The notes beneath the pieces were generated by a model. It saw only the letters and a program-made list of their open reading frames with translations, did not search any database and had not been told where the DNA came from. The translations under genes were made by a program, and so were the position numbers. 64,000 bases of DNA from NCBI RefSeq assembly GCF_037975245.1, contig NC_092577.1, positions 20,892,898 through 20,956,897 on the forward strand. The letters run 5' to 3'. This DNA is from Apostichopus japonicus. Taxonomy: Eukaryota > Echinodermata > Holothuroidea > Aspidochirotida > Stichopodidae. This document shows, in pieces, positions 1 to 64,000 of this stretch. Every line of letters starts with the position of its first letter. Position 1 is the stretch's first letter.

Positions 1-1589
1 AACACGCAGAATCTGTTGCGGGTGTGAGTCAAGGCTCCACTGTTGAAATAACAAATGTAGAGGTCGACATATTCAATGAAAGACACCAATTAAAAACAGC
101 CTCGCTCTCTGCAGTAAAGGTATGCATTATGCTCATATGCAATTGTGCCCAAGCCTTCAACATGAAAGGTTAGCTCTGTGTTTCATACTTCTTCTTCGTA
201 TAAATGATTTTCTTTTCTGTAATGAAAAATTGATTCCAACCGGATATATTGGCTGAATTTCATGTACTATCCAACAAAATCTGGTTCTCACCGTCCAAAA
301 AATTGGATACATGCATCCCTAGTAGTTTGTCTTATAATTAGTGACCTTAAAATCTCCTAATTCTCATTTCATATTTTTAAGGAGATTGCATTAATAAAAA
401 GACCAACTCAAAAGATACCTACACCTACCCTTCCCAATAATAATGTAGACACCTTTATTACCTTCTCCAAACACTAGCCCTCTATATAGTCTCACATCAT
501 TTTCGCCATTTTCTTACAGATACTAACCAACCAACAGAGAAGATCTGGGGATTTTGAAATTGTAGGGGTGGACTTAGAAGAGTAAGTTATGCTAACAATT
601 TTTTAAGTTCATTAACAGTTAACGTTCTTTACAGTGTCGCTCCATATCATACTTAAGAGGGTATTTGTGACGACCTACTTGTAAACAAATATCTCAAGAA
701 GTGAGACTTGGACAGTCAACAGGTATGAATAATTTATGCCATACTTGGAGGGTGGGTGTCCCATAATGAGTAAATGAATCATACAGATTATATTGCTGAT
801 GTGATGGATATTAATGAGGTGTTAGGATAAGCCAAACTCAACATTGCAATTACATGTCGTCCACAAGGTGATTTATTAACACCTATTTTGTTTTTGAAAT
901 TGACATGCATATATATGAGGAGGCTGGGCTTAGCCTCATTTTGAAACAGAGCATAGTATGCATGATAACTCAACAAGACAATGATTGATTAATGCCATTC
1001 TTGTCAGGTGGGTGGTCCCTTTTCATTGTACTTCTATTATAACGAAGTAAATTGTGGAAACCTTGTAACAAACACTATAGTTCAACAAGAAGGCATGTAT
1101 TTATTTCATATTTAGTATGAAGGTGGACCAAATTAGGTACAAAATCCTTGTTTTTTTTTATAGTGGAAGACAGTCATATAGGGTCTCCGCCAGTCAAGTA
1201 ATGAGAATCTGTAAACACAATCCAAAGTAAACCTATAGAGATCTCTTATTTATGATGTGAGTGTACTACATAGACGACACGAAAAATTTTGTTCATGTTA
1301 TTTTAGAAGTGGACCAAAATTCACAATAAAACTTCAAGGGGAAAATGGTGAATAAAACAACTATGAGAGTAATATGATAACATAACACATTTTTACCTTA
1401 TTTTTTTTTCATTCTCTTTTTGTCAGAGCCACAAGTTATGTTATAACTGAGTGTGGGAACACGTTTAAGATGTCAAGGTCCATACTGGAGAAATATGACA
1501 TGCCTCCAGATGACCTACTAAATGTGATGCCAGTTAAGTGTCACTTAACGCTGGAGGGAGAAGATATCATGGAACTGGAACTGAAATAG
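1..1589 (+). CDS. 3' end of unidentified spliced gene (three exons)
   Basis: Three consecutive exon-like blocks stay in one reading frame. Exon a covers 1-119, is open in the third frame and ends at a donor (AAAG|GTATGC). Exon b covers 520-581, with acceptor TTTTCTTACAG and donor GTAAGT, and has about 20 open codons. Exon c covers 1427-1589, with acceptor TTTTTGTCAG, and ends in TAG at 1587-1589. Phases fit: exon a ends on a whole codon, exon b leaves two bases, exon c supplies the third. The joined C-terminal part is about 115 residues, hydrophilic, with no membrane segment. I do not recognise the family, so no function is proposed. It is the only candidate host gene in the window; its start lies to the left. 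Introns of about 400 and 845 bp are AT-rich. Alternative: exon b could be spurious, since it is only 62 bp. Confidence 0.5.
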
Positions 1590-3949
1590 TGATGTCCTTT
1601 TATCTTAAGTTGCACATTTATTTTTGTTACTTTCAGATTTCAATCAACACCATAAGTGTTTTTGATATAAAATATCTTCAAACAAACATGAAATCTATAC
1701 GATTCACATTTATATTTGTTATCAACTCTCTAATTTTTTTTTATATAACATTTCTATATAAAATTTTTATCTGCACGTTTCATATAATTTTTGTTATTTT
1801 CAGATTTTAATCAACTCCATAAAGTTTTTCTTTATATGAAATATATTGAAATATAACATTCAATTTATTTTAAGAGATTAATTAACATTTAAGGACATCT
1901 TTGACTTGGCACTTTGTCTGATTTTAGAAAACTTCATTTTTTTGTCATCATTCGATGTCTTGAACGCCACATTTTATTTATTCATTTTTAAGGTTTAATT
2001 CACATTTTAAGATATCGTTGCTTTCTAGTCACTTCACCCAACAACAATTTGGCAGTTGGGCAAAATGGTTGTTGGGCGAAGTGACCTTCCATATCATTAA
2101 TTATAAATTTTGATTCGCCAAATTTTATATCACCTTCTTATCCCTTTTCGTCCTATTAACCAAGGCCATTATCAAGTTTTCATATTTTTTATCATGTTTA
2201 TGACCACCAATTCCTGTTTTTTTTAAGTAATATAAAACCTGTTTTCTTATTCTCTAATTCATTTCTTTCCTAACTTTTTGTACTTGATAATTGAATTCGC
2301 TACTTTTAAATTCATTTCATTCTTTGTCTTGAGTAAATAAACTTCGATAAACCTTGAAAAAGACATTCCTATTATATTTGCGTCTATTAGTAAAATTTCA
2401 TGGTACGATGTTGATGGTTTGTCACGATGGTACTATGTAAGTTTTACCTTCAGGGTGTTCATAAATTCGAGATCGAAGCTCAACTAGGTGTCTTTTGTGG
2501 CCCAGGCCGCGGCCCTATATTCTCAAATTACTTACCGTTTTCAGTGTATGGAAAGTTAAATGAAACTTGGTCACATCGTTCCTCGGATGAAGGTTGTTCA
2601 GAAAATTTAGGTCAAATGTCATTTAGGGGGTTATCGGGGTCAATCTTTGTAATATTTTGAAATATCTCTCCGCTCAAAAATTTGTTGGAATCATATTCAA
2701 AGTTGAACTGAAGATTGTTAGATTGTGTATGAATAAGGTGATACATAATAATTGTCAAAAGTTAATTACAATTAATCCCTATTGCTTAAAACAATCTGGG
2801 CCCTCACCTTTTTCCAAAATCCTTAAATTTGTCTCCCAGACTCTGCAGTGTTGTTTAAATTTGTGGTTTAAGCTCTGCAAAGGCTGTTAGTGGAATTGAA
2901 GAAAATTATGAGTTGTTATTAACTGTTGAACTGTAAGCATGAGAGCCCTATGGTCAATCAGCACTTGCCGATTCTTAGTCTTTGAGCCTGAGGTATGTAG
3001 GCAGTCAGTCCAAATTTTGGGAAGGAGTACTTGTGCTGTGATGTCTGCTCAGGTAAACGGGGAAAGTTAAAGCAGGTCAGTGGTATTGATGGAGAGAATG
3101 GGTAATATAGGATTTAAAGGAGGAAAATAGGAATTATAGCCAGTGGTGTGGCCAGGATTACGTTAACGAAGGGGGAGAGGGGGTATCCCTCATGGGCCCA
3201 TAAGTTTTGTGGGTCCTACATTTTTAGGCTTGAAAAGGTATGAGCTTCTGTACCATTGGTGCTTTAGTTTTTCTAAATTGCACATCCATATCCACCTATG
3301 AAGATATGTTAACAAGAAGGCCCTACACAAAATATACATTTCACGTATCAGAAATACTTTTCAAATAAACACAAAATTAAGCTGATTGATGTCTGGACCT
3401 GATACATCATAAACTATATGACCAAAATGTCCAATAGAGACTGACCAAGATGAATATGCCATAAATAAGAACGTTCTGAATTCTATGACATTACTAAACC
3501 TTTCTTGGCAACAGGCAATAACGTTAATGGCAAGACTCTCAGGTTAAAGTGTAACCCGCAGACACTATTCGTGGCAAACGTAAGTTCCCTATGTGATTTA
3601 CCATAACTGATAATTGTATAAACAAGGCAAAGATATGATATTAATAATCGAAATAAGAAATTCCAGTATTGAGATACTGCATCATTCATGCTCTTGTTGG
3701 TATTTGTACACGTTTTGATGCGCCACCTGTAACGTACGTCGAGTGTACGTAATAGGTGTCATATACAAATGCACGTAACTGTTGAAACAGTCACTTATGC
3801 ATACTTTTCAACAAGTCAAAGTCTTCTTTCCATGTCCATCTTTGTATAATAACACGTGATAAAATTTCTGAATATTTTGGTGATCAAACAACATTATATT
3901 CTATGGAAGAAGTCAACTACCAACATGCTCTTTAACCAATACTTGTTTT
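1590..3949. other. AT-rich intergenic stretch without a recognisable gene
   Basis: Long T-rich tracts and no open frame with protein-like composition. It holds an 18-bp-arm hairpin at 2028-2085 (listed separately). Near 3142 there is a short GTGGCCAGGATTA-type segment followed by G-rich sequence, which resembles the tips of the small palindromic element in the P-element intron at 24182. Confidence 0.5.
2028..2085. repeat. near-perfect hairpin, 18-bp arms
   Basis: The left arm is 2028-2045 and the right arm 2068-2085. They are inverted copies with a single mismatch (A in one, G in the other, which becomes a G-U pair in RNA read from the appropriate strand). The loop is 22 bases. Size and loop resemble a small pre-miRNA-like foldback or a miniature transposon core. 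There is no evidence of processing. Confidence 0.6.
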
Positions 3950-5379
3950 TGGTTCCTTGCTTTAGCAAAAGGAACCTATGCAGTCAGGTGTGTGTGTGTG
4001 TGTATGTGTGTGTGTGTGTGTGTCTGTGACACTTGCTTGGGTACGCTCTATCTCAATAAGGGAATGTTGGATTGAGGCCAAACTTGGACCATAGATCCGC
4101 CATATGGAGAAGGTGTGCCCTATTGTTTTTGGTGCTCACAAAGGTCACCAAAGGTCAGTTACGGTACAAAAACCGAAAATATTAAAACTGCAATAACTCC
4201 CAGTGCCAATGTGCGACAAGGTTGATATTTTGGGACAAGTTGTGAACTGGTTAGGGGAACATTTTCAAACTTAACGCTCATGTGATCCGAGGTCACCAAA
4301 GGTCAATTAATGATAAAAAACTAGTATTTTTGCGATAACTTGAGAACAAATTGTCCGTTAGGGTTGGGAGTTGCTTCAATGTTATCCAATTGTCGACCCG
4401 CATCTGGGTGACCCTTGACCTCAATTTGACCTCCGGTGACCTTTACGTGTTTTTGGGGATTTTTACAGTTTTGATGCTATTTTCAGATGTCAAAGGTACC
4501 TTCTGATCATAAATGTCAATAGGTTGACCCCGTGTGACCTTCGTGTGCGAAGTTATATGGGGTCAAAGTTTTTCGGTCGGAGTTAGGATGGTTGTACAGA
4601 CTTTTCGTTTTGTTTTTTGGAATCAGGAGATTAAACTACATCTGAAACCAAGGTCAAAAGGTCAAAGGTCACATAAGAAAAAATGTGCTTATTTTGGGAG
4701 GAAACGAGCAAAAAAGGAAATGTTTGGTTTTTATGCTAGATTTGGATATCAAAGGTACCTTCCGATCAAAAATGTCAATTGGTTGACACCTGTGTGACCT
4801 TCGTGTGCGAAGTTATACGAGGTCAAAGTTAATTTTCAGACATTTAATGCAACAACTCCCAGTGCCAAGGTGTGACATGGTTGATATTTTTGGACAAGTT
4901 GCAAATGGTATAAGGAAATATTTTCAAACTTAACGGTCATGTGATCCGAGGTCACCAAAGGTCAATTAATGATAATAAACTAGTATTTTGGGGGCAGAAA
5001 ATGGGCAAAGAAAAAATGTTTGAATTTGTATAGTTTGCTCTAATTTAGGTCTCATCAATCAAAAATGTCGATAAGGTGACCCAAGGTGACCTTTGTGTGT
5101 TAAGTTATATGAGGTCAAAGTTAATTTTCAGACATTTAGTATAATAACTCCCAGTGCCAAGGTGTTACGCAGTTGATATTTTGAGACAAGTAGCAAATGG
5201 TGTAGGGGAATATTTTCAAACTTAAGGGTCATGTGATCACATTTTGTGATCACAAAAGTGTTGGCTATAGTGTTGGTTACTTTATGCGTACATGTAGGAC
5301 CACAATTACTTGGACTATTTGAGCCCAATCTTGCTTGATAATATTATGTGTATTGTCATATACCCCAAGCAAGGAACCA
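3950..5379. mobile_element. AGGTCA-rich repeat element, copy 1
   Basis: The element opens with TGGTTCCTTGC at 3950-3960 and closes with its inverse GCAAGGAACCA at 5369-5379, so it may have 11-bp inverted ends. Just inside the left end is a foldback (3951-3976, loop TTTA) followed by a GT microsatellite. The interior holds three imperfect repeats of a segment starting near 4193, 4852 and 5145 (CAATAACTCCCAGTGCCA-like, then TTGATATTTTG, then TCATGTGATC). It contains AGGTCACCAAAGGTCA at 4142-4157, 4290-4305 and 4949-4964, a triple half-site at 4651-4671, and several reversed TGACCT sites between 4409 and 4446. No coding capacity is evident. The family also appears at 7541 and 54490. Confidence 0.7.
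3990..4023. repeat. GT microsatellite
   Basis: A run of GT dinucleotides with one TA interruption, at the left end of the AGGTCA-rich element. GT runs occupy the same relative position in the copies at 7541 and 54490, so the run belongs to the element. Confidence 0.85.
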
Positions 5380-5851
5380 CAGTGCCCTTGGGCTCTTGTT
5401 CTAATTTTGATACACGTTTTCATGTAACACCATTGAAATACACATACAGTTGTATGGATACATGCATCGCGGATGTCATCACACTAGGCAAATTATAATA
5501 ACTTTTGAATTGAAAGTAGGTTTATTACGAACTTACACGTGATCATGTTTTTTTGGGTTCACTTCCTACATAGCTCACCCTTTCTTTGTACCAACGTTCG
5601 TCTTTCTCTAGAATAGATTTATACTAAAGGTGTTATATCCTAATCATAGCTTAAAGGAATTTGGGTTTTCGTTAATCAGGATATATGAAATTTATTTCAA
5701 TAAACACCATTGACTCAATAAAGATATGATTTAAGCACAATCGTTAAAATCATTTTAAGTTAATAGGTCACGGGGGGGGGTTAAAGGTAAACAATTGTTG
5801 GCAAAAATTACTTATCTAATTCGGAATACAAACATGTAAAACATGTAAATT
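5380..5851. other. intergenic, nothing recognised
   Basis: AT-rich sequence with a run of ten G at about 5770. No exon-like open frame with convincing splice sites was seen. Confidence 0.4.
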
Positions 5852-6166
5852 TTAGATCGTACATTTGTTCAGTTTTCCTTTTTTTGTCAATTCAAATCCA
5901 TATAACAATACAGAAGCGAAAGGAAGAACATCTGTTAAAGATTTGTTATTTCTTCCAACACCACTTCTCCATGGCTTCCATTCTTTATGCCAAGATCCAC
6001 GTAACCACTCTAGCGTGAAGGTGTCTGTGTCCCTTTCCAAGACTCTTCCTATATATGGTGTACTGGTAGTGTCTTGTAAGTGCACTGCTGCCAGCTTTCC
6101 GGGCGTTAATCCTGAGAGGTCGTCAACCCGTTCTATCACTTTGTTTGTTTTCCCTTGTCCAGCTAT
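5852..6166 (-). pseudogene. C-terminal exon with a small SH3/chromo-like domain
   Basis: The minus-strand frame is open for about 105 codons to a stop at 5852. There is no ATG at the head of the frame. A possible acceptor (TTGTTCAAG) precedes it near 6167, so it reads as a terminal exon. The residue pattern (PYIGRVLERD, then TLEWLRGSW, a W-rich turn, and at the end SVLLYGFELTKKGKL) has the look of a compact beta-barrel module near the end of transposon-derived proteins in marine invertebrates. That resemblance is from memory and the family is not named. Upstream exons were not found on this strand within 2 kb. It could be a live exon of a distant gene or a transposon remnant. Confidence 0.4.
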
Positions 6167-6184
6167 CGTTATCTTGAACAAGTA

Positions 6185-7540
6185 AATAAGTTATAACTGT
6201 TTTATTGACATTTGAAAAGAAAAAATTTTGGCTTTTGTAACACTGGGGAGGGCAAAGTTCACTTAAAAAAGGGGGGGGGGCAAACAACATACAATATGGA
6301 GACATAATGAATGTAGCATGGCGTCTTAAGCTCTAACAGACGTTTCTTGTGAATAGGATTGGCAGAGCGGGGGGTTCGGAAATGTCAGTGGTACATTTTC
6401 CCCTCAAAATGATGACTTTTTTTTGGACTATTTTTGCCCTTCGATCATGTTAAAGTAGGTAGGCGACCCCCCCCCCCCCTAAAAGAAACTTCTTTCTGTG
6501 GGTTTAAGAACAAAACAGTGATTGTTGGTTGCCATATGCCGCCATTAGGACGCGCGAGAAAAAAGTAAACAAATACATACTGAATGAGAAAAATAAATGA
6601 AAACCAAAATAAATGAAAAAAGATAATGAAATGATTAATAACAAAACCTTTAAGCAACTTCATTGAAGTGGAAATTAAGTTTTCAACCATGCATAGATAA
6701 TAGAAAACAAATTACATGTGAACATTCAATGCGCGCGAAGCTAATGTGACCAGCAAAAATAAATAAAAGTTTTATGAAAAAAGAAAGAATAAGTCAGACA
6801 ATTCGAAAATATAGAAGCTTTCGAAAATGAATATATGCTACCCAAATGCTATCCTCCAAACTGAAAGTTTTCCCCAAACAACTTGTTTTCCGAAACGACT
6901 TTATTTTAAGAGAAAGACAATGTGCGAAATATATAGAAAGCGTTTTCCTCCAGCAAGCCCCCTTCAGAACGGTGCATACATCCACCCCTGTCCATGTCGA
7001 TTTTCCATGTAAAATATACCAACATTACGTGTCGTGGTTTACCAATAGGGCTAGTATATTGTGTGATACATATGAGGTGTTTTTTTCCCTTAAAATTATG
7101 AAATCCCGAAGAAATGACTGCACAAGGTACAAAATTAGAAAAGGTGTGTCAATGAGTTATATGTAATATTTAGTTAGAATAAATCGCACGTTGCTGTCAG
7201 TACATCGTCTGAAAGTAATGATCGAAAGGTGTATAACAAAACACGGAAACGATCGTGAGAAATACGATTATAACGTTGGTTTTGTATTAGAGTGTTTTTT
7301 TTTAGTAAGGCGGGTGGGGTGAATCCTTGGACTATTATAACAATTGCAATCTCATATAGTAGTTTGGTTTGCGATGAAGTTGAGATCATTAAGCTGTGAT
7401 ATAAGTATAGTTTTTCAATGTTAAGCTTGGGGTCAGTTATAATTTTCTTCGCTGAAATGAAATGCGTTCAGTCCCATAGCCCTCTTCTCAGCCCTCTTTT
7501 TATATTAATCGCAGTATCACATGATGTCTTCCTTTCTTTT
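6185..7540. other. intergenic with homopolymer tracts
   Basis: Contains G or C homopolymers near 6270-6280 and 6467-6478 and AT-rich sequence. Open frames here lack protein-like composition. No gene is called. Confidence 0.4.
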
Positions 7541-7640
7541 TGGTTCCTTGCTTTAGCAAAAGGAACCTATGCAGTCAGGTTGGCGTATGTGTGTGTATGT
7601 GTGTGTGTGTGCGTCTGTGACACTTGCTTGGGTATATATG
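7541..7640. repeat. AGGTCA-family repeat, short copy 2 (left end only)
   Basis: Repeats the left end of the 3950 element: the foldback GGTTCCTTGC...GGAACC (7541-7566), GCAGTCAGG, a GT run, and GACACTTGCTTGGGTA. After that the sequence diverges and no AGGTCA array follows. It is a truncated copy or solo end. Confidence 0.7.
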
Positions 7641-8610
7641 CATACAGGCTAGGCCAGTAGTACCAGCCTAGTATGAGTCGCAATAGGCAATGACATTGAT
7701 AGCACTGGGATTCCCCTGTGATAGTGGTCCAAGTTATCGGATAAGGATGGGAGGGGGACAAGTGGGTATGATTGAATGATAGGGTAGGATTTGGGCTGAG
7801 GGGGTGGGAATGGGTCTGGGCGGGTGGTGAGTGGGGGCGTGTTAGACACCTCGTTGGGTCTCAACTTAGTTCACGAACTGAACAGTCTGTTACGCAATGT
7901 TACACATACATCCACGAGGTGAAGGGTACCGTAACATGCTAAAGTCGTGTTCAAGGACTAGACTCAAGCACTCCCCCTCTCCCCACCCCTCCCACCCGCC
8001 CCACCGTTACCCCACCTTATTACAAAAATAACAGGTACTCTATTATTCTCTATTAATACCGACAAGTGTTTGATCCCACACATAACATTCCTCCCAGAAA
8101 TGGTATTTTTTTTATTCGGGATTGGTGGACATGGGTCCGGGCAGCATTCGCTGCACTGGTGGTCCCCGACAATTGACAAGGAAAGCCTGACACACTATAT
8201 CGCGTATTCATTTTCAATGTTTTCCCACAATTTTCCCTGACGAAATAGTATCATTTACCATGACGTAGGTCGTTCCCCCATTGGTGAGGACCCCCCTCCT
8301 TGTTGTGGAAAAATGGTGTATAACAGTCCTTCTGAACTAGCTCGATTGAAGAGCAAATTCATAGTAGGCCAGATAAAAAATGGTAGCTTCCTGTCTCAGC
8401 CCGCACACTTTTTTCGGCCACATGAATTTCTTAGCGTCAAATTTACTGCAAATGCCGTGTACGGTTATAATGTGTGTAGGCTAGTCCGCTAGTGTATGTT
8501 ACAAGTGCCTGTGGCCCAGCTATACCATTATAATCAAGGACAACTGCTGTTGAAGTTGGATTTGTGGTTGGTATTTGGAAATTGATATCAAGTTATTATT
8601 TAAATTTCAG
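7641..8610. other. intergenic, nothing recognised
   Basis: G-rich and C-rich strand-biased segments (about 7740-7850 and 7965-8010) with no supported exon. Confidence 0.35.
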
Positions 8611-9959
8611 AAATGGAGAGGCCAAGGAAGCGACAGCACTGTCAAGGAAGCGGGCTATTATAAGAAGCAGTTGGGAAAGCCTAGGTCTACAAAACTATCG
8701 TGGAAGGAGATTTGTTTGATATTGAGGTATGTATGTGCCACACTCGGCTACACCAATTTTTAAGTTTTTATACCGATTGCAGAATGCAACGTCCTTTCTG
8801 AAATTAAGGAAAATATAATGGAGAGTCTGTTTCTTGTAATGTAGTGAAGTGTAACCCTATTTATGAGAAACGCCGTAACTTGAAATGGCGCATTCTTCAA
8901 TTGTACCCATAGATGACATAAACGGGGGAAGGGTGTAGATAGGGGGACCCGTCCTGCCGAAAATTGTAAAATTCTCAGTGGGGAACCCAATCCCCCCCCC
9001 CATCCCCTAGAAGTGAAAAATAATTTATGCGAAATTTTGAAGCTCGTCGGATTTGAACGAAACTTGGTTGGTGTGGACTACATTGGGTCCCGAGAAAAGT
9101 TGAGGTCTCACCGGAGGTCAAATTTGCATGATTTGTGCAATTTTTTAATTTTCATCCGATTTGAAAGGAACATGGTGGGACTACATTCAGACCAGGCAGA
9201 AATGGGCTAGGGGTCATTTTGAGGCCTCTGTTCATCATCTGAGATCAGTTTATTCAAATCTTCAGAATGTCATATTCCAACATGACCTTGTGTTATTAAG
9301 CAGTAGCCTCTTTCTTAGCACCATGGCCTGGGAGTCTGACAGTAACGCCCTCTGATCGGGGGATATAGTTTTTGCACAGCAAAGACCTGTCTAGTTAGCA
9401 ACTGGTGTTTTATTATTTATTTCAGATCTTAGAAGAAACAGACGATCAAGTGTACATCACCTATCTTGGATGGGATAAGCAGTTTGATCATTGGCTGCCA
9501 AAGACTGATGTAGTAGAGAAGATCCATAATCAAGACACTATATCACTTGGATCATTGCCAGAGAGGTCAGAGCTATTTACCTCCAGACTCAGACTAGATA
9601 TTAAGCGGCAGCTTGTAGGGAGGCGTTAAGGAAGATCCAAAGATTGTTATAGTACGGGACATCGAGAGAGACATTTACGACACGCTGTTCAGTAGCAAGA
9701 AAGTGTGTTTTGCTAAAAACAGCTATTTCAACACCATTCTCGGGGAGTCCTGGATGGAAAGGATAAATGGGAGGGAAGATTGCTGTTATGTAGTCCCTGG
9801 AACTGCCACAGTATGACTACATCACCACAGGCACAGGAGTTTGACATTGCAGGTAGAGAGACACTTCTTGACGCTGGCTATTTCCTAAAATTCCAGTGTG
9901 TTAGAGGAGATGCCACTGAAGAAGAGGTCAAGTCAAATAACTGTCCATGGAAAGACTGA
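8611..9959 (+). pseudogene. decayed two-exon gene with chromo-barrel/Tudor-like segment
   Basis: Exon 1 (8611-8726) has acceptor TTTAAATTTCAG and donor GAG|GTATGT. An ATG at 8613 opens with MERPRKRQ, a nuclear-type start, but two in-frame stops follow before the frame re-enters as EGDLFDIE. That frame ends on a whole codon and joins exon 2 (9426-9959, acceptor TTTATTTCAG) as ILEETDDQVYITYLGWDKQF. The Y-x-G-W-D-x-x-x-D-x-W pattern resembles the chromo-barrel/MBT/Tudor modules of MOF-type and PHF20-type chromatin proteins. Beyond 9627 the likely protein continues in other frames (VRDIERDIYDTLF, then DYITTGTG, then AGRETLLDAGYFLKFQC) to a stop at about 9959, so at least two indels are needed. 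It is best read as a broken copy of a multi-copy, probably transposon-borne, chromatin-reader-like gene. Confidence 0.5.
9013..9215. repeat. two imperfect tandem units
   Basis: A segment around GGATTTGAACGAAACTTGGT (from 9050) recurs around CGATTTGAAAGGAACATGGT (from 9158), each followed by GGACTACATT or a similar string. The first unit also has GGTCTCACCGGAGGTCA, which recalls the half-site-rich repeats at 3950 and 54490. Confidence 0.5.
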
Positions 9960-10478
9960 GACACTGCAACATAGGCCTAGTTACGCTGTATTGCACATTG
10001 GTCCTGTGTATCAGTATCACATCTTGGGTTTTTATTGATGTTCCTACAAAACAGGTGACTGACAGCATATCTGCAAAGAAATCACAATTGTCATGTCAGG
10101 AGTTGTGAAAGGCTATATTTGATGAAATTTGCTTCAAGCAAAATGTATCCCTATCGTTTACTGAGCGAATAGAGAGCCAGATACGCATAAAATCATGTAC
10201 ATTGTATATATAGCAAAATAAAGCAAAGATGGAAAGGGGGACATCAAAAAAACACGTTTGGATCTTAGCTGCAAAAGAATGACAAGTGGAACTTTAAGGT
10301 GAGGAATAATGAATTTGTGCTTTTTACGTGACCCGCCATGCGGGATACAAAACGTCACGGCCAAACGGCACTACCGAACCATCCCATTCTGACAAACGAA
10401 ACTAAGGTCTAGCGAGCCAAAAAAACATACGCCCGCCGACCTGCAGACAAAACGCCCAACCCCCCCCCACTCAAACAT

Positions 10479-13400
10479 TCAAAAACGTACAGAAGGACGA
10501 CCCGCACGCAGCGAAACGAAAAACCCCTCCCCAGCACACCAGCGTCCAAAAAAGGCAGCCCCAGATAAACGGCGAAAATCGCCTTCAATCTGAAGGCGAA
10601 TGTCAGACTTCACCGCCTCCAGGACTGCCTGCCAACTGGCAAATTTCCCCCTAAAAAAACAAATTACATCTATTCCGCCAAACATGTTTTTTTACAATAG
10701 AGCAAACAAAAATGATGCGGTGCAACACAGCTACCGAACAAACTGGAGGGTCTACCCCTTATAAAATAAAGCCCTGCCCTACCGACCATGAACGGTCTCC
10801 CTTAACACGGTCGGTCCAGGTCTGGAACCACTCCCATAAGTTTACTACAAAGTAACAATGCCAAAAAACATGAGCAGTACTCTCTAAGCTGTCACAGCCG
10901 GTCCTAGGGCACAGTCCATCACCCAATCGCCAATGATATCTTTTTAGGTTGGTCACCAAGGCACCGTGTGCAACTCTCCATGCAAGATCACGGAGCCTGC
11001 AACCATTCAGCCTCGAATGCACCGAACGCCATACTTCGGCAGAATGACGTCCCTGGACAAAAGTTGCATTCAAGGCCTTATCCCTCAACGAACTGTGAAC
11101 GAGGGCCGGCTGTGACAGGTCAATTCAATCAGAGCGGAGCAGATGACACGAACCACCCTGTTTGGAGTACTACTATGCGGTTCTCTGTTGCTAAACAGCG
11201 CCGGGACCCATCGACGCAGGTGCAAACCGCCCCAAAAACGTACAAAATATGACCAAGGCAACCCTGGGTCAGTTACCGCTACAAACAACTGCTTAAATAA
11301 GAAAAAGCTCAATTTACTTCCCAGATGAACCACCCCTAACTCACCCTTCTCCAGTTTTTGGTACATTACCGCCCTTTTGACAAGCTCTGTACCACCCGAC
11401 CAAATAAATGAAAATATCGCTCTCTCCAACCGCACCAGCACGCGACGCGGAATTGGATACACCGCGCCCGGGTACCACAAGATGGGCGAAACAAAACGAT
11501 TAATTACCGTGACTTTCCCTAGGATCGAAAGCCAGCGGGTGCCAAAGGCTTCGAGCCTGCTCTCAAATACCTCAGCCCTCTCGTTCCAGGTGACGTCACA
11601 AGGTGCATCGTAGCCGAACCATATACCATTAATGTTGATATTCTGATCCGACCACGACGCACCCAATGGTAAGTCTCTGTATCTCCAGCTACCAAGGCGA
11701 AGGCCCTTTGTCTTTTCCGGATTCAACTTCGCCCCGGTAGCTCTCTCAAAGATAGATAAATCCTGCGAGAGGGCACGAAAGGAGCCCAGACTCGAAACAA
11801 CACATGTCACGTCATCTGCATATTGAACGCATTTCACTTTGGCACCCCCTGGCACAACGAATGGAACAAGTTTCGAGTCCCTTTCCAAAAGACGAGAGAG
11901 GGACTCGCTAAACAAAACATAAAGTAATGGAGACAGAGGGCACCCCTGGCGCACCCCCCTCTCTACGTTAAAAACCTCCGAACAAAACCCATTTACGATA
12001 ACAGAACTGAAACTTTCTTGATACAAAACAGAAATCCATTTACGAAAAACCGGGTGCAACTGAAACGTCTCCAATACATTCATTCAAAAACCGCGATCCA
12101 CCATGTCAAAAGCCTTCTGCTGGTCCAGAGACACCAATGCACATGGCAGATCACGCTCAATAACAAAGTCGGTCAAGTCGCCGCATCAACCACAAGTTCT
12201 GCTGGATGCAATGACCCTTCACTGCACAAGTCTGGAGATCACCAACAAGATGCGGCATAGCCAGTGCAAGGCGGCTGCACAAAGCCTTAGCCAGCAACTT
12301 GTAGTCCACATTTAAGAAGGTGATCGGACGCTTGTTATGGGGATCCAAGGGGTCCCCAGACTTTGGCAGCAAAGTAATCATGCCCAGACCTTGACTTTGG
12401 TTTAACAGTCCGTTTTGGAGGGCGTCCTGTCCTCGAAGATGGCTCTGATGTCGGGTCCTATTATTGCCCAGAAGGTTCGGTAGAACTCCCTCGGAAGCCC
12501 GTCCGAACCCGGGGACTTGCCATTCTTCATCTTCGAAAGCGCCCTCCAAAGCTCAACAGTGGTTATTCCGCCCCCTAAAATATCATTGACATCGTGGGGA
12601 ACGGTTTTTGAGATTCCCCTCAATAAATCAGCCTGTGCAGACAATTCCACGCGTAAACAAACTCGAATAATACTCTTTATATACGCGGACAATGCCGTGA
12701 GGGTCACTGACCACGGTCCCATCGGTAGCGCGCACAGACGGGACGCGTCTGTCACCCGCCGATGAGCCAACGGACTGGTAAAACCTCAGTGAAGGGCGCT
12801 CCTCGGCTTCCACCGCTTCGACACGGGCCCTGACGCGGGCACCGTGGTACTTTTCATCGAGATAAGTCTGCAAAGCGATGACTGCCGAAGGGTCGCCAAA
12901 CTTCACCTCCGCGCACAGCTTGGAGAATTTTTCTCTTCGACGCCGTGCGCGGGTCACGCAATACTGAATTGCGTAGCGTTTGATGCGCAACTTGACATCA
13001 TCCCACCACTGGGATGTAGAAGCAAAGGCCGGCTTCAATGTTTGCCATCCTTTGTACCTGGGTCTCGAAACCCTGGCGGAACTCTGCCTCGCCAAGAATC
13101 CGACAGTTAAGCTTCCATAGGCCCCGCCCGATGGGGAAAATGGAAGGCAAAACAAAACGTGCTACTACAGTGTCATGGTCAGAGAGCGGACAGCTGAGCG
13201 TCTCGTAACCCGAAAATGTAAAACTTACGGGCGCATACACTCGATCTATCCTGGAGGCATCTTCTCCGTTAGGCCTCACCCACGTATACACCGTACTACA
13301 CGGGTGCATATGCCTCCAGACATCGGCTAAAAGGTGTGCCGAAGTGAATCTGTCCAATTCTGTGATCCCAGCGTCAGGACTAGCAGACACAGAAGCCCCG

Positions 13401-13846
13401 AGTCTGGGACACAGTTAAAGTCTCCGACCATGACACAATGGTGCACTACCAGGAACAAAGGAAGGCAGCGTGTTAAAAAATTCTCGTCTAGCAGAAGGCC
13501 GATTGGGAGCATACACATTGCAGAGGGAGATGTTACCCTGTGGATACTTGAAAAGAATGCAAACCAATCGGCCCTCGTGATCCGTCTCCACCCTAGTGGC
13601 ACAACCCGCCTGACGAGGTGACAGAAGGATGACAGTGCCACAGGATGAAGACGAACCAAACGAAGCATGCAGCCCACCACCCCACTCATAAGCCCATAGA
13701 GGGACATCTTCTTCCAAAATATGTGTTTCTTGCAGGCAAACGCAGTCGACCTCCATTGAAATACAATATTGGAAAATGCGACTGCGCTTGCGATGATCCC
13801 TCATGCCATTGACGTTCAAAGTGGCAACTGAAAATGTTTGGGCCAT
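10479..13846 (-). pseudogene. LINE ORF2: APE endonuclease and reverse transcriptase, frameshifted
   Basis: ORF2 nicks target DNA and copies the element RNA in place. It starts at the ATG at 13846 (MAQTFSVATLNVNGMR), 20 bases past the ORF1 stop. Endonuclease motifs follow in order: LNVNGMR, LQETHI, VYAPNRP, MVGDFNC and the SDHDTV histidine block (about 13200). The RT domain shows GKSPGSDGLPREFYR, LLNVDY-type, GVRQGCPLSPLLY and the catalytic QYADDVTC (about 11820). The C-terminal part has a cysteine/histidine cluster ending before the stop at 10479. Several frame changes (near 13410, 13020, 12640, 12410, 12160 and 11085) break it. The domain order and the LNVNG/QETH style fit the Tx1 group of the L1 superfamily. 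Confidence 0.8.
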
Positions 13847-13866
13847 GAGAGGGCAATGGGGCAAAA

Positions 13867-15012
13867 CTACGCCGACGACGATTCTGTAAGCTTCAAGCGC
13901 GCTCTAGACGACATATCGTCGTCCGAGTCGTCACTTGAGGCCGACCTTTTTAGAGAGGGTTCCCCCATCTCGTCGTACCAGCTCGTCCCAGTGGCACGTT
14001 TTGGCTCGACGATCACCGAGCCCCCGGAGTCGCTGTCAGACAGAGCCTCCGGAGACCCGATGACCACCGAGTCCCCGGAGTCGCCGTCGGACAGTCTCCG
14101 GATCTGGCGATACCGGCGGCGGACTGGGGACGGAACTGGACGAGTTGATAGGGGAAGCTGGTGGAGACTTTCTCGGTGCGGGCACGGGGTTGGGGTCTGC
14201 AACTACGGGGGGAGGGTGAACTAGGTGCATCCGGTTCCCCCTCATTGCGTGGAGTTTCCTCCGAGGCAGTAGGTGCGCCAGAACTTGGCGCCTTGAACTT
14301 GAAGCCAGAACTTGGCGCCAAGAACTTGGCGCCAGAACTTGGAACTTGGCGCCCACTCTTTGTCATAAAGACATAAGAGGAGGGACAAGCGCGAAAAACA
14401 TGCCCCTCCTTCCCACAGAGTGAGCACAACTTCGCTTGGGCAAGCAGAGGTATCATGCCCAAGACGAAGGCAGCGCCCACACTTTTTGTTTGGGCAGCCC
14501 TTGGCTTCGTGCCCGGTCTCCCCACACCTGAAGCAGGTACGGGGCTGACCGGGGTAACGCACGTGAGCTTTATGCCCGGCAATAAAAAGGAAGGAGGGAA
14601 TGTCCTTGAGGTCGATCCGAACCTCTCGGTGCCCGTTCAACACCCCAGGGGCCTGTGCGTAGGAGCACATTTTGATGGCCTTCACAGCCCCAAACCGACC
14701 TAAAACAGTTGCGACAAGTTCCTGACGCACCTCTAGTCCTACTTGGATGACAGTTACCCATACGGAACGCTCGTATGGAGTAACTGTCAAACCTTCAACC
14801 CCACTCAGCAACGTGACACCCTTCTGCCGGGTCACGTCACTTGTAAAACGTACATCATAAGTATTACGACCCTGGAGAGCTTGCAACGCATCAACCTCTC
14901 CAGGCACAACAACACCCTTACTCTTTAAAATACTAAAAACTTGCACCGGTGGAACCGCTTGTTCACCGGTGAAGGTTAACTTAACAATTTTGGAATCACG
15001 GCGCGATGCCAT
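13867..15012 (-). pseudogene. LINE ORF1: CCHC zinc-knuckle nucleic-acid-binding protein, frameshifted
   Basis: ORF1 begins at ATG 15012 (MASRRDSKIVKLTF) and stops at 13867. An RRM-like N-terminal half is followed by three zinc knuckles, CFRCGETGHEAKGC, CGRCLRLGHDTSAC and one that is broken by a frameshift (LCSLCGKEGHVFRAC in the neighbouring frame, about 14430-14390). The C-terminal hinge is rich in S, P and D. It would coat the element RNA. Between about 14280 and 14355 the hinge holds a minisatellite of the word TTGGCGCC that the sister copy at 56875 lacks. Two to three indels break the frame. Confidence 0.75.
14278..14355. repeat. TTGGCGCC minisatellite within ORF1
   Basis: Four TTGGCGCC words at 9-40 base spacing, often as AGAACTTGGCGCC. 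It lies inside the LINE ORF1 and is absent from the otherwise matching copy around 57540, so it expanded after the two copies separated. Confidence 0.7.
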
Positions 15013-15184
15013 GATACCGAAGGTGGCTGGGCCACAGAGGAGTAACAAAACAAACTAAAGATAGGTTGGATAAAATACAATATACGATGACTATATACGA
15101 TAACGATATACGAACTGGCGCACACCCGCCTGGCGGGAAGGAGGACTTGTTGTCTGGTATAGACAAGGTAAAAATGAGAGTAAA

Positions 15185-17580
15185 AATGATAGCTTGGGCT
15201 CGAATCTCTCCGTTGGTGAGCTCTGGACAGCGGTAGAAGCGATGAAGAAGGGAAAGTCCCCCGGTCCCGACGGCCTCCCGGCAGAGTTCTATAGGACCTT
15301 CTGGGAGGTCCTCGGTGGGGACTTGAGAGATGTGTTCGCTACCGCTTTCCAGTTGAATTACATGAGCCAAACACAGCGGGTTGCAAATATTGTTCTCCTC
15401 CCAAAGTCGAGAGACCCTTTGGACCCTACAAATAGGCGTCCAATAACGCTGTTAAATGTGGACTACAAAATCCTGGCCAAAGCATTAGGAAATCGCTTAT
15501 CGGACGTGATGCCGGATATTGTAGGTCCTCTCCAGACTTGTGCTGTGCGAGGCAAGTGTATTCAACATAACCTCTGGTTGATGAGAGACTTTCGTCGAGT
15601 TTGTTAAAGCTCGTGATTTGCCATGTGCACTGGTCTCATTGGACCTGGAAAAGGCCTTTGACATGGTAGATCACGACTTCCTGTTCGGATTGAACTTCGT
15701 ATATATTCGTTGGGTGTCGTTACTATATAAGGACGCCACGAGCATTGTCACTGTTAACGGATTAACTTCTGGTCCCTTCCCGGTTCGAAGAGGAGTCTGT
15801 CAGGGTTGTCCCCTCTCCCCGTTGTATGTTCTCTTCAGCGAAACGCTCAATACCTCGCTGGACAGATGCTTTGGATTTCGACCCTTCAACGTACCGGGTG
15901 GGGCTAGAGTTAAATGCGTGCAGTATGCCGATGACGTCACTTGTATTGCGTCGGACCTCGCCTCCTTCAAGCCTTTAATGGAAGGTTTTGACCACCTTCC
16001 AAGAGGCTACTGGTGCCAGACTGAACAAGTCCAAGAGCAAAGGGCTGCGATTTGGAGGTTGGCGCGGCCAATCCCTCCCGTTCGATGCTACTTGGTCAGA
16101 TGTAATGATCAAGGTAAATGGCATCTGGCTAGGTTATGGTGCCCCGGAGGCCACCACTTGGGCCGAGAAGGCTGATCAGGTGGAGGCAAGGCTCGACACA
16201 TTCAGTCACAGGTGGCTCTCCCTCCCTGGGAAGGTTACAGTTGTAAATAGGTTTATTGTTCCTCTCCTTTGGTATCCTGGTACGGTGATCGCCGCACCGG
16301 ATCATGCCTTGGTGCGACTGGAGAGGATCATTTTTAATTTCATTTGGGGAAAGCGCAAACCAAACCTGGTCAGAAGGACCGTTCTGTATAAGACCCCCAG
16401 TGGGCTTGGCTTGGTCCACCTACCATCTAAACTGCGCTTTCTCCTCTTGAAAGGTGTTTTTGTTGCTTTTGAAAATCCTTCGTTTCCCTTTGCTTTTTTT
16501 GTTAGGTACTGGGGTGGGTTTCTTTTTCGACACCACTGGCCCGGATCCTTTTCCAATAACCGGCCGAAGGCGACACGCCCTTCTGGGGTCTATACTCAGA
16601 TTGGTGACTCTCTTCGTAGAATCAAAGAAGAGGGTGGGCCACATGTTCTGCTGAACGTGGCCCCCTCTGTGTTATACCCAACATTGTTTCGTTCAATGCT
16701 CGCGCCTGTGTGCCCGTCGGCTTGCCGGACCGCCATCTCTCCGGATGTGTGGCGGTCTGTGTGTTGTAAGTCACTAGATAGCCGTCTCGGGGACTTGCGT
16801 GGAGGATTGCACATGGGGTCCTCATCACTAACCATTTTCGCCTAGTCAGGTGGCGATTAGGTGATGGGATTTGTCCCCGTGTGGGCTGTAAAGCCATCGA
16901 GACTATGCAACACCTTTTGCTGCAGTGTCCCTTTGTCCGGTTGGTGTGGGATTGGTTTCACGCCTTCGTTATTGGTGTTATTGGTTGCACACAGTGGGCC
17001 CATTAGTAGTGATTTTGTTTTGTATGGTTTGTTGCCCCCTGTGTGCCCAACCTGGGTGTTAGGGATCTGCTGTTGTTCTTTGCCGCTGTCATCAGGAGAC
17101 ACATCTGGAACAGCAGATGCCGCCTAGTTTTCGATGGGGACGTCTAGAGGGCAGAGGATGTCCCCCTCGTGCAAAGTGACATCAGGTTGCGCATGAAGGC
17201 GGACCATGCACGGCTTCCCGACACTGCCTTTCGTAGACGCTGGCGCAAGCCTGTCGTCTACTATCGGGACGGCGTTCCCCGGATGAAATTTGGAGTGAGT
17301 TACTTGGTAGGTGTGGGGGTTGTGTGGTCGTTACATAATATAGGTTGGTTTAATTTTCTCTTTGTGGTTTGTGGGTTTCTCTTTGTGGTTTGGCTTTTTG
17401 GGGCCTGTTTGTAGTGTTTTATTTCTTTTGCTTCTGTTGGCCTTTGGGTCCGTGTCCTTTTCGCGTCACGTTAAACGATGCGTTAGTGTGAGATTGATGG
17501 GTGTCAGTTGTTGTTTTACAGACTGGGTTTGTTTTTGGGTTTGTCGACCTTTGGTCCGTTTTTCTTAGCACGTAAAAAGC
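15185..17580 (+). mobile_element. Tx1/L1-like non-LTR retrotransposon, family 2, 5'-truncated
   Basis: Starts inside the RT domain and runs to the 3' terminus CACGTAAAAAGC at 17580. The 3' part (from about 17220) matches the 3' part of the element at 43908 (GACGGCGT..CCCCGGATGAA, the T/G-rich 3'UTR and CAGACTGGG near the end), which defines family 2. Protein similarity to family 1 is clear but nucleotide similarity is low. Upstream lies the 5' end of the minus-strand LINE, with GTAAAAATGA repeated at 15168 and 15181. Confidence 0.8.
15194..17150 (+). pseudogene. LINE ORF2 fragment: reverse transcriptase and C-terminus
   Basis: Reading starts without an initiation codon at ELWTAVEAMKKGKSPGPDGL, the RT finger motif. 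Then come LLNVDYKILAKALGNRL, SLDLEKAFDMVDHDF, RRGVCQGCPLSPLY, the active site QYADDVTC at about 15920, and the thumb region VNGIWLGYGA. Frame breaks occur at 15607, about 15990 and about 16845. The C-terminal Cys/His region (CGCKAIETMQHLLLQC-like, about 16900) survives in another frame. Endonuclease and ORF1 are missing, as in an ordinary 5'-truncated insertion. Confidence 0.8.
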
Positions 17581-18153
17581 GATCCTTATTGCTTTAGCAA
17601 TAGGAGATCCTGAGGCTGTGGAACTTGGATCGGTCCCTAGTCTACACTGTCATATTGACAACTTCAGTTAGGGGCTTATCTTTTGTCGTATATAGTAATG
17701 GTTTGTCTTTGTTGCACCTTGAAATATGACTTCATTTTTAACATAGCAAGGACAAAGCGGGCAACCGAAACTATTTGCAGCAGAGCACGGTTAAAATACA
17801 AGTTTACCATGCTACACAATTAACTTGTAACCTATGTTTCCTACAGACTTTTCGATGGCACAGCAGTAGGCCTATCCAATAAGGAAACCATATTTCCAAT
17901 TCCACGTTAACTGTCAGGGTCTAGGCCTAAGTGAATAAAAGGCCACGCACGCACAGTAGGCTAGTCCGTAACAATGCATAGCCTAACTTCGGATTTCGCT
18001 AAATTTACGAACAACAGGACTAACAAGTAACATTTCATCCTACGCCAAACAACATATTGTGGTGTATAGGCCTAGTTCAGTAGATTTTAGTAACATTAAC
18101 AATGAATGAGGCCAGGAAATAGGCAGAAGGGGACGCTTGTGCCTAGGATAAGC
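17581..18153. other. intergenic; foldback next to LINE 3' end
   Basis: At 17580-17612 the string TATTGCTTTAGCAATAGG forms a foldback with the same TTTA loop and GCTTTAGCAA core as the AGGTCA-family ends at 3951 and 7541, so the LINE may have landed at such a site. The remainder is AT-rich with TAGGCCTA words and no exon is seen. Confidence 0.4.
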
Positions 18154-18490
18154 CTAGGATATAAAGGCGAATGATTCATGCTGGATCTTATCAATAGCAG
18201 TTACAAATACTTTGCAAGAGGAACAAATCCACTCCTCCAGCGTTTTCTGTGCGCAGTCCACAAGCCTAGCCTTCAGGATACATGTTGTGTGAAACCATAT
18301 AGTTTGGCAAGTTTCACGGTTGCACCGAAACAAATGCTGTGTCGCTATTGGTGCCATCTTTGGTCTCAGACAACTTCTCAAACTCTTCCCAATCGAAGAA
18401 TTCCGTTAAATCTAACGATTGTAGTGTTTTGTTGGCGTCCATTTTGGTATGTAAAGATGAATAGTTCTGTGTCGGTACAGGAGTTTCCAT
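18154..18490 (-). pseudogene. PHD-finger protein exon, frameshifted
   Basis: An ATG at 18490 opens an acidic stretch (SLDLTEFFDWEEFEKLSE) that reaches a stop near 18313. A second minus-strand frame, ending at 18154, carries the zinc-binding half of a PHD finger: CNRETC, WFHTTC, and EEWICSSC, the spacing of ING-type PHD fingers. The first two ligands are lost with the frame change. Layout (acidic N-terminus, then PHD) and strand match the PHD gene inside the P element 300 bp to the right, so this is probably a dead relative, left by an older or deleted element of the same kind. PHD fingers bind histone H3 tails. Confidence 0.6.
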
Positions 18491-18786
18491 AACAAATCCC
18501 TGGCTGTACGTACGCGTGTATATATGAGGCTTTTGTTTACAACTCCCTGGTTACCCGAAGTGGCCTTACCGAGGTGACGAACGTTGCCGAGTTATGCAAA
18601 CTACCCCTGCAGGCGATGTCCACCTGCTGTGCTGCAGTGACGGGTTTTATTTGTATGGCCTTGTCGGCAACTTCATCAGTTCAAATGGATTTGGAAGAAA
18701 GAACTCCATTCCATAACAACTCCCTGGTTAAACAAACCACCTGCGGCTGAAGAAACAAAGTCTACACATTGAAGAGTTAGTATGCC

Positions 18787-18818
18787 CATGGAGCTAAAAA
18801 CGAGAAGGAGAAAAAGCT
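18787..18818 (+). repeat. left terminal inverted repeat of P element
   Basis: Starts CATGGAGCTAAAAACGAG and pairs with 28209-28240 with one mismatch at base 11. It is preceded by GTATGCC. Confidence 0.92.
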
Positions 18819-18879
18819 GCTTGAGAACGCTCGTAAAATTCAATTATCCCGCCGCGAATCCTTTACCCAATCTCTGTAG

Positions 18880-20347
18880 GTTTTATGGTCCCCCCCCCCC
18901 CCCCCCGCTGTGAGCAGCTTCTTTGATCTTGCCTCATCATTTCCGCGATGTGTGGCAAATTTGATATAAACGACTGGTTCAGCAAGAATAGCCGTAGCTC
19001 GACCTACGTCGTTTGCAGGTCAAATGTTATGCGCAGTAGCGTCACAGAGCTTTGTTTACTACGAACCCGTTGCGCAGTTCTTCATATCGTGTCTATTTTC
19101 TTCCTAAAAAAAACCGCATTTTGATTGCTTTTTTCGTGTAAAAGTTAGAGCAATATTAGTCCTTTCCTGACGTGTGAAATTCATCAAAATCTTTGCAGAA
19201 TATTTTGCCTTTTTTGACATTTTTCCTGATCGCTCCTGACACCATCTTTCGAAGTAATTAACGAAGACGGTCCTATTCTTCAGTGTAGGATAGTCCACAA
19301 CACTGTCCAGGTTTGTACAATTTTACAAAATAACGCTAAAGTTGATAGGTTCAATCGCTTGTTGCAAAGTTTTATTGGCAACGAAAGTCCATTCACGGGT
19401 ATGTTGCCATGGATATTTCATACACTTTGAAATGAAATGGAATTATTTTGTTCTCTTTCTGAGGAAAATGAATAAAACTTAAAAGTTAAAAAAGCCTTTT
19501 GTAGTCGGCCCTAACGTTAGGCACAGAGCCTAGGCCCCTGCCATACAATTGTAATGGACCTGCAACATGGCCATCTTTAAATATTGAAAATTTATCTGAT
19601 ATATTTGCTAATGATATTAAGAATGAATGTTGTTGTTGAAATGTTTTATTTGCTTTTGTATGAGGGTTGCTCTGGGGGTTCTCTGTCCATGAAAATTTTT
19701 TCAATTTTTAGGCCTAGGCCTTAGGCCTTAATGTTTGATTCTGGTTGTCCCAACCCATGAAAATTGCACCTCTTTTTTTTTTTTGGTTGCCAACCCATGA
19801 AATGGCTGGCGATTAAATTGTTTGAACACAAAAAGTTATTCACCAATGCTGAAAAGATATGTTTTAGGCCTAGGCCTATAGTTGTTTATTTCTACGGCAA
19901 TAGTTTAAAACTTCAATCGCCATATGAGACATTAAGTATTAATTCGCTGGTGACCAAACTCAATCAGTTCTATACTTTACATTGCCAACAAAGAATTCTT
20001 CGTGGCCAACCATGGAGACCGCAGTTGTCCAGGGTTGCCCAGACTGCATAGTTTGTTTCTCGCAGGGAAAGATCTGCTGTTACATTTTAATAGATGCACT
20101 TTTAAATTGGAGTAATATTGGCACTAGGCCTCTACTGTACACAGTTTTGTTACAAAATGGAATTACCAGTTAAAATGGAGTCACTTCTTTTGTTAAAAGC
20201 TTTTTGTGGAATCTTCAAGGTACAGAAGAAACATAATTTTTGGTGTCGGCCTATATTTCCATTTTAGCTCCATGATTACATGGAGGGATTTATTATTAAA
20301 GAAAAAACTGACCTTTAATCAATAGTTTGTCCTCTATTTCTTTTCAG
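18880..20347. other. 5' region of P element, presumed promoter and untranslated exon
   Basis: Contains a run of 17 C near 18890 and TAGGCCTA-rich sequence. The coding exon of the transposase is preceded by an acceptor (CTATTTCTTTTCAG, AG at 20346-20347) only two bases before ATG 20350, so an untranslated upstream exon should lie in this stretch. It could not be placed. Confidence 0.4.
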
Positions 20348-20349
20348 AT

Positions 20350-23300
20350 ATGGCGAGCATTCACATGCAAGCTTTACAAAAATTATGCAGATTATGTGGG
20401 AGTGCCAAGGCAATTCCTGGGGACAGGCCACCAAAAAGCAAATTGGACTTTCATATATGGACCTTAAAAGCACTCAGTATTGACTTTAAATATGACATTG
20501 AAGGTGTACATCCTGAGTTTATTTGTACCTGTTGCATCTTGAAGCTTCAAAGATGGAAGAAAAAGGACAACAAAAAACAGAAATGTGCATTAAATATTTC
20601 TGTTGCCACTTATCAACCCCACAGCAATTTGTGTACTTTATGTCCACCAGATGATCGTAGTACTGCAACGAAAGAAACTGAACTTCAGAATTTGATTTTG
20701 GAGAATTGCAAGGATTATAGACTTGTGTCTTGGATGAATGGGGATTCTTGTTTTCTCGCTCAAATAAACACTAATGGCACTGCCATTATGAAACGAGTTT
20801 GTGTTGGAAGAGACGGCAGGTGGACATTTCATGTAAAGGAGAAGGTTATAGTGAGGCAAGATATTGTTGATTTAGGTTTTAAGATTCTTGACCTATTATC
20901 AACTGAGGAAGATGTCCATAGTTTGTTGAAATGTACTAAGGATATGGATATATGTTTTGGAAATAGTGACATCTTCGGTTCCACAGAATATTCAGAACTC
21001 CGAAAAGGTTTTCCTGTGGAAGAATTTTTTTTCATGGATGGGACCAAGGGACAAACCCTTCGGCATAGCAGTTGCAGATTCATTGCACATGTGAACAAAA
21101 GATGTGAGTTATGCTCACAATATCGATGCAACTTATTTGCAAAACGTTCCCAAATGCGGGCTCTGAAAAAGACAGATATTTCCCTTTCATCTCATCAGCG
21201 CAATGATTTAATGTCAAGTGGAGACAAAGACAAGAAATTCAAATTGATGAAAGAAAGGTGCACCAACTTGACTCAAGAAAACGCCATTCTACGTCAGCAA
21301 GTTAATAGCATGTTCGTTAAGGAAGCACTCAGCATTGAGAAAGATGAAGGAGAGGTTTTGAAAGAAATTTTTGTTGGTGAAGAAAACTCATTCAAGACAT
21401 TGCTAAAGCAAGGAAGCCCACAGGAGCTGCTTTGGCAGCAGCAGAAAGAGAATCTGCAAAATCCACCTAGTCGCTGGCGTTGGCACCCAGACATAATAAA
21501 ATGGTGTGTTGCCTTACATTCAAAGTCACCAGCTGCATACAACTTAATCAGGCAGAGTGGCTTTTTAACATTACCAAGTCTAGTGACATTGAATAAACAT
21601 ATACATTTCACAAAGGCCAAAGTTGGAATCAACGCAGATATAGTCAAGCGTGTAGCAGAAGAAATCAATGCCCAAACAGGAGACATCAACCAAAATGTTA
21701 CTTTGATTCTTGACGAGATGAAGATTAAGTCTGGATTAGCCTACTCGTGTTCTTCAGGTAAAATAATAGGGTTTTGTGATACAGGGGAAATCAATAACTT
21801 ATTAAGTGATTTTGGAAGACGGGTGCAAGGAGAAGATGACACCAAGAGTACACCTCTGGCAACACATGTGTTGGTTGTTATGGTGCGGACAATTTTTTCA
21901 AATACCAAAGCCCCAATTGCATACTTTGCTACAGGGGATCTGAAAGGTAATGATTTATATCCCATTGTGTGGGACTGCATAAGGCACTTGGAGTTCTTTG
22001 GTATTCATGTTCGGGCAATTGTAGCGGACGGTGCATCACAGAACAAGAAATTCTTCAAGCTTCATGAAAAGCACACAACGGATGCCTTGACTTATTTCAC
22101 CAACAACCCTTACAGGAGTGGGGAACGGATATATTTCTTCTGTGATGTGCCCCATCTCTTGAAAACAACCAGGAATAATTGGGAGAACTCTGGCTATAAT
22201 TCACGATCAAGAAATCTTAGGGTATGTACTATATGTACAGTACTCATGGAGCTATAAACGAGAGCTCCATGATCTACTGATTATTTTGAGTTATTCTTTA
22301 TTTCTTTCATAATTTTCTGTTCTAAAAACTGATTCTTGAAGACATTCAGTGTTAATTGCAATATATTCATTATTGTTTATTTACTGTAGATGTGATGTGC
22401 AAATTTGCTGACAATGCGGGAATATCCAAATTTCTTTCCATTGCTTCATAAGCTTGCACTGTGTTTTGGTGTCATTATTCAAACCGGTTTCACGAAACCA
22501 ACGTTTCAGTTGGATTCATAATTTACTAAATACTGAAAAACCGCAAGTACCAAAAATAATCAAATGTTTACTATGTTAGCCTATGTTGCACCTACATGTC
22601 CATAGCACTTTATGTATGATTTTTATTTATTTATCGCTTTTTCTTTCTTTACATTTTGCAGTTCAAAGGAAAAGAAATCCGTTGGACACATTTGCTGTCT
22701 CTACAGGAATGGGACCAACAGCTCAATGCGCCGTCACCTGGTCTTCGTTTTGTTCATAAACTGACGTACGAACACTTGAATCTGACACCATCATTGCGAA
22801 TGCGAGTGTACCTAGCAGCACAGGTATTCTACTTGTACTGATTTCACCTTTAGTATTTATTTTTTTTTTTAAATTCAACATCAGCAGTATTTAATGTTTT
22901 TTGTTATATAGCTCTATGTTAACCTAGTCCAGTCTGCTGTTATTGAGAATAAATGATATTTGATTTATTGACTCTGATCAGTAATACAGGGGGATAAAAC
23001 TGCTGCAAATCTACAGTTTAAAAACTGTGACAGGACCAAAATGATATGTAAGTCTATTCGACACAAATGTATACTACTTTTACTGTCCAGTAAAGATTTG
23101 TTAAGATGTTTAGAGCAGGGTTTTAATGTTGACCAGGACTACACAATTTTGTGCCTGCATTTGACACTTTGTTTGCAGTTGTCAAACTGAAAAGTCTATC
23201 ACCTACAGTATCTAGGGAAAGTACAGCTTAATTAAAGTTTGGTTATGTTCTTTTCTTGCTTCTTGCAGGTTCTCAGTAAAACTGTGGCTAATGCACTTGA

Positions 23301-24911
23301 GTCCATGGGGAAACCTGAACTTTCATCAACCATACTGTTCATCCGTACAATAAATGACTGGTTTGACTGCCTCAACGTTGCCAACACCAAACAACATTTT
23401 CAAGGAAGGAATGCTAATCTTGCACCATACAAATCGGTCGATGATGAGAGGTTCAAGGTATGTCCGGAATTGTCTTCATCAGTAATTTGGAGTAAAAAGT
23501 AACAAGTGTTGCTAATTTACCTGTTATATAGCAGTGAGTGCAATACAGACATTGCATGTTGGATAATAAAAGTTCAGATCTACCTACTGTACCCACTGGG
23601 CTAATATTGCACAACCTTAATTTTTTATATGCTCGAGATGTCTGGGCTGACTATGTTACAAGTACTTGCTTAAAGCTTATCTAATCTTCAAATGGAAGGA
23701 TTTGGATTTGGCTGGAGTGCTCATAATGACAATGGAAGTTATTTTCATTTTGATTTTTCTTCTTTTTTTACTAGTGGTTGGAGAATAATTTTTTAGGATT
23801 TCTGGATGAATGGTACGCTGAATCACAGAGTGCAGAAGATGTGCCGAAGAAAGACAGATACAAGCTTTTTATCAGCAGAGAAACTTACTCTGGAATGCAT
23901 ATAACAGGTAACATATTGTATTGTCGCTATGGGAACTAATAATACCATAGCAAAATTATCTGGCAAAAAAGTCATTTTGAAAACGAGCATAATAACTAGA
24001 GGTATATTGGCAGCTAGGTGGCATTGTTGGTCTAGGAAATGGAGACGACCAAAATATAAAATATCAAATTCCTAAAAAGTAAACAAGTAAATTGGTTGGG
24101 AATCAAATTAAAAACCTATCCATGTCTGGAATTCCACTTGCAATCAAATGACCTCCATCAGAGAGGGGTCATTGTATTCAGTAGCATAGCCAGGGGCCAT
24201 CGCCCCCCCCCCCCCCCCGCAATGAGATTCTTTTCCCCCAGACGGAACGCATGTTACATACAAATTGTACATAAGTATATTGACACTCAACAAATTTGCC
24301 CCCCAGCAAACAAATTTTGCCCCCCAAATTTGCAATCCTGGCTATGCCAATGATTGTTTTTGTCACCATTTCAAATATTTTACCTGTGGTATAGTACCCT
24401 TACTGAGTGCCTCGAGAGAGACATGGATTGAAACGTGTCTTCCTGGAAGTATGGAGTTTATAAAGAAAGGCATGTTGATTAATACATGTATTTCTTGTAA
24501 AGGAAAAAAGAGGGACAGCTTTTTGCATGGAAGAGCCCCTTGGTTCAGAAGAACTTCAGTGAATATGGACTTCCATGTGGATGCTTCATCAGTCATAATT
24601 TTGCACTCGTGTTTTTTACCAACGTGTTTATGTCTGCTTTATTTTCTTTCATTTCAGTGAAATCATTTGTCAGTCTAGCAAAGGAGCTCCTACAAAATCC
24701 ATCTGTGGAGTATGTTTTAAGTGAGAAATTTTCACAGGATCCTTTGGAAGAATATTTTTCGAAGCAAAGAGGTTGTGGAGGAAGGAATGACAATCCATCT
24801 GTTCAGCAAGTTGGACACAACATGTTATCTCTGATGGTTGCAGGGAGCAGAGCTGTTAGTTCGCTGAGGAGCAATTGCCGCAAGAGACCAAGAGAAGATG
24901 AAGATATATAA
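20350..24911 (+). CDS. P-element (THAP9-type) transposase, five exons, intact
   Basis: Exons 20350-22221, 22662-22823, 23269-23457, 23775-23907 and 24658-24911 have GT..AG borders and compatible phases. They total 2610 bases, 869 codons plus stop, with no interruption. The N-terminus is not a THAP domain. It has CRLCG...ICTCC (residues about 14-60), like an insect ZAD-type C2-C2 module, and a second cysteine cluster, CELCSQYRCN (about 255-264). A leucine-rich coiled coil follows (about 300-320), then the RNase-H-like core: LILDEMKIKSGLAY (first Asp), GDLKGNDLYPIVWDC, AIVADGASQNKKF, and FFCDVPHLLKTTRNNW, as in THAP9 and P transposases. The end carries DPLEEYFSKQRGCGGRNDNP, a family signature. 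It should act in the nucleus, cutting and joining the 32-bp ends. Intron 4 holds a small palindromic insertion. Confidence 0.92.
22245..22271. repeat. internal inverted copy of the P-element end motif
   Basis: The element tip CATGGAGCTATAAACGAG (18 bases) occurs here, 23 bases after the exon 1 donor, and is closed by AGCTCCATG, so the two ends of the motif face each other. TAGCTCCATG also occurs at 20265-20274 (with CATGGAG at 20279-20285) and at 27332-27341. Confidence 0.8.
24182..24349. mobile_element. miniature inverted-repeat insertion in transposase intron 4
   Basis: TAGCATAGCCAGG at 24182-24194 is inverted as CCTGGCTATGCCA at 24337-24349. Between them are C-rich and CCCCCCAAATTTG-type tracts. 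It is about 168 bp, non-coding, and resembles abundant short GGCGTAGCCAGG-type elements of marine invertebrates. It sits wholly within the intron and leaves the transposase frame untouched. Confidence 0.6.
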
Positions 24912-25282
24912 CTCAAATTAAAAATTAATCACCTTCTATTTAATAATTCGAACAGTTGTTTCAAAAATGTTTAAGGCAAGGTATAACATACAATTTATAT
25001 GACAATGTGTTGCTCGTCTGTCCATGCACGTTTTTCTTATGAAAATATGGACAACTTTTAATCAAATATATAAAAACTTTGAATGAATTTGTCCCTGTGA
25101 TGTCACTTTTGACCTTTGACCAGCCATTTGCAGGCCATTCTCTCTGAGTTTCAAACTTGCATAACTTCTTGTAGTAATATGTTATCAGATTTTTGTACCA
25201 GTTTGTGTTATAAATTTTTCTCTATCATATACAATGTTTCAAAAATCCATGGTTCCTTTAATATTAGCAAATTTTACCCAAG

Positions 25283-28021
25283 CTACTTGTCTTGATTTGC
25301 CAATGTCTTCCTTAATGCCTTTTCTCCTTTTTTACCTGCTTTCTTGTTGTTACGCTTCCTTACTTCCATATACATTCTCACAAAAGCGTTAACCCTTAAT
25401 TTTACCCAATACCCGACAAATAGCTTCAGAAGATCCTGTTTTACTTTAACATCCAGTTCTGTTGTTACCAGCTCATCCCAGCGTTTTTGTACTTGATTAT
25501 GTGTATTTAAGACATTCAAGAGTTCACTCTTAATATTAACATCCTTCAATACCATCAATCTCTTCACATTCAGTACTTTCTTAGTATGGAATTCAAGAGT
25601 TTTGAAAAATAAATAAGTCAGGTTATTGACCACAAACAATCCACCCCTATTTTGTTTGTTAATCCATTGTTTGGTGTAGTTATAAAATGAAGTTCCTTCA
25701 GCAGAAGCCGACTCGACTGACAGAGATTTTACAAAATCCAGAACGGAATTGTCCAAATTCTTTTGTCTCAACAGTCTGCGCTTTAAAGCAAAAGGGATAT
25801 AACCTGCAACGTACCGAATAATCTGCTCTTCATGCTGACTTATAGGAAAAACTGTGTCAATGTCATCTTTCATGGGCATATCATATTTCTGCTGCTCTGC
25901 AATTATTAATTTCATTAGAAATTCCAATATATGTTGCAACATGAATAGTTGAGCAGAACTTAGGGCTATCGTTAAAAGATTTATTCGCGATAAGAGTTCC
26001 TTCCAAACTTTCAGTACTTGGGGATCCAGGCGTAAATTGTGGAACCGATTCCACATTCTCCCACGATCACTGCTGGTTATTGGTCTCTTGTTATCAGGAT
26101 AAATAACATCCCAGAGCTGCTGTACAATAAATTTGGAGAATTCTTTCAGAGGAACACTGCCATTTTCCAGAAGCTGCTTTGCTAGTGTCTGAAGCTCTAC
26201 AGACAAGCCAGAGTCCATGCAGTATAGTGAGTCTGTAAAAAAAAATATTTAAGCACTGGAGTATGAACACTACAGACATATCCAGGGCATATTGTACCGT
26301 GTACACCTGTGGACACTTTGGAGCCGTTTCTGTGAAAAAGATAAAGAAAATTTTAGAAAGGAAAAATGTTTTTTTGTTCAAGATCATAGATCATAGGGGT
26401 ACAAGCTTGGGGAGGGGGGGGGGGGGGAGGCTACAGCCTCTGACTTGGAAAAATGAGGTGAGCCAGGCAAAAATGGTTGATATAGTAAGGGAAAACAAAT
26501 GTCAACATATACGGCATAAATAAAGAGGTCATTGATAAAAAATTTAGTATCATGTCAAGCAAAAAAACGTGCAAAAAGAATATTAAGTTGGGGGAACAGC
26601 AAAAAAATATTAAGTCTGGTCAAATATTATAGCCTCCCTAATTTAAATGGATTTGTAGGCCCCATAGTTGGAGTAAACCTGCAAGCAGATTTAGTGGATC
26701 AGCAAGAAAAGAGAAGTGAAGTTATATTCTGTAGGCCTGTATTTTGAGTTCTTTTACAAGCTCTTGCCTTCGTTTCATTTGTGTGCTTCCCTTTCTTTGC
26801 CATAAGGAAGTGCAATGTGGTATTTCAGTCTTCAATTCAGTTTTTGCAAAATAAGTGAACATTTCTGTAAAAAAGTCACAGGGTGCAAGTATTGAAAGAA
26901 TGATTGAGGAATATATTGACAGGGTGGGCCATACGAACAAGCCAATCCAGGGGACTGCAATAAGAAGAGATTCAACATTTTACTCAACCAAAAGTAAAAA
27001 GCAACAACAGAAGTTTCTTACCTTTTGTTTTGTTTCCTTGGGTTGTTTTCTGTTTCCTATCGTCCTTTCTTGAAGCAGATTGCCCTGGGGTCTGATCTTC
27101 ACCTGGAACGGAAAGCATAGAAAAATAAAATGTTAACATTCACAAGGTTTGCAATTTGCATAATGTTTAACAAGGCCTGTGCTACAGCTCTTCGTGGGGG
27201 CAGTCTATTCTGTCAGGAATAGTTTTTGTAATATGTCGAGGAAAAGGAAAAATGTTGGCCTAAAACATGAAATTGTTTTGTATGGTTTTTTTTCAAACAA
27301 TGGGTTAGGTTAAAAAGGATTAATGAATGAATAGCTCCATGATCTGCACAAGTATATAAGAAAACTGAAATGCACAACAATGTTGAAACTCAAATGAATT
27401 AGTATACTGTAATTTGTAAACAAGGATAAACTGAACAGTGAATGTTATTAATAACAAAACATTAACAGAAAAATAACATGCATCGAGGAAAACTAACTAA
27501 TTAATTGTTTTTAAGATATGAAGCTATGTTTCCAATGGTTTAATATAAACCAGCAGAAATTTCACAAGAAATCAAATCAAGTTAGTTTGCTTTCGAATTT
27601 TGATCTTTTTATATGTATGGAAATGGAACTGTTCAACTTAAAACTTGGAACAAACTTAAACGGCACCATCATTCGTCTCAGTTTTATCAATCATTTTCAT
27701 TTAACCATTCTGAGCAGATTATAGCTCATGGCTCACAGAACTGAAACAAAACACTTACATGCATCATGTTCGTCGGCGTACATTTGCTCCTGACAATTTT
27801 CGCAGAACCACTCTTCGGTGTCTGCATCAGTATCGGTAAGACCCGAACAACCGACATAAAAACAATTCAGTTTCACAACTCATCCCGGCGCAGTTAACTA
27901 AATCGTCCAGTAGTTCGTTGCCACAAAAACAAACTTTCCCAATTTCAGTTTCTTCGCTTTCAAAATCAAGTTCTAAATCAACATTTAAGTTTTCGCTTGT
28001 AGTACTAGAAGTAGACGCCAT
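25283..28021 (-). CDS. accessory PHD-finger protein of the P element, three exons
   Basis: Exon 1 runs from ATG 28021 to 27759 (an in-frame ATG at 28072 would add 17 residues), exon 2 is 27102-27022 and exon 3 is 26232-25283. All borders are GT..AG and all joins are in phase 1. Exon 1 begins acidic, then gives an ING-like PHD finger: VCFCGNELLDDLVNC, then CFYVGCSGL and EEWFCENCQ. Near 27868-27876 one extra base shifts the frame within the finger, and the position usually held by His is Tyr in the restored frame. Exon 2 is short and lysine-rich. Exon 3 encodes about 310 residues I do not recognise: hydrophilic, helix-rich, with a very basic end (NNKKAGKKGEKALRKTLANQ). It converges tail to tail with the transposase, 370 bp apart. 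A chromatin-reading or targeting role is inference. Confidence 0.72.
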
Positions 28022-28160
28022 TTTTGATTGTCGATACTTATGACGCGTTTTACGTATTTGACCTTCGACCATCGAGCTGTGTGACGAACTTTGTTATTGC
28101 AATTACGTAATAGGTGCGGAAAGAGCGGCTCGTGTCGTGTCCTCGAGCATGTTATTTCTA

Positions 28161-28176
28161 GACAGTATATACTGTC
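28161..28176. promoter_or_regulatory. perfect 16-bp palindrome near right end of P element
   Basis: GACAGTATATACTGTC is its own reverse complement. It lies 33 bp inside the right terminal repeat, upstream of the PHD gene start, where P elements carry subterminal transposase-binding or internal inverted sites. No identical copy is seen near the left end. Confidence 0.5.
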
Positions 28177-28208
28177 GGAAAGGATGATACTTCAAAGGAG
28201 GACTAAGG

Positions 28209-28240
28209 AGCTTTTTCTCCTTCTCGTTTATAGCTCCATG
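28209..28240 (-). repeat. right terminal inverted repeat of P element
   Basis: Read on minus it starts CATGGAGCTATAAACGAG. It is followed on plus by GTATGCC, the repeat of the left flank. Confidence 0.92.
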
Positions 28241-28321
28241 GTATGCCCCAATAATTGAGGCCGGTATGAAGTCATTGAAAATTGGCTCTTTAGCATTTCA
28301 ACTGGTTTGCATTGTTTACAG

Positions 28322-28543
28322 GGGTCATTGTGGCCAGTGTGCAGCTGTGATGCCTACAGCTGTAGATGCTGCAGGGAAATAGAAAAAGTAAGGAATGTGA
28401 TGGATGAAGAAGGTGCTGCATGTATCACCTTACACCCAGGTTTTGAAGCTGTTTGCCTGAACCCATGGGTGCAACAGACAGCCTACTGCGTGTACCGTCA
28501 ACAGCATGGTGGCCGTGCACAGGAAAATAGCATCCACGAGTAA
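28322..28543 (+). pseudogene. P2RX7-type cytoplasmic (ballast-like) domain exon, truncated
   Basis: After an acceptor (TTGTTTACAG) the exon shows CRCCREIEKV, then ACITLHPGFEAVCLNPWVQQ and TAYCVYRQQHG, ending with a stop at 28543. This is the zinc-binding C-terminal domain known from the P2X7 receptor tail and from many invertebrate multi-copy proteins. The expected upstream piece (CGQC, then MPT) is present at 28325-28360 in a different frame, so one indel separates the halves. The usual last part (TAYR-x-x-VRW) is missing. There is no receptor channel part nearby. It starts 80 bp right of the P element end. Confidence 0.65.
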
Positions 28544-29936
28544 TTAGAGAATACATTATATTTATATATACCTTTATTCATTGCTCTGACCTGCTGTTGA
28601 ATGATGTAACAATACAGAGGGTGTGCTTGTATTCATAGTTTAGTTTTGTTGTGAAGGGAATTACATTAAGATATAGATTAGATCAAGAAAATGTGTGCAC
28701 CATGTTCAAAACCTGCTTCTGATTAGGACATTTTGTGCAAAAACAAAAAACTGGTGCAATGTCCTTGAGGTTAACCCTGATCATGCTGACTGACATAGTA
28801 GTCATTTACACTGAGCCACGGAACCAAATGCCACACAAAAAATGTCCACCATGCTTTGGGCATGATCCATTTACATATTTTAGTCAAAATTAGATCAATT
28901 AGATTCAATGATCAGTTTGTGTAAATTGCATAGCTAGGCATAAAACTTTAGGGGAGGCAGATTTAGGAGTCAATCGAAATTGTGGAAATCATATGGAGAT
29001 TTATTTGAAAATTTACGTTCCCAGATGCAGTAGGGAGGATTCGATCAGCTTTTCCATCTGAAAAGTATGAAGGGTTTAAATTACCAAGACTGTGAGAATG
29101 TGGACTTTGTATGCCAAGTCAAACTATCATTTCTGCAAAGTTTAATGAAACAGGGTTGAGTCCTGTCTGTTTTGTGGCTGAATTGTGAACATTTTGGAAT
29201 TCCAGCATACGTTTTTCTGGTTCATGGTATTAACTACAATCTTGGATGAAATTTTCAAGTTTGGGAAGTACATAACAGTAATAAATAATAAAAACTCAAG
29301 TGAATCTTTTGTATGTATTCTCTCTTGTAACAAAAGCTGTAACTTCTAGTAGCCTGCCAACAAAATCTGGCTGATTGAAATCTCAAATATACTAGGTTAA
29401 AATAGAAGAACAGTTTGAATAAAGTAGCCTAAGCCACTATGCCAATGGGATCTGGAGAGCTTAGGCTTTCATTTTAATAAAAGTGTAATGAAAATCAATC
29501 TGAAATTGTTCATTAATCCATGGAATATCAAGGTTACTTGATCATAAATGGGAGCAAAAATTCACATTTTATCCCATACGGGAACAAACAGCAAATTTCT
29601 GTCAATCAATTTCGATAAAAACCAAAAATTGGCAACATGTTTGAAACACCAAATATTAAGTCAGCATATTTATGAAGTCTGAGCTCTCTAGAGAGGAATA
29701 CTTGTCATTGGAACTTTTGTTTAAATATGTTATCATTTAGTTAGTTACAATGCAAACCAGATGTCAGTAAAACTTTAATGTAAGACTTTAGCAACTTCCC
29801 TAAAGGCTGGTAGCGACCTATTAATTAACACTGCTCTGCAGCTGTGCCAAAACATCATGTGAACAGACAATTCACAGAGTCGATTGCTCCCCACTACAAT
29901 GAAACAAAATTAGAAATTGGGAGGCCATCAACCACT
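28544..29936. other. intergenic, nothing recognised
   Basis: AT-rich sequence with scattered short frames. No splice-bounded exon could be supported. Confidence 0.4.
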
Positions 29937-30112
29937 TCAGCAAAGCTTTGGAAATCTGCTTCGGTGTTGTTTTATGGCATCCTCAATGTTTGGATGAGCA
30001 TAGGAGCTTGCAAGTGGTGGTGGCTCTTTTCTGACAGGAACAGGACACTCCTCTCCCAGAGTTCCACTTCTGCAGAAGTTGTGCAAGCAGTCAAAAAGTT
30101 CCCATACGTAAT
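29937..30112 (-). pseudogene. C-terminal exon of an unidentified transposon-like protein
   Basis: On the minus strand an acceptor (ACCATTGTACAG) precedes an open frame of 58 codons to a stop at 29937. The pattern DYVWELFDCLHNFC, then KEPPPLASSYAHPN and EDAIKQHRSRF looks like the C-terminal tail of multi-copy transposase-related proteins in invertebrates (from memory, unnamed). No matching upstream exon was identified with confidence. A minus-strand frame at 30945-30712 is a candidate first exon. Confidence 0.4.
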
Positions 30113-30711
30113 CTGTACAATGGTAAAGATATGAAGAATAATATAATAATGGTTCATAAAAACATACCATTTAGATAGGCATTCCAATCACTCCATTTCG
30201 GTCAATAGTCATGGCACAATGCACAGTTGTCCGTCAAGATTTGGATGCCCAACTAAGGCGACAGTTGTACACCTCGACTGGTGTGGCCGTGTGGATACAT
30301 GGGTCAGGTTTTACCTGACAACTTGTGCCTAAACAATTCCAATATATTTTTACTCATTACAACAAAAACCCTACACCGGTTTGTGCACCTAATATTATGG
30401 ATTATGTAACATCCTGTACCATCCCCTTGTAATCCATTTTTATTCAGTAGCAGATATCCAGCCAAGTGAGGATATAATATACTCTGTTAAATCCAACTAC
30501 TTCTTTGTGCCTTTATTTCTTGCTCACATACCGCTGTGACAACTCTACCAGATACAGCATGTATACGCTAATTGAAGAAAAGACATGGCCTCACCACACA
30601 TTCCAGACTGCCCCAGTGTTGGTGTCAAAATTAATAATGATCCTCTTCCCAGAAAGTGATAGCACCAACTGATTTGCCAGACTAATCTACTATCAATCTT
30701 GAAAATTACCT

Positions 30712-30945
30712 TCAAGCGTCATCTTTGTGATGGAGTGTAGTCGGGACTACCTGGAGGTTTTTCGGGTATCCCGATGAGGATGCCACAGCAGCAGACGGAC
30801 CATCATCGCCACTGTGAGATGGCCCTGGTTGCATTGATGGTGTTCTAGGCTCTGTTGGTCCAGTCAGCAACTTCAATGGTGGTAGGGGGACCAGTGAACA
30901 CTGGACTTCTACATGTGTTCTTCTACACTGGACTTCTACATTCAC
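30712..30945 (-). CDS. short unidentified ORF just downstream of a LINE 5'UTR
   Basis: 77 codons from ATG 30945. The first residues repeat VEVQC twice, followed by a proline/serine-rich, disordered stretch (GPTEPRTPSMQPGPSHSG). The ATG follows an excellent acceptor-like string (CTCTAATTTTCAG) at the 3' border of a solo LINE 5'UTR read in the same direction. It may be a chance frame, or the first exon of a transcript begun in the LINE promoter. Confidence 0.25.
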   Translation of the reverse strand: MNVEVQCRRTHVEVQCSLVPLPPLKLLTGPTEPRTPSMQPGPSHSGDDGPSAAVASSSGYPKNLQVVPTTLHHKDDA

Positions 30946-30952
30946 TGAAAAT

Positions 30953-31128
30953 TAGAGGAGTAACAAAAACAAACTAAGGACAGGTTTAAACTTAAAACGA
31001 TATACGATAACTATATAAAATATACGCACACACCCGCCTGGCGGGAAGTATAGCACAGTACAGTAAAGTGAAAATTTCGGTGTTATCAGATGTAGAGCGA
31101 GAGCGAAAAATCACGTCTGCACTCCACG
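30953..31128 (-). mobile_element. solo LINE 5'UTR fragment (family 1)
   Basis: Read on minus: CGTGGAGTGCAGACGTG, then the GCTCTCGCTC and CTTCCCGCCAGGCGGGTG boxes, then the TTAGTTTGTTTTTGTTACTCC end. It matches 56668-56853 and stops just before ORF1. No ORF or 3'UTR sequence follows. A 5' end without a 3' end is unusual, because LINE copies normally lose 5' sequence. Confidence 0.8.
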
Positions 31129-31142
31129 AAAACCAACTAATA

Positions 31143-31217
31143 AAGTTGTGGTTATATGTGTTATAGTGATTGCCTGTGTTGTTGTGGTTATATGTGTTAT
31201 AGTGATTGCATGTGTTG
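31143..31217. repeat. 36-bp unit repeated twice
   Basis: The unit GTGGTTATATGTGTTATAGT.. occurs twice in direct succession with one substitution. It lies immediately beside the LINE 5'UTR fragment. Confidence 0.75.
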
Positions 31218-31655
31218 TTAAATTTAGACACTTTTGTTATCAATTGTTTATTCGAAGTTCAGTCTTTAATGTTAGTCAAGATTATGAACACTGGCTGTGA
31301 CTTTCAATGTTCTAACATGAAGAAGAGAACAATATAATTTTAGTTTTGAGATGAAAGTTCATTGAATGTGACAGATTAGAATTATCTAAATCACTCATTT
31401 TTGGGACAAAACATTACCATCAACTCTGTGATAGTGTTAAGTTCAGTACAGTTAAATTTTTACATGTAAGATAGTCATTGCATTCACAAAATGTTCAATT
31501 TGGGAGACAATGTATACATACTGCAGTAAACAATTTCAGAAAGTCTGTACCAGTGGCGTTTCCTGTAATAAATTAAATGTTACAGCCAAATTATCTGCCA
31601 ACGAGGGATATGCGATTTTCTCCATTACTATTTTGATGACTATAGACTAATAGTA

Positions 31656-33651
31656 TGGAACGCGGAAAGGGTCAACATGAGGCGCCGTCCACTCAGAAAT
31701 GGTCGTTCGCTGAGAAACCGTCCACTTAGAGATCAAATGGCCGTTGACTTAGAAACCGTCGCGACTGACAAATGGTCGTGGTTCAGAGATCGTTCACTCA
31801 GAGATCGTCCAATTGAGTGACAGCCAAACTTGCATATTTATATCGTGAACTTTTCAATCACAGAGTCGAGGTGCATCGACCGTTCGCACTCGTACTCGTT
31901 CATTGAATTTTCAATCACAAATTAAAATAGATGAAAACGATGATATACAACTCGAGGAATTTGTGAAAATCGGTTTCAACAACAGAAGAACGGCAGATTT
32001 GCTTGATTGCAGTGAATCGACTGATATAAAAGGAGGCGTGCTTCTTTAGGCCTCTTGAAAAAAGATGGATTTTTCGCAATATAAACAACGTTAGTATCAT
32101 GAGTGTATGAGTACGGTGATGGTATTCCTCAGCTTGCGGCCAATCCCTAATAGTAGACTTGACCCTCATACTCGGTTGTTTTGATCCATTTCATTTAGTA
32201 TCAGTTCGTACTCAATCTTCGGGAGTTTTTGCATGTTGAGACGACGTACAATTAAGCCCATCAGTATTTGTAATGAATAATTCGTGATTACCAGTTGTAA
32301 TTCTGCCAAAACAACATTGATTTGTTAGTACGAATTAGAATTTTTCTGTAATAAAATACTTGTATGTTTTAATGAAATGTTACTTGTTAAAATGAGTTAT
32401 TACTTCATAATGATGAATTATTAATTTGTAACAATTAATGTCGTATTAATAAGTACCACACATGAAGAATTTGAACATGCAATTATGTACAAATTATTAT
32501 TTCATACGAATGGTAAGTTCTTTAAATGATTATTGATTTGTTAATACAATTTATTTGTTTTAATGATATACTGCATTTGTCATGAAACGTTACTTGGTAA
32601 CACTGAATTTACTAATTCATATTAAGGGATCATTAAGTGTTTACAATGTTTTGTAAATTTGTAACAGCTAGTGGAATTAATATTGTGTAATGCCTATAGT
32701 ATTTCATAGTTACAATTTATTAATTCATTATTGTAAATTAAAAATTAAATGTTAACATTTGTAGTTAACAGGGTTAACAGTTATGATCATCTATGGTCGT
32801 CATGATACACATCACATTTTTCTATTGCCAAGAATATCATATGTAAATTTTAGGCTCGGTTACTGAAGGCATACATGTTAAGCTCATCACTTTCTTTTAT
32901 TTGGACAAATGCTGAGCACATGGAAGGTAAAATCTCGGTCAGATTGATTAGACCAATGAAGACAAATCTGGGCCTAGCGACGGATGTTACTACTTTCCAA
33001 ATAAGTTATTCCTGTTCGTCTATGAGTTGCCTGTTCCCTTTCGAGGTTACGGGAAACTTCTTCGGCATTTTCGACACCCAACGTGTGGATTATTTCTTGA
33101 ATGTTATTTCTTTTGGATTCTGGAAACTTCCATTGCATGTGGTCTTCGGTGTACCGAGACGAAATTACTCTCCTGAAAAAGGGAGGGCGCCGTAGGGACG
33201 ACTTGAATGAGGCGGGAACAACAGCGTTCTACTGTAACAGCTCGGTGTACGTTACTGGGCGGGAAGTACAGCCGGTAAATAGTCCGCGCCCACTTAATGC
33301 ATATGTATATAGCCATTGTACAGGGAGGAACAATTCTAAGTAGGCGCGGCTCAGCATCGACCGGCGATTTGTAAGTGGACGATTTCTGAGTCAACGGCCA
33401 TTTCTGAATGAACGGTTTCTGTACTTCAACGGCAATTTAAAAATGGGCGGCTGTTGCATTTGAGCAGCGATCTCTGAGTGGACGGTCTCTGAGTGAACGA
33501 CCATCTCTGAGTGGTCGGCGCCTGACGTTAAACGGCAATTTCTAAGTGGGCGGCTGCTTGAATTTGAGCAGCGATCTCTCAGTGAACGGTTTCTGGGTGA
33601 ACGACCATTTCTAAGTGGACGGCGCCTCACGTTGACCCTTTCCGCGTTCCA
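31656..33651. mobile_element. non-autonomous DNA transposon with long inverted ends and TA duplication
   Basis: TGGAACGCGGAAAGGGTCAA at the left end is mirrored at the right end (TTGACCCTTTCCGCGTTCCA, ending 33651). The inverse relation continues through GAGGCGCCGTCCACT for at least 50 bases. Flanks are TA on both sides (31654-31655 and 33652-33653), suggesting a TA target as in Tc1/mariner-like elements. Both arms consist of a short word of the type TCTNAGTGNACG repeated many times, and the right arm carries a 101-bp duplication (33448 and 33548). The AT-rich interior (about 32260-32760) has no transposase motif, so it depends on another element. Confidence 0.8.
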
Positions 33652-34172
33652 TATAATAGAGAGTATACTGTAAAGGAAGAATCGAAATAATATTCCAAAA
33701 TATTCCTAGTGAGAGAGGTACATTGCTCTTTTATTATGCTCCGTTATTATGTTGTTCGCAGAATTGGTACTCTTTGTTGGCTTGTGTTATGCACCTGTAT
33801 TAAGGTTTAAGTTACGCGATGACAATGCCACCTGAAGTTAATGTGCTTATTTTTAACGGTTGGATTGTTCATGGTCATCGTTGTTACCTGATATGTCTGA
33901 CTAAGAAGATATACTCCTACATAAAAATCTGTACTTTGTTCATTGTAGTGAACCGTCCAGAGTAAGTCCCGAGTACGTTTAAAGGAGTATGTGTGAAGTC
34001 CATACAGTTGGATATGAAGAGTAAGTAAAACGAGATTCACGTACAATTCGTGTTAGTGTAATGATTGCAGTGGGCGCGTTAACGAGCGCTACAACAAATT
34101 AACCTTATGTAGTGTTGCGCCTACATAGAAGTTCACGACTGTACAGTTCTGAATTGAGGATATATCGTCAGT

Positions 34173-34742
34173 ATGGGCGATTCTGAAAGCGATAAGAGTT
34201 CAGCAAAAGATGCAATAGATGATGCGGCTACCTTGAAACGAACGTGTAGTGGTTATGTTGGTAGGTTAGGCACACATAATGAAAGTTTTAAGGGACTTTT
34301 CTGCAAGTACGAAGCAAGGTTTAATGAATATCTGAGTACACTTGAAGGATCCGACGTACAGGCAGCATCAGACCAGTTCAAATTAAATCAAAACAACTAT
34401 CAAGAATTCCAGAAAAGGGTGAGTGAGTGGCTTGACGCAGCAGTTAAAAAGGCTGACGACAATGCAGGTGATCAACAGGCTCAACAACCTGACGAGGTCT
34501 CTATAAGGAGTAGTTCAGGATCCACACGAAGTTGTGCCAGTGTCACTCCTTCGGTGCGACTGAAGGAAGCAAAGATTAAGAGGGATCTAGCAAGGCTGAA
34601 CAAACAGCAACTAGAGGAAGCACAGCGAATAAAGCGACAGCAACTTGACCTTGAGATGAAGTTAGACGAGCTACAGATACAGCATGACATTTCCAAGGCT
34701 GAAGTCGAAGTCCAGTCTTGGGAGGAAGAGTCTGCAGAGTAG
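34173..34742 (+). CDS. BEL/Pao gag N-terminal ORF
   Basis: 189 codons from ATG 34173 to a TAG at 34740. Acidic N-terminus, then a long charged helix with heptad character (KEAKIKRDLARLNKQQLEEA, then QRIKRQQLDLEMKLDEL), a coiled coil typical of the start of BEL/Pao polyproteins just before the DUF1759 gag domain. The next domain continues beyond the stop in broken frames (PELLTFSGDP, DSRTKLTYLIQLCE at about 34880-35020), so the stop is likely a mutation in a once longer polyprotein. Confidence 0.65.
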   Translation: MGDSESDKSSAKDAIDDAATLKRTCSGYVGRLGTHNESFKGLFCKYEARFNEYLSTLEGSDVQAASDQFKLNQNNYQEFQKRVSEWLDAAVKKADDNAGDQQAQQPDEVSIRSSSGSTRSCASVTPSVRLKEAKIKRDLARLNKQQLEEAQRIKRQQLDLEMKLDELQIQHDISKAEVEVQSWEEESAE

Positions 34743-36158
34743 CAGATAGGTAAACTACCTCAAGTAAAGGTACACCCAAATGAAAAGGAGTGCACAGTTG
34801 TTAATTTGCCTAGAGATGTTAATGAAGGTGAAAAATGTCAGTCATTGCTACATGCTGTCTCTACTTTGACAAGCATGCCTAAGCCAGAGTTGTTAACATT
34901 TAGTGGTGACCCCATCACATATTGTGGGTTTATAAATAATTAGGAGGTCAGCATTGGGTCCACGGGGCTTGATAGTAGAACAAAGCTCACTTATTTGATT
35001 CAGTTATGTGAGAGTTAGGACAAAGAATTGACTGTGTCCTACTGGACCCAGCGGAAGGCTACCAGAGGGCCAGAAGTTTGCTACAAGAGCAGTTTTTGTC
35101 AGCCTCATGTTATTTGTCATTATCTGCTAGATAAGGTTTTCAAATAAAGCCCAACGATGGTGAGTCTCTTAGAGATCTGGGTAGACTGATGAGAACGTGT
35201 GTTATCACTATTAGTCAGATGGGATATAGTGCAAACATAGACAGCACTGACACGTTCGGTGTTCAGTCAAGGTTGCCGATATACCTCCAAACAGAGTGGA
35301 CAAAACTAGCTCACAGGTTGATCATGTCAGGTGGAGAACCAAGATTTGTAGACATGACAGAGTTTATAGAACAGGCAGCTGTGTCTGCAAATAGTATGTA
35401 TGGAAGAAGCATTGGGAAAAACTTAACATGTAAAAAACAAAATGCTAAAGTTAAGACCTCTGAAAGAGCTTGGTCGTTTGCAACAAAGGTTGAAGAACCT
35501 AAAGGTAAAAGGGAGGCAAAGTGTGTTTTGTGCGATGATCCACATGCTTTAAGCCAGTGTGAAAGGTTCAAGGCAATACCTCAATGGGAGAGGTATACAT
35601 TTGCACGCCGATGAAGGCTTTGTGATAATTGTTTCAATGGATTCCACATAGCCAGTAATTGTAGGTTACAAGAAGTTGTAAGGTAAGTGGTTGCACCAAA
35701 CGCCACCACACGTTGCTTCACTTCGAACCACTGCAGGGTCCTGGTACCTCAGTAAATGGGACGTGGGATGGTAGGCCTTCCTCCGCCTCAAACGATGCAC
35801 CCATGGGAGTTAACCTAACAATGACTACGTCACGTCGGGTATGCCTTAGGGTTACCAGTCACAGTAATTGGTTGTAATGGTCAGGAGGTCACAACATGGG
35901 CCATGTTAGATTCTGGTAGTGACACTTGTTTGTGTGAAAAAAAGGCTTGTAGCAAAACTAAATGTGCCTGGGAGAACCGTAGACTTCAGTTTCAGTACAA
36001 TCGCAGGAAAAACGGGAACAAAGGGCATGGAGTTAGCCAGTAACATTAGGAACATAGACACTGGGGACCCGATTGAAATTCCAAGAGTTTGGACAGTTGA
36101 TAAGCTCCCTGTAAGCTATGAGAGCATATCGAAGCCTAGTGACGTAAATAAATGGCCT
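34743..36158 (+). pseudogene. BEL/Pao gag (DUF1759), zinc knuckle and protease (DUF1758), broken
   Basis: LTFSGDPITYCGFINN and SRTKLTYLIQLCES mark DUF1759, followed by KSSFCQPHVICH and LLDKVF in shifted frames. An open piece (35189-35614) has CVLCDDPHALSQCERF and leads into CDNCFNGFHIASNC, a zinc knuckle, in the next frame. The protease appears as TWAMLDSGSDTCLCE (35900-35940), then in the next frame KLNVPGRTVDFSFSTIAGK and EIPRVWTVDKLPVSYESI, and is cut at 36158 by the gypsy LTR. It resumes at 39154 (PVARAEEVQLLIGSDIPEAF). Confidence 0.7.
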
Positions 36159-36647
36159 TGTAGTGACCGAGCAGTAACAGAACAAACTAAAACACATTCA
36201 AGCAACAAAGAATGACACAAGACAAGTTGACAGCTTGGATGCTGGAGGAGCTCTGGTTTGTATTATTATCCTCTTGTAACATCATCTCCAACATACATAA
36301 CAAATTAACACTCACATAAACCAACACCCTAGTATAATACAATCCTATTGGTAGGTGGAAGACCACTGACCACTCCCACTAGGTCATTCCATCTCTCACA
36401 AACATCTACACCTGTATAACATGTGATATCACACCAGAGTCTGTGCACCTGGGTACTCTCCAATTGACCTGGCTATAACAACTTCCAAACATAACTCAAC
36501 TTAGTGTAAACAATAGACAGAATACCAACAATGCCATAGATGGCTATCCTCAGTGGACTAGAACAAACAGTGACCAGAATAATGTAATAATTGCCAGCAA
36601 GTAGAAAAGACTGGCCAAAGATAGGATAAATAAGCTAGGACCCTACA
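36159..36647 (-). repeat. 3' LTR of gypsy element
   Basis: 489 bp, bounded by TG..CA on the plus strand reading. It differs from the other LTR mainly by two insertions, of about 16 and 8 bases, near 36330 and 36380. Confidence 0.88.
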
Positions 36648-36678
36648 ATCTCCCCCTACGAAAAACTTAAGAAACATA

Positions 36679-37347
36679 TCATTTAACTAACTTCAATTGA
36701 TCAACATGGGCAATCCTTTTTTCATTTACACTACTATCCTCAATTACAAAAGTTACTGGTGATGTTCTAGCAACAACTCTGTAAGGACCTCTCCACTTAG
36801 GAGCTAACTTTGCTGAAAACTTTTTCTGCATATTTGACAATGCATGAGACCTCAGCAGAACCATATCATCAACACTAATGCTGACCTTGTTTCTTTTTTC
36901 ATCATACTCGACTTTGTTCTGCATCGTCCTATGCAACATGTTCTCTCTTGCAACCGTGAACATGCGTTCCGATTCAACCTTATCAATAACATTTAATTGT
37001 TCCCTTTGGTGTATCCATTCCCCAGGACCCCTAATCTTCCGGTTCAAGAAGAGTTCCGCTGGGGAGAACCGTGTGGAATCATGTGTAAAAGAGTTTAGGG
37101 TAAACATTAATTTCGCAATATGCTCATCCCACTCTGTATGACTCCCCTTAACAAAAGAACACAGCATCGACATCATGTTTCTGTTGACCCGTTCCACCCA
37201 ATTGGCTTGAGGATGATATGGTGTTGTAAACACTCGCCTTACTCCCCATAATACGCAAATGTCAGCTACAGACTTTGACACCATCTGTGGTCCATTATCA
37301 GAGACGAAAGTGGTACATGCCCCCCAGGTATAAAACAACTGTTGCAA
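36679..37347 (-). pseudogene. gypsy integrase, C-terminal two-thirds
   Basis: An open frame of 222 codons starting in mid-domain. TFVSDNGPQMVSKSV carries the second catalytic Asp, TPYHPQANWVERVNRNMM the catalytic Glu, and the C-terminal chromatin/DNA-binding part includes LAPKWRGPYRVV and RIAHVDQLKLVK. The zinc-binding HHCC module and first Asp are absent. The frame ends 32 bases before the LTR, as usual for a last polyprotein domain. Confidence 0.85.
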
Positions 37348-37355
37348 AATTTACG

Positions 37356-38518
37356 TCAAGACCTTTCCAGTTGCCCTTCTGAGTGACATAGTGATCGTGC
37401 AGCACCACTGTCTGCGTAAGCGAAGATTTTCTTGGAATCGATAGTTGCTTCAAAATAGGCACCATCAAGTTTACACATCTGTAAAAACCTCTCTATCTTG
37501 GCGATCACGCTTCGCAACTTTGCATAATTCCTCATTACGATATGCATCAGATACTCTTACCAGACTGTTTGGGCAATAATAACTGATATGACCCCATTCA
37601 TTACAAACATAACACTAAATATTTGAATTATCTTGTGTAGGTCTATTGAATCTAGGGGTATCACTCTGTCTGGGAGGATAATTCAATGTTCCTTGCTGCT
37701 GACTGTACATTGGGGATGGTCTACGAGGAGGAATACTAGCCGCAGTCTCTGGCTCCACCTGTTGTCTATTCCTTGAAGTTGCCCTTGCTATGAAAAGATC
37801 ATCTGCCATCTCTGTGAGTGCTTTCAAGGAGGACCATTTTTGCTCTAATAGTTTCATTCGAAGTGATTGGTCTCGCAATGAATGTTTCAGTTCATTAATA
37901 ACCAATTTGTCCATAATTTGGGAGAACTCGCAATCGGATAATAAACTATCAGATGCATTGAACCAACGCCTAATATAAAGATTTAGGCGACTACCGAACT
38001 GTCTGAAGGTTTCAGTGGAAGTTTTACCAGATATACGGAATTTCTCTCTATAAGAATCTTCAATAAGTCTATATGCAGCAAGGATAGCTGCTTTTAACTG
38101 TAGTATAATTCTCTTTCTGAGCTTCACACAGAACATAAAAAGCTTGCTGAGCCTTACCCGTGAGAAAAGGTTCCAACAAAATCGGCCATCTAGTATGTAC
38201 AATGGACTGACTGGTGCAGAGTCTCTCGAAGGTTGACATATAACACTCTAAATCATCTTCCGCAGAGAGCGAGTGAAATCCCTTCAAGATGTGAGCTTCC
38301 TGAACTGGCTGACGAGACTTTCTCGGAAAATTGGAAGTTATATCCACGAAATTTGGCATCCTCTGCAAGGCATCAATTCGCTCTTGTTTGGTCTTTAAAA
38401 CAGTCAAATCCAAACCATTTTCCTCGCAGAGCTCCTTTATATAATCAGCCAGTAAAAATTGCAGATGTGGATATTGTTCCTTACCAGTGGATGAGGTTTA
38501 CTGAGCAGCAGATGTCAT
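37356..38518 (-). pseudogene. gypsy gag with zinc knuckle and partial protease
   Basis: Gag probably starts at ATG 38518 (an early TAA interrupts it), is readable from about 38413, shifts frame near 38105 and continues to 37615. LKAAILAAYRLIEDSYREKF and KTSTETFRQFGSRLNLY have the SCAN-like capsid pattern of Ty3/gypsy gag. Just past a TAG lies CYVCNEWGHISYYC (about 37575-37615), a CCHC knuckle, and then the aspartic-protease box YADSGAARSLC (about 37385-37415), where the deletion begins. Confidence 0.75.
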
Positions 38519-38687
38519 TTTGTTATACACTAGTCCATATACAGAAACTAAAAAGTTTGAAAATCACTACTAATAACATAGGTAACTGCTGGTAATGGAC
38601 AGCCAGTTTAAACAGACCTGAAAGAAGGGTGGTGGCTATGGACTTCCACAAGGCTAACAGTGCAAGGAACCCTGCCGACTTCGCCAT

Positions 38688-39153
38688 TGTAGTGACCGAG
38701 CAGTAACAGAACAAACTAAAACACATGCAACCAACAAAGAATGACACAAGACAAGTTGACAGCTTGGATACTGGAGGAGCTCTGGTTTGTATTATCCTCT
38801 TGTAACATCATCTCCAACATACATGAGAAATTAACACTCACATAAACCAACACCCTATTGGTAGGTGGAAGACCACTGACCACTCGGTCATTCCATCTCT
38901 CACAAACATCTACACCTGTATAACATGTGATATCACACCAGAGTGTGTGCACCTGGGTACTCTCCAATTGACCAGGCTATAACAACTTCCAAACATAACT
39001 CAACTTACAGTGTAAACAATAGACAGAATACCAACAATGGCATAGATGGCTATCCTCAGTGGACTAGAACAAACAGTGACCAGAATAGTCTAATAAATGC
39101 CAGCAAGTAGAAAAGACTGGCCAAAGATAGGATAAATAAGCTAGGACCCTACA
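38688..39153 (-). repeat. 5' LTR of gypsy element
   Basis: 466 bp, aligned with 36159-36647 over its whole length. It is adjacent to the interrupted BEL/Pao protease on its right. Confidence 0.88.
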
Positions 39154-40191
39154 GCCTCACCTATGAGATATCCATCTTCCGGTGGCGAGGGCAGAAGAGG
39201 TACAGTTATTAATTGGAAGTGACATACCAGAAGCCTTCTGGGTTGAGGAACAAAGAAGGGGGTGGGCTGAAGGAGCCATACGGACTACGGACACCGTTAG
39301 GATGGACGATCATAGGCCCTGTGTCTGATTCCAGGGGAAGTGGTCGTACGGCCAGAATCCATCATATCAGCACCAATGACCAGCTTCACCAGCAAGTAAA
39401 GAAATTCTGGGAATTGGATCACGGAGTTGGTAAGAACGTTGAAGAGGTGGGAGATTCCAGGGAAGATCGTAAGGCACGGGACATAATGGAGACAACGGCT
39501 AAGCTTATTAATGGTCATTTTCAAATTAGCTTGCCGTGGAGGCACTATCCACCAGCACTACCCAATAATTGGGACCTGGCATATTCATGAGTCCATGGTC
39601 TGAAGAGGAGATTCATGAAAGCTCAGAAGCTTTATACAAGATAGAAACAATCCAAGATTATCCGGACAAGGGATATGCAAGGGAATAAATAATGACGACG
39701 AACCTGAAGATGGTACAATGTGGCATCATCCGGTAGTGCATCCCTTCAAACCTGAGAAGGTCAGGGTAGTTTTCGACTGTGCGGCGAAATATAAAGGAGT
39801 TTCACTTAACAGCATGAAGTTGCAGGGTCCAGAACATACCAACAGTCCAATAGGAGTTCTGACGCGATTCAGACAGGAAAGGGTGGCATTTGTAGCTGAT
39901 GTGGAAGCAATGTTCCAGCAGGTAAGGTTCTGGCGAAGGATGCTAACGCGTTGCGATTTCTGTGGTGGGAAGGCGGTGATTGCGACAGTCAGTTAAGGGA
40001 ATACCAGATGACTGTCCATTTGTTCGGTGCAACATCTTCACCGAGTTGTGCAGGATTTGCACTTCGAAAGACAGCCGAAGACCACAAGAACGCCTTCGAT
40101 AAGGATACATCAACAGCCGTCTTAGAAAGTTTCTATGTTGACGACTGTTTGAAGTCTGTGCCAGATGCGGAACAAGCAAGACGACTGTCGG
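39154..40191 (+). pseudogene. BEL/Pao protease end and reverse transcriptase, broken
   Basis: Resumes the protease (LLIGSDIPEAF), then GPYGLRTPLGWTIIGPV (39270-39325), the linker, and RT motifs: [58 protein letters not shown], and the active site SFYVDDCLKS (about 40130). At least three frame changes. Reading stops at about 40191 where another element begins. Confidence 0.75.
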
Positions 40192-40341
40192 TAAAATCTG
40201 GTTTTCAAGTCTATGCATCACGATATCGCAGATTTCCGGAGAGGCTTGGCTACCCATGGCGCAACCGATCTTTTGTAGATAGAATTGGTTATGGAACTCG
40301 AAACAGTTTCTTGTTAAGATGAGTTCAATTAGTTTGCGCAT
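40192..40341 (-). pseudogene. Penelope-like reverse-transcriptase scrap
   Basis: About 50 codons on minus: LIELILTRNCFEFHNQFYLQ, GCAMGSQASPEICDIVMHRL. The FxFxxxFYxQxxGxAMGS..SP pattern is that of the RT palm segment in Penelope-like elements. There is no YxDD box or GIY-YIG part. It lies between the BEL/Pao RT and the first Crypton-like exon. Confidence 0.6.
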
Positions 40342-43300
40342 GGATATGGAAGATATTTATTTATTCCATATTTAGGAATCATCAGAGGAAGAGTGCGTAG
40401 CTGGCAAAATGCCAATGCGATTCAGATTTCAACCCTTTTGAATATTCAGATGATCACAAGTCTGACCATGAAGAATGTTCATCCATTCCATTACTTGCTG
40501 GAAAATCCAATGTCTGGCCCGATACAGATCCTTCAGCATATGACACAAGCAAAGTTAAATTTGTCACACAAAGTTCCTGGTTTTCAAGAAAGCATTTGAG
40601 ACCTATTAGGGAGGAAGACATTGTTCCAGATTCCGGGGGTTCAGGAACCGAATATTGCTCTGAGACAAATCGTTTTGTCTACCCACATTTAGGAAGTAGA
40701 GGACATTCCACTTCTTATATACCTGTTCAGAATGCAGATATCACTTCTAATCTGACATCTGACACAGAATCTGATGGCTCTTCCTACATTCCATCTGATG
40801 ATGAGAAAGACAACAGTTCAAGCATTTCTGATGACGAGCCCATACAAACGAGAGATCTGAGGCAATATATTATTGCAGATACCTCTACAAATGGACAGAG
40901 TGATGCAGATTCAAATTGTAGTCATACCACTGATGAGCAGTCCAGCAGTGCCAATGACGAACCCACACCAACCACGGATCATGCAGGAAAGAAGAAACGT
41001 TTGAAAGGTAAGAAAGTGAGGTCCCACTCAAGTATTCTAATTAAGAAAAGAAGGATGGAAAAGGAAACTTCAGAGGTTTCATCAACTTCTATGACAGTCT
41101 TAACATCAAGAAACAGAAAGCATAAGAGAGTTTGGGATAGACACAATTTCTGCATATACTGTAAAAAGAGTTTTGCTAAATTGCCCAGACATTTTGAACG
41201 TAAACGTTGAAATGAAAAAGAAGTGGCCATAGCTCTGAGCAAACAGAAGAATTCGGAGGAGCGCAAAATCCTATGGATGTCTACTAACAAACAAAGGAAA
41301 TCATGCTCATAACAAACAAGTGCTAAGCCAAGGACATGGTACTTTAATTCCAGCAAAACGACAAACCTATACGACAGAAATCACTGACTATTTACCTTGT
41401 CAGCATTGCTTGTGGTATTTCATTCGCTCAGATTTGTGGAAACATCAAAAGTGCTGCCACGCATTGAAGTTAAAAGCCTGAAGCAACTAAAGTCACAGGG
41501 AGGATCCAGGGACGAGCAGCTATGCTTCTTCCATTGCCAAAGACTGCAGATCAAGCTTTCCATGAAAAGGTGGTAAGCAAAATGAACAATGATGCTATTG
41601 GTCTCGCTGTGAGACAAGACGAACTCATTCTCAAATTTGGGTTACAGCTGTTCATGAAATTCACGGAACTGCATCCAAATCAATACTGCTCGCAGAAAAT
41701 GAGGGAAGTTGGACGTTTGTTGTTGAAGCTGAAGCAAATCTTTGAGGGATGCCATTTGCTCGCAACATTTTAGTGCTGTTGTGCAGGCTGTTCATGAAAC
41801 TGCTGGCTTTGGTCCTGTCAAGAAGCAGTTTGCTGTACCATCACTGGCCTTATAGTTAGGTCATACTATGAAGGTTATTGCACCAATTGTGAACGGAGAG
41901 TCATTAAGAAATGGAGAGAGAAGTCAGCAGGAGCAAATTGAGGCATTTCAAGATCTGTGCAACCTGGAATGGTGTGGGTAGGTGTCAAGCGAAAGTGGAA
42001 CAAGCCCCAGCTGCTGCTCCTTGGTGAAGATGTTGTGAAACTGAACTGCCATCTTAAAGAAGTTGCAAAGGAATATTCCGCAAAGCTTGACATTTTGCCT
42101 TTTGATAGTGACGCATGGTACACTCTTGCCAAAGTCACATTGTGCCAACTGATCTTGTTCAACAGGAGGAGAAGTTGAGAGGTTGCATGTTGATGCCTTT
42201 TCAAACACAACTGTTGAACAAAACGAAGAACTCTTAAAATGTCTCAGTAAGTGGGAAGGAAATTCGTGTAAGAAGCTGAAGAGGCTGGAAACCAGAGGAA
42301 AGCGAGGACGCAGAGTCCCCATCTCAATGAATGAAAGCTTGTATGCAAACATGGCAAAGCTCTTTGCTACAAGAAAGGAAGTTGATGTTAGAAAATCGAA
42401 CATTTACTTCTTTGCCAGGTTGTTTCCATCTCAGCACCCTATTCGTGGGCCAGATTGCATTCGAAAATTGTCAGTACATTGCGGTTTATCCCATCCTGAG
42501 AATGTAACATCGACAAGACTGAGGAAACAAATTGCTACTATGTCCCAAATCTTAAACCCGCAGAACAATGAGCTACATATTCTAGCAACCTTCATGGGAC
42601 ATGATATTAATGTCCCTACAAACTTCTACAGGCTTCCAGAACAGACACTCCAACTTGTAAAGGTGTGTAGGATTCCTCTTGCTATGGACAGGGGAAGACA
42701 ATAGACTTCCAAGGAAAAAGCCTCGATGAGTTCGAGGTTAACCTAGATGGTGTGTAGAGAATGAACACGAAGTAACAATTTGGTGTTACAAATGTTTGAT
42801 TCAACTAACGATGAGTAAATGTATTATAAATAGATTTGAAAAAATCTGAGAGCTCTGAAGTGATATACTTGACAATTTCCTTTGTTTTCACTTCTATGGT
42901 TGTTTCCATATGACTAATATCTACTGTCTGGAATCCTTTTGACTCAGCTAGTCATATAGTAGGCTTTATCATGTCAATTGGTATGTAATCATCCATGTCA
43001 CATGTCTGTGAAATAAAACCGTATTATTCTGGAGTATTAACTGTTGTACTTCATTTTCAGTTCTATTGACTTGTATTTTTTCTGTCAAATTGCAGATGAT
43101 GATAATGAAGACGACTCATCAGAAGAGGAAAATTCTGAGGGAAGAAGACAACTTTCAACTTTGGTAAATGAGACGCCATATGAAGATGAGACACATGGAG
43201 ATAAAAGAGAAGCAAATATGGAGGTGAACCAAGTGAGACAGAAACAAAGCAGAAAAAGAAAGCCAAGTATGAAAGGTATAGTAGTTGATAACTGAAATAA

Positions 43301-43907
43301 CATTGAATCATAATGATAAAGCAAGAACTTAGAAGAATAATAGACTCGTATGCCATGATTCATTCTATATCTTTATGCATATTACGATGATTCAGTGTTT
43401 CTACAACCCTCATGTATTTGTTATTTAGAATCTGGCCTTGTAATTGGTTTAAAAGGTGTCATGTGACCCTTCCAAGCCATCTGTTATGTGCCAATAATGG
43501 ATAGTTTACTTCGTCATGAAGAAGTCATTGGTAACACCATTTTTTAATGGACTTGCAAGTCAGTACTTGTAATGCAAGAACAATGTCAAGTTAGGGTCAA
43601 GGCAAAGGTGCTGTTATCCACACTGACGGTCAAAGCAATGTTACGTACTTCTGGCCAAAAGTCAAATGCAATTTAATCCAAGCTAATTTTTTTAACATTA
43701 ACAAAGAGTGCAGAGATCCAAACACTTGAAATCAGCGTTTCCTTACATGTTTGAGGTCAAATTATAACGAGTTCATTCATTGCAAGCTATGTACTGTACA
43801 TGTCACTATATGAGCGCCACCGTAGCTGTCAGTCATTTGCAGTTTAGCAGCCTACAACTAGTAAGCACAACAATGAAAGAAGTATAGGTTCAGTTCAGTT
43901 CAGTTCT

Positions 43908-45747
43908 CGTGGAGTGCGGACGTGTTTTCGGCTGCTCTCCACCTTTCGTTGACCACACCTTTATTGTGTTTTTTACGTTGGCCCTTCATTAGTTTACAGT
44001 TTGTTTTAGTGTAGTTTGTGTGTTTTGGGTTTCTTTCGTTTTGGTTCGTGTATAGGTGCGTGGCTTTGCCACACCCCTAGCTGTCATGGCGGCTCGCCGT
44101 GACAGCAAAATCGTATTGTTGAGTTTTTCGGGGGAGGCTAAGGTCGTCCCCGTACAAGTTTTTTCAGTTTTGCGTTCTGTTGGTTTAAAGGTCCCTGGAG
44201 AGGTTGACGCGCTTCAGCGCAAACCTCTCCGGGGTATGAATTGTTTTGATGTACGGTTTACCTCGGAGGCTGCCCGCGTCTGAGGCGTCCATGTGTTGGA
44301 GGGAGTTGAGGGACTGAAGGTCACACCGTATGACAGTTCGGTGTGGGTGACAGTCCTCCATCTCCCTCTGGACATGTCAGAACAGGTTGTTGTGCGGACA
44401 CTGCTGGGTCGTTTTGGGAAAGTGACCGGCTACGAGGAGCCGGAATTCCTTGAATGTATGGGTGTCAAGACCGGGACTAGACGAGTTAGAGTTGAACTCA
44501 AGTCTGATATCCCCTCTACCTTGTGGGCTAATGGGCACAGGGCCCACATTGCATACCCGGGCCAGCCTCGCACTTGTTGGAGGTGTGGGCTGGAAGGGCA
44601 TGAGGCCAGGTTGTGCCCGAACAAGCGGTGTAGCCGCTGTTTACAGGTTGGGCATACCCTGGCCGAGTGTAAAGGGGATATCGTTTGCAACTCGTGTGGG
44701 AAAACGGGCCATCTCGCCCGTTTATGCCCAGACCGCTCATACGCCGCGAGAGTGGCCACGGGCGTGGTTGAAGCGGTCCCTGTCCCGGCCTCTGACACCG
44801 TACCACATGATGCTCCTGTCATCGCCCCAGTGTCCGACACTAGCGCCCCGATGGAGGCTTTGTTCCCCCTTTCGTGTCCGACCTCTCCCCTGATCGAACT
44901 TACCGAGACTGCCAGCCTGCCCACTGAGGCAGAGCAGGACAAAACGGCGGAGATGGTACTAGCGGAGTGGCACGCGGCGCAGGATGCCGCTTGTAGTGGT
45001 TCACCGGTAGCTACAACCGCGATCGGTGATACTAGTCGGGCCCCGAGTCAACCGGCCCAAGAGACATTAAGTGGCCCAGATTCTGACTCGCCAATGGAGG
45101 ACTGCACTACAGCCTTATTAGTTGTGGCTAAGGAGTCCTCCGATTGGTTTGATGAGAAAACAGGCCACTGATCTCATTGACTCGAGTGGCCCTTCCACCC
45201 TACCCGCAGCCGCTTCCGCTATACCGGACACGATGGTCGCTAGTGGACCTCCTGTTCCTGACAGGGAGGTCCACTCGATCAAGGTTGACGAGGAGTTAAG
45301 AACTCTGCTCCCTCGTAAGAAAAGGGGGAATACTGTTAGGGGCTTGAAAAGACCCGTATTGGGAAAATTTCGCAGGTAATGCGCAAGCCTGTCGTCTGCT
45401 GTCGGGACGGCGTACCCCGGATGAATTTTGGAGTTAGTTAGTTGTTATGTGTGGGGTGGGGGGTTTGTGTGGTCCTTACATAATATGGGTTGGGGGTTTT
45501 CTGTTTGTGGTTTGGTGTTGGCTTTTTGGGGCTGGTTTGTGGAGCTTTATTGTTTTGGTTCTGTTAGCCTTTGGGTCCGTGTCCTTTTCACGTGACGTTA
45601 AACGCTATATTTTATACATTTGTGGGTTAGTGAGAGATTTCTGTTTGTGGGTTTTCAGTTGGGTTTTTGGTGGTTGTTAAACAGACTGGGATTGTTTTTG
45701 GTTTTGTTGACCTTTGGTCCGTGTCCGTTTCTTTGCACGTAAAAAGC
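43908..45747 (+). mobile_element. family 2 LINE with both ends but ORF2 deleted
   Basis: Starts CGTGGAGTGCGGACGTG, like the other 5' ends, carries a nearly intact ORF1 and then passes straight to the 3'UTR, ending GCACGTAAAAAGC at 45747. In the family 2 copy at 15185 the same 3' sequence follows about 2 kb of RT, so roughly the whole ORF2 is missing. The join lies at GTAATGCGCAAGCCTG (about 45376-45391), next to the ORF1 stop. The element sits in the last intron of the Crypton-like gene. It is compatible with a non-autonomous, ORF1-only derivative or with template switching during reverse transcription. Confidence 0.8.
44086..45379 (+). pseudogene. LINE ORF1 (family 2), CCHC knuckle protein, one frame break
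   Basis: ATG 44086 (MAARRDSKIVLLSFSG) corresponds to MASRRDSKIV of family 1. A stop/frame change near 44282 separates the N-terminal 65 codons from the rest. Zinc knuckles CWRCGLEGHEARLC, CSRCLQVGHTLAEC and CNSCGKTGHLARLC (44575-44730) are all intact. The tail is acidic and then basic (LLPRKKRGN) and, after another shift near 45170, ends with TAA at 45377-45379. Confidence 0.75.
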
Positions 45748-46782
45748 ACAAGAAGTATAGGCATACGGTTGAACACAGGCCATAAAACACCAGTGGTTAT
45801 GTGCAGACATGACAGCAGTCTGGGGCCTAGCTAGGAGCTCAAAATGCACATCAGTGTACGATTATTTTAAATCAACTCAGTCCACTATCCTTCTGTATTG
45901 CAATCAGTATGTAGGGTCGATGTTCTACATAGCAGTTATAATTAAGACCAAAGAGCTATTATGTTTGTAAGCACCCTGTTATAGGGATCATAACATAGTA
46001 AGCTAGGAGGAGTATTGCAATGAAACAAACCTACCTAAAAAAAAAAACAGAGAAAATTGCTTTGTTAGAGATCTTCCAGTGCTCCTGCCTCCACATACCA
46101 TAAAGTGTCAAGAACAAATGGTAGTACTAGAAACCATCAAGAACCGTGATCTTTCATTGACTGACAGCACTGCCTGTTATTGTACTTACTAAAAATTGCT
46201 GTTATTTTCAAGTATAGTTTCTAGCAAAATCAATTTAGTTTTTACAATTGCATAAGCTTGCCATTCTGTATGTTCATAAACATAATCTCGACCCTAAATG
46301 TGGCAAAATAATGGACTCCACTGTGCCACGGCCATTGTTTTAGCATATTTTGGGTGTAGTCGGTTCAACTTCATTCACTGACCAATAAAAGTCAGTCTAA
46401 AACAAATGTCCTTTATTTCATTGGTATGAAAAATTTTGCACAATTACAATGAATAATTATTCGAAATTTATTTTATTTATGCATTAAGGCTTTATATTTA
46501 AGTACAGTCAATAATTGTATACATAAGGAAAAAAACATGCCTGCTATGCATGAAAATTAGTGGGCAAATATAGATCTAATTCATGAAAAGTTCATGTTGA
46601 TACTGTGTTAGAACCAGGGCTATAACAGATTCATGCAAATTTTTTCAAAAACAGCATGTTTTAGACAAAAATGCATTGAAGATTACAAATGTGACCTTCA
46701 AAGGTGAAGTTAACTTTAAAATGTCAGTTTGTGTGTCATTCTTATTTGAATAATGCTTGTTTCATTCTATTTTACTTTGAAG
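45748..46782. other. remaining part of Crypton-like intron
   Basis: AT-rich, no frame of note. It completes the intron between exon 2 (ends 43275) and exon 3 (starts 46783). Confidence 0.4.
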
Positions 46783-46981
46783 GTGTACAAAAGGAAGAGA
46801 AGAAGCGAGCATGGACAACATCTGAAAATGAAGCAGTGCTTCGACACTTCCAAAATTATGTCCAACTGCATCGAATTCCAAACAAGTAAGAGTGCACCTC
46901 CTGTTTAGCTGCATAAGAAGCACTAGCTCAAAGAGACTGGAAAGGACTAAAATACAAAGTATACAATCTAATACAAAAGGG

Positions 46982-47210
46982 AAAATTGAAGGGAAGATAG
47001 CAACCCATTGATAATTAAAAGAGTTATCCAACCCTCCACATTGAAGTGGAGGGCATCTTCATTTTGGTAGTTGAATTTAACCTGTATACAAGCTAATAAA
47101 AAAGCAAAATTGAAGGGAAAATAGCAACCCATTGATAATTAAAAGAGTTAACCAACCCTCCACATTGAAGTGGAAATATTCTTCTTTTTTGTAGTTTACA
47201 CTGTACTTTT
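46982..47210. repeat. direct duplication with 125-bp period
   Basis: AAAATTGAAGGGAAGATAGC begins at 46982 and AAAATTGAAGGGAAAATAGC at 47107. Both continue through CAACCCATTGATAATTAAAAG and the CCCTCCACATTGAAGTGGA foldback. It starts in the tail of the decayed Crypton-like exon 3. Confidence 0.8.
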
Positions 47211-48759
47211 CAGATGAAGGACCAGAAATCTTCATAATTGGTAATATTACTATGTATGCATGTAGGTAATACTTAGACCTGCTCTTGAGTTTTAATCCTT
47301 GGGAGCTCATACTCATGTTTTAATGTTTGTTTGATCTTTTTCAAGTTATATGTTTGTTTCATCATATATTGTTCCAGGTGTGTTTTACAAAAGAATACGC
47401 TGCTGAAATTATGCTACTTTGCAGTATTTGTCTACATCAAAAGAAAACTGCTTTTTTATTATTTACTTGAAAGTAAATGACAAATGATTAATCAATCAAT
47501 GGCAGTGAACATAAATACACACTATGCATATTGTTCCTTTCTGCAATTGGCAAGCCAACAAGCAGAATTTAGGTGAAAACTGTGGTTCCTAATGAAATTA
47601 CCCCACCAATTGTTAATTGCTCAATAGTGCTACAGTAAACCAGCTAGCCACATAATACCACTTGGCCTAAGAAAGAATTGCCTAATGCGATCATGGTTTA
47701 ATTTGTGAAACAAGTCTATAAGCTACATTGATCAGAAAGTATTAGTGACAGACCAAGATGAAGTGCAGATTTTTCTTAAGACACGTTGAAGGCTTTCTCC
47801 ATTATTTAAATAGTAGTTGTGACATTAAGCTTTGATTTTAGCCCGAACCCCTTCATGCATTGCGTTTTTTTTTCAGAAAGTTTGACGCTTTTTCACAAAG
47901 CACCAAACAGTTCACTCTCAGGAAAGAAACATTGAATACCCAAAGTTCACTGATTCCATAAATTTCCACTTCATCCTGGCTATAATCAGTCATTACTGGT
48001 GTCTTAATATTGATCTGAAAAGAGTGCAACAAGGATGAGAGAATTGATTGTTTTATGTTAAGTTCCTGTTTTGTTAAATTTAGTTCTTAATGAAAAAACT
48101 CAAACGTGATACTGATCTTTGTGTGTTTTATTTCGTGTCAGAGTCAGTCAACTTCACACTTTTGAAGACAGAAAACATCTAATGGCTGCCAATATTACCC
48201 ACAGAGGTGTTAAACATGCACATGTAAACATGGGTTCATGTCTTGAGAGCCGATGTAATAAAAAATAACTTGTACTGCCCTATAAAAATTTATCTGGTAA
48301 AAGAACCTTAATGTGCACAAGTATACTGCAGAAAGTGATTCATCTTGTACAGGCAAAACTGTGAAGTAATGCTCTTGGGTATATTTTTATTATTTGAAAT
48401 CATCTGACCCAGTGAGAGGCCTGTTCAGTCTGCTTGTATATGGTACAAAGAATTGCATTTTGAATCTTGTGATAGGAACAATTGTACATGGCATGATTTT
48501 GAACAGCAAGTCCTTCAGAAGGTCCTATATATATAGATGAGAGATATTAGAAACCAAACACACCCTCAGGAGCTCCCCTGTTGTATATGAATACCTGCAA
48601 GTCAAGTGTCCTCAACTGGTAACCTGAAGCAATATTTTTTATTCTTTCTTTTTGATATGAGCCGACAATTCAAAACACTGAAGTAATGTTATAAGTAGTG
48701 GTCCTCTTGAGAATGTTTCGGGCCGGTTTCGAAATTGGTCCTCCCAAAGTTATCCAAAC
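47211..48759. other. intergenic, nothing recognised
   Basis: AT-rich. A splice-like acceptor run of T precedes AAAGTTTGACGC at 47878, but the frame there closes after about 27 codons. Confidence 0.35.
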
Positions 48760-48905
48760 CCGTGTGTGTGCGTGCGTGCGTGTATATGAATATATATGTA
48801 TATATATGTATATATATATGTGTGTATGTATATATATATATATGTGTGTGTATGTGTACATATATGTGTGTGTGTGTATATTTATATATATATATGTATA
48901 TGTGG
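48760..48905. repeat. compound GT/TA microsatellite
   Basis: Alternating TGTG, CGTG and TATA runs over about 145 bases. Open frames across it are low-complexity artefacts. Confidence 0.9.
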
Positions 48906-49124
48906 GTGTTCTATTTTCTTACCAACATGTTAACACGAAGACGATGAGCATACCTACACACATACATACACCAGGCAACTGCTTCCTTAACGTTCGAGTA
49001 GCAGCTCCCTGCATACATGCACATACCCGTATATGGCAAGCCATGTGGGAAAAACACTTCATAATTGATACGGTATTAATTTGAATATATACGCGTATAT
49101 ATTATTAGCCAATCATATTGCTTA

Positions 49125-49200
49125 AATATATCCGCGTATTTATTCGAATATATACACGTATTAATTCGAATACATACACGTATTAATTCGAATTTAAATA
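49125..49200. repeat. 24-bp AT-rich minisatellite
   Basis: Three units built on ATTCGAATACATACACGTATTA, with CGCGTATAT variants just upstream (49088-49140). Confidence 0.7.
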
Positions 49201-49659
49201 AAATAAATATGGGGATTAAATCTACAAAAATAGTTTTTTAAATGTGACTGAGAATGGGATAAACCAATTGTCTAACCAGTGTGCTGGTTACTTCTTAAGA
49301 AATGCTTTCTATAGATATATAACTGCATAACCAGAAATTAACGATATTACTTACATATTTAAGAAAATTGGTGTAAGTGGAATGCAGAATTTACAAATTC
49401 ACGTTCGAAAGGTTTTAATGTCTTGAAATATATGAAAGCATCATATGCTAACCAACATTTACCCATGTGTTCCTTACTTTTGTGCGCCCTTATTTCATGA
49501 ATTGTAAACTAATCTTCAAGACATCTGCATGATGATGATGATAAAAAAACTTACAATTACGTTTCCAGAACCTGTGAACCTCGAATGAACGGTGATAACG
49601 GAAACCATTCGCCCAAGATCTTTGACCACCGCTAATAAAGTTATACCAGGCAATAACAA

Positions 49660-49980
49660 ATACCAGGCAATAACAAATGATTTAGTAAACAACATTCCAC
49701 GAGGAATCTGATTGAAACAGCTTTTGTTATATCGATTAAAAAAGTTCCATACGTTCATTTACCTTCGAAACAATAATAATAATATATATATATACATATA
49801 GATATAAATATAATATATATATACCACCTTTAACAAACCTGGCAAATCTGAACCATTTGGTATGTAATTGTCCATTAAAAAATCATAGACGGTAACAAAT
49901 GCTGATAAAGTAAGCAAGATTCCACGAGGAATCTGATTCAAACAACTTCTGTTATATTCATTAAAAATCCCACTGAGTCC
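49660..49980. repeat. partial duplication of the SGNH intron
   Basis: The string CCACGAGGAATCTGATTNAAACA with neighbouring ATCATAAAC-like sequence occurs at about 49690-49760 and again at 49910-49985, both ending in CTTCGAAA. One copy follows the SGNH exon donor. The other is preceded by no readable exon. Confidence 0.6.
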
Positions 49981-49986
49981 ACTTAC

Positions 49987-50115
49987 CTTCGAAATATGGG
50001 CGAATTGTGCTCCAGGTGTACAATTCACCATTACAGAGGAACCGGAAGTCGCCCGAACCATAACATCGCCTTTCACAAATGGCCGCAGTTGTGAATCACC
50101 GAAGATTACAACATG
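49987..50115 (-). CDS. exon of an SGNH/GDSL-type hydrolase
   Basis: A 129-base minus-strand exon with clean borders (acceptor TTTTATTTTAG, donor GAAG|GTAAGT) and one open frame of 43 codons: HVVIFGDSQLRPFVKGDVMV, then VNCTPGAQFAHISK. FGDSQLRPF is block I of SGNH hydrolases, with the nucleophilic Ser in GDS; the following PGA turn also fits. Such enzymes hydrolyse esters, and the fold also occurs in retroelement-borne accessory proteins. Blocks with Gly, Asn and His were not located downstream. Intron sequence after the donor recurs in altered form at about 49690-49760, so the region is partly duplicated. Confidence 0.55.
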
Positions 50116-53040
50116 CTAAAATAAAAAATCAGTGAGATTTTAGATAAAACATAGTGACTATGGTGGAATATAAGACAGTTTTAGTACGTTTAGAGGGAAG
50201 TCTAAGGAAAGAACTAACTGTTAAAGTCACAGAAGAGTTGAATACATTGGGACGGAACTTACATTATTGTTCGCGTTGCCCTTTAGGGTAGGGATACCCC
50301 ACTAAGTTTGAATTTCTGTGCCCAGCGATGGTACTCTGAAGTTGCAACATTTAGTACTACATTGTACAATTCAGATGTTTATGGAAATAATTTACGCGGA
50401 CTGATATGGACTTAACGCGCGTTAAAATGTTGGACATGTCCATCTTTACTGTTGCCCAGGTAGCAATTAGCAGTTGCAACCGTATTGGAGCATTGCATTG
50501 AAGCAACTCCGTGATTTTTTTCTACATAATTATGTATATTGTAGCCTGTGTGTGAAGGAAATGTACCTTTGTGGGAAACATGTTAGAAAAAAAAACCTAC
50601 CAGGGGTTAAGACGAAGCTGCAAATAAACCAATCTCTTTGAGGTTGAGTTCTAGCCGACACTAATCCAGACTTTCACTGGGAACTAAGTATTCAATGTAA
50701 TATAATCCGATTTACAGTAATTAGCATATTGGAACACACCTTCGCAGACAGCTACAAGTTTTACTAATTGATGCAATTGTCCAATGAATTCTAGAATGGA
50801 CTGTAGCACTTCAGATTACAATTGAACGTTTACCGTCTACTTTTCGTGTATTGTGACTACTTTAGCATATGTAGCATTTTTTAGTTCCCTTTTACTTCAT
50901 TCTGACGTACGAAGAGAAGAAATGGGGTGATAAACAGTATTATGCCTTATTGCAAGCCGTAAATTATTGAAGTAATAGGCCTATACAGTTTGAAATAGCT
51001 ACGTATTGGCATGAAAAGATGCGAGCACGAAGTTATTTACCTTGTTTATCATTTTTTCTTCGGTTTGTGGATTAATTTAAATTGTCGTGATATAAGTGGA
51101 AAAGTTCAGGCTGTAAAAGTTAGCCTGTTTACCTCTCAGAGTCTACCAATTGATAATATCAGAAATACATTTAATCAAAGCAGTTACCTGTATACCTTAA
51201 GCATTTTCTTCATTTTCTCAATTGATTTGCCACTATATATTACGATGCAACCCCCCCCCCCCTCCCACCCTCCTCAGCAGTGAAGGTACTTTCAGATAAT
51301 GGACCACCGGATGTGTTCAATGTTAATGTAAAAGAACAAAGAAGACACATAAACCGAAAAATAAAACATAGGCTATGGGGTGGGTCACGGGTGAGGGAGG
51401 GAGTTAATGCATTCTTGTGTTTATGTGTGTACAGAGAAATGCTGGAACATTCATTGTTTAATTCTTTTCTTTGTAGTATTTTAACATCCCTAAAAATTTC
51501 CCTAAAATTTCGATCAGGGGACACTTAAATAGATGTTAACTTACGTCACTCTTTGCTGGGATGTTGCGAGCAGTAGGGCTAATAATTTACATTGCATTGA
51601 TCAATTTAATTGATAACAACATCTTAAACGTTCTCTAATAAAGCACGGCATTGAAGCCGCTCGTTAATTACACATTTGCAATTCTTACCATACTATTATG
51701 AAGAAGTATTATTACCAAAAAATAAGCACAGAATTTATGTTCATTTGCATAGGCACTGTGACGGGTAAAGTAAAGCTATTCGCTGGACAACGTAAATACT
51801 CGGATGGCGTGTGTCTTGTCTACGAGTTTTATTTAGTCCTCGTAACCAGGGGCAAAAACCGGAATTCGGTCACTTCCCGGCTTTTTACACGTATCGGTAC
51901 GTCCTTTACGATATATGGCAAGATATCTTGCCACGAATTCATCAGCGGGGAACTGAAGTTGCCCCTACATATACTATATTAGAATAGTGAAGTACTGCGG
52001 GCTAACGTCGCCCAACGGACATCGTGTCCAACTGCAACAAGTAACTGCTGTGGTGCACCCAGCACCCTTGCACCAAGTATATTATACCAAACACGAATAC
52101 CACGCCCTGACCTGCTTCCCCGGCCTATTCATACCAACCCTTTACCTGCATTTTATGCAAATTAATCTAAACAAAGACTTGCACAAATTCCATTGATGCC
52201 CGTCGAGCAATCAGTGAATTAAACAAAGCATATACTAGAATGTCGTATGTTACTAATTTGAACTTCGTGAGCAAAACAGACGACAAATGAATATTCTTCA
52301 GTAAATTTATCCAGCTGCACGATAGTCGTTACACTTGCGTCAAGCATACTCGTGACAGGCACAAAATATAAAATAAATAGTTAAACACGCGCTTTGGTTT
52401 TTGTAGGGGGGGGAGGTGGTAAAAAGTTAATGAAAATATCGAAAAAAGAACTAAGTTTTTCGGACATAATGATGGAATGTACCATCGATTTATCCGCCAA
52501 ACAATATATGACACCTGTCAAATAACTAATCAGAAAGTTAAATTAAATCTCGGTTTATCTCTTAATAGAGAATTGAAGTTCGCCTCGCTTTTAATGACCA
52601 AGTATTATAACGATAAAACTGCCTATTCAATTTAAAGTAATAAGTTCGGCATTAAACGTTTTTAAACATAGAAAAATTATAACCGAATACGATTGACAAT
52701 TATTATTTAAAAAAAGTAACCAGAGACTTTAAGTAGATGTGCATTACATACAAAATAAAGTTCAGGTGGTTGCATGAGGAACACAGTTTGAAAGTAAACA
52801 AAATATGGAAAACGTTTTGGCTTTTTGAAATTAGTGTCACCTAATGATGAATTTACCATCAACATGTCCACCATACATGATATCACGCCCGCCCAAGAAC
52901 CAAACAGGAATTTTACTATATATAATAACTAAGTTAGGCGATTAAACTGTTAGCTCCCACCAAAAGGGTAAGAAATGTAGGGGATTTGGAATGGGAATTA
53001 CTGAAATGATTCTCCTTAAAAAAAATCATTTTATGATAAA
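50116..53040. other. intergenic or intronic, nothing recognised
   Basis: AT-rich with a run of C at 51250-51262. Short frames have no splice support or known motif. Confidence 0.35.
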
Positions 53041-53054
53041 TATTCATTACTCAC

Positions 53055-53225
53055 TTGGTCTCCTCTGCCCTTGAACAGCTGTGTTGAATTCTGCTTTTTA
53101 TTGATACCAATCGGGTATCTGCGAACCCTGCCTCTTGTTCCTGTTACATGCCTCGTGGCATCCTCAATAGACCGCTGGGTGCACCTTCCTGTCGTCGAAC
53201 CGATCTTCCAAGTACAATGAAACAT
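53055..53225 (-). CDS. possible exon, unidentified
   Basis: Minus-strand frame from ATG 53225 (MFHCTWKIGSTTGRCTQRSI..), rich in Arg, Lys and Thr, with a good donor CAA|GTGAGT near 53056. It lies upstream, on the same strand, of the SGNH exon at 50115, so it could be its first exon, but 2.9 kb separate them and no similarity is recognised. Confidence 0.2.
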
Positions 53226-54489
53226 CTTCTTAGACGTAAGGTTTACTTACACGTAAGGTTTACTAAGGTTTAATCGATTAAACGAGTATGAAGATGCAAA
53301 ATTTATCTGGGTCCATATTTCTGTCCCACCAAGTATTTATAGTGCAATCCTTTTCTTGTCTAGTGCAGGTTGTTCCTATCAATAAATGATGCACTTGAAG
53401 TATGACAACCAATGAAAGATAAGGAAGGACGTCACTTGTTAAAGATGATGTAATCGCCAAACGAAGACATAGGATTGGTCAAATGACAGACTGATAGCAG
53501 ACTTTACTTGTTTTACTTGCCAAAATTAATAATTCTAAGAAGAATATCCCCAAAATATTTTGCTTTCAGCCTTCTGCAAGGTGGAACAAGAACATTTATT
53601 TCACCTTATTTGTTTGTTTTTTAGGTTTATTATGAAACTCAACTTTTAATTTAACTCAACCCAGTCCCTTATATGTCATATAGTTTAGTGTCCTTTACCT
53701 GTTTTCATTGTTTCATATGTACCGTTTTTGGAGATATTGATATTTGAAGTTATTGCATTTTCTACCACAAACATGCAGACTTGATGTAAAGCAGGGGTAT
53801 TTCGTAGGTGCACACTGATTAAAATATCTAATTTTTTGTCAGCCTGTTGTTTTGACCACGATGGGATAGAGCTGATTGTTTATCTGAAGGTGATGTGAAC
53901 ATATTGACAGTGATGAAGTCACAATATTGATGCATCATATTATATAGTGGGAAATAAGGTGCAAATTTGATAGAAAAACAACATTTATTTGTGAATGTAT
54001 CAGTCTATGACATTGCACCTGTTTGCTCAAAGTTGACTTTTGGATACTGTATCTCGAAAACGAAATATATCATTTGAATAAAGTTTCACATGAATGCTTA
54101 CAGAATATAATCCTCTTTCGTACATGAAAATTTAAGTTTCATTTCGACTTTCCTTTTCAGGTCTGAAAATTGAACGCATGACCCCCTCGATGACTTACTT
54201 AATGTTCCTGAACATCAATCAATGATAACTTTGATCAACTGCAGGGAGCTAACATTTACAACTGAGGTTTGTGTCTCTCAAGCACACGTTACTTTAACTA
54301 AAAACAAATAACAAGATAAGTTGAACTCGTTTCTGCGACTAAAACGGGTTGCTTGATCCTCTGGAAAGAGTTGTCATTATTACATTACTCTTTGGTGTAG
54401 GGTTTGACGGACCAAACCTAAATATGCTTTTACTTTGATATGAATGATAAATTAAGAGAAGTTTTTGGTCTCGATGAAATCGTAACCTA
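53226..54489. other. intergenic, nothing recognised
   Basis: AT-rich sequence preceding the second AGGTCA array. No exon is supported. Confidence 0.35.
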
Positions 54490-56130
54490 TGCATTCATGC
54501 AGGCGGAGAGTGTGTGTATGTGTGTATGTATGGGTGTGTGCGTGTGTGTGTGTGTGTGACGCCTGGCTTGTAAACACGGTATCTCAAGTAGGGAAGCTTG
54601 GACCAATCTAATATTTGGTGTATATGAGTACCACATTGAGTAGATGTGCCCTATTTTTTGTGTTGCCTGTCAAGGTCACCAAAGGTCAGTTAGAGGCCAA
54701 AAACCAAAATATTAAAACGAGCAATAACTCCCATTGACAGGATCCGACATGGTTGATATTTTGGGACCAGTTGTGAATGGGGTAAGGGATCATTTAAAAA
54801 CATAACGGTCATGTGATCCAAGGTCAACAAAGGTCAATCAGGGGACAAAAACTAGTATTTTTGCAATAACTTGAGAACCAAATGTCCGTGAAGGTTGGGA
54901 GTTACGCTATTGTAATCAGGGAGTCGACCCGCATGTAGGTGACCTTTGACCTCAGGTTGACCTCCGGTGACCTTTATCAGTTTTGTGGGTTATTTGAATT
55001 TTTGTGGCCATAATCGGATCTCAAAGGTACCTTCCGATCAAAATGGTCCATAGTTCACCCCTGTGCGACCTTCGTGTGCGAAGTTATCAGAGGTCAATGT
55101 TTTTTAATAAGTACAGTTAGGATGGTCGCACAGACTTGTCATGTTGCTTTTTGGAATCAGCGTGTCAAACTACATCTGACCGCGAGGTGAAAAGGTCAAA
55201 GGTCAAATCTTAAAAAAATATGCTAATTTTAGGAGATACGGGGCAAAACAAAACAGAACAAAGATAAGTTTAAAAATTTGTTGACATATCATACAGCTTT
55301 TTGTGCTGAATATAGGAAACCAACTCCCGCTTCAATCGGACACCCAGTTCTCAAACTATGAGGTGCCAAAGGTTGGTTTTGATACATTTCTAGCAATAAC
55401 ATTATGTGTGTACATTGTAGGTCAAACAAATTTTAGGACAGAGTGCACCTCATCAAGAGGAACATTTTTGATAAAAACCATAAGGTCATCCAAGGTCATT
55501 CAAGGTTGATTATGTGCAAAAAACTGCCAGCTTATGCTAATTTTTGCAACAACTTCTAGTCACGAAGTCTGACATGGCTGGTATATTACGACAAGTTGTG
55601 AATGGAGAAGGGACACATTTTCCAAAATAACCGTGATGTGATCCAAGGTCACCAAAGGTCATTTATGGGTCAAAATGTGTTTTTTCCCTCAATAACTTGT
55701 GAAACTACCACTGACAGGGTCCGACATGGTTGATATTTTGAGACTAGTTGTGAATGGGGTAAAGGATCATTTCAAAACATAACGGTAATATGATCCAAGG
55801 TCAACAAAGGTCAATTAGGGGTCAAAAAGTAGAATTTTTGCAATAACGTGAGAACCAAATGTCCATCAAGGATGGGATTTTAGGACAGAGTGCACATCAT
55901 GAAGGAATATTTTTTGATAAAAACCATTAGGCCATTCAAGGTCATTGAAGGTTGAGTATGTGCCAAAAAATCCCAACTTATGCTAATTTTTGCAACAACT
56001 TCTAGTCACGAAGTCTGACATGGCTGGTTTATATATTAGGACGAGTTGTGGATGGAGTAGGGACACATTTTCAAAAATAACCTTGATGTGATCCAAGGTC
56101 ACAAAGGTCATTTATGGGTCAAAATCTGAA
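54490..56130. repeat. AGGTCA-rich repeat array, copy 3
   Basis: Same order as the 3950 copy: GT microsatellite (54508-54558), GCCTGGCTTGTAAACACGGTATCT-like start, then repeated modules (CAATAACTC, GACATGGTTGATATTTTG, GTTGTGAATGGGGTA, CATGTGATCCAAGGTCA). Direct repeats spaced by 4 occur at 54673-54688, 54821-54836, 55646-55661 and 55798-55813. One spaced by 3 is at 56096-56110, and a triple half-site at 55185-55205 copies the architecture of 4651-4671. No left foldback or right inverted end remains. Confidence 0.75.
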
Positions 56131-56667
56131 CACAGTGCTCTCATCAGTGTTGCCAGCGTTAGCGTTTTTACACTAGATGTACCTTTTTTTTGTGTCTTTT
56201 CTGGGGTTCTAGCGTACGCTTCTTCTAATTTTGGTACTTCCAGCGTTTCTGCCTCAAAGTAGTTTAATTTACCAAAACTAGACCATTTTTCAGATTTTGT
56301 ACACGAAATTCTTACTTGGAGACCCATACAAATTTATTTGAGTATTTTTGCCCAATCTTCGGAATTTCCTACCGAAACTTTCCATATTTTTTCAATTTTT
56401 TTTGGTCACACTATCACTTAAATCAACTATTCAAAATCTATTTTGTCATCGGTGACCATTCATCCTACGAATCTGTGCTAATTTGACTCGAAACAATACG
56501 AAAGTTATGGAAACTAGCATTTAGCGGTTTCTGGGTTTTATTATGCAAATGTAGCGTTTTTTTCGTCAACTGTCGCTGGTAACGGCTGAGTGCTATCAGT
56601 TGATCTTTGTCGATAACTGAATACAACGTTGTATATACAAGCATTGCGCCGGTTGGCAGTTGGCTTT
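56131..56667. other. spacer between AGGTCA array and LINE
   Basis: Contains repeated GTAGCG or TTAGCGTTTTT words (near 56158, 56519 and 56551). No exon is supported. Confidence 0.35.
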
Positions 56668-56874
56668 CGTGGAGTGCGGACGTGTTTTTCGCTCTCGCTC
56701 TTCATCTGTTACAGCTGTTATTGTACTGTGCTGTGCTATACTTCCCGCCAGGTGGGTGTGATAGCTTGTGTTCGTGTGTTTTCCCCAGTTCGTATATCGT
56801 TTGTTGTTTCACTATCCTGTCTTTAGTTTGTTTGTTTTTTGTTACTCCCCTGTGGCCTAGCCACCTTCGGTATC

Positions 56875-57963
56875 ATGGCATCGCGCCGTGATTCTCGGAT
56901 TGTTAAGTTGTCCTTCACCCGGTGAACAAGCGGTTCCACCGGTGCAAGTTTTTAGTATTTTGAAGAGCAAGGGTGTTGTTGTGCCTGGAGAGGTTGATGC
57001 TTTGCAAGCTCTCCAGGGTCGTAATACGTACGATTTACGTTTTACCAGTGACGTGGCCCGTCAGAAAGGTGTCACGTTGCTGAGTAACGTCGAGGGGATG
57101 ACAGTTACTCCATACGAGCGATCCGTATGGGTAACTATCATCCACGTAGGACTAGAGGTGCGGCAGGAACTTGTAACGGTTTTGGGTCGGTTCGGGGCTG
57201 TCAAGGCTGCCAAAATGTGCTCCTATGCAAGCCCCTGGGGTGTTGAACGGGCACCGACAGGTTCGGATCGACCTGAAACAGGACATTCCCTCCTTCCTGT
57301 TTATAGCAGGGCATAAAGCCCACGTGCGGTATCCCGGTCAGCCCCGTACCTGCTTCAGGTGTGGGGAGACCGGGCACGAAGCCAAGGGCTGGCCAAACAA
57401 GAAATGTGGGCGCTGCCTTCGTCTTGGGCATGATAGCACCGCTTGCCCAAACGAGGTTGTGTGCTCACTATGTGGGAAGGGGGGGACATGTCTTTCGAGC
57501 TTGTCCCTCCTCTTATGTCTCTAGGACTAAGAGTGGGGGTAAGTCAAATTCCGACGCACCTACTACTTCACGAGAGGAGGGGGAATCTGGTGGGATTTTA
57601 CCCTCCCCCGCACCTGGTTTACCCTCCCCAGTCGTTGCAGACCCCAACCCCGTGCCCGCACCGAGAAAGTCTCCACCAGCTTCCCCCATCAACTCGTCCA
57701 GTTCCGTCCCCAGTCCGCCGCCGGTATCGCCAGATCCGGAGGCTTTGTCTGACGGAGAATCGGTGGTCATCGATTCTCCGTAGGCTCTGTCTGACAGCGA
57801 CTCCGGTGAATCGGTGATCGGCGAGCCGAAACGTGCCACTGGGACGAGCTGGTACGACGAAATGGGGGAACCCTCTCTTAAAAGGTCGGCCTCAAGTGAC
57901 GACTCGGACGACGATATGTCGTCTAGGGCGCGCTTGAAGCTTACGGAATCGTCGTCTTCGTAG
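56875..57963 (+). pseudogene. LINE ORF1 (family 1), frameshifted
   Basis: MASRRDSRIVKLSFT then an extra C at about 56919 shifts the frame (the sister copy reads FTGEQAVPP without a break). Another break is near 57225, where the frame re-enters before CFRCGETGHEAKGW, CGRCLRLGHDSTAC and CSLCGKGGT. The second ligand set has lost a Cys (GHEAKGW instead of GC). The hinge is Pro/Ser-rich, the tail acidic (DDSDDDMSSRA type), and the stop is at 57961-57963. Confidence 0.8.
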
Positions 57964-57983
57964 TTTTGCCCCACTGCCCTCTC

Positions 57984-60900
57984 ATGGCCCATACACTTTC
58001 AGTTGCCACTTTGAACGTGAATGGCATGAGGGATCATCGCAAGCGCAGTCGCATTTTCCAATATTGTAAATCAATGGAGGTCGACTGCGTTTGCCTGCAA
58101 GAAACACATATTTTCGAAGAAGATGTCCCTCTATGGGCTTATGAGTGGGGTGGTGAGCTGCATGCTTCGTTTGGTTCGTCTTCATCCTGTGGCACTGTCA
58201 TCCTTCTGTCACCTCGTCAGGCGGGTTGTGCCACTAGGGTGGAGACGGATCACGAGGGCCGATTGGTTTGCATTCTTTTCAAGTATCCACAGGGTAACAT
58301 CGCCATTTGCAATGTGTATGCTCCCAATCGGCCTTCTGCTAGACGAGATTTTTTTAACACGCTGCCTTCCTTTGTTCCTGGTAGTGCGCCGTGTGTCATG
58401 GTCGGAGACTTTAACTGTGTCCCAGACTCTGGTCTTGACAGACTCGGAACTTCTGTGTCTGCTAGTCCTGACGCTGGAATCACAGAGCTGGACAGATTTA
58501 CTTCGGCACACCTTTTGGCCGATGTATGGAGGCATATGCACCCGTGTAGTACGGGGTATACGTGGGTGAGGCCTAACGGAGAAGATGCCTCCAGGATAGA
58601 TCGGGTGTATGCGCCCATGAGTTTTAAATTTTCGGGTTGCGAGACGCTCAGCTGTCCGCTCTCTGACCATGACACTGTAGTAGCACGTTTTGTTTTGCCT
58701 TCCGTTTTCCCGATCGGGCGGGGCCTATGGAAGCTTAACTGTCGGATTCTTGGCGAGGCAGAGTTCCGCCAAGGTTTCGAGACCAGGTACAAAGGATGGC
58801 AAACATTGAAGCCGGCCTTTGCCTCTACATCCCAGTGGTGGGATGATGTCAAGTTGCGCATCAAACGCTACGCAATTCAGTATTGCGTGACCCGCGCACG
58901 GCGTCGAAGAGAAAGATTCTCGAAGCTGTGCGCGGAGGTCAGGTTTGGCGACTCTTCGGCTGTCATCGCTTTGCAGACATATCTAGATGAAACGTACCAC
59001 GGTGCCCGCGTCAGGGCCCGTGTCGAAGCGGTGGAAGCAGAGGAGCGCCCATCACTGAGGTTTTATCAGTCCGTAAGCTCATCGGCGGGTGACCGACGCG
59101 TCCCATCTGTGCGCGCTACTGATGGGACCGTGGTTAGTGACCCTCACGACATTGTCCGCGTATATAAAGATTATTATTCGAGTTTGTTTACGCGTGGCAA
59201 TGTCGACTTGTCGGCACAGGCCGATTTGTTGCGGGGAATGTTAAAAACCGTTCCCCACGATGTAAATGATATTTTGGGGGGCGGAATAACCACTGTTGAG
59301 CTTTGGAAGGCGCTTTCGAAGATGAAGAATGGCAAGTCCCCGGGTTTGGACGGGCTTCCGAGGGAGTTCTACCGGGCCTTCTGGGCAATGATAGGACCCG
59401 ATATCAGAGCCGTCTTCGAAGACGCCTTCCAAAACGGACTGTTAAACCAAAGTCAACGTCTGGGCATGATTACTTTGCTGCCCAAGTCTGGGGACCCCTT
59501 GAATCCTCACAACAAGCGTCCGATCACCTTGTTAAATGTGGACTACAAGTTGCTGGCCAAGGCTTTGTGCAACCGCCTTGCACTGGCTATGCCGCATCTT
59601 GTGGGTGACCTCCAGACTTGTGCAGTGAAGGGTCATTGCATCCAGCAGAACTTGTGGTTGATGCGCGACTTGACCGAATTTGTTATTGAGCGTGATCTGC
59701 CATGTGCATTGGTGTCTCTTGACCAGCAGAAGGCCTTTGACATGGTGGATCGCGGTTTTTTAATGAAGGTTTTGGAGACGTTTAAGATGCATCCAAATTT
59801 TCGTAAATGGATTTCTGTTTTGTATCAGGAAAGTGTCAGTTCTGTAATCGTAAATGGGTTTTGTTCGGAGGTTTTTGACGTAGAGAGGGGGGTGCGCCAA
59901 GGGTGCCCTCTGTCTCCATTACTTTGTTTTGTTTAGCGAGTCGCTCTCTCGTCTTTTGGAAAGGGACTCCAGACTTGCCCCATTCGTTGTGCCAGGGGGT
60001 GCCAAAGTGAAATGTATTCAATATGCTGATGACGTCACGTGTGTAGTTTCGAGTCTGGGCTCTTTTCATGCCCTCTCGCAGGATTTATCTATCTTTCAGA
60101 GAGCTACCGGGGCGAAGTTGAATCCGGGAAAGACAAAGGGCCTTCGTCTTGGTAGCTGGAGATACAGAGATTTACCATTCGGCGTGGTCGGATCAGAATA
60201 TCAAAATTAATGGTATATGGTTCGGCTACGATGCACCTTGTGATGTCACCTGGAACGAGAGGGCTGAGGTATTTCAGAGCAGGCTCGAAACTTTTGGCAC
60301 CCGCTGGCTTTCGATCTTGGGGAAAGTCACCGTTATTAATCGTTTTGTTTCGCCAATCTTGTGGTACCCGGGCGCGGTGTACCCAATTCCGCGTCGCGTC
60401 CTGGTGCGGTTGGAGAGAGCGATATTTTCATTCATTTGGTCGGGTGGTACAGAGCTTGTCAAGAGGGCGGTATTGTACCAAAAACTGGAGAAGGGGGGGA
60501 CTAGGGGTGGTTCATCTGGGAAGTAAAATAACCTCTTTGTTACTTAAACAATTGTTTGTAGCGGTGACTGACCCAGGGTTGCCTTGTTCATATTTTGTAC
60601 GTTTTTGGGGCGGATTGCACCTGCGTCGATGGGTCCCGGCGCTGTTTAGCAACAGAGAACCGCATAGTAGTACTCCAAACAGGGTGGTGCGTGTCATTTG
60701 CTCCGCTCTGATTGAGTTGCCCCCTGTTGACCTGTCACAGCCGGCCCTCGTTCACAGTTCGTTGCGGGATAGGGCCTTGAATGCAATTTTTGTACAGGGA
60801 CGTCATTCTGCCGAAGTATGGCGTTCGGTGCATTCGAGGCTGAATGGTTGCAGGCTCCGTGATCTTGCATGGAGAATTGCACACGGTGCCTTGGTGACCA

Positions 60901-61367
60901 ACCTTAAAGGGTATCATTGGCGATTGGGTGATGGACTGTGCCCAAGGATCGGTCACAGCTTAGAGAGTACCGCTCATGTTTTTTGGCATTGTTGCTTTGT
61001 ATTAAACTTATGGGAGTGGTTCCAGACCTGGACCGACCGTGTTACGGGAGACCGTTCATGGTCGGTAGGACAGGGCTTTATATTATATGGGGTAGACCCT
61101 CCAGTTTGTTCGATTGCTGTATTGCATCGCATTATTTTTGTTTGCTCTATTGTGAAGAAACATGTTTGGCGGAATAGATGCGATGTGGTTTTTAGGGGGA
61201 AGGTTGCCAGTTGGCAGGCAGTCCTAGAGGCGGTGAAGTCGGACATTCGCCTTCAGATTGAAGGCGATTTTCGCCGTTTATCTGGGGCTGCCTTTTTTGG
61301 ACGCTGGTGTGGTGGGGAAGGATTTTTCGTTTCGCTGCGTGCGGGTCGTCCTTTTGTAGCTTTTTGA
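57984..61367 (+). pseudogene. LINE ORF2: endonuclease and reverse transcriptase, few frameshifts
   Basis: Open without interruption for 650 codons from MAHTLSVATLNVNGMR. APE endonuclease motifs LQETHI, VYAPNRP, MVGDFNC, RIDRVYAP and SDHDTV are complete. The RT fingers and palm follow: GKSPGLDGLPREFYR, LLNVDYKLLAKAL, SLDQQKAFDMVD and GVRQGCPLSPLL. A two-base deletion at about 59930 (compare the copy on minus, which keeps PLLYVLFSESLSRL) breaks the frame just before QYADDVTC (60031). Further breaks occur near 60180 and 60500. The C-terminal Cys/His cluster (CPRIGHS..HVFWHC) and the stop at 61367 are in the last frame. Confidence 0.85.
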
Positions 61368-61550
61368 ATGTTTCTGCCGGGGGGGGGGGTGTTGGGCGTT
61401 TTTGTCGCTGCAGGTCGGCGGGCGTATTTTTTGGCTCGCTTGACCTGAGTTTCGTTTTTCAGAATCGGATGGTTCGGTAGTGCCGTTTGGCCGTGACGTT
61501 TTGTATTCCGCATGGCGGATCACGTAAAAAGCACCTTGGAATTCATGAAG

Positions 61551-62836
61551 TCACTTGGTCACGTACGCTTGACTATTTGCAATATTGACTCTTGGGCTAA
61601 GTGGGTTTGCTTCCGATCCACTTCCGTTGACTTGTAAAGTAGTCTGTGAATCTATTAGCTTCTTGTTTCTGACATCTACCAAAATAGAAAAGTTAGCAAG
61701 AAAATCTGCCCCAATGATTGGAGTCCTTATGTCGGCTAATATGAACACCCAGGAAAACATACGACGTAATCCAAGATCTAGTGTCATGGATCTTTCACCA
61801 TGAGTTGTAATTACAGTGTTGTTAGCTGCGTGTGTGTGTGTTTTCTTTTTGTCGTCTAGTGTTGCTGGGAAAACACTTACTTCCGCCCCAGTATCAACTA
61901 GGTACCTGGTCCCAATACGCCTGTCTTTTACATAAAATTTACGACCTAAAAGTCCAACAGACGTCCCTGTCGCCGCTAGGCGCTGGTGTTGTCTTTTGGC
62001 GCCTGGTTTGCTTTCCATTTGCAAGGATCTTGGCATTCTTTGCCTCCTTCCCGAATCGCCAGTGGTAATAACACAGACTCCCCTGTTGGTCGAATCGTCG
62101 CCTTGAGGATGACCTTTGGCGGTTGCCGGTGTTGAAAACTGATCTATTTGGGGACCTGCTTCTACTTGCCCGCCCATCTGACAATTCTTTGACTTGCGCA
62201 CTCAAGGTAGATACCATTACCCGGAGTTCTTCAATCACACTGGAGGCAGTTGCGCTTGCCTGGGATTGTACGGGTGATATGGTTGGTGTTTGGTTAACCT
62301 CTAAAATTCTATCTGCGATAACCGCAAGCTGCCCAATGTCCAGAGAATCACTGGTCGCCAGTATGGTTTGTGCAGAAATTGGGAGTCGTTGTAAGAATAG
62401 GGTTTTCAGTATGCTTTCCTCCAACTTCCTGTCTCCCAACAATTGTTGCTTGCGCCGCAACAGTTGACTGGGCTTGCGGTCTCCCAATTCCTCTGCGTTA
62501 ATAAGCTGGTGGAGGCGTTTTTGCTCTGAAGTGGATATACGCGATATTAGCTCTGCCTTGATTTTGTCATATTGGTCTGTTGTTGGTGGTTTAAGTAGGA
62601 GGTCACGGACTTCCTCTGCTACCTCGGGCTGTAGGGCGGCTACCACGTAGGCATATTTTGTCGTTTGAGCGGTGATACCCTTAGTTTGAAATTGGGCCTC
62701 TATCAGAGCAAACCAGATGGCCGGGTCGTTTGGCCAAAAGGGGGGGGGGGTAGTTTGATGGAGACTGCTGACATGGTGGCTGTATGTTGTTTGGGGTGCT
62801 CAGTAACTTTCTTTTGTTCGTCGTCTCCTTCCGACA
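61551..62836 (-). pseudogene. Mag/SURL-type gypsy gag and protease, frameshifted, 3' truncated
   Basis: ATG 62836 begins MSEGDDEQKKVTEHPKQHTA. A run of 11 C on the coding strand (62740-62750) breaks the frame before FWPNDPAIWFALIEAQF, the start of the capsid-like domain. Gag continues VVAALQPEVAEEVRDLLL..RLHQLINAEELGDRKPSQLL. Instead of a CCHC knuckle there is CYYHWRFGKEAKNC, the Cys/His pattern I know from Mag/SURL-lineage gag proteins. After another shift the protease reads RYLVDTGAEVSVFPA and IIGADFLANF. Reading ends at 61551. RT and integrase are absent, because the neighbouring LINE begins here. Confidence 0.8.
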
Positions 62837-62866
62837 TTCTTGTTGTATCGTTTTGACAATAAGATA

Positions 62867-63587
62867 CTAAATGGTGTTTATTATTTCTAAATCTCTACAG
62901 AAATGTTCATGCATGAGGTTAAACCACTTTGGTTTGCACCGAGAAGTACCGTGCAGGCCGTCATACAGATCTTTGAAATTGTTTACCCTGGCTTTATATT
63001 TCTTCCCTGTGGGGGTATTAGTACGTTTGGTTGCTTTGCGTATCGAGACGTGCCAGGCTAAGGTTGTGAATTTTCTTCCAACTTGCTCCTCATTATTTAA
63101 TTCATATATAGAATCATTGATCCTGTCGATCTTGTCGTTGAAATTGGTCTGAATGTCCTTCACTTCGCTCTGACTGTGTGCGACGACCCCACGATTTTGT
63201 TGGAACTTTTGGATGCTCGCGGGGGGTATAGTGGTAAAGATTACTATGGCTTGGGGTGGACTTCTGTGACTTTACTGCGGAAAAACTCTAAAGATAGATA
63301 TTAATTCCTCCGAGGTGATAGTGGATGGATAAATAATTTTCGGCTTGGTCCTTGACTGGGCTTAATTCTACGAGGTCATTTATCCCTGCAGCCACTCGGA
63401 CTACTGGGTAACAGTGATTGCTGCAGTGTCTTACTTGTTCCAAAGTGGGTTGAAGCAGATCATTCACCTTAGCACCCCTCGTTATAATGTATTTAATTCT
63501 ATGATTGTAATGTTGTGGCTTAGAATATTTTTGAAATGAATGTGCTCTTGAGTCAGCAACAAAAATTAATTTGCAAAGTGTAGACAT
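62867..63587 (-). pseudogene. SGNH-hydrolase-like ORF in the gypsy leader, one frameshift
   Basis: ATG 63587 opens MSTLCKLIFVADSRAHSF: block I with Ala-Asp-Ser in place of Gly-Asp-Ser. YIITRGAKVNDLLQPTLEQV and VVRVAAGINDLVEL give the glycine turn and block III (GxND). After a frame break near 63260-63290, IVIFTTIPPAS, a helical linker and LYDGLHGTSRCKPKWFNLM supply block V (DxxH). Total about 240 residues, with a stop at 62867. It stands on the same strand as gag, 30 bases upstream of the gag ATG, and just downstream of the primer-binding site. SGNH proteins are known in some tyrosine-recombinase retroelements (DIRS/Ngaro) and CR1-type LINEs. Their function there is not settled, and here any enzymatic role is inference. 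Confidence 0.7.
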
Positions 63588-63645
63588 CAGTGATATATTT
63601 TACAGTGAAATTTTATGTTCCATTCTCAGTTGTTCGAACCTAAGA

Positions 63646-63662
63646 ATCACGTCGGGGTGACC
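63646..63662 (-). promoter_or_regulatory. gypsy primer-binding-site motif
   Basis: Read on minus, GGTCACCCCGACGTGAT follows a TG/CA-type LTR end (..GAACA, ending about 63667). The same kind of leader string (GGTGACCCCGACGTGAT) marks the start of many Mag-lineage gypsy elements, to my knowledge. It fixes the orientation and shows that the SGNH frame lies inside the retroelement. Confidence 0.65.
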
Positions 63663-63666
63663 AATT

Positions 63667-64000
63667 TGTTCAGGCGGTATAAAATACTATAATAAAAGTT
63701 CTTACCTATTCCTTATGTTGGAAGTCTGGAATCTGCTTCACCGGCACGTAAGTCGTATTCACGACAGGAGTGAGGGCGACAGACAGAATTACACTACTGG
63801 TGAAACGTAATTCCTTTATATATATATATGCTGGAATTCGAACTGGATGTATAATAATAAAAAACGTTCATAGGCTTGTGGCATCCAACATAAAGGTGAA
63901 TAGTGATGAACTGGATGATTCTATCCTCAACACAAATAAATATCGCGGTCCGCGGAGAAATGGAATGACGTATAGGCAAGCAGCCTAATGCTGATCGGTA
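63667..64000 (-). repeat. 5' LTR of gypsy element, cut by window end
   Basis: Upstream of the primer-binding motif on minus. A TATATAAAGG-type box (minus strand, 63813-63828) lies about 145 bases before the LTR 3' border and may be its promoter. The other LTR is not in the window, so the boundary is inferred. Confidence 0.45.

What the first reader, a model, noticed from the sequence alone, without database searches (positions are those of the whole stretch)
18787..28240. Autonomous-looking P element that carries a second, opposite-strand PHD-finger gene
Seen: 32-bp inverted ends with one mismatch, a 7-8 bp flanking duplication, an uninterrupted 869-codon spliced transposase, and a three-exon convergent gene whose exon phases fit perfectly and whose first exon codes an ING-like PHD finger. 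Known: Drosophila P encodes only transposase and its splice-variant repressor. I know of no P element with a chromatin-reader gene. Inference: the PHD protein could steer integration to marked chromatin or regulate silencing of the element.
Basis: partly seen in the sequence, partly recalled or inferred. Interest (0 to 1): 0.85.

Follow-up and report, generated by a model that had tools for sequence, protein, structure and literature searches.

The report
Split P transposase with chromatin-reader subunit
A family of jumping genes in a sea cucumber, related to the fly P element, appears to encode its transposase as two separate facing genes, the second of which joins the part that in flies touches the target DNA to a domain of the kind that reads chromatin marks, a layout that resembles the RAG1/RAG2 pair of the vertebrate immune system.

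The parts
18787..28240 (.). whole element, 9454 bp
   Evidence: TIRs and TSD
18780..18786 (.). target-site duplication, left copy GTATGCC
28241..28247 (.). target-site duplication, right copy GTATGCC
18787..18818 (+). left terminal inverted repeat, 32 bp
28209..28240 (-). right terminal inverted repeat, 32 bp, one mismatch to the left one
20350..22221 (+). transposase exon 1: RAG1-type N-terminal zinc domain (aa about 10-110), HTH-like region, first part of the P-type RNase H domain
   Evidence: Pfam RAG1_imp_bd E 1.4e-9 and TNP-like_RNaseH_N E 2.9e-27; RAG1 chains E 1.4e-11 with alignment A4
22662..22823 (+). transposase exon 2 (GTP-binding insertion region)
   Evidence: splice model; TNP-like_GBD found in the homologue P0029 and precomputed for P0028
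23269..23457 (+). transposase exon 3
23775..23907 (+). transposase exon 4
24658..24911 (+). transposase exon 5: last part of RNase H (DPLEEYF), basic tail, stop; no CTD follows
   Evidence: TNP-like_RNaseH_C E 2.5e-7
27759..28021 (-). second gene, exon 1: acidic N-terminus and ING-like PHD finger; 1-base frameshift near 27860/27861 in this copy
27022..27102 (-). second gene, exon 2: basic linker
   Evidence: the same residues in P0003
25283..26232 (-). second gene, exon 3: helical region and the P-transposase C-terminal domain (model residues 134-300, about 25349-25849) with basic KKGEKALRKTL tail; acceptor not certain, P0003's gene model joins differently
   Evidence: structure match to 6p5a_B, alignment A1, hhalign with shuffles

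Best explanation
It is a two-gene, P-superfamily transposon with a split transposase. Subunit 1 (plus strand) carries a RAG1-type N-terminal zinc domain, an HTH-like region, and the P-type RNase H domain with its GTP-binding insertion. Subunit 2 (minus strand, facing) carries an acidic segment, an ING-like PHD finger, a helical region, and the P-transposase CTD with a basic tail. Supported by computation: the domain content of both genes, the lack of a CTD in the catalytic subunit, and the recurrence of the facing pair in diverged copies. Inferred: subunit 2 joins the transpososome in trans in place of the cis CTD, which in fly P lies between RNase H and the other subunit's GTP domain and extends a basic helix to the target DNA. 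Also inferred: its PHD finger makes target capture depend on H3K4-methylated nucleosomes, by tethering, by relief of autoinhibition as reported for RAG2, or both. The window copy itself probably makes no working PHD finger.
Confidence: 0.68

Rival explanations
1. Subunit 2 is a regulator rather than an integral subunit: a CTD copy that competes with or inhibits the transposase (as truncated P proteins do in flies) or counters silencing through its PHD finger.
For: Fly P makes repressors from truncated transposase (PMC7776569, passages). RAG2 PHD and acidic hinge inhibit transposition (PMC11844651, passages), and the N-terminus here is acidic.
Against: The catalytic protein has no CTD of its own with which a free CTD could compete, and the 4 long copies with a stop-free exon 1 all keep the gene.
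Confidence: 0.2
2. Host PHD gene captured or inserted by chance in one copy.
For: ING-like PHD fingers occur in host proteins (established knowledge).
Against: A facing CTD gene is found at 8 copies and a PHD match beside it at 6. The CTD matches a P-transposase domain, not a host domain.
Confidence: 0.02
3. The structural match of exon 3 to the P CTD is a generic helical-bundle match, and the gene encodes an unrelated accessory protein.
Against: Full coverage of the target, a clear gap to the next row, a target from the element's own superfamily, a missing CTD in the partner, and a sequence match that 0 of 300 shuffles reach.
Confidence: 0.08

Closest known systems
Drosophila P element and zebrafish Pdre2/THAP9
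   Same: P-type RNase H domain with GTP-binding insertion, TIRs close in length to those of fly P (32 and 31 bp), internally deleted relatives, CTD of the same fold by model.
   Different: THAP domain replaced by a RAG1-type zinc domain; CTD on a separate facing gene with PHD; 7-bp instead of 8-bp target duplication (8 bp: PMC7776569, PMC10983969, passages).
RAG1L-RAG2L (ProtoRAG/TransibSU) transposons
   Same: Two genes reported as convergent, catalytic subunit with a RAG1-type N-terminal zinc region, partner with a PHD finger in most species (PMC7204232, abstract start in the listing and passages). PMC4411706 calls the sea urchin pair head-to-head (passage).
   Different: Catalytic core is P-type, not Transib/RAG1-type; partner carries a P CTD and no kelch propeller was found; TSD 7 and not 5 bp; PHD on the N- and not the C-terminal side.
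Chapaev transposons and Aplysia N-RAG-TP
   Same: Transposons reported to carry the RAG1 N-terminal (Chapa) zinc region (PMC4411706 and PMC8355894, passages).
   Different: Chapaev is named there as another superfamily; the paper on N-RAG-TP (PMC2719772) is not held, so whether it belongs to this P clade could not be tested.

Membership tests
P element superfamily | P-type RNase H domain with GTP-binding insertion | tested here: met
P element superfamily | terminal inverted repeats with target-site duplication, near 31 bp in fly P | tested here: met
   32 bp
canonical P element / THAP9 | N-terminal THAP domain | tested here: not met
   RAG1_imp_bd instead; no THAP model in the Pfam scans of the window exon 1 or P0029
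canonical P element / THAP9 | C-terminal domain on the same polypeptide | tested here: not met
   ends after RNase H; CTD on the facing gene
canonical P element / THAP9 | 8-bp target-site duplication | tested here: not met
   7 bp in 12 of 12 copies with both ends
canonical P element / THAP9 | P-type HTH domain | tested here: inconclusive
   PF12017 E 0.01, below cut-off; P0029 model 344 onwards aligned to 6p5a 128 onwards
RAG1L-RAG2L transposon | Transib/RAG1-type catalytic core | tested here: not met
RAG1L-RAG2L transposon | RAG1-type N-terminal zinc region on the catalytic subunit | tested here: met
RAG1L-RAG2L transposon | partner with kelch propeller and PHD | tested here: not met
   PHD present; no kelch model in the Pfam scans; helical CTD instead
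Aplysia N-RAG-TP | element sequence | not testable with these tools
   paper not held
Chapaev | Chapaev-type transposase | not tested
   no direct comparison was made; the core is P-type

The most novel reading that the evidence does not exclude
A P-type counterpart of RAG1/RAG2: a two-subunit transposase in which the target-contacting domain has been moved to a separate PHD-bearing subunit, so that target capture is gated by H3K4 methylation. Both RAG accessory modules (the RAG1 N-terminal zinc domain and a PHD partner on a convergent gene) occur together here on a non-RAG catalytic core. Either the same two-gene design evolved twice, or the RAG transposon drew its accessory modules from an element of this kind (the bolder version, about 0.07 by itself).
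Probability: 0.4. Interest if true: 0.92.

Novelty: new variant of a known kind. Interest (0 to 1): 0.8.

Why it matters
It would be a eukaryotic DDE transposase divided into separately encoded catalytic and target-binding subunits, with a chromatin reader built onto the second. It offers a natural test of how transposases choose chromatin, and an independent case against which to judge why RAG has a PHD partner. It also gives a likely identity to a family of unnamed echinoderm and amphioxus proteins and puts the RAG1 N-terminal domain on a P-type transposase, a combination for which the listings showed no report (open-access library; several listings were capped at 10-20 papers).

Tried and rejected
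Host-gene capture: rejected, because the pair recurs in diverged copies. A cis CTD in the catalytic gene: not found in the spliced window protein or in P0029 and P0030. Foldseek for exon 3 and the PDB sequence search with A1 gave no P transposase; the identity rests on VIA-align and hhalign. Pairwise dN/dS between the window and the C17:16.77 copy is saturated: NG86 dS undefined, LWL85 ratio 0.22 for exon 1, YN00 0.23 for CTD part 2, other methods failed. Codon-position differences 230/163/378 (exon 1), 16/7/50 (exon 5), 59/37/79 and 37/25/66 (CTD parts) show third-position excess. The CTD_part1 and PHD rows and the PHD rows were mis-framed and are not used. The internally deleted copies gave no sign of selection on the CTD: stops and indels are shared; at nine of the copies fetched, transposase aa 1-42 lie next to 837-867, at one (C9:14.50) they are 6 kb apart, at one (C2:4.61) no transposase piece was found. 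Scans of viral contigs with A1 and genome contigs with A3 found no relatives. The genome search for PF12560 was sent six times and not answered. A Pfam scan of the ORF right of the element (28259-28543) found nothing.

Full report
WHAT IS THERE. The element spans 18787-28240 (9454 bp). It has 32-bp inverted ends with one mismatch and a 7-bp duplication, GTATGCC. The source is a 671.6-Mb assembly in 35 contigs; P0003 (98% identical over a third of exon 3) and P0028 (99% identical in alignment A2) are labelled Apostichopus japonicus, a sea cucumber. The plus-strand gene has five exons with GT..AG introns that give 869 codons without an inner stop. The minus-strand gene has exons 28021-27759, 27102-27022 and 26232-25283. 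Its PHD finger is split over two frames by one base near 27860/27861. In P0003 (BSL78_28222) the same stretch reads CETEWFHVGC in one frame, so the window copy, or its assembly, has lost the finger. P0003's predicted exon 2/3 junction differs from the one given here, so that junction needs RNA evidence.

THE PHD FINGER. The sister copy's finger (C17:16.771) matches 23 PDB sequences at E up to 0.01; the best 20 are named ING, YNG, PHO23 or png2, which I know as ING-type proteins (recalled), best E 1.9e-9. Against Pfam's PHD model the fingers score near or just under the cut-off (P0003 20.9, C17:16.771 20.7, C16:30.004 25.4 bits; cut-off 24). Fingers with WFH at the same place are read in C17:16.771, C16:30.004 (last zinc pair altered, FCDNY) and C3:19.638; at C17:17.781 a stop replaces the W. 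Patiria P0007 reads AWFH and is fused to the same CTD family. The segment before the finger is acidic: 8 of 30 residues D/E in the window, 8 of 22 in C17:16.771, 11 of 28 in C16. The two amphioxus relatives with a long N-terminus have a weakly scored C2H2 finger instead.

RECURRENCE. The transposase exon-1 query gives 59 matches in 36 clusters; 15 clusters cover at least 300 of 624 codons. At 8 of these 15 a CTD match lies downstream on the other strand, 3.1-10.3 kb from the exon-1 match: C17 at 16.778, 17.766, 20.913 (window), 21.102, 23.631 and 25.074 Mb, C3 at 19.629, C16 at 29.993. By chance 0.00065 per cluster is expected within 15 kb (58 CTD loci from 85 matches). The 7 long copies without a CTD match carry 4-13 stops (summed over matched pieces); the 8 with one carry 0-5; the 4 long copies with a stop-free exon 1 all have it. 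One of the 7, C20:4.579, has a facing PHD match 6 kb away. The CTD search scored only its best 100 candidates, so misses are possible. Of the other 21 clusters, 14 match only the catalytic part (first residue 348 or later) and 0 of 14 have a facing CTD, as expected of ordinary P-like elements; 6 are the aa 1-43 remnants of internally deleted copies, all 6 with a facing CTD remnant; 1 is a short N-terminal piece without one. The PHD query (E up to 10) gives 12 matches: 9, at 8 loci, lie with such elements or a CTD remnant, and 6 of these loci belong to the 8 pairs, 1.3-2.0 kb upstream of the CTD; 3 matches lie elsewhere. C17:23.63 and C3:19.63 show no stop in the transposase exon 1, CTD and PHD pieces matched, at 36-37% identity to the window transposase; their near-equal scores suggest that they are close to each other, but they were not compared. 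Two further full-size copies read here (C17:16.77 and C16:29.99) have their own TIRs and exact 7-bp duplications, as do nine internally deleted relatives.

SELECTION. Between the window and C17:16.77, differences at codon positions 1/2/3 are 230/163/378 for transposase exon 1 and 59/37/79 and 37/25/66 for the two CTD parts. Synonymous change is saturated, and the ratios of about 0.2 are rough. The C17:16.77 CTD has a 2-base deletion shared with the internally deleted copies, and its PHD frame does not join its upstream ATG, so that copy is damaged too.

HOW IT PROBABLY WORKS (inferred). In fly P the CTD is joined by a flexible linker, lies between RNase H and the other subunit's GTP domain, and points a basic helix at the target DNA; its last 17 residues are basic and unresolved (PMC7776569, passages). 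Here the same domain appears to be supplied in trans, with a conserved basic KKGEKxLRK tail. A PHD finger on this subunit would sit where target DNA is taken. In RAG, the RAG2 PHD and acidic hinge block target DNA, and a long H3K4me3 peptide raises transposition 22-fold (PMC11844651, a preprint, abstract and passages). I therefore propose that the PHD-CTD subunit makes target capture depend on methylated H3K4, with the acidic segment as a possible inhibitory element. Nothing here tests this directly.

COMPARISON AND NOVELTY. By its catalytic core this is the P superfamily; by N-terminal domain, CTD placement and TSD length it is not a canonical P element (see membership table). It resembles RAG in layout but is not a RAG transposon. 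Searches of the open-access library for P element with PHD finger, THAP and transposase (0 papers), P element superfamily, second ORF and PHD, RAG1 with P element and other terms, Chapa domain (1 paper), echinoderm P element, split transposase (2 bacterial papers) and the Pfam names (0) showed no title or abstract start that describes such an element; I saw listings, some capped at 10-20 rows, and passages of the papers cited. The library misses most subscription papers and, as far as I know, Repbase Reports. A 2026 preprint on the sea cucumber Holothuria glaberrima reports THAP9-like genes with a P transposase domain and, in the passages seen, nothing of this kind (PMC13228809).

Noticed in passing
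window 22245-22271 (intron 1 of the transposase): CATGGAGCTATAAACGAGAGCTCCATG: the first 18 bases of the TIR followed directly by its first 9 in inverse orientation, like an excision remnant or a minimal end pair; the flanking bases show no duplication.
   Followed up: partly
L010, L012, L013, L015, L017, L021, L024, L027, L028, L030, about 280 bp inside one end: In 10 of 10 copies of the second lineage with both ends in hand an inverted internal copy of the TIR start (CATGGAGCTAGAAAACAGA and variants) lies about 280 bp from one end, possibly a transposase binding site.
   Followed up: no
G000, 58 CTD loci: Many CTD matches carry stops and equal scores, as in an abundant internally deleted family that kept the CTD end; only some of them were read.
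   Followed up: partly
P0011, P0013 (amphioxus): The same CTD family follows a weak C2H2 finger and an acidic N-terminus instead of PHD, so the N-terminal module may be exchangeable.
   Followed up: partly
window 11088-16842 and 56861-61364: ORFs with reverse-transcriptase-like stretches (RQGCPLSPLLYVLFSE and similar), apparently non-LTR retrotransposon copies; named from recalled motifs only.
   Followed up: no
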